Shown here: positions 1-58,854 of the stretch, in pieces | Layout of the letters: each line of letters begins with the position of its first letter | How positions within the stretch are numbered: the stretch's first letter is position 1 | DNA from: Prosthecobacter sp. | GTDB lineage: Bacteria; Verrucomicrobiota; Verrucomicrobiia; Verrucomicrobiales; Verrucomicrobiaceae | Assembly: GCF_029946185.1 (NCBI RefSeq) | Contig: NZ_JAQSEA010000080.1 | Location: 1 to 58,854 of the forward strand | Reading direction: 5' to 3' | DNA length: 58,854 nucleotides | The notes under the pieces: model-generated | Databases searched by the model: none | What the model was told of the DNA's origin: nothing | Seen by the model: only the letters and a program-made list of their open reading frames with translations | Program-made: the position numbers and the translations under genes

Positions 1-343
1 CCACGATTCAAACAAGGATCACATGCCATCCCGCACACCGGTCAATAGCCCCGCATTTTCCAACCGCTTATGATAGGGTGTCTCCAACTTTGTGGGTAAA
101 GATCCGGGCTCCGCGCGTGCTTTCTCAGTTCCGTCTTAATTTCCACCTCAACTCCAAGGTCATGGCAGGAGCGTCCATCTCCTTCACAGGAAAGTGATCC
201 TTTTCCCAAGTCCAAATGCGGCTGCCAAAGAGCATGAAGTGCAGATAAGAAGCCATGTCACGGATATAAAAACCCCTCGGGCAGACCACAGCCGACCGCC
301 CACCTTCATGCTGCCTCGCCTCCGCTACAGAAGTCAATCACCC

Positions 344-540
344 CTCTGCGGCGTTCCCATCTGCCGAATAACGGCGGTGCAAATCTCTGGCCATTCCCCT
401 GGAAAGAACCAACGTTCCCACTTCGCCCCGCCCTCAGATCTGATCCCCTTCCGTGTATTCCGAGTATTCCGTGGTTCAAGTTTCAGACCCTCTCTGCGGC
501 GTTCCAGCTTCTGCAGTGCAAATCTCCGGCCATTCCTTTG
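344..540. repeat. Two diverged copies of a ~55-bp repeat unit
   Basis: Bases 344-398 and 492-540 share the same order of words: CTCTGCGGCGTTCC, then CTG, then a GTGCAAATCTC core, then GGCCATTCC. Related but shorter pieces recur near 1630-1710 and 2600-2665. The copies are imperfect, are not in coding sequence, and show no target-site duplication or transposase. Confidence 0.6.
449..476 (+). repeat. 28-bp dispersed repeat, copy 1
   Basis: An exact 28-base repeat starting TTCCGTGTATTCCGAG and ending CCGTGGTT. The second identical copy is at 2834-2861, about 2.4 kb away in the same orientation. Shortened variants ending in CCGTGGTT lie at 761-778 and 1596-1613. Confidence 0.9.
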
Positions 541-635
541 CCAAAAACCAGCGCCCCCATTCCCGGTGGATGGGGTCAGGCTGCAAATTCTTGACAAAAG
601 TGCCGCATTTCCGAGGCCTGAACTCAGTCATTCCC

Positions 636-665
636 TCAGCCCTCCTCAGATCCATCCTCTGTGCC
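636..665 (+). repeat. 30-bp dispersed repeat, copy 1
   Basis: An exact 30-base direct repeat beginning TCAGCCCTCCTCAGATCC. It is identical to 1492-1521. Both copies are followed within a few bases by a TCCGTGG-type word, so it is part of a larger mosaic repeat. Confidence 0.9.
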
Positions 666-981
666 TCAACGTGTCCTCCGTGGCACGTGTCCTCCGTAGC
701 TTTAGCGAAGGAGGATGCGCGAAGCGGGCGGTGCAAAATCCGCCTCTGAATCCGTGCAATTCCGTGCCATCCGTGGTTCAACTCCGGTCCCCTCTGCCAC
801 CCACCGATTGCTGCAAAGTCCTCCCACCGCACCGTAGAAAGACGCCCGGCATAAAGTCTGGCTGAAAAGAAGCGTGTGGTAAAACCAGCGCCCCCAGTCA
901 GCCGCGATTGAGATCACAAGCCGCAACGGGCTTCAACCATCAGTAGCCCCGATAGTACCCGCTCGGATAGTATCCCGGACG

Positions 982-1263
982 TTAGTAAGGCCGGCCGTAA
1001 TACGGCCTGTTGTTATATCCGTAGCCATAGCCGTTGTTATACCGCCGCTGGTCCCGCGAGTTGCCAATCGCATTGCCTGCGAGTGCTCCCAAGCCAGCGC
1101 CAATCGCCGCGCCTTCCAAGCCGCGTCCGCTTTGATTGCCAATAATGCCGCCAACAGCCGCGCCGCCCAAGCCACCGATCACAGAACCAGTTTGAGCGCT
1201 TGGTCCAGTGGCGCAAGAGGCCAGAGAAACCACCGCCATCGCACTAAGAATGAATGCTTTCAT
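982..1263 (-). CDS. Glycine-zipper lipoprotein, C-terminal tail cut by an in-frame stop
   Basis: A 93-residue protein. I start it at the internal Met (1263) because a clear lipoprotein signal follows: a Lys, a hydrophobic run and the lipobox LASC with Cys17. The body is a glycine-zipper repeat (GGLGGAAVGGIIGNQ, then GAAIGAGLGALAGNAIG), as in SlyB/YmgG-like outer-membrane lipoproteins, and ends in a Tyr/Gly-rich tail. The frame stops at TAA (982-984), but the next 13 codons in the same frame still read Tyr/Gly-rich sequence (RPGYYPSGYYRGY) before TGA at 940-942. This suggests that one Tyr codon of a longer tail has mutated to a stop. The role is probably envelope-structural; the exact function is unknown. 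Confidence 0.75.
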   Translation of the reverse strand: MKAFILSAMAVVSLASCATGPSAQTGSVIGGLGGAAVGGIIGNQSGRGLEGAAIGAGLGALAGNAIGNSRDQRRYNNGYGYGYNNRPYYGRPY

Positions 1264-1870
1264 AAGGGTGTAGGTTTTAGAGTTTGAACAACGCCAGGGC
1301 GCTGCCCTCCTAAAAATCGCCGCTCCCTCGTACAGCGGTCGTATTTCGGCCAAGGATGATATCCCAGAAAGGCCTGCCCCTGATACCCCCACATGAGTTC
1401 AAACAGGGCAGCGTGCACCCAACGGACAACCTAACCGCACCTCAGCCACCCCTCCCTTTTTCCAACTCTTTCCCCTCTTTCGGCGAATCCTTCAGCCCTC
1501 CTCAGATCCATCCTCTGTGCCCTCCGTGGTCGATAAAAAAGCCCCCATTTCAACCACAGAGCCCAAACCGAGGCACACAGACACCAGCCTCATCTTCCGT
1601 GCCTTCCGTGGTTTAAAAAATTCCGATCCCCTCTGCGCTCTTCGAATCTTTCGCGGTGCAAAATCCAACCCTCACCGTCTGCCCTCAGTCATTCCCCTGC
1701 CAATCCATTCCTTTGTCAAAACAATCACTCCGTCACCTCACAAACCCTCCCTCCTTTTCCTCCTCTTTCCCCTTTTTCGGCCAAGCCCTCTGCCTCAAGA
1801 ATCCGGAACTCCGGCCAAACCAGGCCTTCTCCGTAGCTCGCAGAGCGAAAGAGGAAGAGCGAAGAACGGG
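1264..1870. other. Intergenic repeat mosaic
   Basis: About 600 bases with no gene I can support. It carries the second copy of the 30-bp repeat (1492-1521), a CCGTGGTT word (1606-1613), a GCGGTGCAAA word (1653-1662), and a segment at about 1830-1868 (TCCGTAGCT then AGCGAAAGAGGA) that resembles 690-725. The forward open frames crossing it are Pro/Ser/Arg-rich translations of these repeats. Confidence 0.55.
1492..1521 (+). repeat. 30-bp dispersed repeat, copy 2
   Basis: Identical over 30 bases to 636-665, in the same orientation, and about 830 bases downstream of it. Confidence 0.9.
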
Positions 1871-2422
1871 TCACCGCGCCGCCGCCACAATCGCCCTCGG
1901 CTGATGCTCCGTCAGAATCTTCGACAACGGCACCTCCACCGCATTCTCCCGACCCAAAAACTCCAGCAGAATCCGCACCCGCTCCACGCCCGTCAGCATC
2001 GCATTCACGATCCCCTTCATCCCGCGCATCGGCCCCTCCGTCAGTTCCACCATATCCCCCACCTTCACGCCCACCTCCACCTCGCAAATCTCGATGTCCT
2101 TCATCTCCGTCTTCAGCGCCGCGATGGCCGAGTCCGGCACCGACGTCAGATTGCCCCCGAAATCCACCACCTTGATCACACTCTGCGAGTAGTTCACCGC
2201 CCGCATCGATTCGATAGGAATGAACCGCGCAAAAAAGTAGCTCGGAAACAGAGCCTCAATGAACCACACCTTGCCCCGCCGCGTGCTTTTCTGAAAGCGA
2301 ATCCGCGGGCAATACGTCTCCACCCCAGGCAGCCCAGCCATCAGCGCCGCCGCGATATGCTCGCACTTCGGGCGAGTATGCACCACGTACCAAGCCGGGA
2401 TGTTTTCTTTCTTTTCTTTCAT
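1871..2422 (-). CDS. NusG/RfaH-family transcription antitermination factor
   Basis: A 183-residue protein, started at the Met before KEKKENIPAWYVVHTRP because that is where the NusG N-terminal domain begins; the upstream frame is extra. Residues about 10-110 are the NGN domain (WYVVHTRPKCE near the start, LFPSYFFARF in the middle). The C-terminal part has a KOW-like segment (VGDMVELTEGPMRGMKGIV). The divergence and setting suggest a specialised NusG paralog of the RfaH/UpxY/LoaP kind, which acts on long transcripts such as polysaccharide operons, rather than housekeeping NusG; ribosomal-protein and secE neighbours of nusG are absent. A GT9 glycosyltransferase lies 1.2 kb away on the other strand. 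The target operon cannot be told from this window. Confidence 0.8.
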   Translation of the reverse strand: MKEKKENIPAWYVVHTRPKCEHIAAALMAGLPGVETYCPRIRFQKSTRRGKVWFIEALFPSYFFARFIPIESMRAVNYSQSVIKVVDFGGNLTSVPDSAIAALKTEMKDIEICEVEVGVKVGDMVELTEGPMRGMKGIVNAMLTGVERVRILLEFLGRENAVEVPLSKILTEHQPRAIVAAAR

Positions 2423-2425
2423 GGG

Positions 2426-2439
2426 TGAGTGATCACTCA
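2426..2439. promoter_or_regulatory. 14-bp perfect palindrome in front of the NusG-like gene
   Basis: TGAGTGATCACTCA is its own reverse complement. It ends four bases before the start codon at 2422 on the reverse strand. The position would suit an operator or a mRNA feature, but no binding protein is identifiable. Confidence 0.4.
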
Positions 2440-3021
2440 AACTGTCGCTACCCACCACCGAGGCAACCACAATCCAGAGTTTGCCCAAGAACAAAGCAAA
2501 CACATCGGCTCCACATAAATCGGCGTCCCCTCTGTCCTTGATGTCCTTCTCGAGCCCCTCCTTTCTGGCTCATCTTCCGTAGGCACTCAAATCTGGAATC
2601 CCTGCGGTGCAAAAAATCAGTCTCTCCCCTCCGGCCATTCCCTTGCTCACCATTCCTTTGCCAAAAAAAGACGCCCCCTTTCGCCCAGCGTCCTCTCAGA
2701 GCCCACGCCACCGCCCCTTCAGGACCCCCTTTTTCCCTCATTTTTTGCGCCTCTTTGCGGCCACCCAATTCCAGAAGACAATCCCTCAGACTAGAAGGAC
2801 TTCAGAAACTCATCTCAGCGTGTTCCAAATCACTTCCGTGTATTCCGAGTATTCCGTGGTTTAAAAACTCCCATCCTCCGCATCCCCTTTTTTCCCCTCA
2901 TTTTTTGTGCCCTTTTGTGGCCCCCAATCCGGAGTCCCTCGCGCCCCGCATCGAACAACGCGTTTGCGCACAAGTCCCCTCTGCGCCACCTATGCCACCC
3001 GTTTTCCCGCCCTCCACGCGC
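2440..3021. other. Intergenic repeat mosaic upstream of a membrane protein gene
   Basis: Nearly 600 bases without a supported gene. It contains GCGGTGCAAA at 2604-2613, CCATTCCTTTGCCAAAAA near 2653 (also present near 531), and the second 28-bp repeat copy at 2834-2861. A near-duplicated word pair, CCCTCATTTTTTG at about 2733 and CCCCTCATTTTTTG at about 2895, is each time followed by a TGCGCC/TGTGCC plus TTTG(C/T)GGCC phrase. Confidence 0.55.
2834..2861 (+). repeat. 28-bp dispersed repeat, copy 2
   Basis: Identical over 28 bases to 449-476, and followed by TTAAAAA as in the variant at 1606-1620. Confidence 0.9.
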
Positions 3022-3612
3022 ATGTTTCCAGACCTCTACGACTACCTCTACCACCTGGCCCCCACCGGCGGGATCCCGCTCAAAGGCACCGGCATCGTCG
3101 TCGCCCTCGCGCTCATCCTCACCCACGGCTGGGCCCTCAAAAACACCGCCAAAACCCAGGCCTTCCTCAAAGCCTTCCCCCGCACCTACGCCTGGGGCGT
3201 CATCCTCCTCACCATCTGCTTCCTCTGGAGCGAATTTGCCCTCGCCAATATGGACATGGGCGAGTTCCACAACATGCGCGACAAGTTCATGATGATCGTC
3301 GCCGCCGGATACATCGGCGTCCTCATCTACGTGAAGGAATTCCTCGCCGTCCGTGCCCTCGGCTCCCTCATGCTCCTCCTCGCCGGCCCCGTCCTCACCG
3401 CCGCCTTCCTTCAGCCCCAGACCAGCCGCCTCCTCCTCCCCATCCTCGCCTACGCCTGGATCATCATCGGCATGTTCTTCATCGGCATGCCCTTCCTCAT
3501 GCGCGACTGGGTCAACGCCATCATCGCCAAACCCCAGCGCTGGAACCTCGCCGTCTACGGCGGCATCGCCTACGGCATCGTCCTCCTCGCCGCAGCGATC
3601 CTCTTTTACTGA
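3022..3612 (+). CDS. Six-helix integral membrane protein of unknown function
   Basis: A 196-residue protein. The open frame runs much further upstream, but that part translates repeat sequence, so I start at MFPDLYDYLYHL; an alternative Met lies 10 codons earlier at 2992. Six hydrophobic segments fill the chain (near residues 20-42, 56-76, 90-112, 116-136, 140-163, 172-195). A charged loop (MDMGEFHNMRDKF) lies between helices 2 and 3. It ends two bases before the GT9 gene, so the two are probably co-transcribed. I do not recognise the family; a membrane partner of the neighbouring glycosyltransferase is only a guess. Confidence 0.65.
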   Translation: MFPDLYDYLYHLAPTGGIPLKGTGIVVALALILTHGWALKNTAKTQAFLKAFPRTYAWGVILLTICFLWSEFALANMDMGEFHNMRDKFMMIVAAGYIGVLIYVKEFLAVRALGSLMLLLAGPVLTAAFLQPQTSRLLLPILAYAWIIIGMFFIGMPFLMRDWVNAIIAKPQRWNLAVYGGIAYGIVLLAAAILFY

Positions 3613-3614
3613 AG

Positions 3615-4508
3615 ATGAAGCCCCAGCCCCGTGTCCTCGTCATCCGTGGCGGCGCGATAGGCGACTTCATCCTCACCCTGCCCGCGATCCGGCTCCTGCG
3701 CGAAACCATCGCCGGCTGCCACCTCGAAGTCATCGGCTACCCCGCCATCGCCGAACTCGCCCGCACCGCAGGCCTCGCCGACACCATCCGCAGTCTCGAA
3801 CACCGCACCATGGCCCCGCTGTTCGCCAAAACAGCCCCCATCGACGAAGCACTCGCCGAACACCTCCGCAGCTTCAACCTCGTCGTCTCCTTCCTCTACG
3901 ACCCCGACGGCCACTTCCGCGCCAGCCTCGAACGCATCGGCGTCAAGACCCTCATCGAGTGCTCCCCCCTCGTAAAGCCCGCAGGCCCCCACGCCTCCAA
4001 GCAGCTCGCCCAAGGCCTGGAAAAGCTCGCCATGTTCCTCGAAGCCGAACATCTCCACCGCACCCACTTCCAGCGCCAGCCCACCAACCAGCCCCGCATC
4101 GCCATCCACGTCGGCTCCGGCTCCGAAAAGAAAAACTGGCCCCTCGAAAACTGGCAGCAAGTAGCCGACAGCTTCCCCGACACCGAAGTCATCTTCATCA
4201 CCGGCGAAGCCGAAGCCGAACGCCACATCCAACCCACCGGCCACACCACCTGGCACTCCCTCCCCCTCCACGAGCTCGCCACCCGCCTCAGCACCTGCAC
4301 CACCTTCCTCGGCCATGACAGCGGCATCTCCCACCTCGCCGCCGCATGCGGCGTCCCCTCCCTCCTCCTTTTCGGACCCACCGATCCCGCCATTTGGTCA
4401 CCACCCCAGCCTTGGGTGCAATTTTTGCGAAATCCGACACACGAGTTGTCCGACTTGTCCGTCGAAGAAGTGAAATCGGCAGCCGCGCAAGTTGTTGCAA
4501 AAACGTAA
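3615..4508 (+). CDS. Glycosyltransferase family 9 (heptosyltransferase-like)
   Basis: A 297-residue protein. The N-terminus (VLVIRGGAIGDFILTLPAIRLLR) is the classic GT9 opening of the ADP-heptose:LPS heptosyltransferases. The C-terminal half has the donor-binding pattern IAIHVGSGSEKKNWPLENW, then FLGHDSGISHLAAACGVPSLLLFGPTDP. It probably transfers a heptose or similar sugar to lipopolysaccharide core at the inner face of the inner membrane. The start is the ATG at 3615, two bases after the preceding stop. Adenylate kinase follows 26 bases later. The acceptor sugar cannot be deduced. Confidence 0.85.
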   Translation: MKPQPRVLVIRGGAIGDFILTLPAIRLLRETIAGCHLEVIGYPAIAELARTAGLADTIRSLEHRTMAPLFAKTAPIDEALAEHLRSFNLVVSFLYDPDGHFRASLERIGVKTLIECSPLVKPAGPHASKQLAQGLEKLAMFLEAEHLHRTHFQRQPTNQPRIAIHVGSGSEKKNWPLENWQQVADSFPDTEVIFITGEAEAERHIQPTGHTTWHSLPLHELATRLSTCTTFLGHDSGISHLAAACGVPSLLLFGPTDPAIWSPPQPWVQFLRNPTHELSDLSVEEVKSAAAQVVAKT

Positions 4509-4534
4509 CGTGTTAGTCTCGCGCCACTCAAATC

Positions 4535-5167
4535 ATGTCCGACCCACTTCACTCCCGAATCAGAGCCTTCCTCATCCTCGGTGCCCCCGGCAGTGGCAAG
4601 GGAACGCAAGGCAAGGTATTGGGCAGCATCCCCCGCTTCCATCACCTCGCCTGCGGCGATGTCTTCCGCTCCCTCGACACCCGCACCACCATCGGCCAGA
4701 AATTCGTCGAATACTCCAGCCGCGGCGAGCTGGTCCCGGACGACGTGACCGTAGAACTCTGGCATGAAAATCTAAAGCAACGCATTGATTCTCATCAGTT
4801 TAAACCAGAAATCGATTTCCTCGTCCTCGACGGCATCCCGCGCAATGTGGAGCAGGCCAAGTTCATGGAACCCCACATCGAAGTGCTGAAAGTCTTCCAT
4901 CTCTCCTGCCCCGACCGCACCGAACTGGCGCGCCGCCTGCGCAAACGCGCCCTCAAAGACAACCGCTTTGACGACGCCAACGAAACCGTCATCCAAAACC
5001 GCTTCGCCACCTACGAAGCCGAAACCAAACCCATCCTCGACTACTACGCCGGCGACCGCATCCTAGACATCGACGCCAGCCAAGCCCCAGCCAAGGTCCT
5101 CTATGACATCATAGGCGGTGTCATGCAGTTGCCAGAGTGGAAAGAACTGGAAAAAATGAAGGTTTAG
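4535..5167 (+). CDS. adk: Adenylate kinase-type nucleoside monophosphate kinase
   Basis: A 210-residue P-loop kinase that interconverts ATP + AMP and 2 ADP. The Walker A loop is LGAPGSGKGTQ (about residues 15-25). The NMP-binding region has ACGDVFRSL, the central strand has FLVLDGIPRN where LDGFPR is usual, and the lid region is short (RALKDNRFDDANETVIQNR) without the four-Cys zinc lid. It is thus a short-lid form. It sits directly ahead of fmt (10-base gap), a probable operon. The family is clear; whether it is the sole adk or a second copy is not. Confidence 0.85.
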   Translation: MSDPLHSRIRAFLILGAPGSGKGTQGKVLGSIPRFHHLACGDVFRSLDTRTTIGQKFVEYSSRGELVPDDVTVELWHENLKQRIDSHQFKPEIDFLVLDGIPRNVEQAKFMEPHIEVLKVFHLSCPDRTELARRLRKRALKDNRFDDANETVIQNRFATYEAETKPILDYYAGDRILDIDASQAPAKVLYDIIGGVMQLPEWKELEKMKV

Positions 5168-5177
5168 TCGCAAACCG

Positions 5178-6107
5178 ATGCGAGTTCTTTTCATCGGCAC
5201 CGGCGACATCGGCCTTCCATCACTGGAATGGCTGCTCAACACCACGAAGCACCAAGTCGTCGGCGTCGTCACCCAGCCCGACAAACCCGTCGGCCGCAAG
5301 CAGGTGCTCACTCCGCCGCAGATCAAGGTGCGCGCTCTTGCCGCAGGGCTCACCGTCATGCAGCCCCTGAAGATCCGCCATGGCGTGGACGAACTGAAAG
5401 CCTTCAACGCCGACGTCGCCATCGTCATCGCCTACGGCCAGATTTTGTCCCGTGCCGTCCTCGATGTCCCACCCCTCGGCTGCCTGAACGTCCACACCTC
5501 ACTGCTCCCCCGCCATCGTGGCGCCGCCCCCATCCAGGCCGCCATTCGTGATGGCGACACCGAAACCGGCGTCACCATCATGTTCATGGATGAAGGCCTC
5601 GATACCGGCGACATCCTCCTGATGCATCGTCTTCCCATTGCTAGCGATGAAACGGGCGGCAGCCTGCATGACAAACTTGCCCAACAGGCCCCCGCCGCCC
5701 TCGAAGCCGCGCTAGACCTCCTCGCCACCGGCAATCCGCCGCGAGAAAAGCAGGACGAATCCAAGGTCACCCACGTCCGCAAGCTCACCCGCCAAGACGG
5801 CCGCCTCGACTGGACCCGTCCGGCGATCGAACTCGACCGCCTCGTCCGCGCCTTCACGCCTTGGCCGGGAACTTCCTGCCTGCTCAAGGAAGCGCAGATG
5901 AAGATCCATCGCGCCCAAGTCATCAACAATGCGGAGGCCTGCCCTGAGCCTGGCACCATTGTCAGCGCAAATGCCGACGGTATTTTAGTCAGTTGTGGCA
6001 AGGGCCTGCTCAATCTGCTCGAAGTCCAAATAGAAGGCGGCAAGCGCTTGCCTGCCGCCGACTTCCTGCGCGGGCACCCGCTGCATGCGGGTGATGTGCT
6101 GCACTGA
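5178..6107 (+). CDS. fmt: Methionyl-tRNA formyltransferase
   Basis: A 309-residue cytosolic enzyme that formylates initiator Met-tRNA using 10-formyl-tetrahydrofolate. The N-terminal formyltransferase fold opens with MRVLFIGTGDIGLPSL. The folate/catalytic signature HTSLLPRHRGAAPIQAAI (about residues 109-126) contains the catalytic His, with the conserved Asp in DEGLDTGDILL. The C-terminal tRNA-binding domain follows from about residue 205. Length is normal for the family. It lies 10 bases after adk and converges with the VCBS gene, with only five bases between stops. Confidence 0.95.
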   Translation: MRVLFIGTGDIGLPSLEWLLNTTKHQVVGVVTQPDKPVGRKQVLTPPQIKVRALAAGLTVMQPLKIRHGVDELKAFNADVAIVIAYGQILSRAVLDVPPLGCLNVHTSLLPRHRGAAPIQAAIRDGDTETGVTIMFMDEGLDTGDILLMHRLPIASDETGGSLHDKLAQQAPAALEAALDLLATGNPPREKQDESKVTHVRKLTRQDGRLDWTRPAIELDRLVRAFTPWPGTSCLLKEAQMKIHRAQVINNAEACPEPGTIVSANADGILVSCGKGLLNLLEVQIEGGKRLPAADFLRGHPLHAGDVLH

Positions 6108-6112
6108 ATTGC

Positions 6113-7309
6113 TTACTCCTGCAAGAAGACGAAGACGCCCTTCTTGTTGCCGATAACGACGTCCATTTTGCCGTCTTTGTTCACGTCGCCGGGTGTCACC
6201 TGAGTGCCGACGCCGCTGTTGTCGTCGATTTGATGGGGGATGAACTGGGCTTCCTTGCCGCCGCGCTTGATTTCGAACCAGTAGAGCACTGGAGCCGCAT
6301 TCGGCTCGTCGTCCTTCATGGGTCCATGCGCCCAGCGGCGTTTGCCGGTGACGACGTCCATGACGCCGTCGCCGTTCATGTCGGCGAGCTGCATGGCGTG
6401 AAGCTGGCTGAATTTCACGCCCACTGGGCTGTTTTCGACCGTGGCACCCATGAGCTTGTGCTCGGCGAAGGTGCCGTCGGCTTTTTGTTCAAACCAGCCG
6501 AAGCCGTAGCCGTGTGCGTCGTAGCTGCTGATCACGTCGTTGCGTCCGTCGCCGTTCACGTCATAGACGAGGATGAACGAGCCGCCGCGGCCGCCTTCCA
6601 CGGTGAACGATTGCGGATGAAACACCCAGTCGCTGTCGGCTTTGGTGTCTGCGGGCTGTTCGCGCCAGCCTTCTTTGTCGAGGATGTCGGCACGACCGTC
6701 GCCATTCACATCGCCCACGCCGTAGCCATGGGTGTAGCGGAAGTATTTCTTGTCATTCTCCGGTGATTTCGGTGAGATGGGGCGGAAGCGGGCTTTGCCA
6801 AAGGGATTCGTCCAGTCGATCTCGGCATAGCCAAGCTGACCGCCGGTGTGGCAGACGAGCTCGGGTTTGCCGTCGCCGTTCACATCCTTGAAATCGGGGG
6901 ATTCATTGTCGGTGACGTCGAAGATGGTGTGGCGCTTCCATTCACCGCCTTTGCCTTGCGGATTTTCAAAGACCCAGGTCTCTTTGCCCGGCCAGGAGTA
7001 GGCCATGATGTCGCTCCAGCCGTCGCCGTTGAAATCGTAGCTGTAGGTTAGAAAGAAATCGCTGTAGCCCTTGGCCGGATCATAGGGCTCTTTTTCGAAC
7101 TTGGGGGCGAACTCAATGCGCTCCTTGAATTCTGGTCCCTTCCAGATGAAGCGGCCGGCGCAGATGTCGTTCTGGCCGTCGTGATCGAAATCCGCAAAGT
7201 GCGCTCCTTCAGCCACGAACTCCTCTGTGAGGGTGAACTTTTTGAACTTCAAATCAGCGGCGCACAGGGGCAGTGCGAGCAGCAGGGCAGGGATGAGCAG
7301 TTTGGTCAT
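6113..7309 (-). CDS. Secreted VCBS/FG-GAP repeat protein
   Basis: A 398-residue protein with a Sec signal peptide (MTKLLIPALLLALPLCAA). The body is a chain of FG-GAP/VCBS-type calcium-binding repeats: DFDHDGQNDI, DFNGDGWSDI, DVNGDGKPEL, DVNGDGRADI, DVNGDGRNDV, DMNGDGVMDV and DVNKDGKMDV. Such proteins form beta-propellers outside the cell; many in Verrucomicrobiota and Planctomycetota have no known ligand. It lies 51 bases downstream of the FAD-linked oxidase on the same strand, so the two may share a transcript, but a functional link is not evident. Confidence 0.85.
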   Translation of the reverse strand: MTKLLIPALLLALPLCAADLKFKKFTLTEEFVAEGAHFADFDHDGQNDICAGRFIWKGPEFKERIEFAPKFEKEPYDPAKGYSDFFLTYSYDFNGDGWSDIMAYSWPGKETWVFENPQGKGGEWKRHTIFDVTDNESPDFKDVNGDGKPELVCHTGGQLGYAEIDWTNPFGKARFRPISPKSPENDKKYFRYTHGYGVGDVNGDGRADILDKEGWREQPADTKADSDWVFHPQSFTVEGGRGGSFILVYDVNGDGRNDVISSYDAHGYGFGWFEQKADGTFAEHKLMGATVENSPVGVKFSQLHAMQLADMNGDGVMDVVTGKRRWAHGPMKDDEPNAAPVLYWFEIKRGGKEAQFIPHQIDDNSGVGTQVTPGDVNKDGKMDVVIGNKKGVFVFLQE

Positions 7310-7360
7310 GGTGGTTGGAGGGAACAGAGTTGGAAAGAGTGATCTTGCAGGCTTGCGGCA

Positions 7361-8734
7361 TCAGCCGAGAAACTTCCCGGGATTCAAGATGCCGTTTGGA
7401 TCGAGGGCTGCTTTCAAACGCAGGTGCATTTCATTCGCGGCGGGGGGGACTGCATCACGCCACCAGCGCTTTTTGGCGATGCCGATGCCGTGCTCGCCGG
7501 TGATCGCACCGTTCCAGGCGATGACTTGATGGAAGAGCTGGTCGAGGGCGACTTCGGCGCGTTCACGGATCGCGGGGTCTTCCATGGTGGGCACCATGAT
7601 GTTGACGTGGATGTTGCCATCGCCCGCATGGCCGAAGCAGGCGACGGGGAAGCCGTGTTCGGCCTGCAGCTTTTCGGCGAAATCAACGAGATCGACGAGA
7701 CGACCGCGTGGGACGACGATGTCTTCGTTCAACTTGATCAGGCCGGTATTGCGCAGGCTGTAGCTGAATTCACGGCGCAGTTTCCAGAAGGCTTCGCAGG
7801 CTTCGTCGCCCATGGCTGTATTTAAACAGATGCTGCCGAGGCTGGTGACGAGCTTTGCGAGTTGAGCGATCTCGCCTTTGACGGACTCTGTCTGGCCGTC
7901 GATCTCGACGAGCAGATGGGCATCACCTTCTGGCGTGACTGAGGCACCGAGATACTCGCGTGCGGCGCGCAGGGTGAACTTGTCGGCGATTTCGAGCGCG
8001 CTGGGCAGGAAGCCGCTGCCGAGGATGCGTTGGACGGCATTGGCGGCTTCGGCGAATGAATTGAAGCCAGCAGAGAGCATCGCGCGCATGGGTGGATGGG
8101 GAATCAGGCGCAGGGTGGCTTCGGTGACGACACCGAGCATGCCCTCGCTGCCGACCATGAGGCCGACGAGGTCGAAGCCGGTTTTGTTTTTGTGGCAGCG
8201 TCCGCCTGCCTTCACGATGGAGCCGTCTGCCAGCACTGCTTCCAAACCGAGCACGTAATGGCGGGTGACGCCATATTTGAGGCAGCGTGGTCCACCTGCG
8301 TTGGTGGCGATGTTGCCGCCAAGGCTGCATTCTTTGAGCGAGGCCGGGTCGGGTGGATAAAACCAGCCGAGTTTGCGCACTTCATTTTGCAGATGCCCAG
8401 TGATGACACCGGGCTCGATCACGGCCACGCCGTCTGCGAGGGTGATCTCCTTGATCTTGTTCATGCGCGCGACTGAAAGCGCGATGCCGCCCTTGAGCGG
8501 CACACAGCCACCGACATAGCCGACGCGGGAGCCCTGTGGTGTGACGGGAATGCGGTTCGCATTGGCAAAGCGCAGCACTTCAGAAACTTCGGTGGTGGAT
8601 TCTGCATGCACCACGACATCGGGCGGATTCGACGCGAACCATTTATCTGTGCTGTGGGTGGCGATTTCGTCTTGCGCGACGGACACGCGGTCAGGACCTA
8701 GAAGGGAGATGAGTTGATCGGCGAGGGAGGCCAT
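7361..8734 (-). CDS. FAD-linked oxidase, GlcD/D-lactate dehydrogenase type
   Basis: A 457-residue member of the FAD_binding_4 / FAD-oxidase_C family, which oxidises 2-hydroxy acids such as glycolate or D-lactate. The FAD domain runs from about residue 30 to 215 (PDVVVHAESTTEVSEVL, CSLGGNIATNAGGPRCLKYG, GSEGMLGVVTEATLRL). The FAD-oxidase C domain has CFGHAGDGNIHVNIM and the C-terminal GEHGIGIAKK signature. The usual P-x-G-x-GTS loop reads PQGSRVGYVGG, a variant. There is no GlcE/GlcF partner or Fe-S subunit beside it, so the electron acceptor is unknown. Confidence 0.85.
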   Translation of the reverse strand: MASLADQLISLLGPDRVSVAQDEIATHSTDKWFASNPPDVVVHAESTTEVSEVLRFANANRIPVTPQGSRVGYVGGCVPLKGGIALSVARMNKIKEITLADGVAVIEPGVITGHLQNEVRKLGWFYPPDPASLKECSLGGNIATNAGGPRCLKYGVTRHYVLGLEAVLADGSIVKAGGRCHKNKTGFDLVGLMVGSEGMLGVVTEATLRLIPHPPMRAMLSAGFNSFAEAANAVQRILGSGFLPSALEIADKFTLRAAREYLGASVTPEGDAHLLVEIDGQTESVKGEIAQLAKLVTSLGSICLNTAMGDEACEAFWKLRREFSYSLRNTGLIKLNEDIVVPRGRLVDLVDFAEKLQAEHGFPVACFGHAGDGNIHVNIMVPTMEDPAIRERAEVALDQLFHQVIAWNGAITGEHGIGIAKKRWWRDAVPPAANEMHLRLKAALDPNGILNPGKFLG

Positions 8735-8797
8735 GCGTATTCTTGGGGCCGGATGCCGGGCCTTGCAACTTCAGGCCCTGCGTCTAATTTGGCCTCC

Positions 8798-9013
8798 ATG
8801 CAGCCCAGACCTGTCGTCAACGTCGAAGAATTCATCGGCAAGACCGTGGGAAAGCGCGTGCCTCCATCCGGCGCGGGGTTGCAAGTTACCTTGAACCAGG
8901 TGCTAAAGACGCAGAAGCGCGGCCTGTGTCCGAAAGGTGTGTATCGTTTCAAATCTCATGAAGAGGCTGACGCATGGACCTTGAAAATGATGAGCCGCAA
9001 GCAGGGGATCTAG
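8798..9013 (+). CDS. Small protein paired with a nucleotidyltransferase (candidate antitoxin)
   Basis: A 71-residue protein. I start at MQPRPVVNVEEFIGK rather than the farther upstream Met because the extra part overlaps the divergent gene and has no family-like sequence. It is basic (KTQKRGLCPKGVYRFKSHEEADAW) and has no membrane segment or clear HTH. Its 3' end overlaps the next gene by 40 bases, so the two are translationally linked. This layout, a short protein ahead of an MNT-fold enzyme, is typical of toxin-antitoxin-like modules. The function is inferred from context only. Confidence 0.6.
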   Translation: MQPRPVVNVEEFIGKTVGKRVPPSGAGLQVTLNQVLKTQKRGLCPKGVYRFKSHEEADAWTLKMMSRKQGI

Positions 9014-9483
9014 TCTCACGCGCTCCCACGGAAGATGATTTGGTGGCCCTGTGCCGCCTGCTTAATTCCGTCGGCGCTCGTTACATGATCATTGGTGGCT
9101 TCGCGATCATGTATTCCGGCTATGGCCGCACCACGGTTGATGTGGATCTGTTGTTTGACACGGCCCTTGAGAATGAGGCCAAGGTGTATCGCTGCCTAGA
9201 GTCCCTGCCAGACAAGGCCGTCCTTCAACTCCAACCGGGAGATGTAGGGCAATACACCGTCGTCCGCGTGGCCGATGAAATCACCATAGACCTCATGCAC
9301 TCCGCCTCAGGCATTGACTATGCCGAAGCATCCAAAGAGGTTGTGATTCGGGAGGTACAAGGCGTGCCGATTCCGTTTGCCTCGCCGAGGCTCTTGTGGC
9401 GCATGAAGAAAAATACTCATCGCGAGAAGGATGTGGCCGATTTGATCTTCTTGCGGCAGCAGTATCCTGAGGTGACGGAGTGA
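8974..9483 (+). CDS. MNT-fold nucleotidyltransferase (AbiEii-like/DUF6036-like)
   Basis: A 169-residue protein of the minimal nucleotidyltransferase fold. The signature GG...DxD is present: MIIGGFAIMYSGYGRTTVDVDLLF, with Asp-Val-Asp as metal ligands, and a third carboxylate is likely in EITIDLMHS. The C-terminal LLWRMKKNTHREKDVADLIFL resembles the helix after the catalytic core in AbiEii/DUF6036-like proteins, where a Lys and RxKD contact nucleotide. Such enzymes modify RNA or proteins with nucleotides, and many are toxins. It overlaps the small upstream gene by 40 bases and converges with the SNF2 gene, three bases away. Confidence 0.75.
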   Translation: MDLENDEPQAGDLVSRAPTEDDLVALCRLLNSVGARYMIIGGFAIMYSGYGRTTVDVDLLFDTALENEAKVYRCLESLPDKAVLQLQPGDVGQYTVVRVADEITIDLMHSASGIDYAEASKEVVIREVQGVPIPFASPRLLWRMKKNTHREKDVADLIFLRQQYPEVTE

Positions 9484-9486
9484 TGC

Positions 9487-12400
9487 TCACTCCTCTCCGC
9501 CGAGGAGGAATCGAAAGTCGTTGAGGGTCAGCGCCTGGGCGAAGTTTTCTTCGCCTAGGATGTCGTTGGCGAGAGCACCTTTTTGCTTTTGCAAATGGCG
9601 GATTTTTTCTTCGATGCTGTTTTTGACGATGAGGCGGTAGGCGAAGACGGTCTGTTTCTGGCCGATGCGGTGGGTGCGGTCGATGGCCTGGGCTTCGACG
9701 GCGGGATTCCACCAGGGGTCAAAGAGGACGACGTAGCTGGCAGCGGTGAGGTTGAGGCCGAAACCGCCGGCCTTGAGGCTGATGAGGAAGGTGGCGGCGC
9801 CGGTGTGGGTCTGGAACTCGTTGACGAGCGCGCCGCGTTCTTCGGTCTGGCCGGTGAGCTTGAAGGAGCGCCAGCCGCGTTCCTGAATTTCGGCTTCGAT
9901 GATGTCGAGCATCTCGACGAACTGAGAGAAGACGAGCACCTTCTGGCCTTCTTCCATGAGCGGTTCGAGCAGTTCCATCAGCGCGGTGACTTTGGCGCTT
10001 TCGCTGGCGGGTTCGGCGGCTTTCTTGCGGCCTTTTTTGGCAGCGGTGGTGGTGGTGTCGGAGGCATCCAGACCGAGGAGGCGGGGGTGGCAGCAAATCT
10101 GGCGCAGGCGCAGGAGACTGGTGAGGATGTTGAAGCGCAGTTTGTCGAGCTGCTGGCTGGTTTCGGCCTTCAGGAGCTGGGCGCGGGCGCGTTTGACCTC
10201 GGCTTGATACAGGGCGGCCTGGGTGCCTTCGAGTTCGATGCTGAGATCCTCCTCCACGCGGTCGGGGAGATCACGGGCGACTTCGTTTTTGGTGCGGCGG
10301 AGCAGGAAGGGGCGGGTGCGGGCAGCGAGGCGGCGGCGGGCGAGTGGGTCGTCCCTGCCGTCGAAGTTTTTGGTAAAGGCTGCACGGGTGCCGAGGACGC
10401 CGGGCATGGCGAAGGCGAAGATGGACCAGAGATCGAGCAGGCGGTTTTCAATGGGCGTGCCAGTGAGGGCGAGGCGGTGCCGTGCGTTTAAGCCGCAGGC
10501 GGCCTGGGAATTTTGCGAGGTGGGATTTTTGATGGCCTGGGCTTCATCCAGAATGACGGCGCCCCAGTCGATGCCCTTGAGCAAATCCTCATGGATGCGG
10601 AGCTGGGCGTAGTGGATGATGAGCAGGTCCGCCGTGCCGCCGAGGCCGGTTTTTCCGGCGCTGGCACGGTTCCAAACTTCCACGGTGAGCTGGGGGAAGA
10701 AGCGGGCGACTTCACCACGCCAGTTGTCCTGTACTGACTTGGGACAGATGACGAGCATGGGCTCCTGCACCTGCTGAGCGCCACGCAGCCAGGCGATCCA
10801 GGCGAGGGTCTGCAAGGTTTTGCCCAGGCCCATGTCATCGGCCAGGACGCCGCCGAAGCGGTTGGCGGTGAGGTAGGCGAGGAAGTGGAAGCCTTCGGTT
10901 TGATAGGGGCGCAGGGTGGCGGTGATGCCTTCTGGCAACGGCGGGGTGACGCGGGTCTGGATTTCCTCCACCCTGCGGCGCACCTGCGCGACGCGTTCTG
11001 CGCTGAGCAGCGTGTTGTTTTTTTCGGCCAAGCCGCCGAGCTGAAGGGCATGCAGGCGCTGCTTTTCCGCGCTGAAATCATGCGCGGCGAGGCCGAGTTC
11101 GGCGAGTTCCTGCAACTGCGCTTCGGTGAGCTGGTATTCGAGTTTGCGCCAGCCTTTGCCGGGCAGGCGCACCCATTTGCCCTTGGCTTTGAGCAGCAGA
11201 TCGATCTCTTCCTGGGTCAAGGTGCTGTCGCTGACGTCCAGAGCAATACTGAGGTCAAACCAGTCGATGCCGGTTTTGGATTCCTCGATGTCGAGGCGCA
11301 CATGACCGGCGACTTTGCCGTCGCGCAGACTGGCGAGTTCTGCGTCCAGCTCGACGGTGAGGCCTTTGGGGCGGCGGTCGAGCCAGGCGAGGAACTGTTC
11401 TGGCCAGTCTTTGCCTTGGATGCGCTGTTCGAGCCACTGATCATTGATGCCAATGTAAGCGAGTTTGAACGGCCATTGTGCCAGCCATGAACCGGCGGCG
11501 GGCAGGAGAGAGCTGTCGATCTGCACTATCTCATTTCGCGGCAGCTTTGTTGCGGGAGAGGAATGGTGGGATGCGGTCCAGTTCATGCCGGTCCAGAGGC
11601 GCGGGTCCTGAACTCCGCCGAATGTGGCCTGCGCACGTGCATGCAGGTATTCGCTGCTGTTGGTGTGAGGATAGCGATAGAGCTTGCAGCGCACCTCGAT
11701 TTCAGCGCGGATGATTTTCACGCGGCCTTCGAGGCGCTGGGGCACTGGCACGCCGAGCTTGGAGAGGGCGCTGACGCCCTCCTTGGTTTCCAGCGCTGCG
11801 GCGGGAATGCGGACAGGCCAGGACAGGGGTTCATGGCCAAAGGGCCAGTAATTCACGGCGAACACGGACTCGTGGGTGACATAGCGCAGTGGAAAACCTG
11901 GCACGATGGCGAGCGGTGGCGGCGGGGTGTGGCCTTCTTCATCGAACATGCGCAACTCGTAGTCGCCGCCGGGGGCAGCGGGTGGCTGCAGATCCCAGCG
12001 CAGGGGTTCGTCGATGACAGGCAGGGGATCGCCAGTGAGCGTGACGACGTGAGATTGAAACAACTGAGTCGTGGAGATGAGCTGGCCGAGGCTTTTGGCA
12101 AGCGAGTCTGAGAACGGCAGAATGTCGCTGGAGCGGAGATCTCCGTATTGCTGGACCGCAGCTTTCAGCACGAGGTTTGAGCCTGCGCTTAGGAGGTTGT
12201 TGGGGCCACTGCCGTAGTGAATGGAGCCGCCCCAAAACTGCTTGAGCAGTTTCTGCGAAGCTTTGCCAAAGTCGGCCTCTCCAGGATGGCGCACCTGGAT
12301 GAGGGCACCTTTGGCATGCAGCATGAGGCGCAGTTCCGGAGCCTCGGTGGCCAGATGCAGCTGCGGCTCCTGCCATGACCCAAGCCGCTTCCGCCAGTCG

Positions 12401-13119
12401 TCGATTTGTTGGAGGCGCTGCCATTTTTTGATCAGTCGTTCCTGAACCGCAGGAGCCACCAGCCCTGAGAGACCCGAGGGCAGGGCGAGATCGCAGGAAT
12501 GCAGCGCCGCAGACAGACAGGCGAAGAATTCGGTTTCATCGGCAGGAGGATGTCCGGTGGGCCAGAGCTGCACCTGGCCATAGCCCCAGTAGCTTTGCCT
12601 GCCGCAGAGTTTGAACAGGTCCTGCTGCGCCACGACATTTTGTTTTCCCACCCACCAGATGGCTGCCTGCTGGAGAAATTTCACCTGGGCGGCAGTCAAG
12701 GTGCTGCCCAGGAGGGCGGCGGCACGGCCTGGGAAGGAATCTTCTGCGGGCTGGGCGATGGGGGGAGGGGCGGGCTTCGGTGCTTTTTTCGCCTTGGTTT
12801 GGGGAACGTTGATTGTCACTGACTTCACCTGCAGATGAAAGATCAAGGCGACCGCATGCTTGCAGTCGATCTCATACGGGCAGGTACAGGAGGTTTCGAT
12901 GCCATCCTGTCCAAATTCGAGTGTGACTGAGTAGAGTTTACTCCCCTGCACCTCTCCCAGCAGGACGACGTCTGGCTCCGCCCAGGACACCTCTCGAACG
13001 GCCTGGCGGGCAAACAGCTGGCTGCCGCGCTGTTTGACCTGTTTTTCGAAAAAAACCAGGCTCTCAGCGAGGAGTTTTCGTTGGTGGGCGGTGAGGCTGA
13101 TGCGGGTTTGGGCAGACAC
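9487..13119 (-). CDS. SWIM zinc-finger SNF2-family helicase/ATPase
   Basis: A 1210-residue protein starting with GTG. The N-terminus holds a SWIM zinc finger (CTCPYEIDCKHAVAL, about residues 79-93). A long middle region lacks clear motifs. The Swi2/Snf2 ATPase follows: ADDMGLGKT (near residue 765) is the Walker A, DEAQAIKNP (near 860) is motif II, and LTGTPIENR is motif III. The helicase C domain has LISLKAGGFGLNLTAASYVVLFDPWWNP and the HRIGQ motif. It translocates on double-stranded DNA; the bacterial role is unresolved. It diverges from the beta-CASP nuclease gene with 64 bases between starts. Confidence 0.9.
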   Translation of the reverse strand: MSAQTRISLTAHQRKLLAESLVFFEKQVKQRGSQLFARQAVREVSWAEPDVVLLGEVQGSKLYSVTLEFGQDGIETSCTCPYEIDCKHAVALIFHLQVKSVTINVPQTKAKKAPKPAPPPIAQPAEDSFPGRAAALLGSTLTAAQVKFLQQAAIWWVGKQNVVAQQDLFKLCGRQSYWGYGQVQLWPTGHPPADETEFFACLSAALHSCDLALPSGLSGLVAPAVQERLIKKWQRLQQIDDWRKRLGSWQEPQLHLATEAPELRLMLHAKGALIQVRHPGEADFGKASQKLLKQFWGGSIHYGSGPNNLLSAGSNLVLKAAVQQYGDLRSSDILPFSDSLAKSLGQLISTTQLFQSHVVTLTGDPLPVIDEPLRWDLQPPAAPGGDYELRMFDEEGHTPPPPLAIVPGFPLRYVTHESVFAVNYWPFGHEPLSWPVRIPAAALETKEGVSALSKLGVPVPQRLEGRVKIIRAEIEVRCKLYRYPHTNSSEYLHARAQATFGGVQDPRLWTGMNWTASHHSSPATKLPRNEIVQIDSSLLPAAGSWLAQWPFKLAYIGINDQWLEQRIQGKDWPEQFLAWLDRRPKGLTVELDAELASLRDGKVAGHVRLDIEESKTGIDWFDLSIALDVSDSTLTQEEIDLLLKAKGKWVRLPGKGWRKLEYQLTEAQLQELAELGLAAHDFSAEKQRLHALQLGGLAEKNNTLLSAERVAQVRRRVEEIQTRVTPPLPEGITATLRPYQTEGFHFLAYLTANRFGGVLADDMGLGKTLQTLAWIAWLRGAQQVQEPMLVICPKSVQDNWRGEVARFFPQLTVEVWNRASAGKTGLGGTADLLIIHYAQLRIHEDLLKGIDWGAVILDEAQAIKNPTSQNSQAACGLNARHRLALTGTPIENRLLDLWSIFAFAMPGVLGTRAAFTKNFDGRDDPLARRRLAARTRPFLLRRTKNEVARDLPDRVEEDLSIELEGTQAALYQAEVKRARAQLLKAETSQQLDKLRFNILTSLLRLRQICCHPRLLGLDASDTTTTAAKKGRKKAAEPASESAKVTALMELLEPLMEEGQKVLVFSQFVEMLDIIEAEIQERGWRSFKLTGQTEERGALVNEFQTHTGAATFLISLKAGGFGLNLTAASYVVLFDPWWNPAVEAQAIDRTHRIGQKQTVFAYRLIVKNSIEEKIRHLQKQKGALANDILGEENFAQALTLNDFRFLLGGEE

Positions 13120-13183
13120 GTGAAGGGGTGATGCAGAATGCGGCGACAGCGGGAGTGCTCAAGCGTAAACATTACACTGTCTC

Positions 13184-14173
13184 ATGCCCCCGCTCATCGA
13201 AGTGACCCATCCACGCGGCATTTATCTGCCGGAGGCGGATTTGTGGCTGGACCCGCATTTTGGGAGGGAGCGGGCGTTTGTGTCGCATGCGCACAGTGAT
13301 CATGTGGCGCGGCATGGGCTGACGATTTGCACGGAGATCACGCATCAGCTCATGGTGGTGCGCAAAGCGGCGAAAAAAGCGGGCATCGTGGTTTCGCCGC
13401 AGATGCGGGAGGTGTTTGAGTGGGAAGGCTGGAAGATACGGCTGCTGCCTGCCGGACACATCACGGGTTCGGCGATGCTGCACCTGACTCGCAAGATTGA
13501 TGGCGCGACGCTGCTCTATACGGGGGACTACAAGCTGCGGCAGGGGCTGAGCGCGGAGCGGTGTGAACTGATGCAGGCGGACACGCTGATCATGGAGACG
13601 ACGTTTGGGCTGCCGAAGTATCATTTTCCCCCGGCGGAGGATGTGATCGCGCAAATGCTGGCGTTTGTGCGCGATACGCTGCGTGATGGCGGCATTCCGG
13701 TGCTGCTGGGGTATTCGCTGGGCAAGGCGCAGGAAATTCTGTGTGCGCTGGGAGATGAGGGGCTGCCGGTGATGGTGCACCCGAGTGTGGCGCAGATCAC
13801 CGAGGTGCTGGCACCGCATCTGGGGAAGCTCCCGCAGTGGCGGCTGTTTAAGGCAGACGAAGTCACAGGGCATGTGCTGGTGTTTCCACCGGGGTCGAAG
13901 CTGGAACTGCCCAAAATGCGGACGGCGATGCTTTCAGGCTGGGCCATTCAAGCCAGCGCCAAGTATCGGTATGGCGTCGATCTGGCGCTGCCGCTGAGTG
14001 ATCACGCGGACTACCCGGAACTGCATGAAACGGTGGAGATGGTGAAGCCGCGGCGGATTTACCTGGTGCATGGTTCTACGCGTGAGTTTGCAGCGGAACT
14101 GCGTTTGCGTGGGTATGATGCACGTGCGCTGGGCAAGGAGGATCAGTTGGAGCTGAGTTTGTCAGCTCACTGA
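13184..14173 (+). CDS. Metallo-beta-lactamase/beta-CASP nuclease (ligase-associated exonuclease-like)
   Basis: A 329-residue protein. The opening (GIYLPEADLWLDPHFGRERAFVSHAHSDHVARH) carries the metal-binding HxHxDH motif as HAHSDH, and the next ligand is the His of LLPAGHITGSAMLHL. Later come YTGDYKLR, METTFGLP, and the C-terminal LSDHADYPEL and YLVHGST motifs. This is the pattern of ligase-associated DNA exonucleases and mRNA 3'-end-processing-factor homologs. In many bacteria the gene sits with an ATP-dependent DNA ligase and a helicase; here no ligase is visible, but a SNF2 protein is divergent. It overlaps the next gene tail-to-tail by 12 bases. Confidence 0.85.
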   Translation: MPPLIEVTHPRGIYLPEADLWLDPHFGRERAFVSHAHSDHVARHGLTICTEITHQLMVVRKAAKKAGIVVSPQMREVFEWEGWKIRLLPAGHITGSAMLHLTRKIDGATLLYTGDYKLRQGLSAERCELMQADTLIMETTFGLPKYHFPPAEDVIAQMLAFVRDTLRDGGIPVLLGYSLGKAQEILCALGDEGLPVMVHPSVAQITEVLAPHLGKLPQWRLFKADEVTGHVLVFPPGSKLELPKMRTAMLSGWAIQASAKYRYGVDLALPLSDHADYPELHETVEMVKPRRIYLVHGSTREFAAELRLRGYDARALGKEDQLELSLSAH

Positions 14174-15613
14174 TTCGACTTTCTGCCTGCGGGCAAAGAA
14201 GACGCGCGCGCTTTCCATGACGCCGTACGCGGTTTCTTGGGGCGTGAGTTCGGCGGTCTTGATGCGTAGATCGGCGAGGCTTTTGTAGAGCGGTTTGCGC
14301 TCGGTCAGCAGACGTTCGAGCTTGGCCTTGGGATTTTCTTCGCCGTTGAGAAGCGGGCGATTGGTATTGAGCGCCGTGCGGCGTGCGAGGCGTTCAGGGT
14401 CGGCGTCCAGCCAGACGGTGTAGCCGAGATGGCGCAGGATGGCCATGTTGCGCGGCTGGGTGACGATGCCGCCGCCGGTCGCAATGACGCAGCCACGTTT
14501 GCCCAGCAGTGAACGCAAGGCGGCGGATTCATGCTGACGGAATGCGGCCTCGCCTTCCGTGGCAAAAATCTCGGGGATGCTCTTCCCGGCGGTATCGACG
14601 ATGAGATGATCGGTATCGATCATTTTAAAGCCGATCATGTGCGCGACGATGCGACCGACGGTGGTTTTGCCGGAACCCATGAGGCCGATGAGCAGAATGT
14701 TGGGCTGGCGGGGCGGGGAAGTCTCGCCGCCGGTTTGAACGAGATCGAGAATGGAGGAGGCGAGGTCGGGGTCGTCACACAGGGCGTCGAAATAGCTGGC
14801 GTAACGTGGCGTCCAGCCGGTGGCGTGAAGCTTGGTATTGGAGACTTTTTTGTGGCTCCAGCCGCGTTTGCGATTGGGGGCGGGTTCGCGGGTTCCGGGC
14901 ATCTTGACGCCAAAGGTGGAGCTCAAACGTTCGAGGCACTCCCGCTGCGTCATCTGCGCGTCATCGACGACGTTGAAGATGCCGCTCAGGCGCTGCGTGA
15001 CGAGGTGCACGAGGGCGCTGGCGGCGTCATCGGCATGGATTTGATTGAGGATGCGACCTTGGCCGTGATTGCCTTCGATGGCGGCCTTGCCTTCGAGCAG
15101 GTTCTTCAACACAAAGGAACGACCGGGGCCGTAGATGCCGGCGAGTCGTGCGGCTGCGCCTCTGGCGTTGAGGGCGATGTTTTCAGCTTCGCGGAGCAGG
15201 CGACCGGTGTCGCGTGCAGGGTCGGCGAAGCTGGTTTCATCAATGGTTTCGCCATCCACCTGGGGGTAAACGCTGGTGCTGCTGGTGTAGAGGAGGAAGG
15301 CGGTGGGAAATGCAGCGGCGAGATGGTGCATGCCATCGACATAGACCGCCTGGTACATCTCGGCTCCGCCGCGGCCGGAACTGGCGCAATGGATCACGGC
15401 GTCGATGCTGCTGGCGTCGAGTTTGGCGGCGAGAGCGGTGACAGTGGCGCGATTTGAGATGTCGCAGGACTCCGTGCGCCAGGGTTTGACCGTGGCGAGA
15501 CGTGTGGCGGTTTCTGGAGAGTGAGTCAGACCGATGACCTCATGCCCGGAGGCATGCAGGAGATCGGCGGCGCGTTCGCCGACGAATCCACATCCTGCGA
15601 CGAGCACTTTCAT
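14162..15613 (-). CDS. Fusion of an NAD-dependent epimerase-like domain with shikimate kinase
   Basis: A 483-residue two-domain protein. Residues 1 to about 290 are an extended SDR/epimerase-like Rossmann domain (VLVAGCGFVGERAADLL, then YTSSTSVYPQ carrying the Ser/Tyr region, then YGPGRSFVLKNLL). From about 304 to 475 is a complete shikimate kinase: Walker A GLMGSGKT (310-317), the shikimate-binding Asp in MIDTDHLIV, the ATGGGIV loop and the NRPLL lid. Shikimate kinase phosphorylates shikimate in the aromatic amino acid pathway. No other aro gene lies nearby. The frame is continuous with no stop or shift at the junction. The start overlaps the amidase stop by four bases, so the genes are coupled. 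Confidence 0.85.
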   Translation of the reverse strand: MKVLVAGCGFVGERAADLLHASGHEVIGLTHSPETATRLATVKPWRTESCDISNRATVTALAAKLDASSIDAVIHCASSGRGGAEMYQAVYVDGMHHLAAAFPTAFLLYTSSTSVYPQVDGETIDETSFADPARDTGRLLREAENIALNARGAAARLAGIYGPGRSFVLKNLLEGKAAIEGNHGQGRILNQIHADDAASALVHLVTQRLSGIFNVVDDAQMTQRECLERLSSTFGVKMPGTREPAPNRKRGWSHKKVSNTKLHATGWTPRYASYFDALCDDPDLASSILDLVQTGGETSPPRQPNILLIGLMGSGKTTVGRIVAHMIGFKMIDTDHLIVDTAGKSIPEIFATEGEAAFRQHESAALRSLLGKRGCVIATGGGIVTQPRNMAILRHLGYTVWLDADPERLARRTALNTNRPLLNGEENPKAKLERLLTERKPLYKSLADLRIKTAELTPQETAYGVMESARVFFARRQKVESVS

Positions 15614-17145
15614 GGCTGGCGGTGTTTCTGGTAGTAGGCGACGATGCCTTTGACGACTCCCTGCACGTAGTCCTCGATGGCGCTGGCTTGCAGGCGACCT
15701 GCGATGAGCGTGCGGCCGTGGAAATGACCGCGCAGCAGGCGGTGGTAGGTTTCCTCATTGTTCATGACGTAGGGTTCGAGGTAAACGACGGGGCAGTCAT
15801 AGATGCGGTTGGCCAGCAGATTCCGTGCGTAAACATAAGAGTTCGTGCCGAGGCGGCGGGCATTGGAAGTGGTGTAAACGTAAGCTGGCAGGCCAGTGGT
15901 CAGACGCATGCCATTGGCGACGGCTTCGGCAAGCGGCAGCTCTTCCTGGTGGATGCGTGAGAAGAGACGGTGGAACATTTCGAAGCGCAGGTCCTGCTGT
16001 TCGAGTTCGAGAGGTGAGTAGCAGCCGTTCACGAGCACATGCATGTGATTCATGGGCGAGAACTGCGGCGCGGCGGCGTTGCCCCAGGCTTCGGCATTGA
16101 AGTGCAGGCAGAGCACCACGTCGGGCTTGATGGTGTTGTTCACTTTCTGACCGCGCGCGTGGATTTCGCTCACGCGGTAAAACAGCTTTTCACTCTGCCA
16201 CTGAACGGTGAGGATTTTCGCATCGCCGGTGACGCCGCTGTAATTTTCCTGGGGGAGTGGAAAGCCGGCATCGACGAGGATCTGACGCGCCTGTACGACT
16301 AAATCGGCGGGGCGCTGCGGCGTTACAGGTTCGGCACTGTCGCGCACGAGAGAAACGTAGGCACCGAGGGCCTTGAGCCGTTCGGCGAGGACTTGTGCGG
16401 TGGTGAGGGTGAGATCGCCCTCCTGAATGGATTCGCCGGGGGCAAAGCTGAGCATGCGCTCCTCCATCTGGGCGAAAGCGCCGCCGATGTGACCGGGGTC
16501 GATGGCGATGTGAATGTCGCTGAGCAGGGGGCGGCCTTTGAGAGGAGGCATTTCGGCGGCAGGCCTCCAGGTACGGGTGCCGGGCAGCGGCGCTTCGGGG
16601 TGGGTGGCGAAGGCAATGCGGGCTTCTGGGTTGACGGGATCACCGGTCTTGATGACCACGCCATCGGATTCCAGTTTCCAAGGCGGCGGGAAGGGTGAGC
16701 CGTCGGAATACACATCCCGGATGGCGGCTTCGAATTCGCTGCGGGTGAGTGTTTGATGAAACGACTGCAGCCTGAGCCAGTTGGGTGGGGTGCCGAGTGC
16801 GCTGAGGCGGTCCAGACGTGCAGGAGGGGGGGGAGGCGGGGCGGGTGGTGCTGGTTCGAGCGCTGGGGAAGAGGGCGGCGCGGCTGGTGGGACCGCGGGG
16901 GCGGCTGCAGGTGTAGCCGGCATGGTGCCCGGGGCTACTGGCGTGGGGAGTAAAGGTGCCTCTGGGGTGGGTACGGGGAGAGAGGGCGGTGCAGCCGGCC
17001 CGGGGGCGGGTGTCACCTGGGCGGGGGGCAAAGGGGCCGCCGGGGAGGGTGCGGGCACAATCGTCTGCGCCATGCCCGGCGTCACCATCATGGACGCGAG
17101 CGTGACCGGCAGCAGGGAGCCGCGCAGCATTCGTTTCATCATCAT
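15610..17145 (-). CDS. N-acetylmuramoyl-L-alanine amidase (Amidase_3) with Pro-rich linker
   Basis: A 511-residue exported cell-wall hydrolase. Several Met codons compete for the start; I choose 17145 because AGGA sits eight bases upstream and a Sec signal peptide (MKRMLRGSLLPVTLASMM...GMAQ) follows. Residues about 28-115 are an Ala/Pro-rich linker. The catalytic domain begins at HIAIDPGHIGG, with the first zinc His in DPGH. Later ligands are the Glu in FAQMEERML (less typical) and the His in VVLCLHFNAEAWG, and the general base is likely in VYLEPYVMNNEE. It probably cleaves the stem peptide from MurNAc during cell separation. It is followed directly by the epimerase/shikimate kinase fusion. 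Confidence 0.75.
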   Translation of the reverse strand: MMMKRMLRGSLLPVTLASMMVTPGMAQTIVPAPSPAAPLPPAQVTPAPGPAAPPSLPVPTPEAPLLPTPVAPGTMPATPAAAPAVPPAAPPSSPALEPAPPAPPPPPPARLDRLSALGTPPNWLRLQSFHQTLTRSEFEAAIRDVYSDGSPFPPPWKLESDGVVIKTGDPVNPEARIAFATHPEAPLPGTRTWRPAAEMPPLKGRPLLSDIHIAIDPGHIGGAFAQMEERMLSFAPGESIQEGDLTLTTAQVLAERLKALGAYVSLVRDSAEPVTPQRPADLVVQARQILVDAGFPLPQENYSGVTGDAKILTVQWQSEKLFYRVSEIHARGQKVNNTIKPDVVLCLHFNAEAWGNAAAPQFSPMNHMHVLVNGCYSPLELEQQDLRFEMFHRLFSRIHQEELPLAEAVANGMRLTTGLPAYVYTTSNARRLGTNSYVYARNLLANRIYDCPVVYLEPYVMNNEETYHRLLRGHFHGRTLIAGRLQASAIEDYVQGVVKGIVAYYQKHRQP

Positions 17146-17199
17146 AAAGTACATCCTAGACTTGATCCCCGCCTTCATCATCTACTAAGTAGCACCACG

Positions 17200-18021
17200 A
17201 TGAATGACAACACGGCTGACAGCGGGGACGGACTCTTTCGCCTTCTTTTTTTGGGTGATGTGGTGGGGGAGCCGGGGCGCAAGGCGGTTGGCCTGCTGCT
17301 GCCCGTGCTCAAGGAGGAACTGAAGCTCGACTTCATCGTGGTGAATGGAGAAAATTCCGCCGGAGGGCGCGGCATCACGCCGAAGATCGCCATCAGCCTC
17401 ATGCGTGCCGGTGCGGCGGTGGTCACGAGCGGGGATCATATTTGGGATCAGCGGGAGATTGTGCCGTATCTGGCCGATGAGCCGCGCATGCTGCGGCCGA
17501 TGAACTACCCCGAGGGCACCCCTGGGAATGGCTTTGTGGTGCTGGAATCAAAGAAGTGCAAAGTGGCGGTGGTGAACCTGCAGGGGCGCACGTTCATGAA
17601 TCAGCAGCTTGAAAATCCTTTTCCGGCGATCACGGCATGTGTGGAGAAGCTGCGCGAGGAAACGCCTGTCATTTTCGTGGATTTTCACGCCGAGGCCACC
17701 AGCGAGAAAGTCGCGATGGGGTGGCATTTGGACGGCAAAGTATCTGCCGTAGTCGGGACGCACACTCATGTGCCCACGGCTGATGAGCGCGTGCTGCCGA
17801 AGGGGACGGCGTTTCAAAGCGATGCCGGCATGTGCGGCCCGATGGACAGCGTCATTGGCAGCCAGATTGAGCCGGTGCTGGAGCGATTTCACACGATGAT
17901 GCCGACAAGGTTTGGCGTGGGGAGTGGTGCGGTGCGGGTGAACGGGGCGCTGATCACGATTGATCCGGCCACGGGCAAGGCGTTGAGCATTGAGCGGATT
18001 GCACGGACGTGGCATGAGTGA
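17200..18021 (+). CDS. YmdB/TIGR00282-family metallophosphoesterase
   Basis: A 273-residue calcineurin-like phosphoesterase. Metal-binding motifs run in order: LFLGDVVGEPGR, VNGENSAGG, TSGDHIWD (where many homologs have GNH), VDFHAEATSEK and VGTHTHVPTADE, then FQSDAGMCGPMDSVIG. In Bacillus YmdB this family hydrolyses 2',3'-cyclic nucleotides and affects RNA levels and biofilm genes. It diverges from the amidase gene with a short spacer. The family assignment is firm; the physiological substrate is not. Confidence 0.85.
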   Translation: MNDNTADSGDGLFRLLFLGDVVGEPGRKAVGLLLPVLKEELKLDFIVVNGENSAGGRGITPKIAISLMRAGAAVVTSGDHIWDQREIVPYLADEPRMLRPMNYPEGTPGNGFVVLESKKCKVAVVNLQGRTFMNQQLENPFPAITACVEKLREETPVIFVDFHAEATSEKVAMGWHLDGKVSAVVGTHTHVPTADERVLPKGTAFQSDAGMCGPMDSVIGSQIEPVLERFHTMMPTRFGVGSGAVRVNGALITIDPATGKALSIERIARTWHE

Positions 18022-18136
18022 TCCGCTGTGGCGGATTTAGCGACAAGAGGGCCTAAAAGGTAAAGGTCTCGTGGTTTGACAGTTCGGGTGTGGGCAGCAC
18101 TTTTTGTAAACCCTGTAGTTAGCGCAAAAAATGTCG

Positions 18137-18171
18137 GCATCCTGATGGCAACCGCCAGGATGCTTTTGTTG
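18137..18171 (+). terminator. Hairpin plus T-rich tail just ahead of the PEP-CTERM gene
   Basis: GCATCCTG (18137-18144) and CAGGATGC (18156-18163) form a perfect 8-bp stem with an 11-base loop, followed by TTTTGTTG. It looks like an intrinsic terminator. It lies only 13 bases before the ATG at 18177, and 115 bases after the preceding stop. It may end the YmdB transcript, or act as a leader attenuator if the promoter is upstream; a TTGACA word lies at 18076-18081 without a good -10. Confidence 0.6.
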
Positions 18172-18176
18172 TCCTC

Positions 18177-21100
18177 ATGCTTTACCCACGCTTCAATGTT
18201 ACTCTGACCGTCAGCATCGCCTTGTCGGCATGGCTCGCCTTACCTCTTGCACCAGCTGCGGACATCGGCGGCACGACGATCACGAGCGACACCACGCTCG
18301 CGGACGGTGACACTTGGGACGCGGGCAATCTGGGCATCAACAATGGTGCGGTGGTCAACGTCCCGAACGGAGCCACGCTGCACTTCGTGCCGACGAACAA
18401 TCGCAATCTGACGAGCAACACGACCGGGACGTTGCAGATCGATGCCGGTGGCATTTTTTCCCACGCCACCGCCACGGGCGGCGACAATCTGGTCGTCAGT
18501 AGTGCCGTGGCGATCCTGAACAACGGGACCTATGACTTCGCCAGCGGCGGCGACCTACAGTTGCAGAACAACGGTTCCTCTTTCACCAACGCGGGGCTGA
18601 TCCTCAAATCGTCCGGTTCGTTGAGCGGCTCGAACGATCCTTCCTACCTCTTCCCAGCCAGTACCACAAGCGGCGGCACTTTTTCAAACTCTGGAAATAT
18701 CACCGTGAATGCCGGCCATCTGAATATCGCGGGCGGGAGTTCCACCGCAGGCACCTTCACCACGGCAACGGGTGGGACGCTGTCATTTTCGGGACGTTGG
18801 ACGGAACTGACGGCGGTGACTGACACCAGTGGCGGCGGGTCGATCATCATCAGCAACGAGAGTCCTGCGGGCACCACGGGGGGCGTTTTCACCGCCGCCG
18901 CAGCGACCACGATCCTCAAGGTAAGCGGCAACGGGCTGCAACTCGGTTCATCCGGCTACACGGCGGTCACGCTCGACCTGAACGGCAACACCCTGCGCAA
19001 TGACGGGCGGCTGCTGCTTGCCACCAGTACGAGCACCACCACCGTGCAGGGGACGGGCAGTTTTGAAAACGGCAGCGCGGGCACCTTTGAACTGACCGCC
19101 GGAACGCTGGCGCTGACGGGTGGCGATCTGACGAACAACGGTCTGATGGCATTTACCACCGGTACCACAACGATCAATGGCGCGGCGTCAGTCATCAACA
19201 GCGCAACGGGAACTGTCACGCTGAATTCTTCTGGAACGCTGAAAGCGGACACTGCCGTCATCAACAACGGCCAGATGACGATCTCCGGCACAGCAGCGAT
19301 CAGCGGCAGCGTGGCGGTCACCAACAGCTCCACGGGCATGCTTTCGCTGACCGGTGGCACCCTGACTCTCAGCGGCAACAACATTGTCAACAACGGCGTG
19401 GCCGAGTTCAGTCCGGTGGACGGCAATGTGACGCTCACCGGGAGCGGTCGTTTCATTAACAACAGCACCTTCAACCACACCTACGGCGGTGCGAATGACA
19501 ACTTCGTCATCACGAGCAGCGCGACGTTTGAGAACAACGGCACCTTCGACTTCCAGAACCGTGGCGACATCCAGATCACCTCAAATGGCGCGTTTGAGAA
19601 CCACGGCCTCGTGGTCAAATCCGTCGCCGGAGCTGATGCCAGCTTCATTTACCGCGATGCCACGGGTGCTAGCAGTGCATTCGTGGCGGCCGCAGGCAGC
19701 GAACTGCGCTCGAACGCTGGCGTCCTGCACGTGGCGGTCGGCGGGACCAGTGATACTGCGGCGATCTGGACGGCAGATGGCGGTCAGTTGGGCATTGCCG
19801 GCCAGTGGACCGGAACGATCGCGGGCTCGTCGGCCAACGGTGGGCAGGTGCGCGTGAGCACCAGCAGCAATGGCGGAGTGGCCAGCGATCTGCTGGTGGG
19901 TGCCGGAGGACTTGTCTTTAACATCAGCGGCGACGGCATGTTCTGGGACCAGTCGGCGATCAACACCCAGGCCCATACGCTGACCAATGAGGGGACGTTC
20001 ACGGTGAAAGGCACCGGGACCAAGACCCTGAGCGGCGGTGGTGAATTCGTGAATGCTGCGGGTGCCACATTCACCCATCTCGAAGGAACGATCACCTTTG
20101 CCGACGGCACCATGCTGCGCAATCAGGGCAGTTTTCTCATCCCCTCAGGTGCTTCGTCATCGGGCTACGCAGGCACCGGCTCGTTCATCAATGATGCGAG
20201 CGGCACCGTGTCATGGACGGGAGGCGCGATTGCCGTGGCCGCAACGGCGGAGTTTCACAACCAAGGCACGCTGGACATCTCAGGGCCGGCCACCCACACC
20301 CTCAGCGGCGATGGTGTCTTCGCCAACGATACCGGCGGCACGACGAACTGGAACGACAACTCCACCATCAGCATCGCCACGGGAGCCACCTACACCAACA
20401 ACGGCATCTTCAACGTTGAGAACGCATTCAACCGCCTGTTCACCGGCAATGGTACCTTTGTCAACAACGGCACCCTCAACCACAACGTTACCGATGACTC
20501 AGCGGACAACGTCGGATGGAGCGGTGCCGGTCAGTTCATCAACACCGGACTCTTCGCGTTGAACGACAACAGCGACTATCAGATGGAAAACGGCACGACG
20601 TTCACGAACGCCAGCACCGGCACGGTGCGTGTGAACACGACGTCGTCAGATCAGGCGCAGTTCTTCAGTTTTTCGACGGTTACCGGAGTGGGTACCTTTG
20701 ACAATCAGGGCACCGTCGAAGTGCTGGGTGGAAACTTCCGTCTGACCACCTCGCTGGCCGGCACCTTTGACGACAACGTGCTGGTGCAAAACGATAGCGC
20801 TGGCACCCTCACCGGCGGCACCTGGAAGGCGGACTCCACCACCACCGGCACCGCCTCCATCGACCTGCAGCCGTTTGGTGCCAGCTCAGGCATCTTCACC
20901 ATCGGCCAGGATGCCATCGTCGAACTCACCGGCACCAACGCCAGGCTGGTGCAGCTCTCCTCGCTCAATCAGATCGACGGCGGCTTGTATGTGAATCAAA
21001 AGACGCTCACGCCGGCTGGCTTGCTCACTGTGGGAAGCACGGGCACCCTCGGCGGCAACGGCACTGTTTCGGGCGACATTCTGGTGGACGGTGCGATCCA

Positions 21101-21596
21101 GCCCGGAGCCGCGCTTGGCAATGCCGTGGGAACCCTCAACATCAACGGCAACATCAGCTTCAACAGCAACTCGCAGATCACCCTCCAGCTCAGTGCCGCG
21201 CTGGGCGTGGAAAATTCGGTATTCGTACCCGCTCAAACGAGTGCGCTGATCGATGCACTCCCCGACCAGGATCCCACCACGCAGCATGATGCTCTTGACG
21301 TTTCAGGCGCTCTCGAGCTGACGACTTCGATGACCATTCATGTCACGGATCTCGGCGTCACCTATGTCTACGGCCAGTATTTCGATCTGATCGATTTCGA
21401 GACGCTCGGCGGCATCACCTCCCAGATCGAGGCGGATGCGATCCTCGATCTGCCGGACATCGGCAGCCTCAGCTGGGACACCTCATTGTTTGTCAGCAAA
21501 GGCATCATCTTTGTCGTTCCAGAGCCGTCCCGCGGACTGCTGCTGCTGCTCGGTGGTGCGGTGATGATTCTGCGCCGCCGCAAGCCACGAGTGTGA
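18177..21596 (+). CDS. Large secreted PEP-CTERM protein with repeated beta-strand units
   Basis: An 1139-residue surface or extracellular protein. A Sec signal peptide (residues about 1-28, ending LAPAAD) is followed by about 35 degenerate repeats of the type GTFxNNGTFxF, VINNGxM and GGTLTLSGN. They are rich in Asn, Thr, Gly and Ser with almost no Cys, as expected of a beta-helix or autotransporter-like passenger. The C-terminus has a short globular part (about 1010-1105), then the PEP-CTERM sorting signal: VPEPSRG, a hydrophobic helix, and RRRKPR. In PEP-CTERM systems exosortase and archaeosortase-type enzymes process this tail; no exosortase is in the window. Its stop is 14 bases from the convergent caspase-like gene. 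Confidence 0.85.
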   Translation: MLYPRFNVTLTVSIALSAWLALPLAPAADIGGTTITSDTTLADGDTWDAGNLGINNGAVVNVPNGATLHFVPTNNRNLTSNTTGTLQIDAGGIFSHATATGGDNLVVSSAVAILNNGTYDFASGGDLQLQNNGSSFTNAGLILKSSGSLSGSNDPSYLFPASTTSGGTFSNSGNITVNAGHLNIAGGSSTAGTFTTATGGTLSFSGRWTELTAVTDTSGGGSIIISNESPAGTTGGVFTAAAATTILKVSGNGLQLGSSGYTAVTLDLNGNTLRNDGRLLLATSTSTTTVQGTGSFENGSAGTFELTAGTLALTGGDLTNNGLMAFTTGTTTINGAASVINSATGTVTLNSSGTLKADTAVINNGQMTISGTAAISGSVAVTNSSTGMLSLTGGTLTLSGNNIVNNGVAEFSPVDGNVTLTGSGRFINNSTFNHTYGGANDNFVITSSATFENNGTFDFQNRGDIQITSNGAFENHGLVVKSVAGADASFIYRDATGASSAFVAAAGSELRSNAGVLHVAVGGTSDTAAIWTADGGQLGIAGQWTGTIAGSSANGGQVRVSTSSNGGVASDLLVGAGGLVFNISGDGMFWDQSAINTQAHTLTNEGTFTVKGTGTKTLSGGGEFVNAAGATFTHLEGTITFADGTMLRNQGSFLIPSGASSSGYAGTGSFINDASGTVSWTGGAIAVAATAEFHNQGTLDISGPATHTLSGDGVFANDTGGTTNWNDNSTISIATGATYTNNGIFNVENAFNRLFTGNGTFVNNGTLNHNVTDDSADNVGWSGAGQFINTGLFALNDNSDYQMENGTTFTNASTGTVRVNTTSSDQAQFFSFSTVTGVGTFDNQGTVEVLGGNFRLTTSLAGTFDDNVLVQNDSAGTLTGGTWKADSTTTGTASIDLQPFGASSGIFTIGQDAIVELTGTNARLVQLSSLNQIDGGLYVNQKTLTPAGLLTVGSTGTLGGNGTVSGDILVDGAIQPGAALGNAVGTLNINGNISFNSNSQITLQLSAALGVENSVFVPAQTSALIDALPDQDPTTQHDALDVSGALELTTSMTIHVTDLGVTYVYGQYFDLIDFETLGGITSQIEADAILDLPDIGSLSWDTSLFVSKGIIFVVPEPSRGLLLLLGGAVMILRRRKPRV

Positions 21597-21610
21597 CTCC
21601 GGGTAGGCGG

Positions 21611-22981
21611 CTATTTCAGCTTTGCCAGTGCCGCCGTGGCGAGTTTTTTCGCGCCGGGGTGCTTGAACTTGTCGCTCGCAGCGCTGGTGAAATCTGCGGT
21701 GGCCTCGGCCGTGCTGCCGAGGGCGAGGTGCGCGCGGCCACGGTTGTAGAGGATGTAGGAATCGTCCGGCGTGAGCGGCAACGCGGTGTTGTAGGCGTCG
21801 AGGGCTTCATCGGCGCGACCGAGCAGCAGCAAGGCATCGCCGCGACGATTCAGCGCCTTGGCGGTGAAGGTGATTTTCTGTGCATGATCGGGTGGCAGGC
21901 AGTCGCGCAGGGCGTTGAGCACGAGTTTGCAGGTGGTGGCACAAGATTCGACTATGGGCGAAGCCATGGTGGCCTCCCGAAGGTCTTCCTTCACCTGCTC
22001 CAGCAGCATTTCAATGGGTTGCGCCGCAAAATCGCCGGGGCCGTTGGCTTGCGCGACCTGTTGCAAAGCTTCGACACATTCGCTGGCCTTGCCGGCGGCG
22101 GCCAGCTTCGAGATCTCTTTTATGGTCGGCAGCGGCGGAGCCGGGGTCGTTTCGGGAACAAGTGGCGTTGCCATGGGCGGCGCTTTGGGGGCCTCACCGG
22201 CAAGGAAGATGTCGTCGCCCACGAGGCGTGAGTATTCGGCGGGAATCTGTCCGCCATTGGAGCGTTCGAGGACACCGGCGCGGGTGCGTTTGAAGACCTG
22301 CTCGACGGTCAAACCGGGGGTGCGCAGATTTTTGAGGAGTTCTTCGGTGTAGAGGCCGTTCGTGCCATCGCCATCGAGGGCGGTTTGTCCGGCATCGGTG
22401 GCAAAGGCGATGAGTGATCCGGCGGGCGGTTTCATCTCGCTCAGGCCGCCGGGGTTGGTGGCATCCCGGGTGCGGCCGGTGCGTGCGACGGCGGTGGTGC
22501 GGCAGGCATCGAGGATGAGGAGATTGCAGAGCGCGCCGGAGGATTTCATGTCTGCCACGGCCTGCTCGACATTGAAGAGCTTGGTTTCTGCCAGCAGGCG
22601 CAGGGTGACGTCATCGGCTCCCTCGGCGGTGTAGCCGGATTTGACCGGCAGCAGGTAGTTTGAGCCTGCGATGGAGATGCCGTGGCCGGCGTAGTAAAAG
22701 AGGCCGACTTCGGCATTGGTCAAGGTGGCGCGGAATTCCACCACGGCGCGCAGCAGTTGATCGCGTGTGACATCGTGTTTTTCGATCACCGCGAAGCCGA
22801 GATCGCGCAGAGTTTTGGCCACGGCTTTGGCATCATTGCCGGTGTTGCGCAGCGGGCCGACGGCGGCTTCGTACTTCGCATTGCCAATGACGAGGGCGGT
22901 GCGTGTGGTGGGTGCGGCATCCGTTCGCAAGGCGAACGCGGTCAGCAGCAGGCAGCCTGCGAGGCGGAGGCGGGAGGGCAT
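21611..22981 (-). CDS. Caspase-like (peptidase C14) protein with C-terminal TPR
   Basis: A 456-residue protein, started at MPSRLRLAGCLLL (22981) since a Sec signal peptide ending DAA follows. Residues about 25-260 are a caspase-like p20 fold (TALVIGNAKYEAAVGPLRN). The catalytic dyad is His100 in FYYAGHGI and Cys160 in LILDACR. After a Pro-rich linker (about 270-300), the C-terminal third carries TPR-type helices (NRRGDALLLLGRADEALDAY, YNRGRAHLALGSTAEA). Exported orthocaspases like this are frequent in Verrucomicrobiota and Planctomycetota; their substrates are unknown. It starts divergently from the NlpC/P60-like gene, 91 bases away. Confidence 0.85.
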   Translation of the reverse strand: MPSRLRLAGCLLLTAFALRTDAAPTTRTALVIGNAKYEAAVGPLRNTGNDAKAVAKTLRDLGFAVIEKHDVTRDQLLRAVVEFRATLTNAEVGLFYYAGHGISIAGSNYLLPVKSGYTAEGADDVTLRLLAETKLFNVEQAVADMKSSGALCNLLILDACRTTAVARTGRTRDATNPGGLSEMKPPAGSLIAFATDAGQTALDGDGTNGLYTEELLKNLRTPGLTVEQVFKRTRAGVLERSNGGQIPAEYSRLVGDDIFLAGEAPKAPPMATPLVPETTPAPPLPTIKEISKLAAAGKASECVEALQQVAQANGPGDFAAQPIEMLLEQVKEDLREATMASPIVESCATTCKLVLNALRDCLPPDHAQKITFTAKALNRRGDALLLLGRADEALDAYNTALPLTPDDSYILYNRGRAHLALGSTAEATADFTSAASDKFKHPGAKKLATAALAKLK

Positions 22982-23072
22982 GACGTGCAGTGTGCAAACG
23001 AGAGCCGAGCGGTCAACCCCATGAACAGGCGCAATTGGTTGACCCGGCACTCAGACCCCGCATCATCCGCCG

Positions 23073-23909
23073 ATGAAGTGCGCCCTCTCTGCAATCCTGC
23101 TGCTCCTGACGAGCTGTCATTCGACTTTGGAACATGCCGCAGAAGCCGTGCACCTGATTCCGGGCGATCCCTCCGCGCCTTCGCAGGTCACGCCCGACGA
23201 GTCGATGGCGATTGCCCAACGATTCGCGAATCACACCTGGCGGCCGTTTGCGCGTAATATTCTGCATGGGAAGGACAAGGCGGGCGTGCTTGTGAATACG
23301 CCGGATGTGACGCATGAACCGCAGCAGGACCGCAAGGGCTGGTGGGTGCCGGGAGAGGTGAACAGCGGCGTGCCGTACAAGTGGGGTGGTTTTGATGATG
23401 CGGCCTCGTTTGATCTCGCCATCGCGAATGGCAGCGCCGGTGGGGATGTGTCATCGCCGGAGAAACGCCGTGCCGACAACGCTGCCGTGAGCGCCGAGGC
23501 CGCAGGGGTGGATTGTTCGGGTTTTGTGTCACGCTGCTTGAAACTGCCAAGCGTGCATGACACCACGCAGCTGCCCGCCGTGTGTACCGAACTGGCCAGC
23601 GCGCAGGAACTGCAGCCTGGAGATGTGATGAACATTCCGCATCGTCACGTCATCCTCTGCGCCGGATGGTATGACCCGCAGCACACTTGGATCTACTACT
23701 ATGAAACGGGCGGTGGGCCGGACTACTGGAAGCCCGGGCTCAAGCAGGCGCCGCTGGCTGCACTGCTGGCGCTCGGCTACAAACCGCTGCGCTACAAAGG
23801 CATGGCGCGTGAGCTGGTGCCCAGCGGCAAGCAGCCCAAGGAAGTGCTGACGCGGGCGATCAAGGCGAGCGCGATTGTCGTGGCAAATCCCACCGTTGGT
23901 GAGCCGTGA
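23073..23909 (+). CDS. NlpC/P60-like putative lipoprotein hydrolase
   Basis: A 278-residue protein with a lipoprotein signal (LLLLTSC, lipid-bearing Cys15). The region from about 100 on resembles an NlpC/P60-type papain fold: catalytic Cys148 in GVDCSGFVSRC, and a candidate catalytic His in LQPGDVMNIPHRHVILC (His190 or His192), with aromatic-rich strands after it. Classic NlpC/P60 enzymes cut peptide bonds in peptidoglycan stem peptides. The N-terminal 100 residues match nothing I know. There is no operon partner: the caspase-like gene is divergent and the MFS gene follows after 66 bases. Confidence 0.65.
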   Translation: MKCALSAILLLLTSCHSTLEHAAEAVHLIPGDPSAPSQVTPDESMAIAQRFANHTWRPFARNILHGKDKAGVLVNTPDVTHEPQQDRKGWWVPGEVNSGVPYKWGGFDDAASFDLAIANGSAGGDVSSPEKRRADNAAVSAEAAGVDCSGFVSRCLKLPSVHDTTQLPAVCTELASAQELQPGDVMNIPHRHVILCAGWYDPQHTWIYYYETGGGPDYWKPGLKQAPLAALLALGYKPLRYKGMARELVPSGKQPKEVLTRAIKASAIVVANPTVGEP

Positions 23910-23975
23910 TGGAATGTTAGAGGAGTTGACGTTGAGTCAGGTCGCGTGACAGCATGCGCGTTTACCCGACCGCAC

Positions 23976-25265
23976 ATGGAATCCACCCTCCAACCCTCTC
24001 GCGCCCGTCAGGTGGTGCTGTTGTTTGCCGTTTCGCTGGCGGTGATCACCTACATCGACCGCGTGTGCATCTCGCAGGCTGCGCCGATGATGCAGGAGGA
24101 AATGGGGCTGACGAAGACGGAGATGGGGTATGCTTTTGCTGCGTTTGGCTGGGCTTATGCGTTGTTTGAAATTCCTGGTGGCTGGCTGGGGGACCGCATC
24201 GGGCCGAGGCGGGTGCTGATGCGGGTGGTTTCGATGTGGTCGATTTTTACCGTCGCCACGGGCTGGGCTTGGAATCTTGGTTCGCTGGTGGTGTCACGGT
24301 TTCTGTTTGGTGTGGGTGAGGCGGGGTGTTTTCCGAATCTGACCAAGGCGTTTACGCTGTGGTTTCCGATGTCCGAGCGGGTCAAAGCGCAGGGAATTCT
24401 GTGGCTCAGCGCGCGCTGGGGCGGGGCGTTCACGCCCTTGCTGGTCGGGTGGATGCTCGCGAGCGGCGGCGGTGGCAAGGCGGGCCTCGGGCTGCACTAC
24501 AAGTGGGTGTTTCTGATTTTCGGGTTGCTCGGGGTGGTGTGGGCGCTGTCATTCTTCCGCTGGTTCCGAGATCATCCCAAAGATCACCCTGCGGTGAATG
24601 CTGCGGAGCTGGCGCACATCGGTGAAACCGAACCGCCGGGCGACCATGCCATGCCGTGGGGGAAACTCATTGCCTCGCGCACGGTCTGGATGCTTTGGGC
24701 GCAGTACTTCTGCATGTCCTATGCGTGGTACTTTTACATCACGTGGTTTCCGACCTATCTGAAGGAGCAGTTCACTACGCTCACGGAAATGGAGCGTGCG
24801 CTGCTGGCCTGCGTGCCGTTGTTTTTCGGCGGCATTGGCTGCATCGTCGCCGGGATGTTTTCGGCACGGCTGGACCGAATGTTTGGCAGCATCGCCCGGA
24901 CGCGGCGCTGGCTGGGTGTGATCGGCCTGACGCTCGCGGGGTTGATGTTGCTTATCTCGATGCTGACGAAAGCGCCGCTGGCCTCGGTGCTGGCCATCGG
25001 CCTTGCGGCCTTGTGCAACGATCTGGCCATGCCGGGGGCCTGGGGGGCATGCATGGACGTGGGAGGGCGCCATGCCGGGGCGCTGGCGGGCAGCATGAAC
25101 ATGATGGGGAACGCCGGGGGTGCGATCGCGCCGATGGTCGTACCGATGGTGCTTGCCGCGACGAACAACAACTGGAGCGTGAACATCGCGCTGTTTGCCG
25201 TGGCCTATCTGGTGGGCGGGGTGTGCTGGTTCTTCATCGACTCCGAAGAACGGCTGCATGATTGA
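23976..25265 (+). CDS. MFS transporter, anion:cation symporter (ACS) type
   Basis: A 429-residue, 12-helix inner-membrane transporter, started at MESTLQPSRARQ (23976), the Met just before the first helix. Typical ACS features: YIDRVCISQAAPMMQEEMGLTKTEMG in and after helix 1, then GGWLGDRIGPRRVL as the loop 2-3 signature, and RFLFGVGEAGCFPN in helix 4. This subfamily brings in hexuronates, glucarate, phthalate-like or other organic anions with protons. No catabolic genes flank it, so the substrate is open. Confidence 0.85.
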   Translation: MESTLQPSRARQVVLLFAVSLAVITYIDRVCISQAAPMMQEEMGLTKTEMGYAFAAFGWAYALFEIPGGWLGDRIGPRRVLMRVVSMWSIFTVATGWAWNLGSLVVSRFLFGVGEAGCFPNLTKAFTLWFPMSERVKAQGILWLSARWGGAFTPLLVGWMLASGGGGKAGLGLHYKWVFLIFGLLGVVWALSFFRWFRDHPKDHPAVNAAELAHIGETEPPGDHAMPWGKLIASRTVWMLWAQYFCMSYAWYFYITWFPTYLKEQFTTLTEMERALLACVPLFFGGIGCIVAGMFSARLDRMFGSIARTRRWLGVIGLTLAGLMLLISMLTKAPLASVLAIGLAALCNDLAMPGAWGACMDVGGRHAGALAGSMNMMGNAGGAIAPMVVPMVLAATNNNWSVNIALFAVAYLVGGVCWFFIDSEERLHD

Positions 25266-25286
25266 GGTACTGCGGGCGAATGGCAC

Positions 25287-25309
25287 GTGTAGGACAAAAC
25301 GTCCTACAC
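25287..25309. repeat. 9-bp perfect inverted repeat (hairpin)
   Basis: GTGTAGGAC and GTCCTACAC flank a five-base loop (AAAAC). It follows the MFS stop by 21 bases and has no T-run, so it may be a REP-like element or a weak 3' hairpin rather than a standard terminator. Confidence 0.55.
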
Positions 25310-25465
25310 CCTACGAAAGCGGTATAGGCGATGCAGGCTTGAACCGTGCATTTTTGCCACCGCAGTCCAAGACTGCCATCGCGTTGCTTGAGTGACCTCA
25401 AGCTCCAAAGCCCATGAGGCTCCGCCTAAACCGAGTGCCATTCATGCCCTGCGCACCTTCCAGAA

Positions 25466-25479
25466 CGAGCTAAAGCTCG
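25466..25479. repeat. Short inverted repeat next to the TPR gene stop
   Basis: CGAGC TAAA GCTCG forms a 5-bp hairpin three bases beyond the stop codon of the reverse-strand TPR gene. The flanking phrase GAACGAGCTAAAGCTCGGG looks like an extragenic palindromic unit; only one copy occurs in this window. Confidence 0.4.
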
Positions 25480-25482
25480 GGA

Positions 25483-27264
25483 CTACTTTTTCTCGGTGTC
25501 GGGCTTGCCGCCTTTGATTTTTTTCAGCTCATCTTCGATGCGCTTGCGGGCTTTCAAGTCGGGGGTCTTGAGGGCTTCGGCGCGTTCGAGGTAGTTGAGG
25601 GCCTGGGCTGTGTCACCGAGGGACTGGTGGGTGAGGCCGATGTGTTCGAGGATTTCGGCATCCTCGGGGGACAGGGGCTGCAGGAGGGCTTCGGCGCGCT
25701 GCAATTCCTTGAGTGCTCCGGGATAGTTGCCCTTCTTGTAATGGAACCAGCCCAAGCTGTCGATGTAGGCGGGCTGATTGGGGACGAGTTCGTTGGCTTT
25801 GGTGATGAGTTCGCCCGCTTTGTCCAAGTGCGTGCCGACATCAAGCCACATGTAGCCGAGGAAGTTCATGGTGTTGGCTGCGGACTTGGATTCTTCGCGC
25901 GGGGTCAGCGTGATGGATTTTTCCAGCATGAGTGAGGCGTCTTCGAAACGTGCCAGGCGTTCGAGCGTGATGCCGTACTGGTAGTAGAACAGGTGGTCCA
26001 GGAGCTCGCTCTGGGTGGAACTGGCGAACTGCTCGGCTTCGGCGAAGTACTGCACGGACGGTCCCCATTCTTCACGGGCACGATGGGCGATGGCAAGCTG
26101 GTAGTGGACGAGCGGATGATCGGGGAAGAGGCGCACGCTGCGCTGGCCCACGCGGACCATGTCATCGAATTTTTGGGTCTGATAGAGCTCCCAACCGAGT
26201 TTGACGTAGTCGCCGATCTCGCCGCCGCCGTTTTGAATGGCTGCTTCGAGGTGGGTAATGGCCTTTTCGGGCTGCTTGAGCCTGTCGTACTCACTGGCCA
26301 GCAGGCGCTGCATCTCGGCGTCAGCAGGTGCTTGTTTGACGATTTGCTCCAAGGCGGCGAGCGCCTTGTCCTTCTGTTCAGAGGCGACGTAGAGACGGTA
26401 AAGCAGTTTGCGGGCGTCGAGGTTGTTGTATTCGGCTGCCAGTTTTTCACAGAGCTGCCGGGCGCGCTCAGGATCGTTGGTCAGGAGGTACTGCCGGGCG
26501 ACTTCGAGGGTGATCCGCTCGGCATTGGCTTTGGTGGCGGTTTTGAGGGCATTCTCAAAAAACGGGGTCACCCGCTGGCGATACTCCGTGGTGAACTCGG
26601 CCTGACCGAGCGGCCAGACGCGTTCGGCGGTGTGTCCTGTGGACAGCCAGTACTGCGGATCGCGGCTGTTCTGATTGGCGGCCTGAGTCATGACCTGAAT
26701 GGCCTTGTCACGCTCGTTGTGGGTGAGGTGCAGCATGACCGCGGTCTCATAGACCTCGGCATGGGTGGGAAACTTTGCCAGAGCCTCGGCCACGGCCTTG
26801 GAAGGCACTTCGTCCTTCACGAAGAGGTCCTCAGGCGGGTAGGTGCTGGCGAAGCGGGCCAGATTGAGCAGTGGCGCGGGGGAGCGCGGGCTTGCGCTCA
26901 CGGCTTCGTCGAGGATTTTTATCGCAGTTTCACGCCCTTGGAATTGCATGGCAAGCCCGGCGGTATGCGCAGCCAGATCCGAATTGCTCGGATCAGCTTT
27001 GAAAACGGCCAGATAATGATCCAGCGCCTGCCGCAGTTTCCCGGAGGATTCAAACTGGAGAGCGGCACTGAAATGTGCCAGAGCATCCGCCGTGGAGGCA
27101 GATCCTGGAGATAGTTGCAAGTCTGAGGTGTCTGCCGCTCTGGCTCCCAATGACAGGTCCGCTGTTGTTACAGCGTGACTTGAAAGGAGGGAGCCAAAGA
27201 AGGCGGCAAGACCCAGCGTCAGACAGGGCCGCAGGGCCCTGCAAACCGAGCCGTACCCGGGCAT
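25483..27264 (-). CDS. Exported TPR-repeat protein
   Basis: A 593-residue protein from the Met at 27264, which precedes a plausible signal segment (LRPCLTLGLAAFFGSLLSSHA); an alternative start at 27318 would add 18 residues. The chain from about residue 70 is continuous TPR helices, for example ADALAHFSAALQFESSGKLRQALDHY and later YIDSLGWFHYKKGNYPGALKEL, the latter typical of BamD/YfgC-neighbour TPR proteins. It ends in a Lys-rich tail. It probably scaffolds an envelope complex. It is the last gene of a reverse-strand run after the ribosomal-like ORF and hisG. Confidence 0.8.
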   Translation of the reverse strand: MPGYGSVCRALRPCLTLGLAAFFGSLLSSHAVTTADLSLGARAADTSDLQLSPGSASTADALAHFSAALQFESSGKLRQALDHYLAVFKADPSNSDLAAHTAGLAMQFQGRETAIKILDEAVSASPRSPAPLLNLARFASTYPPEDLFVKDEVPSKAVAEALAKFPTHAEVYETAVMLHLTHNERDKAIQVMTQAANQNSRDPQYWLSTGHTAERVWPLGQAEFTTEYRQRVTPFFENALKTATKANAERITLEVARQYLLTNDPERARQLCEKLAAEYNNLDARKLLYRLYVASEQKDKALAALEQIVKQAPADAEMQRLLASEYDRLKQPEKAITHLEAAIQNGGGEIGDYVKLGWELYQTQKFDDMVRVGQRSVRLFPDHPLVHYQLAIAHRAREEWGPSVQYFAEAEQFASSTQSELLDHLFYYQYGITLERLARFEDASLMLEKSITLTPREESKSAANTMNFLGYMWLDVGTHLDKAGELITKANELVPNQPAYIDSLGWFHYKKGNYPGALKELQRAEALLQPLSPEDAEILEHIGLTHQSLGDTAQALNYLERAEALKTPDLKARKRIEDELKKIKGGKPDTEKK

Positions 27265-27335
27265 GACACGACTTCCTGCGTCTCGATAAGATCGAATCGC
27301 ACTGCGGAGAGGAGCCATGCCGGGAAGGCTAGCGG

Positions 27336-27440
27336 TTACGACTTGTAGCGCAAACGCTTCTTGTGACGGTTCGCGCGCATGCGCTTCTTGCGCTTGTGCT
27401 TGTTGATCTTCGTTTTTCTCCGCTTTTTGAGCGATCCCAT
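27336..27440 (-). CDS. Very small basic ribosomal protein (bS22 / AURKAIP1-COX24-like)
   Basis: A 34-residue ORF opening MGSLKKRRKTKINKHKRKKR, followed by MRANRHKKRLRYKS. More than half of the residues are Lys or Arg. This is the pattern of the COX24/AURKAIP1 (mS38) family and of the 33-residue mycobacterial bS22, which sits in the small subunit near the decoding centre. A strong Shine-Dalgarno (AGGAG) lies nine bases before the ATG, supporting translation. It lies 30 bases after hisG and 71 bases before the chosen TPR start. It is easily missed by gene callers because of its length. Confidence 0.8.
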   Translation of the reverse strand: MGSLKKRRKTKINKHKRKKRMRANRHKKRLRYKS

Positions 27441-27470
27441 GTTCGTGTTCTCCTGTGTGTTGGCGTTGAT

Positions 27471-28355
27471 CTAGTGGACGACTTTATTGAGCGGGTATTC
27501 CACAATACCCTCGGCCCCCAGCGACTTCAGTCGTGGGATGATGACCCGCACGGTGGCTTCGTCGATGACCGTTTCTACTGCCACCCAATCCTGGCTGGCA
27601 AGTGTTGAAACGGTAGGCGAGCGCTGAGACGGCAGGCATGCGACCACTTCCTGCAGCTGTTTCGCGGGTACGTTCATTTTGAGACCCACCTTGTGGCGGG
27701 CCTCGAGCGCACCTTTGAGCAGCAGCACGAGTGTCTCCATCTTCTGCCGCTTCCATTCATCACGGGCGGCGGGTCGGCTGGAGACAAATTGGGGGTAGCT
27801 TTCCATCAGCGTGTCCACGATGCGCAGCTTGTTCGCGCGCAGGGATGAGCCGGTTTCGGTGATGTCCACAATGGCATCGACCATTTCGGGCACCTTCACT
27901 TCGGTGGCGCCCCAGCTAAATTCGACTTCGGCCTCGACGCCGTTGGCGGCGAGGTATTTCTTCGTCATCTCGACCGCTTCGGTGGAGATGCGCTTGCCCT
28001 GCAAGTCCTTGACGGACTTTACGGGGGAGTCGTCCGGCACCACCAGCACCCAGCGGGTGGGCCAGGAGGTGGCTTTGCTGTAGCGCAAGTCGGTAAGGAC
28101 TTCGACATCCGCGCCGTTTTCCACGATCCAGTCGCGACCGGTGATGCCGCAGTCCAGGAAGCCATGATCGACATAACGACCGATTTCCTGGGCGCGCAGC
28201 AGGCGGAGCTCCAACTCCGAGTCATCCACCGAAGGGCGGTAAGAGCGGGAGGAAATGACAATGTTGAACCCCGCACGCTTGAATAATTCAAGCGTTGGCT
28301 CCTGAAGGCTGCCTTTGGGCAGACCCAGGCGGAGGATGTTCTTCGGTTCGGACAT
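27471..28355 (-). CDS. hisG: ATP phosphoribosyltransferase, long form
   Basis: A 294-residue cytosolic enzyme for the first step of histidine synthesis, joining ATP and PRPP. I start at [15 protein letters not shown] (28355), the usual opening. The catalytic domain carries [13 protein letters not shown] and the PRPP-binding segment [18 protein letters not shown]. The length and the extra C-terminal ACT-like regulatory domain (from about residue 220, ending [16 protein letters not shown]) mark the HisG-long form, which is feedback-inhibited by histidine and works without HisZ. No other his gene is in the window. Confidence 0.93.
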
Positions 28356-28415
28356 GGGTTGGGGGGAAAGGGGCGCGCATCCTAGTGGCATTTTTTCGGC
28401 TGGCGAGGGGAAATT

Positions 28416-29741
28416 TCACGGCAGCGCCTTCCGCCAGTGTAAAGCGGCCGTTTTTAGGCGGTGGGCCGTCTCTTTTTCGGTCTCGGCGAGATTGGTGGTT
28501 TCGTGGGGATCTTGGCCGAGGTGGTAGAGCTCGGTTTGGGTGCCGTCGGCATTCACGAGGAGCTTCCAGTCGCCGTCGCGGATGGCGACGTTGGGAGATT
28601 TGGAGTCGGGTTCTTTGGGATAGGGGAAGCCGTTTTTCACTTTGCCTGCCACACCCGGTTTGCGGCCGTATTCCCAGAGGAGAGGTTTGGAGCGCACTGC
28701 TTTTTCGCCACGCAGGGCGGCGCTCATGTCTTCGCCATCCTGATCGGCTGCGGGAGCTTTGATCTGTGCCAGGGCGCAGAGGGTGGGCATGAAATCGACG
28801 CTGCTGATAACGGTGGTGTCATTCACCGCACCTGCGGGCACTGTGCCGGGCAAGTGTACGATGAGCGGTGTGCGGATGCCGCCTTCGTAGAGGCTCCATT
28901 TCATGCCGCGCAGGCCCTTGGTGCGGGTGTGCTCCAGGGTTGGCTCGGGGCCGTTGTCGCCGCAGAGGACGATGAGGGTGTTGGGAGGCAGTGAGTCGAT
29001 GAGACGGCCGATCTGACGATCTGTTTCGACGAGGACGTCGCGGTATTTTGCCGGGAGGCCGCGCTCATCCTTGGCATCGACGGGACGGTAGGGGGTGTGA
29101 ACGTCGTCGAACCACAGATTCACGAAGCGTGGCTGGGCTGAGTGCTGCTGCATGAATTTGAGTGTTTCATCCACCATCCAGCGCGTGCGTTCGTGGCGTG
29201 GCACCTGCTGGGGCTCGCGTTTGATTTCCCAGGGGGTGGTCTTCAAGCCGAGTGCTGCGGCTGGCTCTGGGCTTTCGTAGGTGCCGAGGCCGAGATCGTA
29301 GCCATAGGCGGCGAATTTGGGTGCGTCTGTCACGTCGCGGCCACCGCCGAGGTGCCATTTGCCGATGTGTGCGGTGGCGTAGCCTGCAGCTTTGAAAGCG
29401 CGTGGGAGAGAGGGGGCCTTGGGATCAAGATAATCTGCCTGCTCACATTCGCGATTGCCCGCTTTCGTTTGCAGATAGCTCGTGATGTGCCAGCGCGCCG
29501 GGAACTGACCCGTGAGGGCGCCGCAGCGTGATGCGGAGCAGATGGGGGAGGCCACGTAGAACTGCCGGAACTGCATGCCTTCTTTGGCCAGTCGGTCCAT
29601 GTGAGGGGTTGGCACCAGGCCGCCGAAGCAGGAGACATCGCCCCAGCCCATGTCATCGACGAAGATGAAGACGACGTTGGGCTTTTCGGCGGCCCAGGCG
29701 CTGAGGGTGCCGAAAAACAGAGAGAGAAAGAGGAGACGCAT
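28416..29741 (-). CDS. Secreted sulfatase 1 (arylsulfatase family, CSASR)
   Basis: A 441-residue enzyme with a Sec signal peptide (MRLLFLSLFFGTLSAWAA), start set at 29741. The metal-binding opening is NVVFIFVDDMGWGDVSCFGG. The formylglycine motif is Cys68-Ser-Ala-Ser-Arg72 in SPICSASRCGALTG, followed by the second signature KWHLGGGRD. It hydrolyses sulfate esters, probably from polysaccharides, in the periplasm or outside; the Cys must be oxidised by a maturase not found here. It is 37 bases after the GH114-like gene on the same strand, suggesting joint use. Confidence 0.88.
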   Translation of the reverse strand: MRLLFLSLFFGTLSAWAAEKPNVVFIFVDDMGWGDVSCFGGLVPTPHMDRLAKEGMQFRQFYVASPICSASRCGALTGQFPARWHITSYLQTKAGNRECEQADYLDPKAPSLPRAFKAAGYATAHIGKWHLGGGRDVTDAPKFAAYGYDLGLGTYESPEPAAALGLKTTPWEIKREPQQVPRHERTRWMVDETLKFMQQHSAQPRFVNLWFDDVHTPYRPVDAKDERGLPAKYRDVLVETDRQIGRLIDSLPPNTLIVLCGDNGPEPTLEHTRTKGLRGMKWSLYEGGIRTPLIVHLPGTVPAGAVNDTTVISSVDFMPTLCALAQIKAPAADQDGEDMSAALRGEKAVRSKPLLWEYGRKPGVAGKVKNGFPYPKEPDSKSPNVAIRDGDWKLLVNADGTQTELYHLGQDPHETTNLAETEKETAHRLKTAALHWRKALP

Positions 29742-29778
29742 TGGGTCAAAAACGTGGGTGCATGCCCTGCTTATCGCT

Positions 29779-30723
29779 TCATTTTGACTCACCCAGCTTC
29801 GTTAATTGCCGGTCCGTGAGCAGCAGGGTGAAGCCTTGTTGGGCCGCAGCTTCGAATGCGGCGGCGTGAATGGCGGCGGACTTTGGATAATCGATGACCA
29901 GCACGGGTTTGCTGCCCGGCTTGAGCTGTGCGAGGAAGTTCAGCACGTAGCGCGACTGCTTTTCGGTGCGCAATTTTTTGTCTGCGACGAACAAATCCTC
30001 CACACCGATGGCGCTGATGAGTTCACGGTAATCTGCGTGGGCGAGGAGCTGGGTGGCGTTTTGGGGGATGACAAGGAATCCGGGACGACTGGCCCGCGCG
30101 CGCTGGGCGATGGTGGTGACCCAGTTGATCATGTCCTGCCGATAGGTTTTGCCGGTCTCAGGATTGGGCCGGTCGTCGAGCCAGCCTTGGGTGGCTGCGT
30201 CGTATTCGTAGAATTCAAAGGCATCGACGATGTCGAGATAGATGCCGTCAAAAGCTTGGGCGACGACCTTGTCCACGGCGGGGAGCATGATCTGCTGCCA
30301 TTCAGGCTGCCAGTAGCGTACGCGGTAGTTCCCCTTCCAGTCGGGGTTCTCCGCGTTGAGGAACTTCGGCGCAGCGGCATCTGGTTTGCCATTCTGGTCG
30401 GCATCCCAGCTTTTTTTCCAGTAGGGGCGGTAGTCCTCGGCCTCGCCAATGGAGACGTAGGCGACCACGCGGCGGCCTTTTTTTCCGGCGCGGATGGTTT
30501 CTATCTCTGCAGGGGTCCAATCGCCATCGCTGCTGAAGGCGGCATCGACGACGATGAGATCGCGGTCGCAGGACGCGAGTTTTTGCACTGCATCTGCGCG
30601 GCTGCTGGCGAGTTTGTCTGCCTGCAGGACGTAGGCCATCGACTTGGGCGCAAAAGCTGGCTCGGCCGCTGCGTGAGTGAGAGAAACGGAAAGCAGGAGG
30701 AGGCAGGTGGCGAGGTGTTTCAT
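29779..30723 (-). CDS. GH114-like (endo-alpha-1,4-polygalactosaminidase/TM1410-type) exported hydrolase
   Basis: A 314-residue protein with a signal peptide ending HAAAEP; start at MKHLATCLLLL (30723). The TIM-barrel-like segments include MAYVLQADKL, LIVVDAAFSSDGDW, VVAYVSIGEAEDYRPYW, FDGIYLDIVDAFEFYE and GFLVIPQN. They match the MJ1477/TM1410 family grouped with GH114, whose acidic residues (the E in IGEAED and the D in YLDIVDA) are the likely catalytic pair. Characterised GH114 enzymes cut galactosaminogalactan; the substrate here is unknown. It leads the sulfatase gene. Confidence 0.8.
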   Translation of the reverse strand: MKHLATCLLLLSVSLTHAAAEPAFAPKSMAYVLQADKLASSRADAVQKLASCDRDLIVVDAAFSSDGDWTPAEIETIRAGKKGRRVVAYVSIGEAEDYRPYWKKSWDADQNGKPDAAAPKFLNAENPDWKGNYRVRYWQPEWQQIMLPAVDKVVAQAFDGIYLDIVDAFEFYEYDAATQGWLDDRPNPETGKTYRQDMINWVTTIAQRARASRPGFLVIPQNATQLLAHADYRELISAIGVEDLFVADKKLRTEKQSRYVLNFLAQLKPGSKPVLVIDYPKSAAIHAAAFEAAAQQGFTLLLTDRQLTKLGESK

Positions 30724-30819
30724 CTCAGGGAGGGCATGGTGCGGGCAGGTGAGCGCTGGTGCCACCCCGAATTCCACATTGACGCCCCCGGTTTGGGGAA
30801 TACTCTCCCGTTCTCAACA

Positions 30820-30845
30820 GACGCATCATCAAATCATGATTCGTC
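30820..30845 (+). promoter_or_regulatory. Imperfect hairpin in the metK leader
   Basis: GACG-C-ATCAT and ATGAT-T-CGTC form a stem of nine pairs with one mismatch and a six-base loop, 24 bases before metK. A 14-codon open frame ([14 protein letters not shown]) starts inside it at 30836 and overlaps the metK start. I cannot match the leader to a known SAM riboswitch class by eye. Confidence 0.35.
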
Positions 30846-30869
30846 CATATAACCCAAAAGACCACTATC

Positions 30870-32090
30870 ATGTCCCGTAGCTACATTTTCTCGTCCGAGT
30901 CCGTCGGCGAAGGCCATCCTGACAAAGTTTGCGACACCATTTCCGACGCCATCCTCGACGCCTGCCTTGCGATCGATCCGAAGAGCCGCGTCGCCTGCGA
31001 GACCTTTGCAAAGAGCAATGTCGTCGTCGTCGGTGGTGAGATCACCATCCCAAAGCTGCAGAACAAGAAAAACGGCACCACGAAGCCGATCGATGAAGTC
31101 ATCAACGTCGGCAAGGTCATCCGTGACGCTGTGCGCGGCATTGGCTACACCAATGACGACGACGTGTTCCACGCCGACAAGCTTTTCATCAACAACTACC
31201 TCACCATCCAGAGCCCCGACATCGCCCAGGGCGTGGACGCTGCAGGAGCTGAAGGCAAGAAGCATCAGGAACAGGGCGCTGGTGACCAGGGCATCATGTT
31301 TGGTTTCGCCTGTGACGACACGCCGGAACTCATGCCTGCGCCGATCATGTACGCCCACCGCCTTGGCCGTGAGCTGACCCGCATCCGCAAGGCTGGCAAG
31401 CTGGCCAAGTGGCTGCGCCCAGACGCGAAGAGCCAGGTCTCCGTGGAATACGTGGACGGCAAGCCGACACGCATTGTGAACGTCGTCATCTCCACGCAGC
31501 ACGCTGCGGATGTGAGCCACGCCGAGATCGAGAAGTTTTGCATCGAGCAGGTCATCAAGAAGGTGCTGCCGAAGAACATGCTCACCAAGGATACTGAGTA
31601 TCTCATCAATCCGACTGGCAAGTTCGTCGTCGGTGGCCCTCAGGGCGACAGCGGCCTGACCGGACGCAAGATCATCGTGGACAGCTACGGCGGCATGGGC
31701 CGTCACGGTGGCGGTGCCTTCTCCGGCAAAGACCCGTCCAAAGTGGACCGCAGCGCCGCCTACATGGGCCGCTGGGTTGCCAAGAACGTGGTGGCCTCCG
31801 GCCTCGCCTCCAAGTGCGAAGTGCAGTTCGCTTACGCCATCGGCCATCCAGAGCCTGTGAGCGTACACATCGACACCTTCGGTACCGGAACGATCGATGA
31901 CGACAAGATCCTGGACGCCGTCTTGAAGGTGTTCTCCTTCAAGCCTGCTGACATCGTCAAGCAGCTCAACCTGCTGCGCCCGATCTACTCGAAGACCACC
32001 AATTACGGTCACTTCGGCAAGAGCGACGATACAGACCTTACCTGGGAAATCACCAACAAGGCTGAGGCGCTCAAGAAGGCTGCGAAGTAA
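30870..32090 (+). CDS. metK: S-adenosylmethionine synthetase
   Basis: A 406-residue cytosolic enzyme making SAM from Met and ATP. Hallmarks in order: [24 protein letters not shown], then [21 protein letters not shown] (the ATP/Met loop), then [21 protein letters not shown] and [19 protein letters not shown]. It is slightly longer than the usual 380-400 residues. The start follows a short leader with a hairpin. An excellent terminator follows at 32118. SAM is the donor for the two methyltransferases of the lipid operon downstream, but a separate transcript is likely. Confidence 0.96.
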
Positions 32091-32117
32091 TTCGAGGCAA
32101 GAGCTTAATCTATCACG

Positions 32118-32149
32118 AAGCCGTGCGGGGAAACCTGCGCGGCTTTTTT
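32118..32149 (+). terminator. Intrinsic terminator after metK
   Basis: AAGCCGTGCGGG pairs with CCTGCGCGGCTT (two G-U pairs) around a GAAA tetraloop, followed by T-rich sequence TTTTTT. It lies about 28 bases after the metK stop. Confidence 0.9.
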
Positions 32150-32203
32150 CTGCCAGCTTACAGTAATCCGTGCGTTAGCTGAGATCCAATCCATCTGTAC
32201 CAC

Positions 32204-33199
32204 ATGTCCGAAATGCGTTTCAATCCCATCACACTTGATTGGGTTGTCATGGCTCCGGAGCGGGCGCTGAGGCCGGATGATTTTCATCCGCAGGTGGCGT
32301 CGCATCTAACGCGGCCTCCGCATCGTGACGGCTGCCCTTTCTGCACAGGGAACGAAGCGCAGACTCCAGGTGAGATCGCCCGCATGAGCGCCCAGGATGG
32401 CTCCTGGCTGGTGCGTGTGGTGCCCAATAAATATTCCGTCTTTGACGCCACGCTGAATGTGCAGCGGAAAAAGAACGGCACGTTTCGATCCATGTCCGCT
32501 TCGGGTGTGCATGAGGTGGTGGTGGAGCATCCACGGCATGATCTTGACCTCGGAGAGATGGATCCGGCGCATTTGGAGCTGGTGCTGCGAATCTACCGGG
32601 AACGCTACCAAGTGCTGCGTGGCCACCCGATGGTGGAGAGCATTGTTATTTTCAAAAACCAGGGGCAGCGCGCGGGCAGCTCCCTGGAGCATTCGCATTC
32701 GCAGATTACAGCGGCGCCGGTGCTGTCCTCGCAGGTGTGCATGCGTTTGCAGGAGGCGCGGCGTTTTCACGAACTGGAGGGCGGGTGTTTGTATTGTACG
32801 GTGCTGCACGAGGAGCTGCTGGCCGAAGAGCGAATTCTCGAAACTGGAGAGGCGTTTGTCGCCTTCATGCCCTATGCCGCGCTGTCGCCCTATCACACCT
32901 GGATTTTTCCGCGCAAGCATCAGGCGGCCTATGATGAGATCAGCGATGCGGACATCGGGGAACTGGCGGGCGTGCTGAGCCGCCTGCTGCGACGGTTGAA
33001 GGCTGCCGCAGGTGCACCGGACTACAACATCACCATTCGTTCCGCGCCGGTGGGAGAGGTGTCTGGGTGCTTCCACTGGTATCTATCGGTTGTTTCTCGC
33101 ATTTCCCAGCTCGCTGGATTTGAGCTGGGAAGTGGAACATTTATCAACAGCATGCGGCCTGAGAGGTGTGCGGAACGTGTGCGCGGCATTTTGATTTAG
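32204..33199 (+). CDS. GalT-family nucleotidylyltransferase
   Basis: A 331-residue member of the galactose-1-phosphate uridylyltransferase family of the HIT superfamily. The zinc-type Cys pair is in GCPFCTGNE near residue 45, with a second in GCLYCTVLHEE. The active-site triad reads EHSHSQI, where classical GalT has HxHPQ; this Ser-for-Pro form is also seen in APA-phosphorylase-like and archaeal relatives. No gal kinase or epimerase lies beside it. It follows metK after a terminator and is separated from the lipid operon by 106 bases. Confidence 0.8.
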   Translation: MSEMRFNPITLDWVVMAPERALRPDDFHPQVASHLTRPPHRDGCPFCTGNEAQTPGEIARMSAQDGSWLVRVVPNKYSVFDATLNVQRKKNGTFRSMSASGVHEVVVEHPRHDLDLGEMDPAHLELVLRIYRERYQVLRGHPMVESIVIFKNQGQRAGSSLEHSHSQITAAPVLSSQVCMRLQEARRFHELEGGCLYCTVLHEELLAEERILETGEAFVAFMPYAALSPYHTWIFPRKHQAAYDEISDADIGELAGVLSRLLRRLKAAAGAPDYNITIRSAPVGEVSGCFHWYLSVVSRISQLAGFELGSGTFINSMRPERCAERVRGILI

Positions 33200-33305
33200 C
33201 GGGTGGTGTGGAACTCACGTGCGCCGGGAGCGAGCAGCACCAGACGATCGCCAATATTTGCCATTTTTTTGAATCCAGAAGAAAGGGGCAGACGCATAAG
33301 GAGGC

Positions 33306-34310
33306 GTGAAAAGTGAAGTCCCTGCGAATAAACCCCAAAAACGGAAGCTCCTCTGGCAGATCGCCGTGATGATGAGGCAGTGGTTTGACTCTGACTACCG
33401 CCCGCCGGGCTGGGAGGGGGACGACAAGCTGACGGACGGCATCGACTGGCGGCGCTGCCTTCCCTTCATCGTGCTGCATCTGGGCTGCCTGACCGTGCTC
33501 TGGGTGGGCTTTAGCTGGGTGGCGCTGGTGGCTGCGCTGCTGCTTTACGCGGTCCGGATGTTTGCCATCACGGCTTTTTACCACCGCTATTTCTCGCATC
33601 GGAGCTTCCGCACTTCGCGCTGGATGCAGTTTGTGTTTGCGGTGTTGGGAAATACCTCGTGCCAGCGCGGGGCCTTGTGGTGGGCTTCGGTGCATCGCCA
33701 TCATCATCAGCATTCCGATGAAGCGCCGGACGCGCACTCTCCGCGGATGCGGGGTTTTATCTGGTCTCACATCGGCTGGCTAACCAGCCCGAAAAACTTC
33801 CCCACGGACTACAGTCGCATCCGCGATCTGGAGCAGTTCCCGGAGTTGGTGTTTCTCAACCGGCATGATCAAATTGTGCCACTGCTCTATGGCGCGTTTC
33901 TTTGGCTCACGGGATGGCTGATGGAGCGCTATGCGCCCGGACTCGGCACGAATGGCGCGCAGATGTTTGTGTGGGGATTTTTCATCAGCACGGTGATCCT
34001 TTTGCATGCGACGTTTTTCATCAACTCACTCGCTCATGTGTTTGGCTCAAAGCGTTTCAAGACGGATGACGACAGCCGCAACAGCCTGCTGCTGGCGCTG
34101 CTGACGCTGGGTGAGGGCTGGCACAACAATCACCACCGCTATGCGGGCTCTGCGCGGCAGGGCTTCTTCTGGTGGGAGATCGATGTGTCCTACTACCTGC
34201 TCAAAATGCTGTCCTGGTGCGGCCTGATTTGGGACCTCAAGGCGGTGCCGCCGAGTGTGTACCGTGAGGCGGCGCAGCTCAAACAATCAGCCCAAAACCC
34301 TGGCGCATGA
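33306..34310 (+). CDS. Membrane fatty-acyl (acyl-CoA/phospholipid) desaturase
   Basis: A 334-residue membrane di-iron enzyme. All three His boxes are present: HRYFSH (93-98), HRHHHQH (130-136) and HNNHHRY (about 273-279), in the spacing of delta-9 type acyl desaturases. Four hydrophobic helices flank them. It inserts a cis double bond into a long acyl chain using oxygen and an electron donor. The GTG at 33306 is preceded by AGGAGG but only one base away, so the ATG at 33369 is a possible alternative start. It opens the lipid operon; its stop overlaps the next start by four bases. Confidence 0.9.
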   Translation: MKSEVPANKPQKRKLLWQIAVMMRQWFDSDYRPPGWEGDDKLTDGIDWRRCLPFIVLHLGCLTVLWVGFSWVALVAALLLYAVRMFAITAFYHRYFSHRSFRTSRWMQFVFAVLGNTSCQRGALWWASVHRHHHQHSDEAPDAHSPRMRGFIWSHIGWLTSPKNFPTDYSRIRDLEQFPELVFLNRHDQIVPLLYGAFLWLTGWLMERYAPGLGTNGAQMFVWGFFISTVILLHATFFINSLAHVFGSKRFKTDDDSRNSLLLALLTLGEGWHNNHHRYAGSARQGFFWWEIDVSYYLLKMLSWCGLIWDLKAVPPSVYREAAQLKQSAQNPGA

Positions 34311-35581
34311 AACCGCGCCTGGCCATCATTGGGACGGGGGTTGCCGGACTGGGCTGCGCACACTTCTTGCAGCGGGATTTTGATCTGACGATCTTTGAGC
34401 AGAACGATTATGCTGGTGGCCATACCAATACCGTGACGGTGAGTGAAGCGGGGCGGGAGCTACCGGTGGACACCGGTTTCATGGTGTTCAATTACGTGAC
34501 GTATCCGCTCCTGAGCCGCCTGTTCAAAGAACTCGACGTGGCGACGAAGCCGACTTCGATGTCATTCAGTGTGTCGCATCTGCAAAGCGGCATTGAATAC
34601 AATGGCACTTCGATGAACCATTTGTTCGGACAGCGTCGCAATCTGATCAGTCCTCGGTTTTGGAAATTTGTCCTGCAGATCAATCGCTTCAATGCCGAGG
34701 CTGTGGCGGCGCTGGATGATCCACGCTTTGCCCGCATGACGCTACGCGATTATGTGGAAGCACGCGGTTATGGCAGTGACTTCCTCAATCTCTACATCAT
34801 CCCGATGGGCTCTGCGGTGTGGTCCACGCCGCCGGAGCTGATGCTGGAATTTCCGGCGCTGACGCTGATCCACTTCTGGCACAATCACGGGTTCCTTGGC
34901 CTGAACACGCAGCATCCGTGGCGGACGGTCACGGACGGAGCGCGGTCGTATGTGAAGAAACTAACTGCGCCGTTCAAGGATCGCATCCGGCTTGGGTCTC
35001 CCATTGTTCGCGTCGAGCGGGATGCGGAGGGGGTGAAGGTGTTTCCGCGTGATGGCGGGGCTGAGCTGTTCGACAAGGTCATCTTCGCCAGTCATGCCGA
35101 TCAATCGCTGCGCATGCTAGCCAAGCCGACTGATCTTGAAGGCGAGCTGCTCGGCTGCTTCAAATACCAGCCTAACATCGCCACGCTGCACACGGATGAG
35201 AGCTTCATGCCCAAGTCGAAAAAGTGCTGGGCCTCGTGGAACTACCGTATCAAGCCGACGGCGGGTGGTGGCATCGAGCCGAGCACGCATTACTGGATGA
35301 ACAGCCTGCAGGGGGTGTCTGACAAGACCAACTACTTCGTCGCGATCAATGCCGCTGATGAGATAGCCCCGGACAAGGTGCTGAAGCGAATCAATTACGA
35401 ACATCCACTTTTCGATCTGGCTGCAATAGATGCGCAGAAACGACTGCCTGATCTGAATCGAATATCTCGTGACCAAAGCACGTATTTTTGCGGCAGCTAC
35501 TTTCGCCACGGTTTTCATGAAGATGCTTTTGGATCAGCCGTTGGCCTTTGCCGTGACCTTATCGGAAAGGAGCCTTGGTGA
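34307..35581 (+). CDS. FAD-dependent amine-oxidase-like oxidoreductase of a CFA cluster
   Basis: A 424-residue flavoprotein. The N-terminal dinucleotide-binding loop is IIGTGVAGLGCAHFL, with the ribose Glu in FEQNDYAGGHTNT and the flavin contact VDTGFMVFN. It ends with the FAD motif TYFCGSYFRHGFHEDAFGSAV. This is the flavoprotein family usually next to DUF1365 and a CFA-type methyltransferase in Proteobacteria, including the RpoE-ChrR-controlled photooxidative-stress genes of Rhodobacter. The reaction is uncharacterised here; oxidation or reduction of a modified acyl chain is plausible. Confidence 0.85.
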   Translation: MKPRLAIIGTGVAGLGCAHFLQRDFDLTIFEQNDYAGGHTNTVTVSEAGRELPVDTGFMVFNYVTYPLLSRLFKELDVATKPTSMSFSVSHLQSGIEYNGTSMNHLFGQRRNLISPRFWKFVLQINRFNAEAVAALDDPRFARMTLRDYVEARGYGSDFLNLYIIPMGSAVWSTPPELMLEFPALTLIHFWHNHGFLGLNTQHPWRTVTDGARSYVKKLTAPFKDRIRLGSPIVRVERDAEGVKVFPRDGGAELFDKVIFASHADQSLRMLAKPTDLEGELLGCFKYQPNIATLHTDESFMPKSKKCWASWNYRIKPTAGGGIEPSTHYWMNSLQGVSDKTNYFVAINAADEIAPDKVLKRINYEHPLFDLAAIDAQKRLPDLNRISRDQSTYFCGSYFRHGFHEDAFGSAVGLCRDLIGKEPW

Positions 35582-36381
35582 TGGAAGTCGAATCCGCCAT
35601 CTATGAATGTGCGGTGATGCACCACCGGCTGCATCCGAAGGTGCATCGTTTCAATTACAATGTTTTCTACCTGTGGCTTGATCTTGATGCCATTGACAGC
35701 CTCGCTGCAAAGCTGCGCTGCTTCAGCCGCAATCGTTTCAATCTGTTCTCCTTTTATGATCGCGATCATCTGGGTCTCGGTGCCGGTGATGTGAAGGCGA
35801 ATATCCTGAAGTATCTTGGGGAGAACGAAGTGGATACCGGGCGTATCGCCAGCATCCGCCTGCTTACTTTCCCACGAGTGCTTGGCTACATCTTTAATCC
35901 GGTGTGCTTCTACTATGCCTTTGATGCTGCCGGAGAGGCGGTCTGCGCAGTGGCGGAGGTAACCAATACCTTCCACGAGCAGAAGCCGTATGTTTTGATG
36001 GAGTGTGATCGTGCGCAGCGATTTCGGCTCATTACTCCAAAGCATTTTTATGTATCACCTTTTTCGGCGCTCGATTTGAGATTTGATTTCAAACTGCAAG
36101 TGCCGGATGAGAAGCTGGAAATTCACATCGACGACGAGAAAGAGGGTGATCGCGTGCTGCTCACTTCACTTACTGGCAAACAGCGGCCGCTGACGGATGC
36201 CGCGCTGCTGCTCTGTGCGGTGAAGTATCCGCTGCTCACGCTGCGCGTGATTTTTCTCATCCACTGGCATGCGCTGCGGCTGTGGCTGAAGCGCATTCCC
36301 TGGCACCGCAAATCAGACAATGCCGGGCTGCAGCTCGGAGTTCTTCGCCCGCACGAATCCATCGCACCTCAAAAACCATGA
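35581..36381 (+). CDS. DUF1365-family protein
   Basis: A 266-residue protein. ATG at 35581 overlaps the preceding stop (TGATG) and has AAGGAG eight bases ahead. DUF1365 signatures are clear: SAIYECAVMHHRLHPKVHRFNY at the start, LTFPRVLGYIFNPVCFYYAF in the middle, EVTNTFHEQKPYVL and FYVSPFSALD. The family always travels with CFA-type methyltransferases and the preceding flavoprotein but has no assigned reaction. A hydrophobic helix near 215-240 suggests membrane contact. Its stop overlaps the next start by four bases. Confidence 0.9.
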   Translation: MEVESAIYECAVMHHRLHPKVHRFNYNVFYLWLDLDAIDSLAAKLRCFSRNRFNLFSFYDRDHLGLGAGDVKANILKYLGENEVDTGRIASIRLLTFPRVLGYIFNPVCFYYAFDAAGEAVCAVAEVTNTFHEQKPYVLMECDRAQRFRLITPKHFYVSPFSALDLRFDFKLQVPDEKLEIHIDDEKEGDRVLLTSLTGKQRPLTDAALLLCAVKYPLLTLRVIFLIHWHALRLWLKRIPWHRKSDNAGLQLGVLRPHESIAPQKP

Positions 36382-37658
36382 ACGACACAATCACCTACGA
36401 AACCGACCTCCAAGTCTCCAGCCCTGCGGCGGCGAAGCCTGGCTTTTATGAACGGCTTTTCATGCTTTCGCTGAAGCCCTTTGTTCACGGTGGTCTGAAG
36501 ATAGTTCTGCCAGATGGGCGCACCCATGTGCTGGGTGAGCATGGGGCCAAGATCACGGCGGAGATGCGCATCCGCAGCCGTGCATTTTTCAAGCACTGTG
36601 TTTTGTATGGCAATGTCGGATTCGGCGAGGCCTACGTCGAGGGTGAATGGGAGACGGATGACATCGCGGCGGTGATTGAGTGGTTTATCCTGAACCTCTC
36701 GAAGTCACAGGGATCGCGCACTTCGTCCAGCAAGATGGCCTTTGTGAATTTGCTCAACTTAGTGAACCGCGCGCATCATCTGCTGCGGCCGAACAGTGTG
36801 AGCACCAGCCGACGCAACATTGCCGAACATTACGATCTGGGGAATGAATTCTACTCTCTCTGGCTCGACGAGACGATGACGTACTCTGCGGCGCGTTTTG
36901 AACATCCCGGTCAGCCGCTGGCGGAGGCGCAGCATTCCAAATACGAGGCGCTCTGCCAGAAGCTGCAGCTCAAGCCGGGAGATCATGTGCTCGAAATCGG
37001 CTGTGGCTGGGGCGGATTTTCCTGCCATGCCGCGAAGCATCACGGCTGCCGCATCACCGCTGTCACGATTTCAGAGGAGCAGCACAAGTATGCCACTGAA
37101 CGCGTGGCGCGCGAAGGGTTGGCTGATCAGGTGGAAATCCGCCTGCAAGACTATCGACACATCACTGGGAAGTTCGACAAGATCGCCTCCATCGAAATGC
37201 TTGAGGCTGTGGGTGACAAGTATCTTGAAACCTACTTCGCAAAGTGTGCTGAAGTTCTGAAGCCGGAAGGCATGCTGGCTTTCCAGATGATCACGGTGGC
37301 CGACTGCCAGCACAAAGATCTGCGCGATGGAGTGGACTGGATTCAAAAGCACATCTTCCCGGGCTCGCTGCTTCTAAGTGTGGGGCGTGTCAATGAAGCC
37401 ATCAACCGCACCAGCGAACTCTTCATGCATGGGCTCGAAGATCTGGGCGCGTCGTATGCGAAGACACTGAGTCTGTGGTTTGAGCGCTTCAATGCCAAGC
37501 TCACGGAGGTGAAGTCGCTCGGCTTTGATGACCGCTTTGTCCGCAAGTGGAATTTCTACCTGCAATACTGCGAAGCGGCCTTTGCCACGCGGAACATCAG
37601 CGTGGTGCAGGCCGTTTACACCCGCCCCAACAACGCTACTCTGCATCAAACCTTCTAA
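36378..37658 (+). CDS. CFA-synthase-family SAM methyltransferase with altered active site
   Basis: A 426-residue protein of the cyclopropane-fatty-acid synthase family, started at MNDTITYETDLQVSS (36378). The SAM loop is VLEIGCGWGGFSC (from about 204), and HYDLGNEFYSLWLDETMTYS is the family's lipid-facing segment. In E. coli Cfa a Cys and a His hold bicarbonate; here the Cys position in YSCAYW is Ala171 (YSAARF), and the His of the LLHTIGS strand appears replaced (FQMIT, 302-306), while the Glu of MLEAVG (276) remains. It may therefore make a methyl or methylene branch rather than a cyclopropane. Confidence 0.85.
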   Translation: MNDTITYETDLQVSSPAAAKPGFYERLFMLSLKPFVHGGLKIVLPDGRTHVLGEHGAKITAEMRIRSRAFFKHCVLYGNVGFGEAYVEGEWETDDIAAVIEWFILNLSKSQGSRTSSSKMAFVNLLNLVNRAHHLLRPNSVSTSRRNIAEHYDLGNEFYSLWLDETMTYSAARFEHPGQPLAEAQHSKYEALCQKLQLKPGDHVLEIGCGWGGFSCHAAKHHGCRITAVTISEEQHKYATERVAREGLADQVEIRLQDYRHITGKFDKIASIEMLEAVGDKYLETYFAKCAEVLKPEGMLAFQMITVADCQHKDLRDGVDWIQKHIFPGSLLLSVGRVNEAINRTSELFMHGLEDLGASYAKTLSLWFERFNAKLTEVKSLGFDDRFVRKWNFYLQYCEAAFATRNISVVQAVYTRPNNATLHQTF

Positions 37659-37663
37659 GCGCC

Positions 37664-37996
37664 ATGATCTGGTTTCTTCGTTTCTTTTTTCTCCTAGTGC
37701 TGGGGTCCATGCTCGCCGTCACGAGCTGGGCATCCACGCAATGTCCGCTCTGGGAGATTCCGGGATCTGTGGGCGGTCATCCGTGGTTCATTGCCACGCT
37801 GTTTGACACTTATTGGGCCTTTCTCACCTTCTACTGCTGGGTCGCCTATAAGGAGCGCTCGTGGCTTGGCCGCATTGGCTGGCTGGTCGGCATTCTGCTG
37901 CTCGGCAATATCGCGATGGCGGTCTATATGCTCATCCTGCTTTTCCGTGTGCCGACGAGTGCGCGCATGGAAGACCTCCTCCTACGCAAAGCATGA
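37664..37996 (+). CDS. Small membrane protein, DUF1475-like
   Basis: A 110-residue protein started at MIWFLRFFFLLVLGSM (37664). It has three hydrophobic helices (about 3-20, 40-60, 70-95) and a loop ASTQCPLWEIPGSVGGHPW before TLFDTYWAFLTFYCWVAYKE. This matches the DUF1475 pattern of small three-helix proteins found in methyltransferase/CFA clusters. The gene starts six bases after the CFA-type stop and overlaps the next gene by four bases. The function is unknown. Confidence 0.75.
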   Translation: MIWFLRFFFLLVLGSMLAVTSWASTQCPLWEIPGSVGGHPWFIATLFDTYWAFLTFYCWVAYKERSWLGRIGWLVGILLLGNIAMAVYMLILLFRVPTSARMEDLLLRKA

Positions 37997-38493
37997 CTGA
38001 ACCCGTCAAGCGCGAATCTATCTGGCGGCGCTGGGTGGTGAAGCCGGTCGTGGCGCAACTGGCGCAGGGGACCACTCCTGCCAAAATCGCGCAGGCCATT
38101 GCCTTCGGTGTCACGACGGGGGTCTTTCCACTGCTGGGAACCACGACGGTGCTTGCTTTGGCAGTGGGCTTTGTGTTGAAGCTCAATCAACCGGTACTGC
38201 AGGTTTTTCGTGAGCTGACCTATCCGCTGCACCTTGCCACGCTTCTGCTCTTCATGCGCGCGGGGGAGTCGCTGTTTGGTGCTGAGCATGTGCCGCTTTC
38301 CATTCCCATGATGATGGAGCGTTTCTTAACCGCCCCCGGACAGTTCATGGCCGACTACGGAATGATCGGTCTTTACGGTGTGGTCGTGTGGCTGCTGATC
38401 GCGCCGCTGCTCCTCGGGTTAGTTTATTTCATCAGCAAATTTCTGGTCGAGAAACTCTCCAAACGCTTCAACTTCGCACGCCATGACGCATGA
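37993..38493 (+). CDS. DUF2062 membrane protein
   Basis: A 166-residue protein. The motif LAQGTTPAKIAQAIAFGVTTGVFPLLGTTT followed by LNQPVLQVFRELTYPLHL is the DUF2062 signature, with two or three membrane helices (about 35-70, 90-105 and 125-150). Such proteins are often found with glycosyl or acyl transferases and lipid genes; their role is not established. It overlaps the preceding gene by four bases and the next by 11, so translation is coupled. Confidence 0.85.
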   Translation: MTEPVKRESIWRRWVVKPVVAQLAQGTTPAKIAQAIAFGVTTGVFPLLGTTTVLALAVGFVLKLNQPVLQVFRELTYPLHLATLLLFMRAGESLFGAEHVPLSIPMMMERFLTAPGQFMADYGMIGLYGVVVWLLIAPLLLGLVYFISKFLVEKLSKRFNFARHDA

Positions 38494-39274
38494 ATTTTTG
38501 TTCCTAATCGGCATTGGCACGGCGGTGGCGTTCGTGTTGTTTACGCTCACTTGGTGGCTCAGTTTGAAACTGAACAATTTCAGTTTTGTCGACGTAACGT
38601 GGTCTTACGCGCTCGCGGTCATTGCGCCGCTTTACGCAATATTAGGTGGCGGCTTTACGCAGCGAAAAATGATCGCGATGACGATGGGTGTGCTGTGGAG
38701 TCTGCGACTGGGCACTTATCTTTTCTTTCGGGTTAAAGGCCACCATCCACATGAGGATGTGCGCTACGCCGTGCTGCGTGAGAAATGGAAGGAGGGTCTG
38801 GCGAAGAACTTTTTCTTTTTCTTCCAGGCTCAGGCCTTGCTCATTGTGCTGCTGGCAGTGCCGGTGTTGCTCGCGTGCTTGAATCCAGCGCCGCAGTTGG
38901 GTGTTATCGAAATGATCGGGGCCGGTGTGTGGTTGGTGGGTATCTGTGGCGAGGGCTTGAGCGATGCTCAGATGAAGCGTTTCAAAGCGGACCCAACTAG
39001 CAAAGGCAAGGTGTGTCAGGTCGGTCTCTGGCACTACTCGCGGCATCCGAACTACTTCTTCGAGTCCGTCGTGTGGTGGGGATTCTGGCTCTTCGCCTGC
39101 GGCTCGCCTTGGGGCTGGGCCACTGTGTATGCTCCTGCTTTGATCCTGTATTTTTTGCTGCGTGTCACCGGCATCCCACTGACGGAAGAATGTTCTGTGA
39201 AGAGCAAGGGGGATGCCTATCGCGAATACCAGCGCACCACGAGTGCCTTTGTGCCGTGGCCGCCAAAAAGTTGA
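38483..39274 (+). CDS. DUF1295 / steroid 5-alpha-reductase-like membrane protein
   Basis: A 263-residue membrane protein with about six helices. The C-terminal signature is LWHYSRHPNYFFESVVWWGFW, then GIPLTEE...KGDAYREYQRTTSAFVPW, as in DUF1295 and isoprenylcysteine-methyltransferase/5-alpha-reductase relatives, which bind NADPH or SAM in that region. In Proteobacterial CFA clusters the same family is a regular member, suggesting reduction of a modified acyl chain. It overlaps the DUF2062 gene by 11 bases. Confidence 0.85.
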   Translation: MTHEFLFLIGIGTAVAFVLFTLTWWLSLKLNNFSFVDVTWSYALAVIAPLYAILGGGFTQRKMIAMTMGVLWSLRLGTYLFFRVKGHHPHEDVRYAVLREKWKEGLAKNFFFFFQAQALLIVLLAVPVLLACLNPAPQLGVIEMIGAGVWLVGICGEGLSDAQMKRFKADPTSKGKVCQVGLWHYSRHPNYFFESVVWWGFWLFACGSPWGWATVYAPALILYFLLRVTGIPLTEECSVKSKGDAYREYQRTTSAFVPWPPKS

Positions 39275-39314
39275 ATCCAGTCTTTCTCCAAGGTCGCACA
39301 ACTCACCAAACCGC

Positions 39315-40352
39315 ATGAGCACCATCAACGCCATCCTCGCCAAGAACATCCTGCCGGACACCATGATCCGGCTCGGCATCCGCCAGCGTCTTGCCGAGAC
39401 TCTGCGGGAGAACAAACAGCCCACCACCGAAGCGCAGCGCGCTGCTTTGATGCGCTATGTGCAGGATCTCAAGCAGATGCCGGTGGCCATTGCGACGGAT
39501 GAGGCCAACGAGCAGCATTATGAAGTGCCCACCCGGTTTTACCAGCTCGTGCTCGGCAAGCATTTGAAGTATAGCTCGGGTTACTGGCCGGATGAAAAGA
39601 CGACCTTCGATGAATCTGAGGCGGCGATGCTGAGACTGACGTGTGAGCGCGCTGAGTTGCAGGATGGGCAAAGCATTCTCGAACTGGGCTGCGGCTGGGG
39701 CTCCCTGTCACTGTGGATGGCAGAGCATTATCCGAATGCGAAGATCACCAGCGTGTCCAACTCGCGCACGCAGAAGCTGTTTATCGATGGTGAGGCTGAG
39801 AAGCGCGGGTTGAAAAACCTGACAATCATCACGGCGAACATGATTCACTTCGAAGGTGTGGGCACGGGTGTCTTTGACCGCTGTGTGTCGGTGGAGATGT
39901 TTGAGCACATGAAGAACTACCAGGAACTGCTGCGCCGTGTTTCCACATGGTTGAAGCCGCGCGGGAAGCTCTTCGTTCACATCTTCACCCACCGTGAATA
40001 CGCCTACCATTACGAGGTGCGCAGCGAGGACGACTGGATGGCGAAATATTTCTTCACCGGCGGTCAGATGCCCAGCGATGATCTGCTGCTCTACTTCCAG
40101 GATGATTTGAAAATCGAAGACCACTGGTGCGTGAGCGGCCAGCATTACTCCAAGACTAGCGAGGCCTGGCTGGCGAACATGGATGCGCACAAGGCGGAGA
40201 TATTGCCACTGTTTGCCGAAACGTACGGCAAAGATCAGGTGACCAAGTGGTGGGTCTGGTGGCGCTTGTTCTTCCTCGCCTGCGCCGAACTGTGGGGATA
40301 CCGCGGTGGCGAGGAATGGATTGTTTCACACTATCGCTTTATCAAACCATGA
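39315..40352 (+). CDS. Coclaurine-N-methyltransferase-like SAM methyltransferase
   Basis: A 345-residue SAM enzyme of the CFA superfamily, started at MSTINAILAKNILPD (39315). It follows the plant coclaurine N-methyltransferase pattern almost end to end: EQHYEVPTRFYQLVLGKHLKYSSGYW, ILELGCGWGSLSLWMAEHYP (from 120), FVHIFTHREYAYHYE, MPSDDLLLYFQDDLKIEDHW and GQHYSKTSEAWLANMD. The catalytic Glu194, Glu197 and His198 of EMFEHMKNY are kept. Substrate in bacteria is unknown; an amine lipid or unsaturated acyl chain is plausible. A 40-base gap precedes it; the stop overlaps the TPR start. Confidence 0.85.
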   Translation: MSTINAILAKNILPDTMIRLGIRQRLAETLRENKQPTTEAQRAALMRYVQDLKQMPVAIATDEANEQHYEVPTRFYQLVLGKHLKYSSGYWPDEKTTFDESEAAMLRLTCERAELQDGQSILELGCGWGSLSLWMAEHYPNAKITSVSNSRTQKLFIDGEAEKRGLKNLTIITANMIHFEGVGTGVFDRCVSVEMFEHMKNYQELLRRVSTWLKPRGKLFVHIFTHREYAYHYEVRSEDDWMAKYFFTGGQMPSDDLLLYFQDDLKIEDHWCVSGQHYSKTSEAWLANMDAHKAEILPLFAETYGKDQVTKWWVWWRLFFLACAELWGYRGGEEWIVSHYRFIKP

Positions 40353-41095
40353 AAACGACACTCACTCTTTTGGCTGCCACGCTCTTGGCAGGGCATGCCT
40401 TTGGTGACTTCGCCGAACTCGTAAAGCAAGGCGATGCGGCTGATGCCAAGTTCAAGGCGGATGCGGCGCTGGAGTCCTACCTGCCTGCTGAAAAGCTGAA
40501 TCCCAATGATGCTTCGCTGCTGGTGAAAATCGCGAGGCAGTATGTGTATCGCATGGCGGACCTGTCCTCCAAGGCCGAGCAGTTGAAGGCAGGACGCACT
40601 GCACTCGATTATTCTGAACGAGCGGTGAAGCTGGCTCCCAAGGATTCGGATCCGCATCTCGCGGTCGCCATCTGCCTTGGCAAACTTTCTCCGCTTCTCG
40701 GCAACAAGGGCAGCATCGAGGCCTCACACAAGATCAAATCCGAGGCAGGAACTGCGGTGAAGCTCAACCCCAAGGACGACTTTGCCTGGCACCTGTTGGG
40801 GCGCTGGAATCAGGAACTGGCGCAGATTGGTGGGCTGACACGTGCTGTGGCCATGGTCGTTTACGGCTCTCTGCCCAGTGCTTCCTATAACGAGGCGGTG
40901 CAGAATTTTCAGAAAGCCATCGCGTTGAATCCGAACCGCTTGATCCATCATGTCGAACTTGGTCGCACCTACGCCCTGATGGGACGCAAGGAGGAGGCGA
41001 AGAAGTTCATCGAAAAAGGCCTCGCGATGTCGAACCGGGATCGGGATGACCCAGAGACGAAGGAGCGGGGTCGGAAGACGCTGCAGGAGCTCTAA
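40349..41095 (+). CDS. Exported TPR protein, last gene of the lipid operon
   Basis: A 248-residue protein with a signal peptide (MKTTLTLLAATLLAGHAFG). TPR-like helices follow, with PNDASLLVKIARQYVYRM and PKDSDPHLAVAICLGKLSPLLG, then FQKAIALNPNRLIHHVELGRTYALMGR. The arrangement recalls the regulator-of-microtubule-dynamics-like TPR proteins common in Bacteroidota and Verrucomicrobiota. Its start codon overlaps the preceding stop (ATGA), tying it to the operon although its role in lipid chemistry is unclear. It converges with the MFS gene, 21 bases away. Confidence 0.8.
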   Translation: MKTTLTLLAATLLAGHAFGDFAELVKQGDAADAKFKADAALESYLPAEKLNPNDASLLVKIARQYVYRMADLSSKAEQLKAGRTALDYSERAVKLAPKDSDPHLAVAICLGKLSPLLGNKGSIEASHKIKSEAGTAVKLNPKDDFAWHLLGRWNQELAQIGGLTRAVAMVVYGSLPSASYNEAVQNFQKAIALNPNRLIHHVELGRTYALMGRKEEAKKFIEKGLAMSNRDRDDPETKERGRKTLQEL

Positions 41096-41116
41096 TGAGC
41101 TTCCCGGTCCTGCCAC

Positions 41117-42382
41117 TCAGGCACCCGCTTTCGCGGGAGCTGAGCGACCCTCTCCTTCCACCTCTGGAAGAAACATGGTCAGCAGGCCCAGGAGGGGCAG
41201 GAAGGCGCAGAAGTGGAAGACGAAGTTGATGCCGTGGAGGTCCGCGACTTTTCCCAGCACGGCGGAGCCAATGCCTGCGATGCCAAATGCCATGCCAAAG
41301 AACAGCCCTGCGATCATGCCAACTTTTCCAGGCATGAGTTCCTGAGCATAGACCAGGATGGCTGAGAATGCGGAGGCGAGGATGAGGCCGATGATGACCG
41401 TGAGCACCGCGGTGAGCGCCAGCCCGGCATGCGGCAGCCACAGGGAGAAGGGCGCGGCCCCCAGGATGGAAAACCAGATGACGCGCTTGCGGCCAATGCG
41501 ATCACCCACCGGTCCGCCCACGATGGTGCCCAGGGCGACGGCAAAGAGGAACAGGAACAGGTAATACTGCGAGGTCTGCACCGAGACATGGAAACGCTCC
41601 ATGAGGTAGAAGGTGTAGTAGTTGCTCAGACTGACCAGATACACGTATTTGGAAAAGATCAGCATCACCAGGATGGCCATGGCAAAAGCCACCCTGCCGG
41701 AAGTCGGGCGGGACTGGGCTGCGGCGGCGGTGCGCGCCTGTTTGCGCTGGATGCGATGCAAATTCCGCGCCTGCCACATCCCGACCTGCCACAGCACGAA
41801 GACGCCCAGCATTGCGATGATGGAGAACCAGGACAAGGCAGCCTGCCCATGGGGCACGATGAACCAAGCCGCCAGCAAGGGGCCGATGGATGAGCCTGCA
41901 TTGCCACCCACCTGAAACAGTGACTGCGCCAGCCCGCGCCTTCTTCCTGCTGCCATGTGGGCGATGCGTGATGCCTCTGGATGGAAGATGGCGGAGCCTG
42001 AGCCGACCAACGCCGAGGCGACCAAGATGGCCGGGTAACTGCCCGCTTTGGAGAGGGCGAGCAATCCCACCAGTGTCAGACCCATGCCCACCGGCAGGGA
42101 GTAGGGCAGCGGACGCTTGTCTGTGATGTATCCCACCAACGGCTGCAGCAGGGAGGCCGTGACCTGGAAGGTCAGCGTGATGAGTCCGAGTTGGGTAAAA
42201 GTGAGTCCGTACGATTCCTTGAGCACTGGATAGATGGCAGGCAGGAGGGCCTGAATGGTGTCATTCAGCATGTGCGAAAAGCTGATGGCAAACAGCAGCG
42301 CGAAGACGGTTTCTTTTGAGTCCGGCGTTGCGCTGGGGGCGATCGCGTGAGTTGGTTGGTCCTCGATCATCGTGTCATTCAT
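41117..42382 (-). CDS. MFS exporter, fosmidomycin-resistance (Fsr) type
   Basis: A 421-residue, 12-helix inner-membrane transporter, started at MNDTMIEDQPTHA (42382). The first helix ends SHMLNDTIQALLPAIYPVLKE, which with the following QLGLITLTFQ is the hallmark of the Fsr/YfnC family; the loop GYITDKRPLPY and the helix SGSAIFHPEASRIAHMAAG also match. Fsr of E. coli exports fosmidomycin; natural substrates are unknown. The AraC gene lies 54 bases upstream on the same strand and may regulate it. Confidence 0.85.
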   Translation of the reverse strand: MNDTMIEDQPTHAIAPSATPDSKETVFALLFAISFSHMLNDTIQALLPAIYPVLKESYGLTFTQLGLITLTFQVTASLLQPLVGYITDKRPLPYSLPVGMGLTLVGLLALSKAGSYPAILVASALVGSGSAIFHPEASRIAHMAAGRRRGLAQSLFQVGGNAGSSIGPLLAAWFIVPHGQAALSWFSIIAMLGVFVLWQVGMWQARNLHRIQRKQARTAAAAQSRPTSGRVAFAMAILVMLIFSKYVYLVSLSNYYTFYLMERFHVSVQTSQYYLFLFLFAVALGTIVGGPVGDRIGRKRVIWFSILGAAPFSLWLPHAGLALTAVLTVIIGLILASAFSAILVYAQELMPGKVGMIAGLFFGMAFGIAGIGSAVLGKVADLHGINFVFHFCAFLPLLGLLTMFLPEVEGEGRSAPAKAGA

Positions 42383-42436
42383 AGGGACGAAGATTCTTCG
42401 CCTGAAGGCCTGAGTGCACAATCTGGCGGGCTGGTG

Positions 42437-43336
42437 CTAGGCGGCTTCTGACTGGTATTTTTCTCGGATTGTGTCGCGGAACTCCCCCGGCGTCTGTCCG
42501 GCATGGAGGCGGAAAAAACGCGTGAAGTAGGAGGGGTCCTGGAAGCCCGTCTGGTAGCCGATTTCGGAGACGCTGAGGTCAGAGTGCAGCAGCAGGCGCT
42601 TGGCATCCAGCAGACGGCGCTGGCGTATCAGTTCCCCGGCGGCATGGCCGGTCTCCTGACGGATGACGTCGTTCAGGTGATTGACGGTGATGCCGAGTTC
42701 CTTGGCATACGGTGCCAGCGCCTGCCATTCGCGGAAGTGGTGCTCCAGGGCCAGATGAAACTGGCGGGCCAGCAGTGTCGCACGCGAGGCCTCTTTGACG
42801 GGATGCTTGCGAGCATACAGCCGCCCGGTTTGGATGAAGAGGATGCGGAGTGTGGCGCGCAGCACCTCTGCCACGCCGGTCAGTGCGGCATCGTACTCCC
42901 TCTGCAATTCTGCAAACAGCGCGGTGATCCGTGCTGCCTCTTCCTTGCTCACCGACAGCCAGGGCGCGACGCCGGAGCTAAAGAAAAAGGGCAGATCAAA
43001 CAGCATGCTGGGCGGGGGTGCCTGATGATCAAAAAACTCCTGGGTGAAGGAGACCACCGTGCCGCGCATCTGCGGTGAGGGGTGAATGGTGTGGACCTGC
43101 CCGGGGCTGAGGAAAAACAAAGTCACGCCGGTGACGTCATGATCACGGAAATCATGCATGAGCCTGCCTGCTCCCGTGATCAGGAAGACCTGGAAGAAAT
43201 CGTGGAAATGCGGGATGAGCCGCTGCGGCTCCTGCGTCATGGAAAACTCCAGCGGCATGACCACGAAGCCCTCCGAGCGCAGCCGGTCCTGGCCGTACAC
43301 GCTCATCTGGAGAGAGGGGATGGTGCGGCGGTTCAT
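42437..43336 (-). CDS. AraC-family transcriptional regulator
   Basis: A 299-residue regulator, started at MNRRTIPSLQMSVYG (43336) because the upstream frame crosses repeat hairpins. An N-terminal cupin-like sensor (PHFHDFFQVFLITGAGRL, FFLSPGQVHTI) is followed by two C-terminal HTH motifs: AKELGITVNHLNDVIRQETG, and SVSEIGYQTGFQDPSYFTRFFR with the AraC signature. It likely responds to a small effector, perhaps an aromatic or sugar acid. It probably drives the MFS gene that follows on the same strand. Confidence 0.88.
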   Translation of the reverse strand: MNRRTIPSLQMSVYGQDRLRSEGFVVMPLEFSMTQEPQRLIPHFHDFFQVFLITGAGRLMHDFRDHDVTGVTLFFLSPGQVHTIHPSPQMRGTVVSFTQEFFDHQAPPPSMLFDLPFFFSSGVAPWLSVSKEEAARITALFAELQREYDAALTGVAEVLRATLRILFIQTGRLYARKHPVKEASRATLLARQFHLALEHHFREWQALAPYAKELGITVNHLNDVIRQETGHAAGELIRQRRLLDAKRLLLHSDLSVSEIGYQTGFQDPSYFTRFFRLHAGQTPGEFRDTIREKYQSEAA

Positions 43337-43395
43337 CGGTGGAAAAGAGCGCGGATGTGGAGCGTTGTTCGGTGACGGCAGACTGTGCGGAGGTT

Positions 43396-43415
43396 TTGTG
43401 TCACCGCTACGCGGT
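43396..43415. repeat. 20-bp repeat with internal palindrome, copy 1
   Basis: The word TTGTGTCACCGCTACGCGGT occurs identically here and at 43475-43494. Its last 13 bases (ACCGC TAC GCGGT) are a perfect hairpin, as in REP elements. Confidence 0.8.
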
Positions 43416-43448
43416 TCCACGGAAAGAGGATTTTCCGCCGACGCGCTA

Positions 43449-43468
43449 CCGTGGGTTTGCACCCACGG
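43449..43468. repeat. 8-bp perfect hairpin between the two REP-like copies
   Basis: CCGTGGGT and ACCCACGG flank a TTGC loop. With the two copies at 43396 and 43475 it gives three hairpins in about 100 bases, a BIME-like arrangement. The cluster lies upstream of the araC-type gene and downstream of the transketolase terminator. Confidence 0.7.
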
Positions 43469-43474
43469 CTACGG

Positions 43475-43494
43475 TTGTGTCACCGCTACGCGGT
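43475..43494. repeat. 20-bp repeat with internal palindrome, copy 2
   Basis: Identical to 43396-43415, same orientation, with the ACCGC TAC GCGGT hairpin at its 3' end. Confidence 0.8.
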
Positions 43495-43527
43495 AAAGCA
43501 GGGGCGCAAAGTCGCGGCAGATGGCAC

Positions 43528-43558
43528 AAAAAAAGAGAGGCTGTTGCCAGCCTCTCTT
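43528..43558 (-). terminator. Intrinsic terminator of the transketolase gene
   Basis: On the reverse strand AGAGAGGCT and AGCCTCTCT form a perfect 9-bp stem with a six-base loop, followed by a T-run. It starts 33 bases after the transketolase stop (43592). Confidence 0.92.
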
Positions 43559-43591
43559 CGTGAGTTTCAGGACCTTTCAGCGGTGGTCAGC

Positions 43592-45568
43592 TCATGCCAG
43601 GGCGTTCGCCACGGCCTCGGCGGTGATGCCGAGTTCCTTGAAGACGATGTTGCCAGGGGCGCTGATGCCGAAGCGATCGATGCCGATGATCTGGCCCTGG
43701 GTGCCGACGTATTTCCACCAGAGAGCGGAGACGCCTGCTTCGATGGCGATGCGCTTGGTGCAGGCGGCTGGGAGGACAGATTCGCGGTAGGCGGCGTCCT
43801 GACGATCAAAACGCTCGAAGCATGGCAGGCTGACGACGCGGACGCCGGGCTTGCCCTTGGCACCTTCAACGGCCCACTGCACTTCGGAACCGGTGGCGAT
43901 GACGATGGCTTCGAGAGCGGCGGTTTCCTTCACGAGGACGTACCCGCCTTTGAGCGTGCCTTCACGGCGGCTGGCGGCGCTGGCGCTGCCCTGATGCGGC
44001 AGATCCTGACGGCTCAAGGCGAGCAGCGTAGGGCCATCGGCGCGGCTGAAGGCGGCGGCGAAGGCACCTGCGGTTTCTTCGGCATCGCCGGGGCGGATGA
44101 CGTCGAGATTGGGGATGACGCGCAGGCCGCTGACGGTTTCCACCGGCTGGTGGGTCGGGCCGTCTTCACCGACACCGACGGAGTCGTGGGTGAAGATGTA
44201 GGTGACGGGAAGGCGGGAGAGCGCGGCGAGGCGGATGCTCGGGCGGCAGTAGTCAGCGAAGACAAGGAATGTCGCGCCGCTGGGAAGGAACAGGCCGTCG
44301 TAGGCGATGCCGTTGCAGATGGCGCCCATGGCGTGCTCGCGGATGCCGAACCAGATGTTGCGGCCGGTCGGATTCGTCGGGCCGAAGTCGCCCATGCCGG
44401 TGAGGTAGTTCTTGGTGGAGCCGAAGAGGTCGGCGCTGCCGGTGATGATGTTTGGCACCGCTTTGGCGATGTGATTGAAGATCTCGCCACCGCTGTTACG
44501 CGTGGCTGCTTTGCCAGTGGCAGGGTACTCGGGGACGAGCTTGAGCAGGTCTTCGGCTTTCAGTTCGCCGTGGCGTGCGGTGTCGAGCTGCTTGGCGAGC
44601 TCTGGGTTTGCGGCGCCCCAGGCGAGGAAGACCTTGTTCCATTCACCGTGGATCGCGGCGCGCTTATTCTTCAAGTCGGCGAAGTAGGCCTTCACCTCGT
44701 CGCTGACGTAGAAATGTTTGCCTTCTGGCAGGCCGAGGCCTTTTTTCGCGGCATCGACGAACTTTGCGCCGCCTTCGCCGTGGCCTTTGGCTGTGCCAGC
44801 GACTTCCGCGATGCCTTTGCCGATGATCGTCTTGGCGATGATGATGGTGGGCTTGCCATTGTCGCTCTTCTTGGCGGTTTCGATGGCGCTCTTCACGGCA
44901 TCGAGATCGTGTCCGTCGATCTTCACCGCGTTCCATCCGAGTGCGATGTAAAGCGCCTGGGTGTCTTCATCCTGCGTGACCTTGGCCATCGCATCCAGCG
45001 TCACATCGTTGGAATCATAGATGAGGATGAGGTTGTCGAGGCGGTTGTGACCGGCGAAGGCCACGGACTCACGGGCCACGCCTTCCTGAAGGCAGCCGTC
45101 GCCAGCGAGGACGATGATGTGGTTGTCGATGATCTTATGATCGGCGGTGTTGTACTTCGCCGCTGCCATCTTGCCGCTGAGGGCAAAGCCGACTGCATTG
45201 CCGATGCCCTGGCCGAGGGGGCCTGTGGTGCACTCGACGCCGACGGTTTCAAAGGATTCTGGATGGCCTGGGGTGTGGCTGCCCAGCACGCGGAAATTGG
45301 CCACTTCTTCAATGGGGAGATCGTAGCCGCTCAGGTGCAGCCAGGAGTAGAGAAACATGGAGCCGTGGCCGGCGCTGAGGATGAAGCGGTCGCGGTTCAG
45401 CCATTTCGGATCGGCAGGATCGCACTTGAGGGTTTCGCCGAAAAGGACGGCACCGATTTCGGCGCAGCCGAGGGGCAGGCCGAGGTGGCCGGAGGAGCAC
45501 TTGTGCACGGCATCCATGGCGAGACCACGGGCTTCGTTGGCAGCTTGAGCGAGGAGGGTATTGTTCAT
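43592..45568 (-). CDS. tkt: Transketolase
   Basis: A 658-residue thiamine-diphosphate enzyme of the pentose-phosphate pathway, transferring two-carbon units between sugar phosphates. Start at [15 protein letters not shown] (45568), as homologs begin. ThDP-binding: [16 protein letters not shown] near the start (GHLG where GHPG is commoner), [17 protein letters not shown], and the [12 protein letters not shown] motif. The pyrimidine domain has [18 protein letters not shown] and the [16 protein letters not shown] signature. A strong terminator follows. It runs opposite to the thioredoxin gene, whose start is 160 bases away. Confidence 0.95.
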
Positions 45569-45728
45569 GTCGAGGGTTACAGGGTCAATGAGGGGCGGAA
45601 AAGCGCGAGATGCGGCCAAGCGCGGGATGTCTTTCTTACTGGCGCAGGGGTGGGTTTCAAGGTCGAAAACTGGGGGGATCGGACGTCATCGCCCTTGCCA
45701 GAATGAAATCTGGACCAGATGGTACCAG

Positions 45729-46127
45729 ATGAACAAAGGAAACATCCCTCTCTGGATTGCTGGAGCCGTCCTGCTGTACATCGGCTGGATTGCGTTCGAT
45801 ATGCTGCGTCCGACCTCAGGTGGCGGGGTTGGCAGCAGGACATCCATCAGCGCCGTGCGCGCGGCCAAGGTGCCTGTGCTGGTGGAATTTTACGCCGACT
45901 GGTGCGGCCCGTGCAAAGTCATAGGCCCGATGGTGGAGGAACTGGCGAAGGAGCTGAAGGGCCAGGCGGTGGTGATCCGCATCAATGTCGATGAAGATCC
46001 GTCTCTTTCCCGCGAGCATGGAGTGCGCGGTATTCCCACCTTCATCGCCTTCAAATCAGGGCGCGAGACGGGCCGTGAAGTGGGCGGCATTCCGAAAGAG
46101 CGGATGCGGCAGCTGCTGGGGCTGTGA
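45729..46127 (+). CDS. Membrane-anchored thioredoxin
   Basis: A 132-residue protein, start at MNKGNIPLWIAGAVLLYIGW (45729) with an upstream frame discarded. One N-terminal helix (about 7-25) anchors a thioredoxin fold: VLVEFYADWCGPCKVIGPMVEEL, with the CGPC active site at 59-62, and the cis-Pro in GVRGIPTFIAFKSG. It is shorter and more anchored than cytosolic TrxA, implying disulfide exchange near the inner membrane. It is convergent with the sulfatase, with 12 bases between stops, and has no operon partner. Confidence 0.9.
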   Translation: MNKGNIPLWIAGAVLLYIGWIAFDMLRPTSGGGVGSRTSISAVRAAKVPVLVEFYADWCGPCKVIGPMVEELAKELKGQAVVIRINVDEDPSLSREHGVRGIPTFIAFKSGRETGREVGGIPKERMRQLLGL

Positions 46128-46139
46128 GTGCGAGGGGGA

Positions 46140-47624
46140 CTAACGCGGCCCCGGTGCGTTCATGTGACTCGCGCCTTTGTCCCAGCCGGCGGGGGTGCGG
46201 CGGTAGTCGTGCTCTTTGAGTTTGAGCTTGTCGCCGGTTTCGCGATCGAAGGAGTCTGTGGAGAGATCAGAGGGGGCGGAGTCGCCGGTGGCTTCGGTCC
46301 ATTCGTCCATCGCTTTGGCGAGGTGGGCTTTGACGGAGGCGTAGTTGGGATCATCGATGAGGTTGTTGAGCTGTAAGGCATCGGCATCGGTGCGGTAGAG
46401 TTCGGCCACGGGGCGTGGAGTGAGGAAGACATCTGCCTGGGCTGGGGTGAGCTTTCCGGCATCACGCACGGCGCGCAGGCTTTGGAAGGAGGGCGAGTGA
46501 ACGGAGTCTGCCGGGCCCTGCCACGCGAGGTTTGGGCGGGAGTTGACGATGTAGAGAAAACCCTCTGAGCGAACGGAGCGGCCATGGGCTTCGTAGTCGT
46601 GCCAGTTGTGTTCGGAGAAGGCGTATTTTCGCGGCGTGGCGATGGGATCGGCGAGGATGGTGGCAAAGCTGAGGCCTTGCATCGTGGGAGGGACCGAAAC
46701 ACCTGCGAGCGAGAGAACTGTGGGCGCGATGTCGATGGAGCTGATGAGGCTCTGCGTGGCGGTGCCGGGTTTGGCGATGCCTTTGGGCCAGTGAGCGACA
46801 AAGGGTGTCTTCATGCCGGAGTCGTGCAGGCGTGTCTTGGCGCGGGGGAAGGGGCGGCCGTTGTCGGCCATGACGAGGATGAGCGTGTCATCCAGCGCGT
46901 TCTGCTGTTCGAGTTCTGCGATGACGCGACCGATGAAGTAATCGAAGCGGGTGATTTCGTTGTGGTAGGAGGCAAGATCGTCGCGCGTGGCTGCGTCGTC
47001 ATTCAAGTAGGGTGGCACGATGACCTTCGCGGGATCGTGTTTGGGGCCGTAGAGGTTTTCCTCCCAGTCCTTGTCTGCATCCCAGCCGCGATGGGCATCG
47101 AGTGAGGCGAACCAGAAGAAGAAGGGCTTGTCCTTGGGGCGCTGCTGCACGGTCTTCACCCAGGTGGCGTGACCGCCTTTGTTGCCGGGGGCGTTGCCGC
47201 TGTCTACGAGATCAAAGGGTGCAGGCTGCGGCTGTTCGCCTGCGGCCAGTTTGTCGGAGGTCATGTGGTGCTTGCCGACGAGGGCGGTGTACCAGCCTGC
47301 CTCACGCAGCAGGCGGGGGAACCATGGCAGGTGCGCGGCGATGGGCTGATGCAGCTCCGAGGCGCTGCCGTTGTTGTGTGGATAGCGTCCGGTGATGATG
47401 CTGGAGCGGCTCGGGCTGCAGCTGCTTGCTACGAGGATGGCTTCGTCAAAGCGCCGCCCAGCGGCTGCGAGTTTGTCGATATTAGGCGTGCGTGCCGCTG
47501 CATTGCCATAGCAGCCCAGATCATTCCAACTCACGTCATCGGCAATGAAGAGAATGACATTGGGGGCTGCTGTGGCGGGGCTGACGAGAAGCAGGAGAAA
47601 GGCGAGGCGGCGGGGCAAGGACAT
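46140..47624 (-). CDS. Secreted sulfatase 2 (CSPSR)
   Basis: A 494-residue enzyme. The signal peptide ends SPATAAP; the metal-binding opening is NVILFIADDVSWNDLGCYGN. The formylglycine site is canonical: Cys69-Ser-Pro-Ser-Arg73 in VASSCSPSRSSIITGRYPHNNG, with LVGKHHMTSD as second signature. It resembles heparan-type N-sulfatases (S1_8-like): note SLDAHRGWDADKDWEE and the DDAATRDDLASYHNEITRFD segment. It probably acts on sulfated glycans outside the cytoplasm. It follows sulfatase 3 on the same strand after 243 bases with an inverted repeat. Confidence 0.9.
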   Translation of the reverse strand: MSLPRRLAFLLLLVSPATAAPNVILFIADDVSWNDLGCYGNAAARTPNIDKLAAAGRRFDEAILVASSCSPSRSSIITGRYPHNNGSASELHQPIAAHLPWFPRLLREAGWYTALVGKHHMTSDKLAAGEQPQPAPFDLVDSGNAPGNKGGHATWVKTVQQRPKDKPFFFWFASLDAHRGWDADKDWEENLYGPKHDPAKVIVPPYLNDDAATRDDLASYHNEITRFDYFIGRVIAELEQQNALDDTLILVMADNGRPFPRAKTRLHDSGMKTPFVAHWPKGIAKPGTATQSLISSIDIAPTVLSLAGVSVPPTMQGLSFATILADPIATPRKYAFSEHNWHDYEAHGRSVRSEGFLYIVNSRPNLAWQGPADSVHSPSFQSLRAVRDAGKLTPAQADVFLTPRPVAELYRTDADALQLNNLIDDPNYASVKAHLAKAMDEWTEATGDSAPSDLSTDSFDRETGDKLKLKEHDYRRTPAGWDKGASHMNAPGPR

Positions 47625-47766
47625 GGCGGCTGGGTGAGAATGGTAATGACGGTGAGCAGCGAGGGAAGCCTGGAGAAAGATAGATGGATGAGTTTCTTGT
47701 CATGCAGTGTCAGAAAGCTCCAAAGCAAATGGCGGGCTGAATCGCAGGCCACAGAGTTTGCCATAC

Positions 47767-47806
47767 GTCGCAGACGGACGGGCTGTCGCCACATCCGTCC
47801 TGCGAC
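47767..47806. repeat. Imperfect inverted repeat between sulfatases 2 and 3
   Basis: GTCGCAGACGGA (47767-47778) and TCCGTCCTGCGAC (47794-47806) pair over 12 bases with a one-base bulge and a 15-base loop. There is no T-run on either side. It could be a transcript-end hairpin or an operator. Confidence 0.45.
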
Positions 47807-47867
47807 AAGGCGCTGTCTCATCTCCAGCGCTGGCACTGTCATCTTGGCGCATGTAATCGGTGTGCTT

Positions 47868-49769
47868 CTACTTCTTCCCTTTTTTCTTCCTGTTCTTTGC
47901 AGGGGTTTCAGCGGCGGGCTTGGTGCCATTCAGATCTGCGAGCAGACGTGAGACGTAGCCGTTGAAGCGGCCATCAGGAGCTTCTCCTTTCGCAGGGAGT
48001 TCTTTGATTTGCGCGGCGATGGGCTTGGCCTTGTCGCCGAGATCGCTGATGGCGTTCAGGGCGCTGAGGCTAGTGAAGACATCGTGCTGGCTCCAGTTGG
48101 CGAGACCTACGAGGGCGGGCAGGGCTGCAGCGCGTTCGGAGTCGCTGCCGTATTTGGCCAACGCCCAGTTGGCGGCGACTTGGACGTAGGTGGAGCTGTC
48201 TTTGGCTGCCTGGGTGATTTCATCGTGCGCTGCGCTCAGGCCATCGCCGCCGCGCATGAGGATGCCCATGGCGGACCAGTAGCGGATGGCGCTGTCCTTG
48301 TCGGCAAATCCGGCTTTGAGATCTGCCATGGCGTCAGACTTCATGGATGTCGCTTCGCCGGCGGCTTTTAGGATGCGGGCGAGGGGATACATCTTCTCAT
48401 CGTGCGCCATGTCGTAGGGAGTGGTGCCTTCGGAGCGCAGGTGCATCTCGCCTTCGGCGATCATGCCGGCGTCGCGGATTTTCAGCGACAGGCTTTCCTG
48501 TGCGGTGCGCATTTTGGCGAGGGTGGCGGCGTGTTCAGGCTGGGCGGCGAGGTTGTGGACTTCATCGGGGTCGCTTTGCAGGTCGTAGAGTTCTTCGGGG
48601 TCTTTGGGTGTCTTCCAGAAGATGGACTGCTCGGGGGTGAGCTTGCCCGCGTCATAAAGCTCACGCCACACACGAGTGCTGGGTGTTTCAAACTGGTAGC
48701 TTACATGCTGGCCCTGCGAGAGGTGGGGCATGTAGTTGCGCAGATAGACGAAGCGGCCATCGGTGACGCTGCGCACGCAGTCGTAGCGTTCGTCCATGCG
48801 GCCACGGAAGCCATAGACGAAAGGCTGCGGCTCGGATTGAAACTTGCCGGCGAAGGCGTGGCCTTGCATCCATTCTGGGGGCTGAACGCCGATGAGGCTG
48901 AGCAGCGTGGGCGCGAGATCGACGAAGCTGATGAGGCGGTCTGACTTCACCCCGGCACCGTATTCCTTCGGCGCGAGGTGTTTCCAGTTGGGTGGGAAAT
49001 ACACCACGATAGGAACCTGCAGGCCGGAGTTGCATGGCCAGCGCTTGCTGCGCGCCATGCCGCTGCCGTGATCGGCGTAGTAGAAGACGATGGTGTCTTC
49101 GGCGAGACCGGCGTCTGCCAGTTCCTTCAAGCGCCTGCCGGCTGAGGCATCGGCGAGTGTGACCTGATCATAATACTGTGCCCAGTCTTGGCGCACTTCA
49201 GGTGTGTCGGGATGGTAGGCAGGTACGCGTACTTTGGCAGGATCATGAATCGCCACATGTGGGCGCTTGCGGAGCTGGCTTTCGTGGCTGCAGGTTTCAT
49301 TGAAAATGGCAAAGAAGGGCTGACCTTCTGTGCGGTTTTTCCAGTGTGCCTGGCCGGAGGAGACGTCCCATACGCCCTCGGGCTTTAGGAGGTTGTAGTC
49401 CTCCTTGCTGTTGTTGGTGCAGTAGTAACCGGCTTCGCGCAGGAACTGCGGATACATCTTGGTGCCCTTCGGCATCGGCACCATACTGCGCATGTGCTCG
49501 CCGCCGGTGGAGGGCGAGTACATGCCCGCGATGATGGTGGTGCGTGCTGCGGCGCAAACGGGAGCGCAGGACCAAGCGTGCTTGAAGAGCATGCCTTTTG
49601 CCGCCAGCGCATCGACGTTTGGAGTGTCGGCATAGGTGTCGCCGTAGCAGCCCATATGCGGGCCGTGGTCCTCGCTGGTGAGCCAGAGGATGTTCGGTTT
49701 GTCGGCGGCGAAGGCGAATGACGAATGCAGAATGACGAATGTCGAAAGGAAGAGGCTGAGAAGCTTCAT
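47868..49769 (-). CDS. Secreted sulfatase 3 with C-terminal HEAT-like domain
   Basis: A 633-residue protein, started at MKLLSLFLSTFVIL (49769); the signal peptide ends SFAFAAD. The sulfatase domain opens NILWLTSEDHGPHMGCYGD. Its formylglycine motif is Cys72-Ala-Ala-Ala-Arg76 in APVCAAARTTIIAGMY, with Ala at the usual Pro/Ser positions. A C-terminal part (about 480-610) has HEAT-like helices (AIRYWSAMGILMRGG, VQVAANWALAKYG), and the protein ends with a Lys-rich tail. Family S1 sulfatases with such an extra domain are frequent in Planctomycetota and Verrucomicrobiota. The substrate is unknown. Confidence 0.85.
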   Translation of the reverse strand: MKLLSLFLSTFVILHSSFAFAADKPNILWLTSEDHGPHMGCYGDTYADTPNVDALAAKGMLFKHAWSCAPVCAAARTTIIAGMYSPSTGGEHMRSMVPMPKGTKMYPQFLREAGYYCTNNSKEDYNLLKPEGVWDVSSGQAHWKNRTEGQPFFAIFNETCSHESQLRKRPHVAIHDPAKVRVPAYHPDTPEVRQDWAQYYDQVTLADASAGRRLKELADAGLAEDTIVFYYADHGSGMARSKRWPCNSGLQVPIVVYFPPNWKHLAPKEYGAGVKSDRLISFVDLAPTLLSLIGVQPPEWMQGHAFAGKFQSEPQPFVYGFRGRMDERYDCVRSVTDGRFVYLRNYMPHLSQGQHVSYQFETPSTRVWRELYDAGKLTPEQSIFWKTPKDPEELYDLQSDPDEVHNLAAQPEHAATLAKMRTAQESLSLKIRDAGMIAEGEMHLRSEGTTPYDMAHDEKMYPLARILKAAGEATSMKSDAMADLKAGFADKDSAIRYWSAMGILMRGGDGLSAAHDEITQAAKDSSTYVQVAANWALAKYGSDSERAAALPALVGLANWSQHDVFTSLSALNAISDLGDKAKPIAAQIKELPAKGEAPDGRFNGYVSRLLADLNGTKPAAETPAKNRKKKGKK

Positions 49770-49876
49770 GGGCGGGTGGAACGACGGGAGATGTGGCAAT
49801 CCTTCAGCAATGATGCTGGCGGGGCATGGAAAGAGATCGACATTGCGGTAGGGGATGCGGCATAACCTGACGGATT

Positions 49877-50821
49877 ATGAAAATGCTTGGACTCGCGATG
49901 ATGTGTCTAATGGGCGCCGCTGTGGCAGCAGAGAAGAAGAGTCAGCCCAAGTGGGAGATCAGAACGCGCACTCTGTTGCATGCGGAAGGCTACCCTGACT
50001 CGCGCAAGACCTGGGGGATTGGCGAATGGGTGGAGCTCAAAGTGGTGCCTGAAACCCCTGATTACGTGGAGTGGGTCACAGAAGGAGATGTGGCTGTGAC
50101 CAACCGGTTTGGCAATCCTAGCATTTTGATGGTGGGATCGGACGGGGGAGCAATTTCTTTGTCAGTGACTGTCCATGATGCGCCGCAGGCAAACAAGCCT
50201 GCCCCTAAGAGCCCTGAGGCAGGCAACAAGTGGCGGCGATTGGCGGCTGAATTGCCAGCACTCGAAATAATGGCTGACAAGCGCGGAGATTTTGACGCCT
50301 GCTGTGCCACGCTTTTCAAGGGGCTTTATCCCATCAATGAACGCTCGGCGATTGAAGCCGAGGACATGGCCTTCTTCATTCAGCTGTTGAAGGAAACCGA
50401 CCGTATGGCGCTGGTGCTTCCCAGTTCGATGTGGTGGTCCAAAATCCGAGGAACTGTGGCTGAAGCAGCCGGGCAGCGCCTTGCCGTATGCTTGGATAGC
50501 ACAGCTGACAAAAGCAAATTGCAGGGCGAATTTTGGACCTTGCTCAGAGCCTGCGTCACAAATGTGGAGAGCCTGAAGACGCAGCTCCAAAATGCCATCG
50601 CTGAGTTTGAGAGCATTATTGATCCTCAGGAGAAAAATCAGAATGGCAGAAATGCCGCCGCCACCGCTCTGGACAATCATCTTTCCACTCTGCCCTTCCT
50701 TCTCTACGTTCAGATTCGCAATGCATTGCCGGATGCCCCTGTCGGTGAATTAAAGAACGCGCTGCGCGAACATGGGTTTAGCAAAGACGAGATCGTTCTC
50801 TTGATGGGTGCTGCCAAATGA
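49877..50821 (+). CDS. Exported Ig-like-domain protein, duplicated family copy A
   Basis: A 314-residue protein of a family I do not recognise. A signal peptide (MKMLGLAMMCLMGAAVAA) leads into KWEIRTRTLLHAEGYPDSRKT, then an Ig-like segment (GIGEWVELKVVPET...VEWVTEGDVAVTNRFGNPSILMVG). A helical region of about 150 residues follows. The C-terminal block STLPFLLYVQIRNALPDA plus REHGFSKDEIVLLM recurs in the next two genes. The gene starts divergently from sulfatase 3, 107 bases away, and lies ahead of a fragment of a DUF1501 gene. The role is unknown. Confidence 0.75.
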   Translation: MKMLGLAMMCLMGAAVAAEKKSQPKWEIRTRTLLHAEGYPDSRKTWGIGEWVELKVVPETPDYVEWVTEGDVAVTNRFGNPSILMVGSDGGAISLSVTVHDAPQANKPAPKSPEAGNKWRRLAAELPALEIMADKRGDFDACCATLFKGLYPINERSAIEAEDMAFFIQLLKETDRMALVLPSSMWWSKIRGTVAEAAGQRLAVCLDSTADKSKLQGEFWTLLRACVTNVESLKTQLQNAIAEFESIIDPQEKNQNGRNAAATALDNHLSTLPFLLYVQIRNALPDAPVGELKNALREHGFSKDEIVLLMGAAK

Positions 50822-50844
50822 TGTCTGTTAAAGCACGTTCCTAC

Positions 50845-51169
50845 ATGGACAAAGCCGCCGCTAGGATTGTGCTGCGCCGCTGGCCTGGATAGAGGGCATG
50901 GCCAATCAGCGATTTCTATGCGTCAATCCCCCCGCCATGAACCTCCGCCACGAACTCCAGGCCGAATACGCCCACTACCGCACCCGACGCTGGGTAAAAA
51001 CGCCGTGGCCAATGCTCTCTCCGGTCGTCTTTCCACGCTCCCTTTTCTGCTGTACGTCCAGATACGCAATGCATTGCCAGGGGCGTCCGCCAAGAAACAA
51101 GCAGAGGTGCTTTCCGAACATGGCTTCAGCAAGCAGGAGATCGACCGGATTCTGAAGTCTGCCAGATAA
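50845..51169 (+). pseudogene. Chimeric remnant: DUF1501 5' end joined to a copy-A-like 3' end
   Basis: Bases 50845-50937 match the leader of the intact DUF1501 gene (52193-52287; shared words AAAGCCGCCGC, GGGATTGTGCTGCG/AGGATTGTGCTGCG, GCGATTTCT). Bases 50938-50996 encode MNLRHELQAEYAHYRTRRW, close to the start of DUF1501 and broken inside the RR motif. From 50997 the DNA instead matches the 3' end of copy A (KNAVANALSGRLSTLPFLLYV, QIRNALPGASAKK, EHGFSKQEIDRILKSA), in another frame. So a deletion has fused two genes, and neither part is whole. Any translated product would be aberrant. Confidence 0.8.
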
Positions 51170-51175
51170 ACGGCA

Positions 51176-52189
51176 ATGAAACTGCGTGCTATCTCAATGT
51201 GTCCATGGGTCATGTCGGCATTGCTTATTCTGCCATCTTGTGCCCAAACGGCCAAACCGCGCTTTGAAATCAAAACCCGCACTCTCGGCCATGCTCCGGA
51301 CGGCAGCCCTGACTCACGTCGAGATGTCGGAATCGGCGAACGGGTGGAGATTAAAGTCGTCCCTGAAACCATTGGCTATGTGGAGTGGGTCATCCAAGGG
51401 GACGCGGTGGAGAGCAATCGTTTCGGCAACCCCGCGATCGTGTTCATGGGGGGAAGTCCGGGAGCTGTGTCGTTCTCGGTGTGTGTGCATGACGCACCAC
51501 GGGCCGCTCCGCCGTCTTTCAAAAAGATCCCTGCCATGGAAAAGTGGCGGCGATTGGAGGCGCAATTGATGGAAATCGAAAAGCTTGCCGGTCAGCCGTC
51601 GGCGTTCGAGTCGCACTGCGACAAGATCTGCGCTGATGTGCTTTTGCATGAAGGTCTGGAAGCGGCCGCGCGCGAAAGCCTGGCCAGATTCAGCCTGCTT
51701 TTGGAAGAGATCTCAGATTTATCGCGTCGTGCGCCAGGATCGAGCTCGTGGGCAGAGATTCAATCACAACTCCTGGAGGCGTCGGCACTGCGACTCGGCG
51801 CATGCCTGGACAGCACTGCTGAGAAAAGCGCACTGGAGGATGATTTCTGGAAGTTGCTGCACGCCTGCACGGTCACCTTGGACTGTCAGTACAAACAATT
51901 TGAGGTTGCACGCCGTAATGCCAGGAAGCGCATCAAAAACGACAGCCCGCCAGCTGTTTTGGTGGGCACGGACGGGAACGGGGTGGTGTTGCCAAAAGGC
52001 CCGGCTGCAGTCGCCAGTGCCTTTGGAAACAGTCTCCCTGATTTGCGTTATTTGCTGTATGTGCAGGTTCTCAATGCGCTTCCTGGGACCACCCGGGGGC
52101 AGCAGAAAGAAGCGCTGGGAGGGCACGGATTCAGCAAGGATGAAGCAGAGTTGCTGCTCAATCCCTTGGAATGCTTTTTCAAACAATAA
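51176..52189 (+). CDS. Lipoprotein, duplicated family copy B
   Basis: A 337-residue paralog of the protein at 49877. The signal is different: ALLILPSC gives a lipobox, so it is probably lipidated. The shared order is RFEIKTRTLGHAPDGSPDSRRD, GIGERVEIKVVPETIGYVEWVI, a helical middle, and a C-terminal DLRYLLYVQVLNALPGTT with GHGFSKDEAELLL. It starts seven bases after the remnant and is followed, after about 98 bases, by the intact DUF1501 gene, as copy A is followed by its fragment. The pairing with DUF1501 suggests joint function. Confidence 0.75.
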   Translation: MKLRAISMCPWVMSALLILPSCAQTAKPRFEIKTRTLGHAPDGSPDSRRDVGIGERVEIKVVPETIGYVEWVIQGDAVESNRFGNPAIVFMGGSPGAVSFSVCVHDAPRAAPPSFKKIPAMEKWRRLEAQLMEIEKLAGQPSAFESHCDKICADVLLHEGLEAAARESLARFSLLLEEISDLSRRAPGSSSWAEIQSQLLEASALRLGACLDSTAEKSALEDDFWKLLHACTVTLDCQYKQFEVARRNARKRIKNDSPPAVLVGTDGNGVVLPKGPAAVASAFGNSLPDLRYLLYVQVLNALPGTTRGQQKEALGGHGFSKDEAELLLNPLECFFKQ

Positions 52190-52287
52190 GCCTGCATGGA
52201 GAAAGCCGCCGCCGGGATTGTGCTGCGCAACCCGTGCGGATAGACATCATCGCTCGCTGACGATTTCTGTGCGTTAATCTGCATCAA

Positions 52288-53715
52288 ATGACTCTCCGCC
52301 ACGAACTTCAGACCGAATACGCCCGCTACCGCAGCCGCCGCTGGTTCTTCAAGGACTGCGGCGTGGGCTTGGCGAGCATCGCGGCGGCGGATTTGATGGC
52401 GCGCACAGCCAGTGCTGCGGCACCGGTGAGTTCGCTGGCGCAGAAGAAGCCGCATTATCCGGCGAAGGCGAAGCGCGTCATTTACCTCTTCATGGGCGGT
52501 GCGCCGAGTCATTTGGAGTTGTTCGACAACAAACCGGAACTCGCGAAATGGGATGGCAAGCTGCCGCCGCCGGATTTGCTGAAGGGGTATCGCGCTGCGT
52601 TCATCAATCCGAACAGCAAGCTGCTGGGGCCGAAGTTTAAATTCGCGCGGCATGGCCAGAGCGGTGCGGAGATTGGTGAGTTGCTGCCGCACACGGCGAA
52701 GATCGCGGATGATCTCACAATTGTGCGCTCGATGAAGACGGACGCTTTCAATCATGCACCCGCGCAGATTTTGATGAGCACCGGCACGCAGATTTTTGGC
52801 AGGCCAAGTTTTGGGGCGTGGACGCTGTACGGTCTCGGCACGGAGAACCAGGATCTGCCGGGCTATGTGGTGATGCAGAGCGGGCAGAAGGGGCCGAGTG
52901 GTGGCATGAGCAATTTCGGCTGCGGATTTTTGCCCACCGTTTATCAAGGCGTGCCGTTTCGCAGCAGTGGCGAGCCTGTGCTGTTTCTGAACAACCCGCA
53001 GGGCGTGAGTGATGCGACGCAGCGTGACACGCTGGATGTTTTGAAGCAGCTCAATGAGGAGCGGCTCGATGTGGTGGGTGACCCTGAGATCGCCAGCCGT
53101 ATCAACAGCTTTGAGCTGGCCTATCGCATGCAGCAGACGGCTCCAGAGCTGATGGACATCAGTAAGGAGCCGCAGCACATCCTCGACATGTATGGTGCAA
53201 AACCGGGCGAGGCGTCGTTTGCAAATAATTGCCTGCTGGCACGGCGGCTTGTCGAAAGTGGTGTGCGTTTTGTGCAGCTCTTCCATGAGGCTTGGGATCA
53301 CCATGGTGGTTTGGTGAATGGTTTGAAGACGCAGTGTGGTCTTACCGATCAGCCCTGTGCTGCGTTGATTCGGGATTTGAAACAGCGTGGCCTGCTGGAA
53401 GATACGCTCGTGATTTGGGGTGGCGAATTTGGCCGCACGCCGATGGTGCAGGGTGGCAGCGACGGGCGCGATCATCATCCGAATTGCTTCAGCATGTGGT
53501 TCGCTGGTGGTGGCATGAAGCCCGGCCTAACACTGGGCGCGAGCGATGAGTTTGGGTTCAACGTGACCGAAGACCCGGTGCATGTGCATGACCTGCACGC
53601 CACGCTGCTGCATCTGCTTGGGTTTGAGCACACGAAGCTCAATCAGCGTTTTCAGGGGCTCGACATGCGGCTCACGAATGTGCATGGGGAGCTGGTGCCG
53701 AAGCTGCTGGCGTGA
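52288..53715 (+). CDS. DUF1501 Tat-exported protein
   Basis: A 475-residue protein. The N-terminus has a Tat signal (RSRRWFFKDCGVGLASIAAADL). The body is DUF1501: KRVIYLFMGGAPSHLELFDNKPEL, then GRPSFGAWTLYGLGTENQDLPGYVVM, and LVIWGGEFGRTPMVQGGSDGRDHHP. DUF1501 proteins are alkaline-phosphatase-superfamily-like and usually come with a DUF1800 or PSD1 cytochrome partner in Planctomycetota/Verrucomicrobiota; here they sit next to a secreted Ig-like family instead. Metal-binding residues of the family look intact (the D/H in EAWDHHGG). The function is not established. Confidence 0.9.
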   Translation: MTLRHELQTEYARYRSRRWFFKDCGVGLASIAAADLMARTASAAAPVSSLAQKKPHYPAKAKRVIYLFMGGAPSHLELFDNKPELAKWDGKLPPPDLLKGYRAAFINPNSKLLGPKFKFARHGQSGAEIGELLPHTAKIADDLTIVRSMKTDAFNHAPAQILMSTGTQIFGRPSFGAWTLYGLGTENQDLPGYVVMQSGQKGPSGGMSNFGCGFLPTVYQGVPFRSSGEPVLFLNNPQGVSDATQRDTLDVLKQLNEERLDVVGDPEIASRINSFELAYRMQQTAPELMDISKEPQHILDMYGAKPGEASFANNCLLARRLVESGVRFVQLFHEAWDHHGGLVNGLKTQCGLTDQPCAALIRDLKQRGLLEDTLVIWGGEFGRTPMVQGGSDGRDHHPNCFSMWFAGGGMKPGLTLGASDEFGFNVTEDPVHVHDLHATLLHLLGFEHTKLNQRFQGLDMRLTNVHGELVPKLLA

Positions 53716-53776
53716 CCGGAACTGATCTAAGGCGAGACGCCCCAGTCCTTTGACAGCCGGGACGGCTATCCTCCGG

Positions 53777-55126
53777 TCAGATGCTGTAGCCGGCGCGATA
53801 GGCTTTGTGGATGATGGCGTCAGCTTCGGGGGTGTTTGGTGACTTCATCGCCTTCGTATCCCATTCGACGCGTTTGCCGTAGCGAACGGCGAGGAGGCCG
53901 ACGAGTAGGGATTCGGTGAAGGGGGCGGAGTACCAGAAGCCGGATTTGGCATCCTGCGGGTTGCCGGTTTTGCAGGCTTCGAGGAATTCTTTGCGGTGGC
54001 CGCTGAGGCAGCGGGGGATGGTTTTCGCGGGGATGATGAACTGCTGCATTTTTGTCTCGGGCACAATGCGCGGGGTGCCGGACCAGCCGCCGGCGAGGAT
54101 GCAGCCTTTGTCGCCGACGAAGTAGATGCCGTTGTCGCCGAGGTTGCGCGTTTCTTCGAGGCCTTCCGGGCGTGGTGGCAGCTTGCCGCCGTCATACCAG
54201 ACCATCTTCACGGCAGGGCGGTCGCCTTTGGCGGGGAAGTGGTAGGTGATGATGCTCCAAACTGGGTAGGACTGGTTGTTGTTCGGGCCGTTCTCGGCTT
54301 CGACCCAGTCGGGGGCGTCGAGATCGAGCGCGTAGAAGGCGGGGTCGGCATTGTGCACGGCCATGTCGCCGAGGGCACCGCAGCCGAAGTCCCACCAGCC
54401 GCGCCATTTGCGCGGGCAGAAGTCGGGATGGTAGGCGCGCTCTTTCGCCGGGCCGAGCCAGAGGTCCCAGTCGAGGTTTTTGGGCACGGGTGGTGTGTCG
54501 GTGGGGTAGGCTTTGCCTTGGGAATCCCAGAATTTTCCGGGACGGTCAGACCACACATGCACCTCGGTGACTTTGCCGATGGCACCGGCTTGAATCCATT
54601 CACGCGTGAGCCGGATGCCTTCGCTGGCGTGACCCTGATTGCCCATCTGCGTGACGCGTTTTGTCTCCGCAGCCACATCCCGCATGGCACGTGCTTCAGC
54701 GATGGTGTGGGCGAGCGGTTTCTCGACGTAAACATGGCGTCCGGCACGCATGGCCATGATGCTGGCGGGTGCGTGAACGTGGTCCGGCGTGGCCACGAGG
54801 ACGGCGTCGATGTCCTTCTGTTTGTCGATGAGTTCGCGGTAGTCACGGTAGAGCTTGGCGCCCGGGTATTTTTTGATCGTGTCGGCGGAGCGGTCCAGAT
54901 CGACGTCGCAGAGGGCAACGATGTTGGCGAGGCCGGAGTCATCCAGATCCCTGATGTCGCCACCGCCCTGGCCCCCGATGCCGATGCAGCCGAGATTGAC
55001 CTTTTCACTCGGCGGGGTGAAGCCCGGACCGCCGATAACGTGGCGCGGGACGATCTGAAAGCCAAAGACTGCTGCTGCGGTGGATTTGACAAACTGACGG
55101 CGGGGAAGCGGGCTGGACTGGGACAT
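53777..55126 (-). CDS. Gfo/Idh/MocA-family dehydrogenase, Tat-exported
   Basis: A 449-residue protein with a Tat signal (PLPRRQFVKSTAAAVFGFQ). The NAD(P)-binding fold is NLGCIGIGGQGGGDIRDL...VALCDVDLD, and the signature EKPLAHTIAEARAM carries the catalytic Lys of EKP. The C-terminal domain has DFGCGALGDMAVHNADPAF. Family members oxidise or rearrange sugars and cyclitols; exported ones abound in Verrucomicrobiota with glycan degradation. It lies between DUF1501 (convergent) and the cyclase (divergent, 68 bases). The substrate is unknown. Confidence 0.9.
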   Translation of the reverse strand: MSQSSPLPRRQFVKSTAAAVFGFQIVPRHVIGGPGFTPPSEKVNLGCIGIGGQGGGDIRDLDDSGLANIVALCDVDLDRSADTIKKYPGAKLYRDYRELIDKQKDIDAVLVATPDHVHAPASIMAMRAGRHVYVEKPLAHTIAEARAMRDVAAETKRVTQMGNQGHASEGIRLTREWIQAGAIGKVTEVHVWSDRPGKFWDSQGKAYPTDTPPVPKNLDWDLWLGPAKERAYHPDFCPRKWRGWWDFGCGALGDMAVHNADPAFYALDLDAPDWVEAENGPNNNQSYPVWSIITYHFPAKGDRPAVKMVWYDGGKLPPRPEGLEETRNLGDNGIYFVGDKGCILAGGWSGTPRIVPETKMQQFIIPAKTIPRCLSGHRKEFLEACKTGNPQDAKSGFWYSAPFTESLLVGLLAVRYGKRVEWDTKAMKSPNTPEADAIIHKAYRAGYSI

Positions 55127-55194
55127 CCTGAGGAAACGCGAAAGAAAAACAAGCTCTTGCGTAGAGTGTTCGCTGGGGTTCGTATTGGAATTAT

Positions 55195-55824
55195 ATGAAA
55201 CGCCCTTGGAAAGATGTCTCAGTCCCGCTGCGCGACGGCATGGTGCATTGGCCCGGTGATCACGAGTGCCATATCAAACGCGTGAGCCGCATGGAAGACG
55301 GTGCGGTGTGCAATCTCACCCACATCAGCATGAGCGCCCACACGGGAACGCACATGGATGCGCCGCGACATTTCATCGCGGATGGTTTGACCATGGAGCA
55401 GATGCCGCTGGAGCCGGTGATCGGCCGCTGCCGCGTGTTTGAGCTCGATTGCGAGGATCAAATCACGGCGGATGATCTGAAGAAGCTCAAGCTGGCCCCC
55501 CGCCAGCGTGTGCTGTTCAAGACGCGCAACTCGACCCGCAGCTGGGCGATGAACGAGTTCGACAAGGACTTCGTCTCCATCCGTGCGGACGCCGCGCAGT
55601 ACCTCGTCGAGCAAGGCGTGGTGACGGTGGGTGTCGATTACCTGAGCATCGGCGGCTTCAACAAAGATGGCGTCGAAACGCATCAGATCATGCTCGGCGC
55701 AGGCATCTGGGTGATCGAGGGACTCAATCTGGCCGACATCAAGCCCGGCTACTACGAGTTGATTTGTCTGCCGCTCAAATTGGAAGGCGCAGATGGTGCG
55801 CCGTGCCGGGTGGTTTTGCGTTAA
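55195..55824 (+). CDS. Cyclase-family (kynurenine formamidase-like) metal hydrolase
   Basis: A 209-residue protein of the Cyclase/KynB family, which uses a zinc or manganese centre to open lactams, amides or formamides. The metal motif is HTGTHMDAPRHF (about residues 49-60), preceded by DVSVPLRDGMVHWPGD. The later His/Glu ligands are in GVETHQIMLGAGIWVIEGLNL. The KynB substrate (N-formylkynurenine) is only one option; lactams are another. It is divergent from Gfo/Idh/MocA and overlaps the rhomboid-like gene tail-to-tail by four bases. Confidence 0.9.
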   Translation: MKRPWKDVSVPLRDGMVHWPGDHECHIKRVSRMEDGAVCNLTHISMSAHTGTHMDAPRHFIADGLTMEQMPLEPVIGRCRVFELDCEDQITADDLKKLKLAPRQRVLFKTRNSTRSWAMNEFDKDFVSIRADAAQYLVEQGVVTVGVDYLSIGGFNKDGVETHQIMLGAGIWVIEGLNLADIKPGYYELICLPLKLEGADGAPCRVVLR

Positions 55825-56624
55825 CCCGCCCGCCGCTTCATCTCATCGCTTGCTTGGTCGAGGATGCGGCGCTCTTCGGCGGTGAGGCTTTGCATGCCTT
55901 GGTGGCTGATCTTGTCGAGGATGTCATCGACGGTCGGAGTGCTGCTTTTTTTCGCGGGCTTTTTGGCCTGAGGTGCACGTTTGGGCAGGGAAGGGAGTGT
56001 GAGCGCACCGGTTTCAAAGCGGATGAAGGCGTAGGCGGTGCCGACGTTGGCGGCGAGGAGGAGCAGGGAGGACCAGTCGCGGTTGGCGAGACTGACGAGG
56101 GCATTGATGCCAACGAAGACGGTGGCAAGCACCCAGGCATCGATGGTGAGAATGATGACGTTGAGCTTTGCATGAGGGTAGAGCGTGGCGAAGGCGATGA
56201 AGACGCCGAACTCAAGCTGTGTGATTCCCATGCAGGCAAGACCGCGACTGCCGAAGAGGCTGAACAACGTGATGACCAGCGGGGAAACCAGCAGCAGAAG
56301 TAGCAGCATGCGGACAAAGGCACGACGGCCCAGGTGGCGCTCCACAGCTTCGCCGAAATTCCACAACAGGAAGCAGCCGATGAGCGTCCAGAGGCTGGGT
56401 GGATTGACGAAGATATAAGTCAGCGGTGTCCAGAGATGGAGTTGACGAAAGGCGCTCTCGTAAGTGAAGACAAAATGCCCCATCAAGTCGTAACCGAGTA
56501 CGGCGGTGAGGACCATGCTCGCAGCGGCGACGAGTGCGATGACGGCGGCGAGATAGACGGGGTGTTGCTTCCACCACGTCAGCGGGAGGCGGTCTTTTGA
56601 TTCGGGGAGCCAGGAGTTGAACAT
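55821..56624 (-). CDS. Rhomboid-fold membrane protein, apparently without the catalytic Ser
   Basis: A 267-residue protein. Six helices follow the rhomboid order: WTPLTYIFVNPPSLWTLIGCFLLWNFGEAVERHLG resembles the L1/TM2 region, then SPLVITLFSLFG and a helix where active rhomboids carry GxSG. Here the segment reads LACMGITQLEFGVFIAFATLYPHAKL; no GxSG is seen, and the expected His in the last helix is not apparent. The C-terminus (TPTVDDILDKISHQGMQSLTAEERRILD) is a soluble tail like the DUF6576 of other bacterial rhomboids. It is probably an inactive relative (pseudoprotease). It lies 12 bases upstream of nothing else on its strand but follows the ABC permease by 12 bases. Confidence 0.75.
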   Translation of the reverse strand: MFNSWLPESKDRLPLTWWKQHPVYLAAVIALVAAASMVLTAVLGYDLMGHFVFTYESAFRQLHLWTPLTYIFVNPPSLWTLIGCFLLWNFGEAVERHLGRRAFVRMLLLLLLVSPLVITLFSLFGSRGLACMGITQLEFGVFIAFATLYPHAKLNVIILTIDAWVLATVFVGINALVSLANRDWSSLLLLAANVGTAYAFIRFETGALTLPSLPKRAPQAKKPAKKSSTPTVDDILDKISHQGMQSLTAEERRILDQASDEMKRRAG

Positions 56625-56636
56625 GAGTTTTGATTT

Positions 56637-57932
56637 CTACTTACGCACACGATCCACGAGAACAGCGGCCAGAATGACGAGGCCGAGGACGATTTTCTGC
56701 GTGTTGCTTTCGACGTTGGTGAGGTTCATGCCGTTCTGAATGACGGCGATGATGAAGGCTCCGATCAGGGTGCCGGGCATGGTGCCTCGGCCTCCGCTAA
56801 GGCTGGTGCCGCCCACGACGACGGCAGCGATGACATACAGCTCATACATCTGGCCGTAGGTGGGGGAGCCGCTCTTGAGCAATGAGGCGGTGACCACACC
56901 GCCGAGACCGGCGAGCAGTCCGCACAGGACGTAGGCGATGAGGATGACGCGCTGGACCGGCACGCCGGAAAGGTGCGCTGCCTCCACATTGCCACCGACG
57001 GCGTAGAGATTTCTGCCGAGGCGGGTCTGCGTCATCACCACATGGGCGGCGGTGTAGAGCAGCAGCATGAGCACCACGGCGTTTGGCAGGCCGAAGAGGT
57101 CTGAACCGCGCCCGAGCCAGACGAAGGAATCGGGCACCTGATAGACCGATTGATTTTCGGCGAGGCGATAGGCGAGGCCGCTGCCGACGAGCATCATGGC
57201 CAAGGTGACAATGAAGGGCGGCATGCGCAGGCGGGTGATGAACGCACCGGAGAGCAGCCCGCATGTGCCACACACGGCGATGCCACCGAGGCAGGCGGCG
57301 AACATGCCTGCGGCTCCGGCATTCACGCCGTCGCAGAAATCCCGCACGATCAGGGTGGTGATGACTGCGGAGAGGGCGATGAGGCTGCCAACGCTCAGAT
57401 CAATGCCGCCGGTGATGATGACCAGCGTCATGCCGATGGCGAGGATGGCGATGACGGCGATCTGATTGGCGATGTTGAGCAGGTTGTCGGTCTTGAGGAA
57501 GACCGGCCATGAGTGGGCTCGGGGCTGCACTACGCGGGTGTTTTTGAGCGCGGGGAAGTCGTGGGCCAGATCACTAAAAACGAGCCAGGAGGCGGTGGCG
57601 TGATTGCAGGCGATCACATCGAGGCCACCTGCTGAGGAGCGCAGCAGGGCGGCGCGGGCGTCTTTGGGTTCGCCCTGCACGACTTCAGCGCGCGCGCCGA
57701 GTTCTGCCTGGAGAGCTTTGGCAAAGGCGCTGTCTGCGGCGGTCGGGCGCACGACGATGAGCACTTTTGCCTGCGGGGCGATTTGGGAGGCGACGTCGTT
57801 GGCTGCGGCGGCATTCTGCGGGTATTGCGTTGTCCAGGTGGCGATGCTGAAGAAGGTACAGAGCAGCAGCAGCGCGATGAGCATGCCGGAGCCGGCGAGG
57901 TGATGGCGGATGAAGACGAGAAGGCGGCTCAT
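56637..57932 (-). CDS. ABC permease (RbsC-type) with inserted extracytoplasmic domain
   Basis: A 431-residue permease started at MSRLLVFIRHHLAGS (57932). The body is RbsC-like: LNIANQIAVIAILAIGMTLVIITGGIDLSVGS, then LGRNLYAVGGNVEAAHLSGV and VVGGTSLSGGRGT. Between helix 1 (FFSIAT) and the usual DNLLNI start, residues about 33-145 are an extra alpha/beta-looking segment (KVLIVVRPTAADSAFAKAL, AALLRSSAGGLDVIACNHATA), apparently outside the membrane. No ATPase or binding protein gene neighbours it. Ribose-family permeases bring in sugars or autoinducer-2-like molecules; the substrate here is unknown. Confidence 0.85.
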   Translation of the reverse strand: MSRLLVFIRHHLAGSGMLIALLLLCTFFSIATWTTQYPQNAAAANDVASQIAPQAKVLIVVRPTAADSAFAKALQAELGARAEVVQGEPKDARAALLRSSAGGLDVIACNHATASWLVFSDLAHDFPALKNTRVVQPRAHSWPVFLKTDNLLNIANQIAVIAILAIGMTLVIITGGIDLSVGSLIALSAVITTLIVRDFCDGVNAGAAGMFAACLGGIAVCGTCGLLSGAFITRLRMPPFIVTLAMMLVGSGLAYRLAENQSVYQVPDSFVWLGRGSDLFGLPNAVVLMLLLYTAAHVVMTQTRLGRNLYAVGGNVEAAHLSGVPVQRVILIAYVLCGLLAGLGGVVTASLLKSGSPTYGQMYELYVIAAVVVGGTSLSGGRGTMPGTLIGAFIIAVIQNGMNLTNVESNTQKIVLGLVILAAVLVDRVRK

Positions 57933-58030
57933 GCGGAAAGAACGATCATGCGGGGCGGAACAATGCAGTTCAAGACTAGAGACGTTCATGATTGACCGTC
58001 GGCCCTGGATTAGAGTAACCTCGCGAACCT

Positions 58031-58675
58031 ATGAAAACGTCTGCCTTCTCCATTGTCGTCCTGTTTCTGGCCGCCACACTTGCCCAGGCTGACTGGGTGC
58101 TGGTACAAAAAACCAGCACGGAAGGCAAAGAGGCTGAAGTCACCACCAAGATCAAAGGCGATCAGGCGCGGGTGAACATGGGAGAGAAGATGTCCGTGAT
58201 CGTGGGTGCTGAGGGCATGACCATGATCATGCATGAGCAGAAAATGGTCATGAAAAGGGATCTGGCCACGATCAAGGCGGCCGTGGAAAAAATGGGAAAA
58301 GGCTCGGCAGGTCAGCAGGCCGCCAAACCGGTGGCGACCGGACAGAAGGAAAAAGTAGGCGAATGGGACACCGAAATTTTCACTTGGGAAGGGCAGATGG
58401 GCAAAGGCCGCTTCTGGGTGGCGAAGGATTTTCCGAAATACGCGGAGATCAGCGCCTTCAGCGACAAGCTAGGCAAGATCGTGGGCGGGGCGATGTCGGC
58501 ACTGTCACCGCAGGCTGCAGACTTTGAGGGCATGGTGGTGAAATCTGAGGTGACGATGATGGGCAAGTCAGTGAGCTCAAACCTGGTCTCTGCGAAGGAG
58601 GAGACGGTGGCCGCTGAGGAATTCGTGCCGCCAACCGGCTACACCGAAATGAAAATGCCCGGAGCGCCGAGATGA
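58031..58675 (+). CDS. Exported DUF4412-like protein
   Basis: A 214-residue protein with a signal peptide (MKTSAFSIVVLFLAATLAQA). Residues about 20-90 (DWVLVQKTSTEGKEAEVTTKIKGDQARV, then MTMIMHEQKMVMKRD) and the later GEWDTEIFTWEGQMGKGRFWVAKDFPKYAEI fit the DUF4412 pattern of small secreted beta-rich proteins, often near metal or envelope genes. Many Met residues recur (MIMHEQKMVMK, VTMMGKS). It starts divergently from the ABC permease, 98 bases away. The function is unknown. Confidence 0.65.
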   Translation: MKTSAFSIVVLFLAATLAQADWVLVQKTSTEGKEAEVTTKIKGDQARVNMGEKMSVIVGAEGMTMIMHEQKMVMKRDLATIKAAVEKMGKGSAGQQAAKPVATGQKEKVGEWDTEIFTWEGQMGKGRFWVAKDFPKYAEISAFSDKLGKIVGGAMSALSPQAADFEGMVVKSEVTMMGKSVSSNLVSAKEETVAAEEFVPPTGYTEMKMPGAPR

Positions 58676-58854
58676 GGTGGGCTGGGCTGGGAACTTGGGT
58701 CCTTTCGCTTCGGGAGAGGAGATCAAGGCACCCGGTTTTTGCTGTGCGGTTGGAGGCTTGAGAGTGGCCTCAAGGATAGGGCGCGCGCGCGGCTCATCTC
58801 GCGGGAGCGAGATGGCTAGTGTGCTTGGCATGAACATGAACTAATCAGATGAAA

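Follow-up and report, generated by a model that had tools for sequence, protein, structure and literature searches.

The window, a 58,854 nt contig of Prosthecobacter sp. (NZ_JAQSEA010000080.1, assembly GCF_029946185.1), contains at positions 33306-41095 a nine-gene operon, which, judged by its sequence, very probably directs the synthesis of dimethyl furan fatty acids. Furan fatty acids, antioxidant membrane lipids that scavenge singlet oxygen, are known from plants, fish and microbes. Genes 2, 3, 4 and 8 are best read, from their families, their order and the class of their active sites, as UfaD, UfaO (DUF1365), UfaM and FufM, respectively, a putative orthology based on family, context and motif. 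Since these four genes match the four published pathway enzymes, a dimethyl furan fatty acid is the predicted product and gene 8 the predicted C-methylase. The corresponding steps have been demonstrated in R. (Cereibacter) sphaeroides and R. palustris (PMC7380195). The operon thus appears to gather every published furan step at one locus, together with a membrane protein of the DUF1295 family, which is a near-obligate partner of the pathway in the Verrucomicrobiota and possibly one of its missing components.

Organization and recurrence of the operon

The nine colinear open reading frames are located on the forward strand, and their eight junctions measure -4, -1, -4, +5, -4, -11, +40 and -4 bases. 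Six of these are overlaps of 1 to 11 bases, as the sequence-only reading had described; of the two gaps, the 40-base one lies upstream of gene 8. The gene families listed in that reading were likewise confirmed by Pfam, with matches exceeding each model's curated cut-off for all nine genes. Gene 1 (33306..34310, GTG start) encodes an SCD1-like acyl desaturase (PF00487 FA_desaturase, 82 bits), whose closest PDB entry is acyl-CoA desaturase 1 (1.7e-31). It is followed by the predicted UfaD-type flavin desaturase (gene 2, 34307..35581; PF01593 Amino_oxidase, 70 bits, also PF13450), which matches the amine oxidase LkcE (8e-32), a UfaO-type DUF1365 protein of the putative furan-forming type (gene 3, 35581..36381; PF07103, 262 bits) and a UfaM-type methylase of the CFA superfamily (gene 4, 36378..37658; PF02353 CMAS, 286 bits). 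The next three genes code for a small DUF1475 protein (gene 5, 37664..37996; PF07343, 39 bits, matched with nine extra residues in front), a DUF2062 protein (gene 6, 37993..38493; PF09835, 41 bits) and the DUF1295 protein, which resembles steroid and sterol reductases (gene 7, 38483..39274; PF06966, 235 bits). The operon ends with a FufM-type, coclaurine N-methyltransferase-like methylase (gene 8, 39315..40352; PF02353 CMAS, 139 bits) and a TPR protein (gene 9, 40349..41095; PF21033 RMD1-3, 48 bits, and TPR models). By eye, the N-terminus of the TPR protein looks signal-like.

All nine families occur together at 11 of the 53 loci from the same family and at five of the 80 loci kept from a wider scan, in which locus L108 was treated as identical to L036 because their contigs are equally long, and additionally at loci L186 and L187. 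The remaining loci lack some of the nine genes, partly since contigs stop there, and the core of UfaD-like flavoprotein, DUF1365 protein and CFA-type methylase is complete in 48 of the 53 family loci. This synteny in other Verrucomicrobiota loci shows that conservation extends beyond a single strain and rules out a strain-specific assembly. The sequence-only reading knew of no cluster of this exact composition; the composition is not unique, as the whole set recurs across the Verrucomicrobiota and a plasmid of Acinetobacter piscicola (NZ_CP048660) contains six of the genes in the same order, namely those for the desaturase, FAD protein, DUF1365, CFA-type methylase, DUF1295 and SAM methyltransferase. 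The Acinetobacter cluster differs in having a lipocalin gene at its 5' and a histidine kinase gene at its 3' side, and no DUF1475, DUF2062 or TPR protein is among its listed features. Plasmids of Mesorhizobium terrae and Burkholderia anthina share the FAD, DUF1365 and CFA genes and the DUF1295-FufM pair with the window; their clusters adjoin genes for an ECF sigma factor and an anti-sigma factor (ChrR in Mesorhizobium) and, unlike that of the window, are split into several units. On pRL12 of Rhizobium johnstonii, the DUF1295-FufM pair is accompanied by sigma-ChrR and an FAD gene, and no DUF1365 gene is listed in that stretch. A parallel to the sigK region of M. tuberculosis was set aside, as a literature search on its locus names found no paper.

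The characterized pathway of R. sphaeroides and R. palustris comprises the same four enzyme families, and the DUF1365 and CFA genes follow gene 2 directly, as in RPA2571-2570-2569 (PMC7380195). In contrast to that system, the four genes form a single operon with those for the desaturase, DUF1475, DUF2062, DUF1295 and TPR proteins, and fufM has a promoter-like element of its own; the retrieved passages of PMC7380195 do not extend to the Verrucomicrobiota. The wider scan contains neither Rhodopseudomonas nor Cereibacter among its 80 loci. UniProt accessions for comparison with genes 2, 3, 4 and 8, as given in PMC10940516, are Q3IYV7, Q3IYV8, Q3J4I7 and Q6NBA4, and a delta-RPA0923 strain is listed by Lemke 2020. 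In eukaryotes, the CFA, DUF1365 and FufM-like families are shared by the Arabidopsis lipid-droplet proteins AtUFAMD1, AtUFAO1 and LIME1 (PMC10940516) and by the SAK1 singlet-oxygen genes of Chlamydomonas, which additionally include DUF1295 (PMC4067076); these sets form no operon, and the retrieved parts of both papers do not show their products.

The predicted furan fatty acid pathway

The sequence-only reading had proposed a lipid-chain-modifying operon akin to RpoE-ChrR-regulated and furan fatty acid clusters, in which chains are desaturated, methylated and oxidized. This outline stands but was too loose, since the steps can be named as those of UfaM, UfaD, UfaO and FufM, assigned here to genes by homology and gene order. 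Gene 1, whose place in the pathway is putative, would supply the monoene chain. Gene 4 would then methylate the double bond, thereby shifting it, gene 2 would introduce a second double bond, gene 3 would insert oxygen derived from O2 and close the furan ring, and gene 8 would add the second ring methyl group. Should gene 1 prove to be a delta-9 desaturase, the ring would extend over C8-C11 rather than C10-C13. The DUF1475, DUF2062 and TPR proteins may be accessory parts. A search of the window's genome for FabA gave no match above the cut-off, and eight matches to the desaturase family were found; thus, the unsaturated chains of the host probably come from its desaturases. No lipid data for the Verrucomicrobiota were found in the literature, where the phylum was named in one narrow search only.

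It would also be conceivable that the operon makes only cyclopropane or methyl-branched chains, with the flavoprotein and the DUF1365 protein serving something other than furan formation. Gene 4 clearly belongs to the CFA superfamily, as does gene 8, and is 37% identical to E. coli Cfa. Plant cyclopropane synthases carry the EMxEAVG signature too, yet produce cyclopropane, so that the signature cannot fix the product. The active site argues against this reading. Of the positions that we take to form it in Cfa (C139, E239, H266, I268 and Y317), gene 4 retains E239, I268 and Y317, whereas C139 is replaced by alanine and H266 by glutamine; Cfa H240 is an alanine as well. Among 110 gene-4-type sequences, that of the window included, all 109 that span H240 and H266 have alanine and glutamine at these positions and retain E239, I268 and Y317, and C139 is kept in 11 of the 110. 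Furthermore, UfaO-UfaM fusions, which were selected by long reading frames, occur in nine of the 46 UfaO-bearing genomes among 194 Verrucomicrobiota genomes and also at locus L173, and FufM, present in 38 genomes, is found exclusively alongside UfaO (38/38, E 1e-60), both of which tie the genes into one path. A product limited to cyclopropane or methyl-branched chains is therefore very unlikely. At the cut-off applied, FufM is missing from eight of the 46 UfaO-bearing genomes, and DUF1475 is present in 18 of the 194 genomes, 17 of which carry UfaO; no DUF1475 was found in the plasmid records.

For gene 3, no credible solved relative was found by sequence. Its AF2 model (pLDDT 94.8) is a barrel like those of FABP, nitrobindin and spirocyclases, a resemblance that, with Z scores of at most 7.0, is not strong enough to point to a cofactor. 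According to PMC7380195, it is unknown which reductant and which cofactors UfaO uses.

Gene 8 is nearest to coclaurine and pavine N-methyltransferases (3e-87; 6gkv, 3.2e-87, compared with 1e-26 for Cfa), and we place Arabidopsis LIME1, reported to be 37.9% identical to FufM (PMC10940516), in the same class. It shares 26.3% identity with gene 4, close to the 26% reported for FufM and UfaM, and thus resembles FufM in being a second CFA-like methylase that occurs only in organisms with UfaO. FufM added the second methyl group in R. sphaeroides and in vitro, and DUF1295 is not named in the passages retrieved from that work (PMC7380195). From these sequence relationships, the coclaurine-type gene 8 most plausibly C-methylates the ring, where the sequence-only reading had left open N- or C-methylation. 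That it instead N-methylates a head group or amine, so that the operon makes two distinct lipid changes, is very unlikely. Its nearly full-length best matches among solved structures are plant N-methyltransferases, but FufM, the relative whose activity on a lipid is documented in the retrieved papers, C-methylates a furan, and no FufM was found without UfaO in the 194 genomes at E 1e-60.

Promoter-like elements

Two promoter-like elements, which the sequence-only reading had overlooked, are present on the forward strand. The first, TTGAATCC-N-CGCA (33269..33296), lies 37 bases 5' of the GTG of gene 1 and the second (39271..39298) 44 bases 5' of the ATG of gene 8. The consensus TG[AC]ATCC-N16-CG (TGAATCC-N16-CG in the window) resembles an ECF sigma promoter. 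The first element is conserved while the remaining upstream DNA does not align. Of 52 family loci, 36 have the motif upstream of the first gene, a count which, like those of synteny, comes from related genomes and is thus not independent. The second element shares its TGA with the gene 7 stop codon, so that this TGA is not independent evidence. A scan of 33000-41400 for a plain sigma-70 promoter gave two matches, both on the opposite strand (shuffle mean 3.5), and this candidate was rejected.

An ECF sigma factor probably recognizes both elements, which, as putative promoters, would start the operon and, again, fufM, thereby permitting induction under oxidative stress. Mesorhizobium sigma and ChrR queries gave no match in the window. 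An ECF sigma gene adjoins loci L055, L107 and L122, and a ChrR-cupin protein, which is below the NCBIfam ChrR cut-offs, was found only at L055. In the characterized pathway, loss of chrR raises furan fatty acid levels (PMC7380195), and in Chlamydomonas, singlet oxygen induces the genes for CFA, a coclaurine-type methyltransferase, DUF1365 and DUF1295 (PMC4067076).

DUF1295 as a probable partner of the pathway

The second point missed by the sequence-only reading is the tight association of DUF1295 with UfaO. DUF1295 is present in 44 of the 194 Verrucomicrobiota genomes, that is, in 43 of 46 with UfaO and in one of 148 without (E 1e-15; Fisher 2.6e-38, phylogeny ignored), and in 18 of the 43 genomes carrying both it is unlinked. 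Six further Verrucomicrobiota genomes contain weak matches at the looser cut-off of Pfam. In plasmid records, DUF1295 lies directly 5' of FufM in all 44 with the pair, and 17 of 61 records with DUF1295 show no FufM match. The Phyllobacterium locus L094 has DUF1295 without ufa genes, and 12 of 191 Bacteroidota genomes without UfaO carry it. Nothing connecting DUF1295 with furan fatty acids was found in the titles and passages searched.

The AF2 model of gene 7 (pLDDT 97.1) has a steroid 5-alpha-reductase-like membrane fold. It is closest to NADPH-dependent sterol and steroid reductases (Z 15.0, 14.8 and 13.7 over 208-240 residues, from residue 1 to 260), although helical models can score about 14 without kinship, according to the tool's own warning; the best Foldseek E-value is 0.014. 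Gene 7 also matches PF02544 Steroid_dh (32 bits, cut-off 22.6), whereas PEMT is below its cut-off. A single-sequence search for solved relatives found none. In the profile alignment, the residues opposite D164, R171 and N193 of SRD5A2, which we take to be its NADPH contacts, are D161, a lysine and N190, and D161 and N190 are invariant in a 60-row DUF1295 alignment. We suggest that DUF1295 may reduce the ene-dione that would be left once the furan has reacted with singlet oxygen or radicals. A broader reading, in our estimate rather unlikely, makes it a dedicated NADPH reductase of furan fatty acid biology, which would either detoxify the ene-dione formed with singlet oxygen or yield a 1,4-dione able to reclose to a furan.

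A synthetic rather than a repair function, with DUF1295 reducing or isomerizing an intermediate, or an ICMT/PEMT-like membrane methyltransferase using SAM, is distinctly possible and would concern gene 7 alone. ICMT shares the fold (Z 12.7, 11.7 and 11.5, subject to the same caveat), AtTam46 (3.4e-5) is the top match among solved proteins in the profile comparison, ahead of SRD5A2 (2.6e-4), and the C-terminal part of gene 7 matches Ma-ICMT by sequence. On the other hand, the reductases reach the top scores from the first residue on, whereas the ICMT structures 5v7p and 4a2n align only from residue 56, and N190 pairs with asparagine in SRD5A2, PbSRD5A and delta-14 reductase, but with isoleucine in AtTam46 and methionine in Ma-ICMT.

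The association of DUF1295 with UfaO in the Verrucomicrobiota and the TGAATCC-N16-CG element before the first gene and fufM are new. By its place in the gene order, its co-occurrence across genomes and its co-induction in an alga, DUF1295 stands out as an unstudied partner, through which the fate of the furan after oxidation becomes directly testable. If the broader reading of DUF1295 is true, the furan would be a redox-recycled membrane antioxidant shared by bacteria and green algae, with recycling and synthesis under the joint control of an ECF sigma factor.

Operon layout and probable enzymes of a furan fatty acid pathway

The nine genes lie on the + strand at positions 33306–41095, and overlaps of 1–11 bases are found at six of the eight junctions, in line with the sequence-only reading, whose family names were borne out by family matches for all nine genes. 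The other two junctions are a 5-base gap and a 40-base gap just upstream of gene 8. Searching the window's genome for the CMAS family gave two hits above the threshold, and the operon contains both of them. Upstream, on the same strand, are metK, coding for S-adenosylmethionine synthetase (30870–32090), and a galT-like gene (32204–33199). A search of 58 relative loci found one or both of these two genes in 12 (L108 duplicates L036). Genes for an MFS transporter (41117–42421) and an AraC-type regulator (42437–43462) are located directly downstream on the opposite strand.

As shown by Lemke et al. 2020 in the study describing the furan fatty acid pathway (PMC7380195), UfaM methylates cis-vaccenate, UfaD introduces a second double bond, UfaO, a DUF1365 protein, closes the furan with oxygen taken from O2, and FufM further methylates the furan. 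In R. palustris, RPA2571, RPA2570 and RPA2569 are UfaD, UfaO and UfaM, a trio which has its D-O-M order and its families in common with genes 2-3-4. UfaO and UfaM are fused in a single frame in nine of the 46 UfaO-bearing Verrucomicrobiota genomes (L175–L183, chosen for retrieval by their long frames), and a fusion frame is also found in Salisediminibacterium (L173).

Gene 4 shares 37% identity with E. coli Cfa; however, C139, H240 and H266, which together with E239, I268 and Y317 are residues used by Cfa, are replaced by A, A and Q. In an alignment of 110 gene-4-type rows, A and Q occupy the H240 and H266 positions in all 109 rows spanning them, and E239, I268 and Y317 are retained in 109 rows, while the C139 position is A in 52, S in 45, C in 11 and G in two. 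Plant cyclopropane synthases have the same signature. The motif of gene 4 is taken as a mark of the enzyme class, which does not prove the product. The solved structures nearest to gene 8 are plant coclaurine and pavine N-methyltransferases (3e-87), whereas Cfa is distant (1e-26). Genes 4 and 8 share 26.3% identity; 26% is reported for FufM and UfaM (PMC7380195) and 37.9% for FufM and Arabidopsis LIME1 (PMC10940516).

A promoter-like element upstream of genes 1 and 8

When the DNA upstream of gene 1 was compared between 13 relatives and the window, it was alignable only around TTGAATCC and CGCA. In the window together with 53 family loci (914,458 bases, both strands), the strict pattern TTGAATCC-N15-18-CG[ACT][AC] has 29 matches. 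Of these, 18 precede the first gene, nine lie exactly 44 bases before gene 8, one lies before gene 3 where gene 3 leads (L053) and one is elsewhere (L040). A wider pattern, TG[AC]ATCC-N15-17-CG, counted at most 150 bases from a gene, was found in the family before 36 of 52 first genes, 18 of 36 copies of gene 8 and 3 of 260 other operon genes, with 0.009 matches expected per stretch and none at 54 random places. It is rarer outside the family (first gene, 9/62; gene 8, 4/85; gene 7, 5/69).

In two nine-gene loci, genes for a SigK-like ECF sigma factor and an RskA-type anti-sigma factor (L107:2150–3600; L122:2321–3774) are divergent from gene 1, with a TGCATCC element in both directions. A further locus, L055, carries genes for an ECF sigma factor and a ChrR-cupin protein downstream of gene 9 on opposite strands, and on a Burkholderia anthina plasmid the element precedes the sigma gene, a DUF1295-fufM unit and the ufa trio. 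Sigma factor and ChrR queries had no match anywhere in the window.

Co-occurrence of DUF1295 with UfaO and FufM

DUF1295 follows the furan pathway in Verrucomicrobiota. In 194 evenly drawn genomes, an identical set for every family search, UfaO (E 1e-15) was found in 46, FufM (E 1e-60) in 38, all of them UfaO-bearing, and DUF1295 (E 1e-15) in 44, of which 43 carry UfaO (exception, G212); the Fisher value for the UfaO-DUF1295 association ignores the kinship of the genomes. Three UfaO genomes lack DUF1295 (G117, G152 and G153), and seven of the eight UfaO genomes without FufM possess it. As UfaO and DUF1295 are on separate contigs or at least about 100 kb apart in 18 of the 43 genomes, some of them draft assemblies, the association is not explained by close linkage alone. 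The Pfam DUF1295 model returned the same strong set and matches below 30 bits in seven further genomes, six above the Pfam cut-off of 20.4; we take these weak matches for different members of the broader superfamily. Of the 194 genomes, 18 have DUF1475, and 17 of these carry UfaO (exception, G222); 16 of the 18 are above the cut-off, and G222 is below it. In Bacteroidota, all seven UfaO-bearing genomes out of 198 contain DUF1295; however, so do 12 of the 191 genomes without UfaO, and DUF1295 thus has other contexts in this phylum.

Gene 3 is present in 56 of 68 genomes of the window's family (among the 47 with the highest completeness, in 42), genes 2, 3 and 4 occur together in 48 of 53 family loci and gene 8 in 35, with DUF1295 immediately upstream on the same strand in 32 of these. 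A wider scan of named genomes with the FufM alignment as query gave 585 confirmed matches, of which the best 80 span, by record title, Verrucomicrobiota, Bacteroidota, Vampirovibrio and other cyanobacterial-side lineages, Planctomycetota, Acidobacteriota, Pseudomonadota and one Bacillota strain; among these 80, DUF1295 lies inside the locus in 66, a count that scores L167 as lacking DUF1295 although it carries one, and immediately upstream of FufM in 63. For nine of the 14 loci scored without DUF1295 (all except L097, L099, L136, L145 and L149), the genome was searched, and DUF1295 was present in all nine. Several Bacteroidota loci consist of two blocks, 1-5-7-8 and then 2-3-4. In L114, L129, L144, L150, L154 and L155, gene 2 (3, 4) comes after the 1-5-7-8 block, in some with a hydrolase gene between, an arrangement that groups DUF1475 and DUF1295 with FufM.

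A Mesorhizobium FufM query matched 45 plasmid records; excluding Leptolyngbya (27% identity), 44 of 44 have a same-strand DUF1295 match no more than about 130 bases upstream of it. Of 61 DUF1295 plasmid records, 60 of them among the matches listed, 17 had no match to the FufM query. An Acinetobacter piscicola plasmid carries desaturase, FAD, DUF1365, CFA, DUF1295 and methyltransferase genes in an order identical to that of the window; Legionella lytica has the trio and DUF1295, with no FufM annotated within the stretch examined. Klebsiella pneumoniae plasmid-collection records (H86, H89) also carry DUF1365 and FAD genes.

Possible function of DUF1295

By title, none of the fourteen open-licence publications found to name DUF1295 concerns furan fatty acids. 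In one of them, a singlet-oxygen study of Chlamydomonas (PMC4067076), induction of the CFA1, CFA2, DUF1365 and DUF1295 genes is SAK1-dependent, and CFA2 appears in another table as the coclaurine N-methyltransferase CPLD27. Fasciclin, DUF2177, heme-binding and msrP genes adjoin the ufa genes of a Mesorhizobium terrae plasmid (L093); the SAK1-dependent singlet-oxygen genes of the Chlamydomonas study likewise include genes for DUF2177, fasciclin and SOUL heme-binding proteins.

The AF2 model of gene 7 (pLDDT 97.1) has its top fold match in delta-14 sterol reductase (Z 15.0 over 240 residues, 4.0 Å), followed by PbSRD5A (Z 14.8), SRD5A2 (Z 13.7), ICMT (Z 12.7, 11.7 and 11.5) and AtTam46 (Z 10.9), scores to be read with the tool's warning that helical models can reach about 14 through common arrangement alone. 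Foldseek E-values are weak (best 0.014). Pfam Steroid_dh matches gene 7 above its cut-off, and a profile search placed AtTam46 (3.4e-5) ahead of SRD5A2 (2.6e-4). In the profile alignment, all three reductases have N opposite the invariant N190 of DUF1295, whereas AtTam46 has I there and Ma-ICMT has M. Behind the proposed role of DUF1295 stands the ene-dione chemistry that follows furan oxidation. Since the second methyl group is made by FufM in R. sphaeroides and in vitro (PMC7380195), the preferred reading is that DUF1295 may act after furan oxidation.
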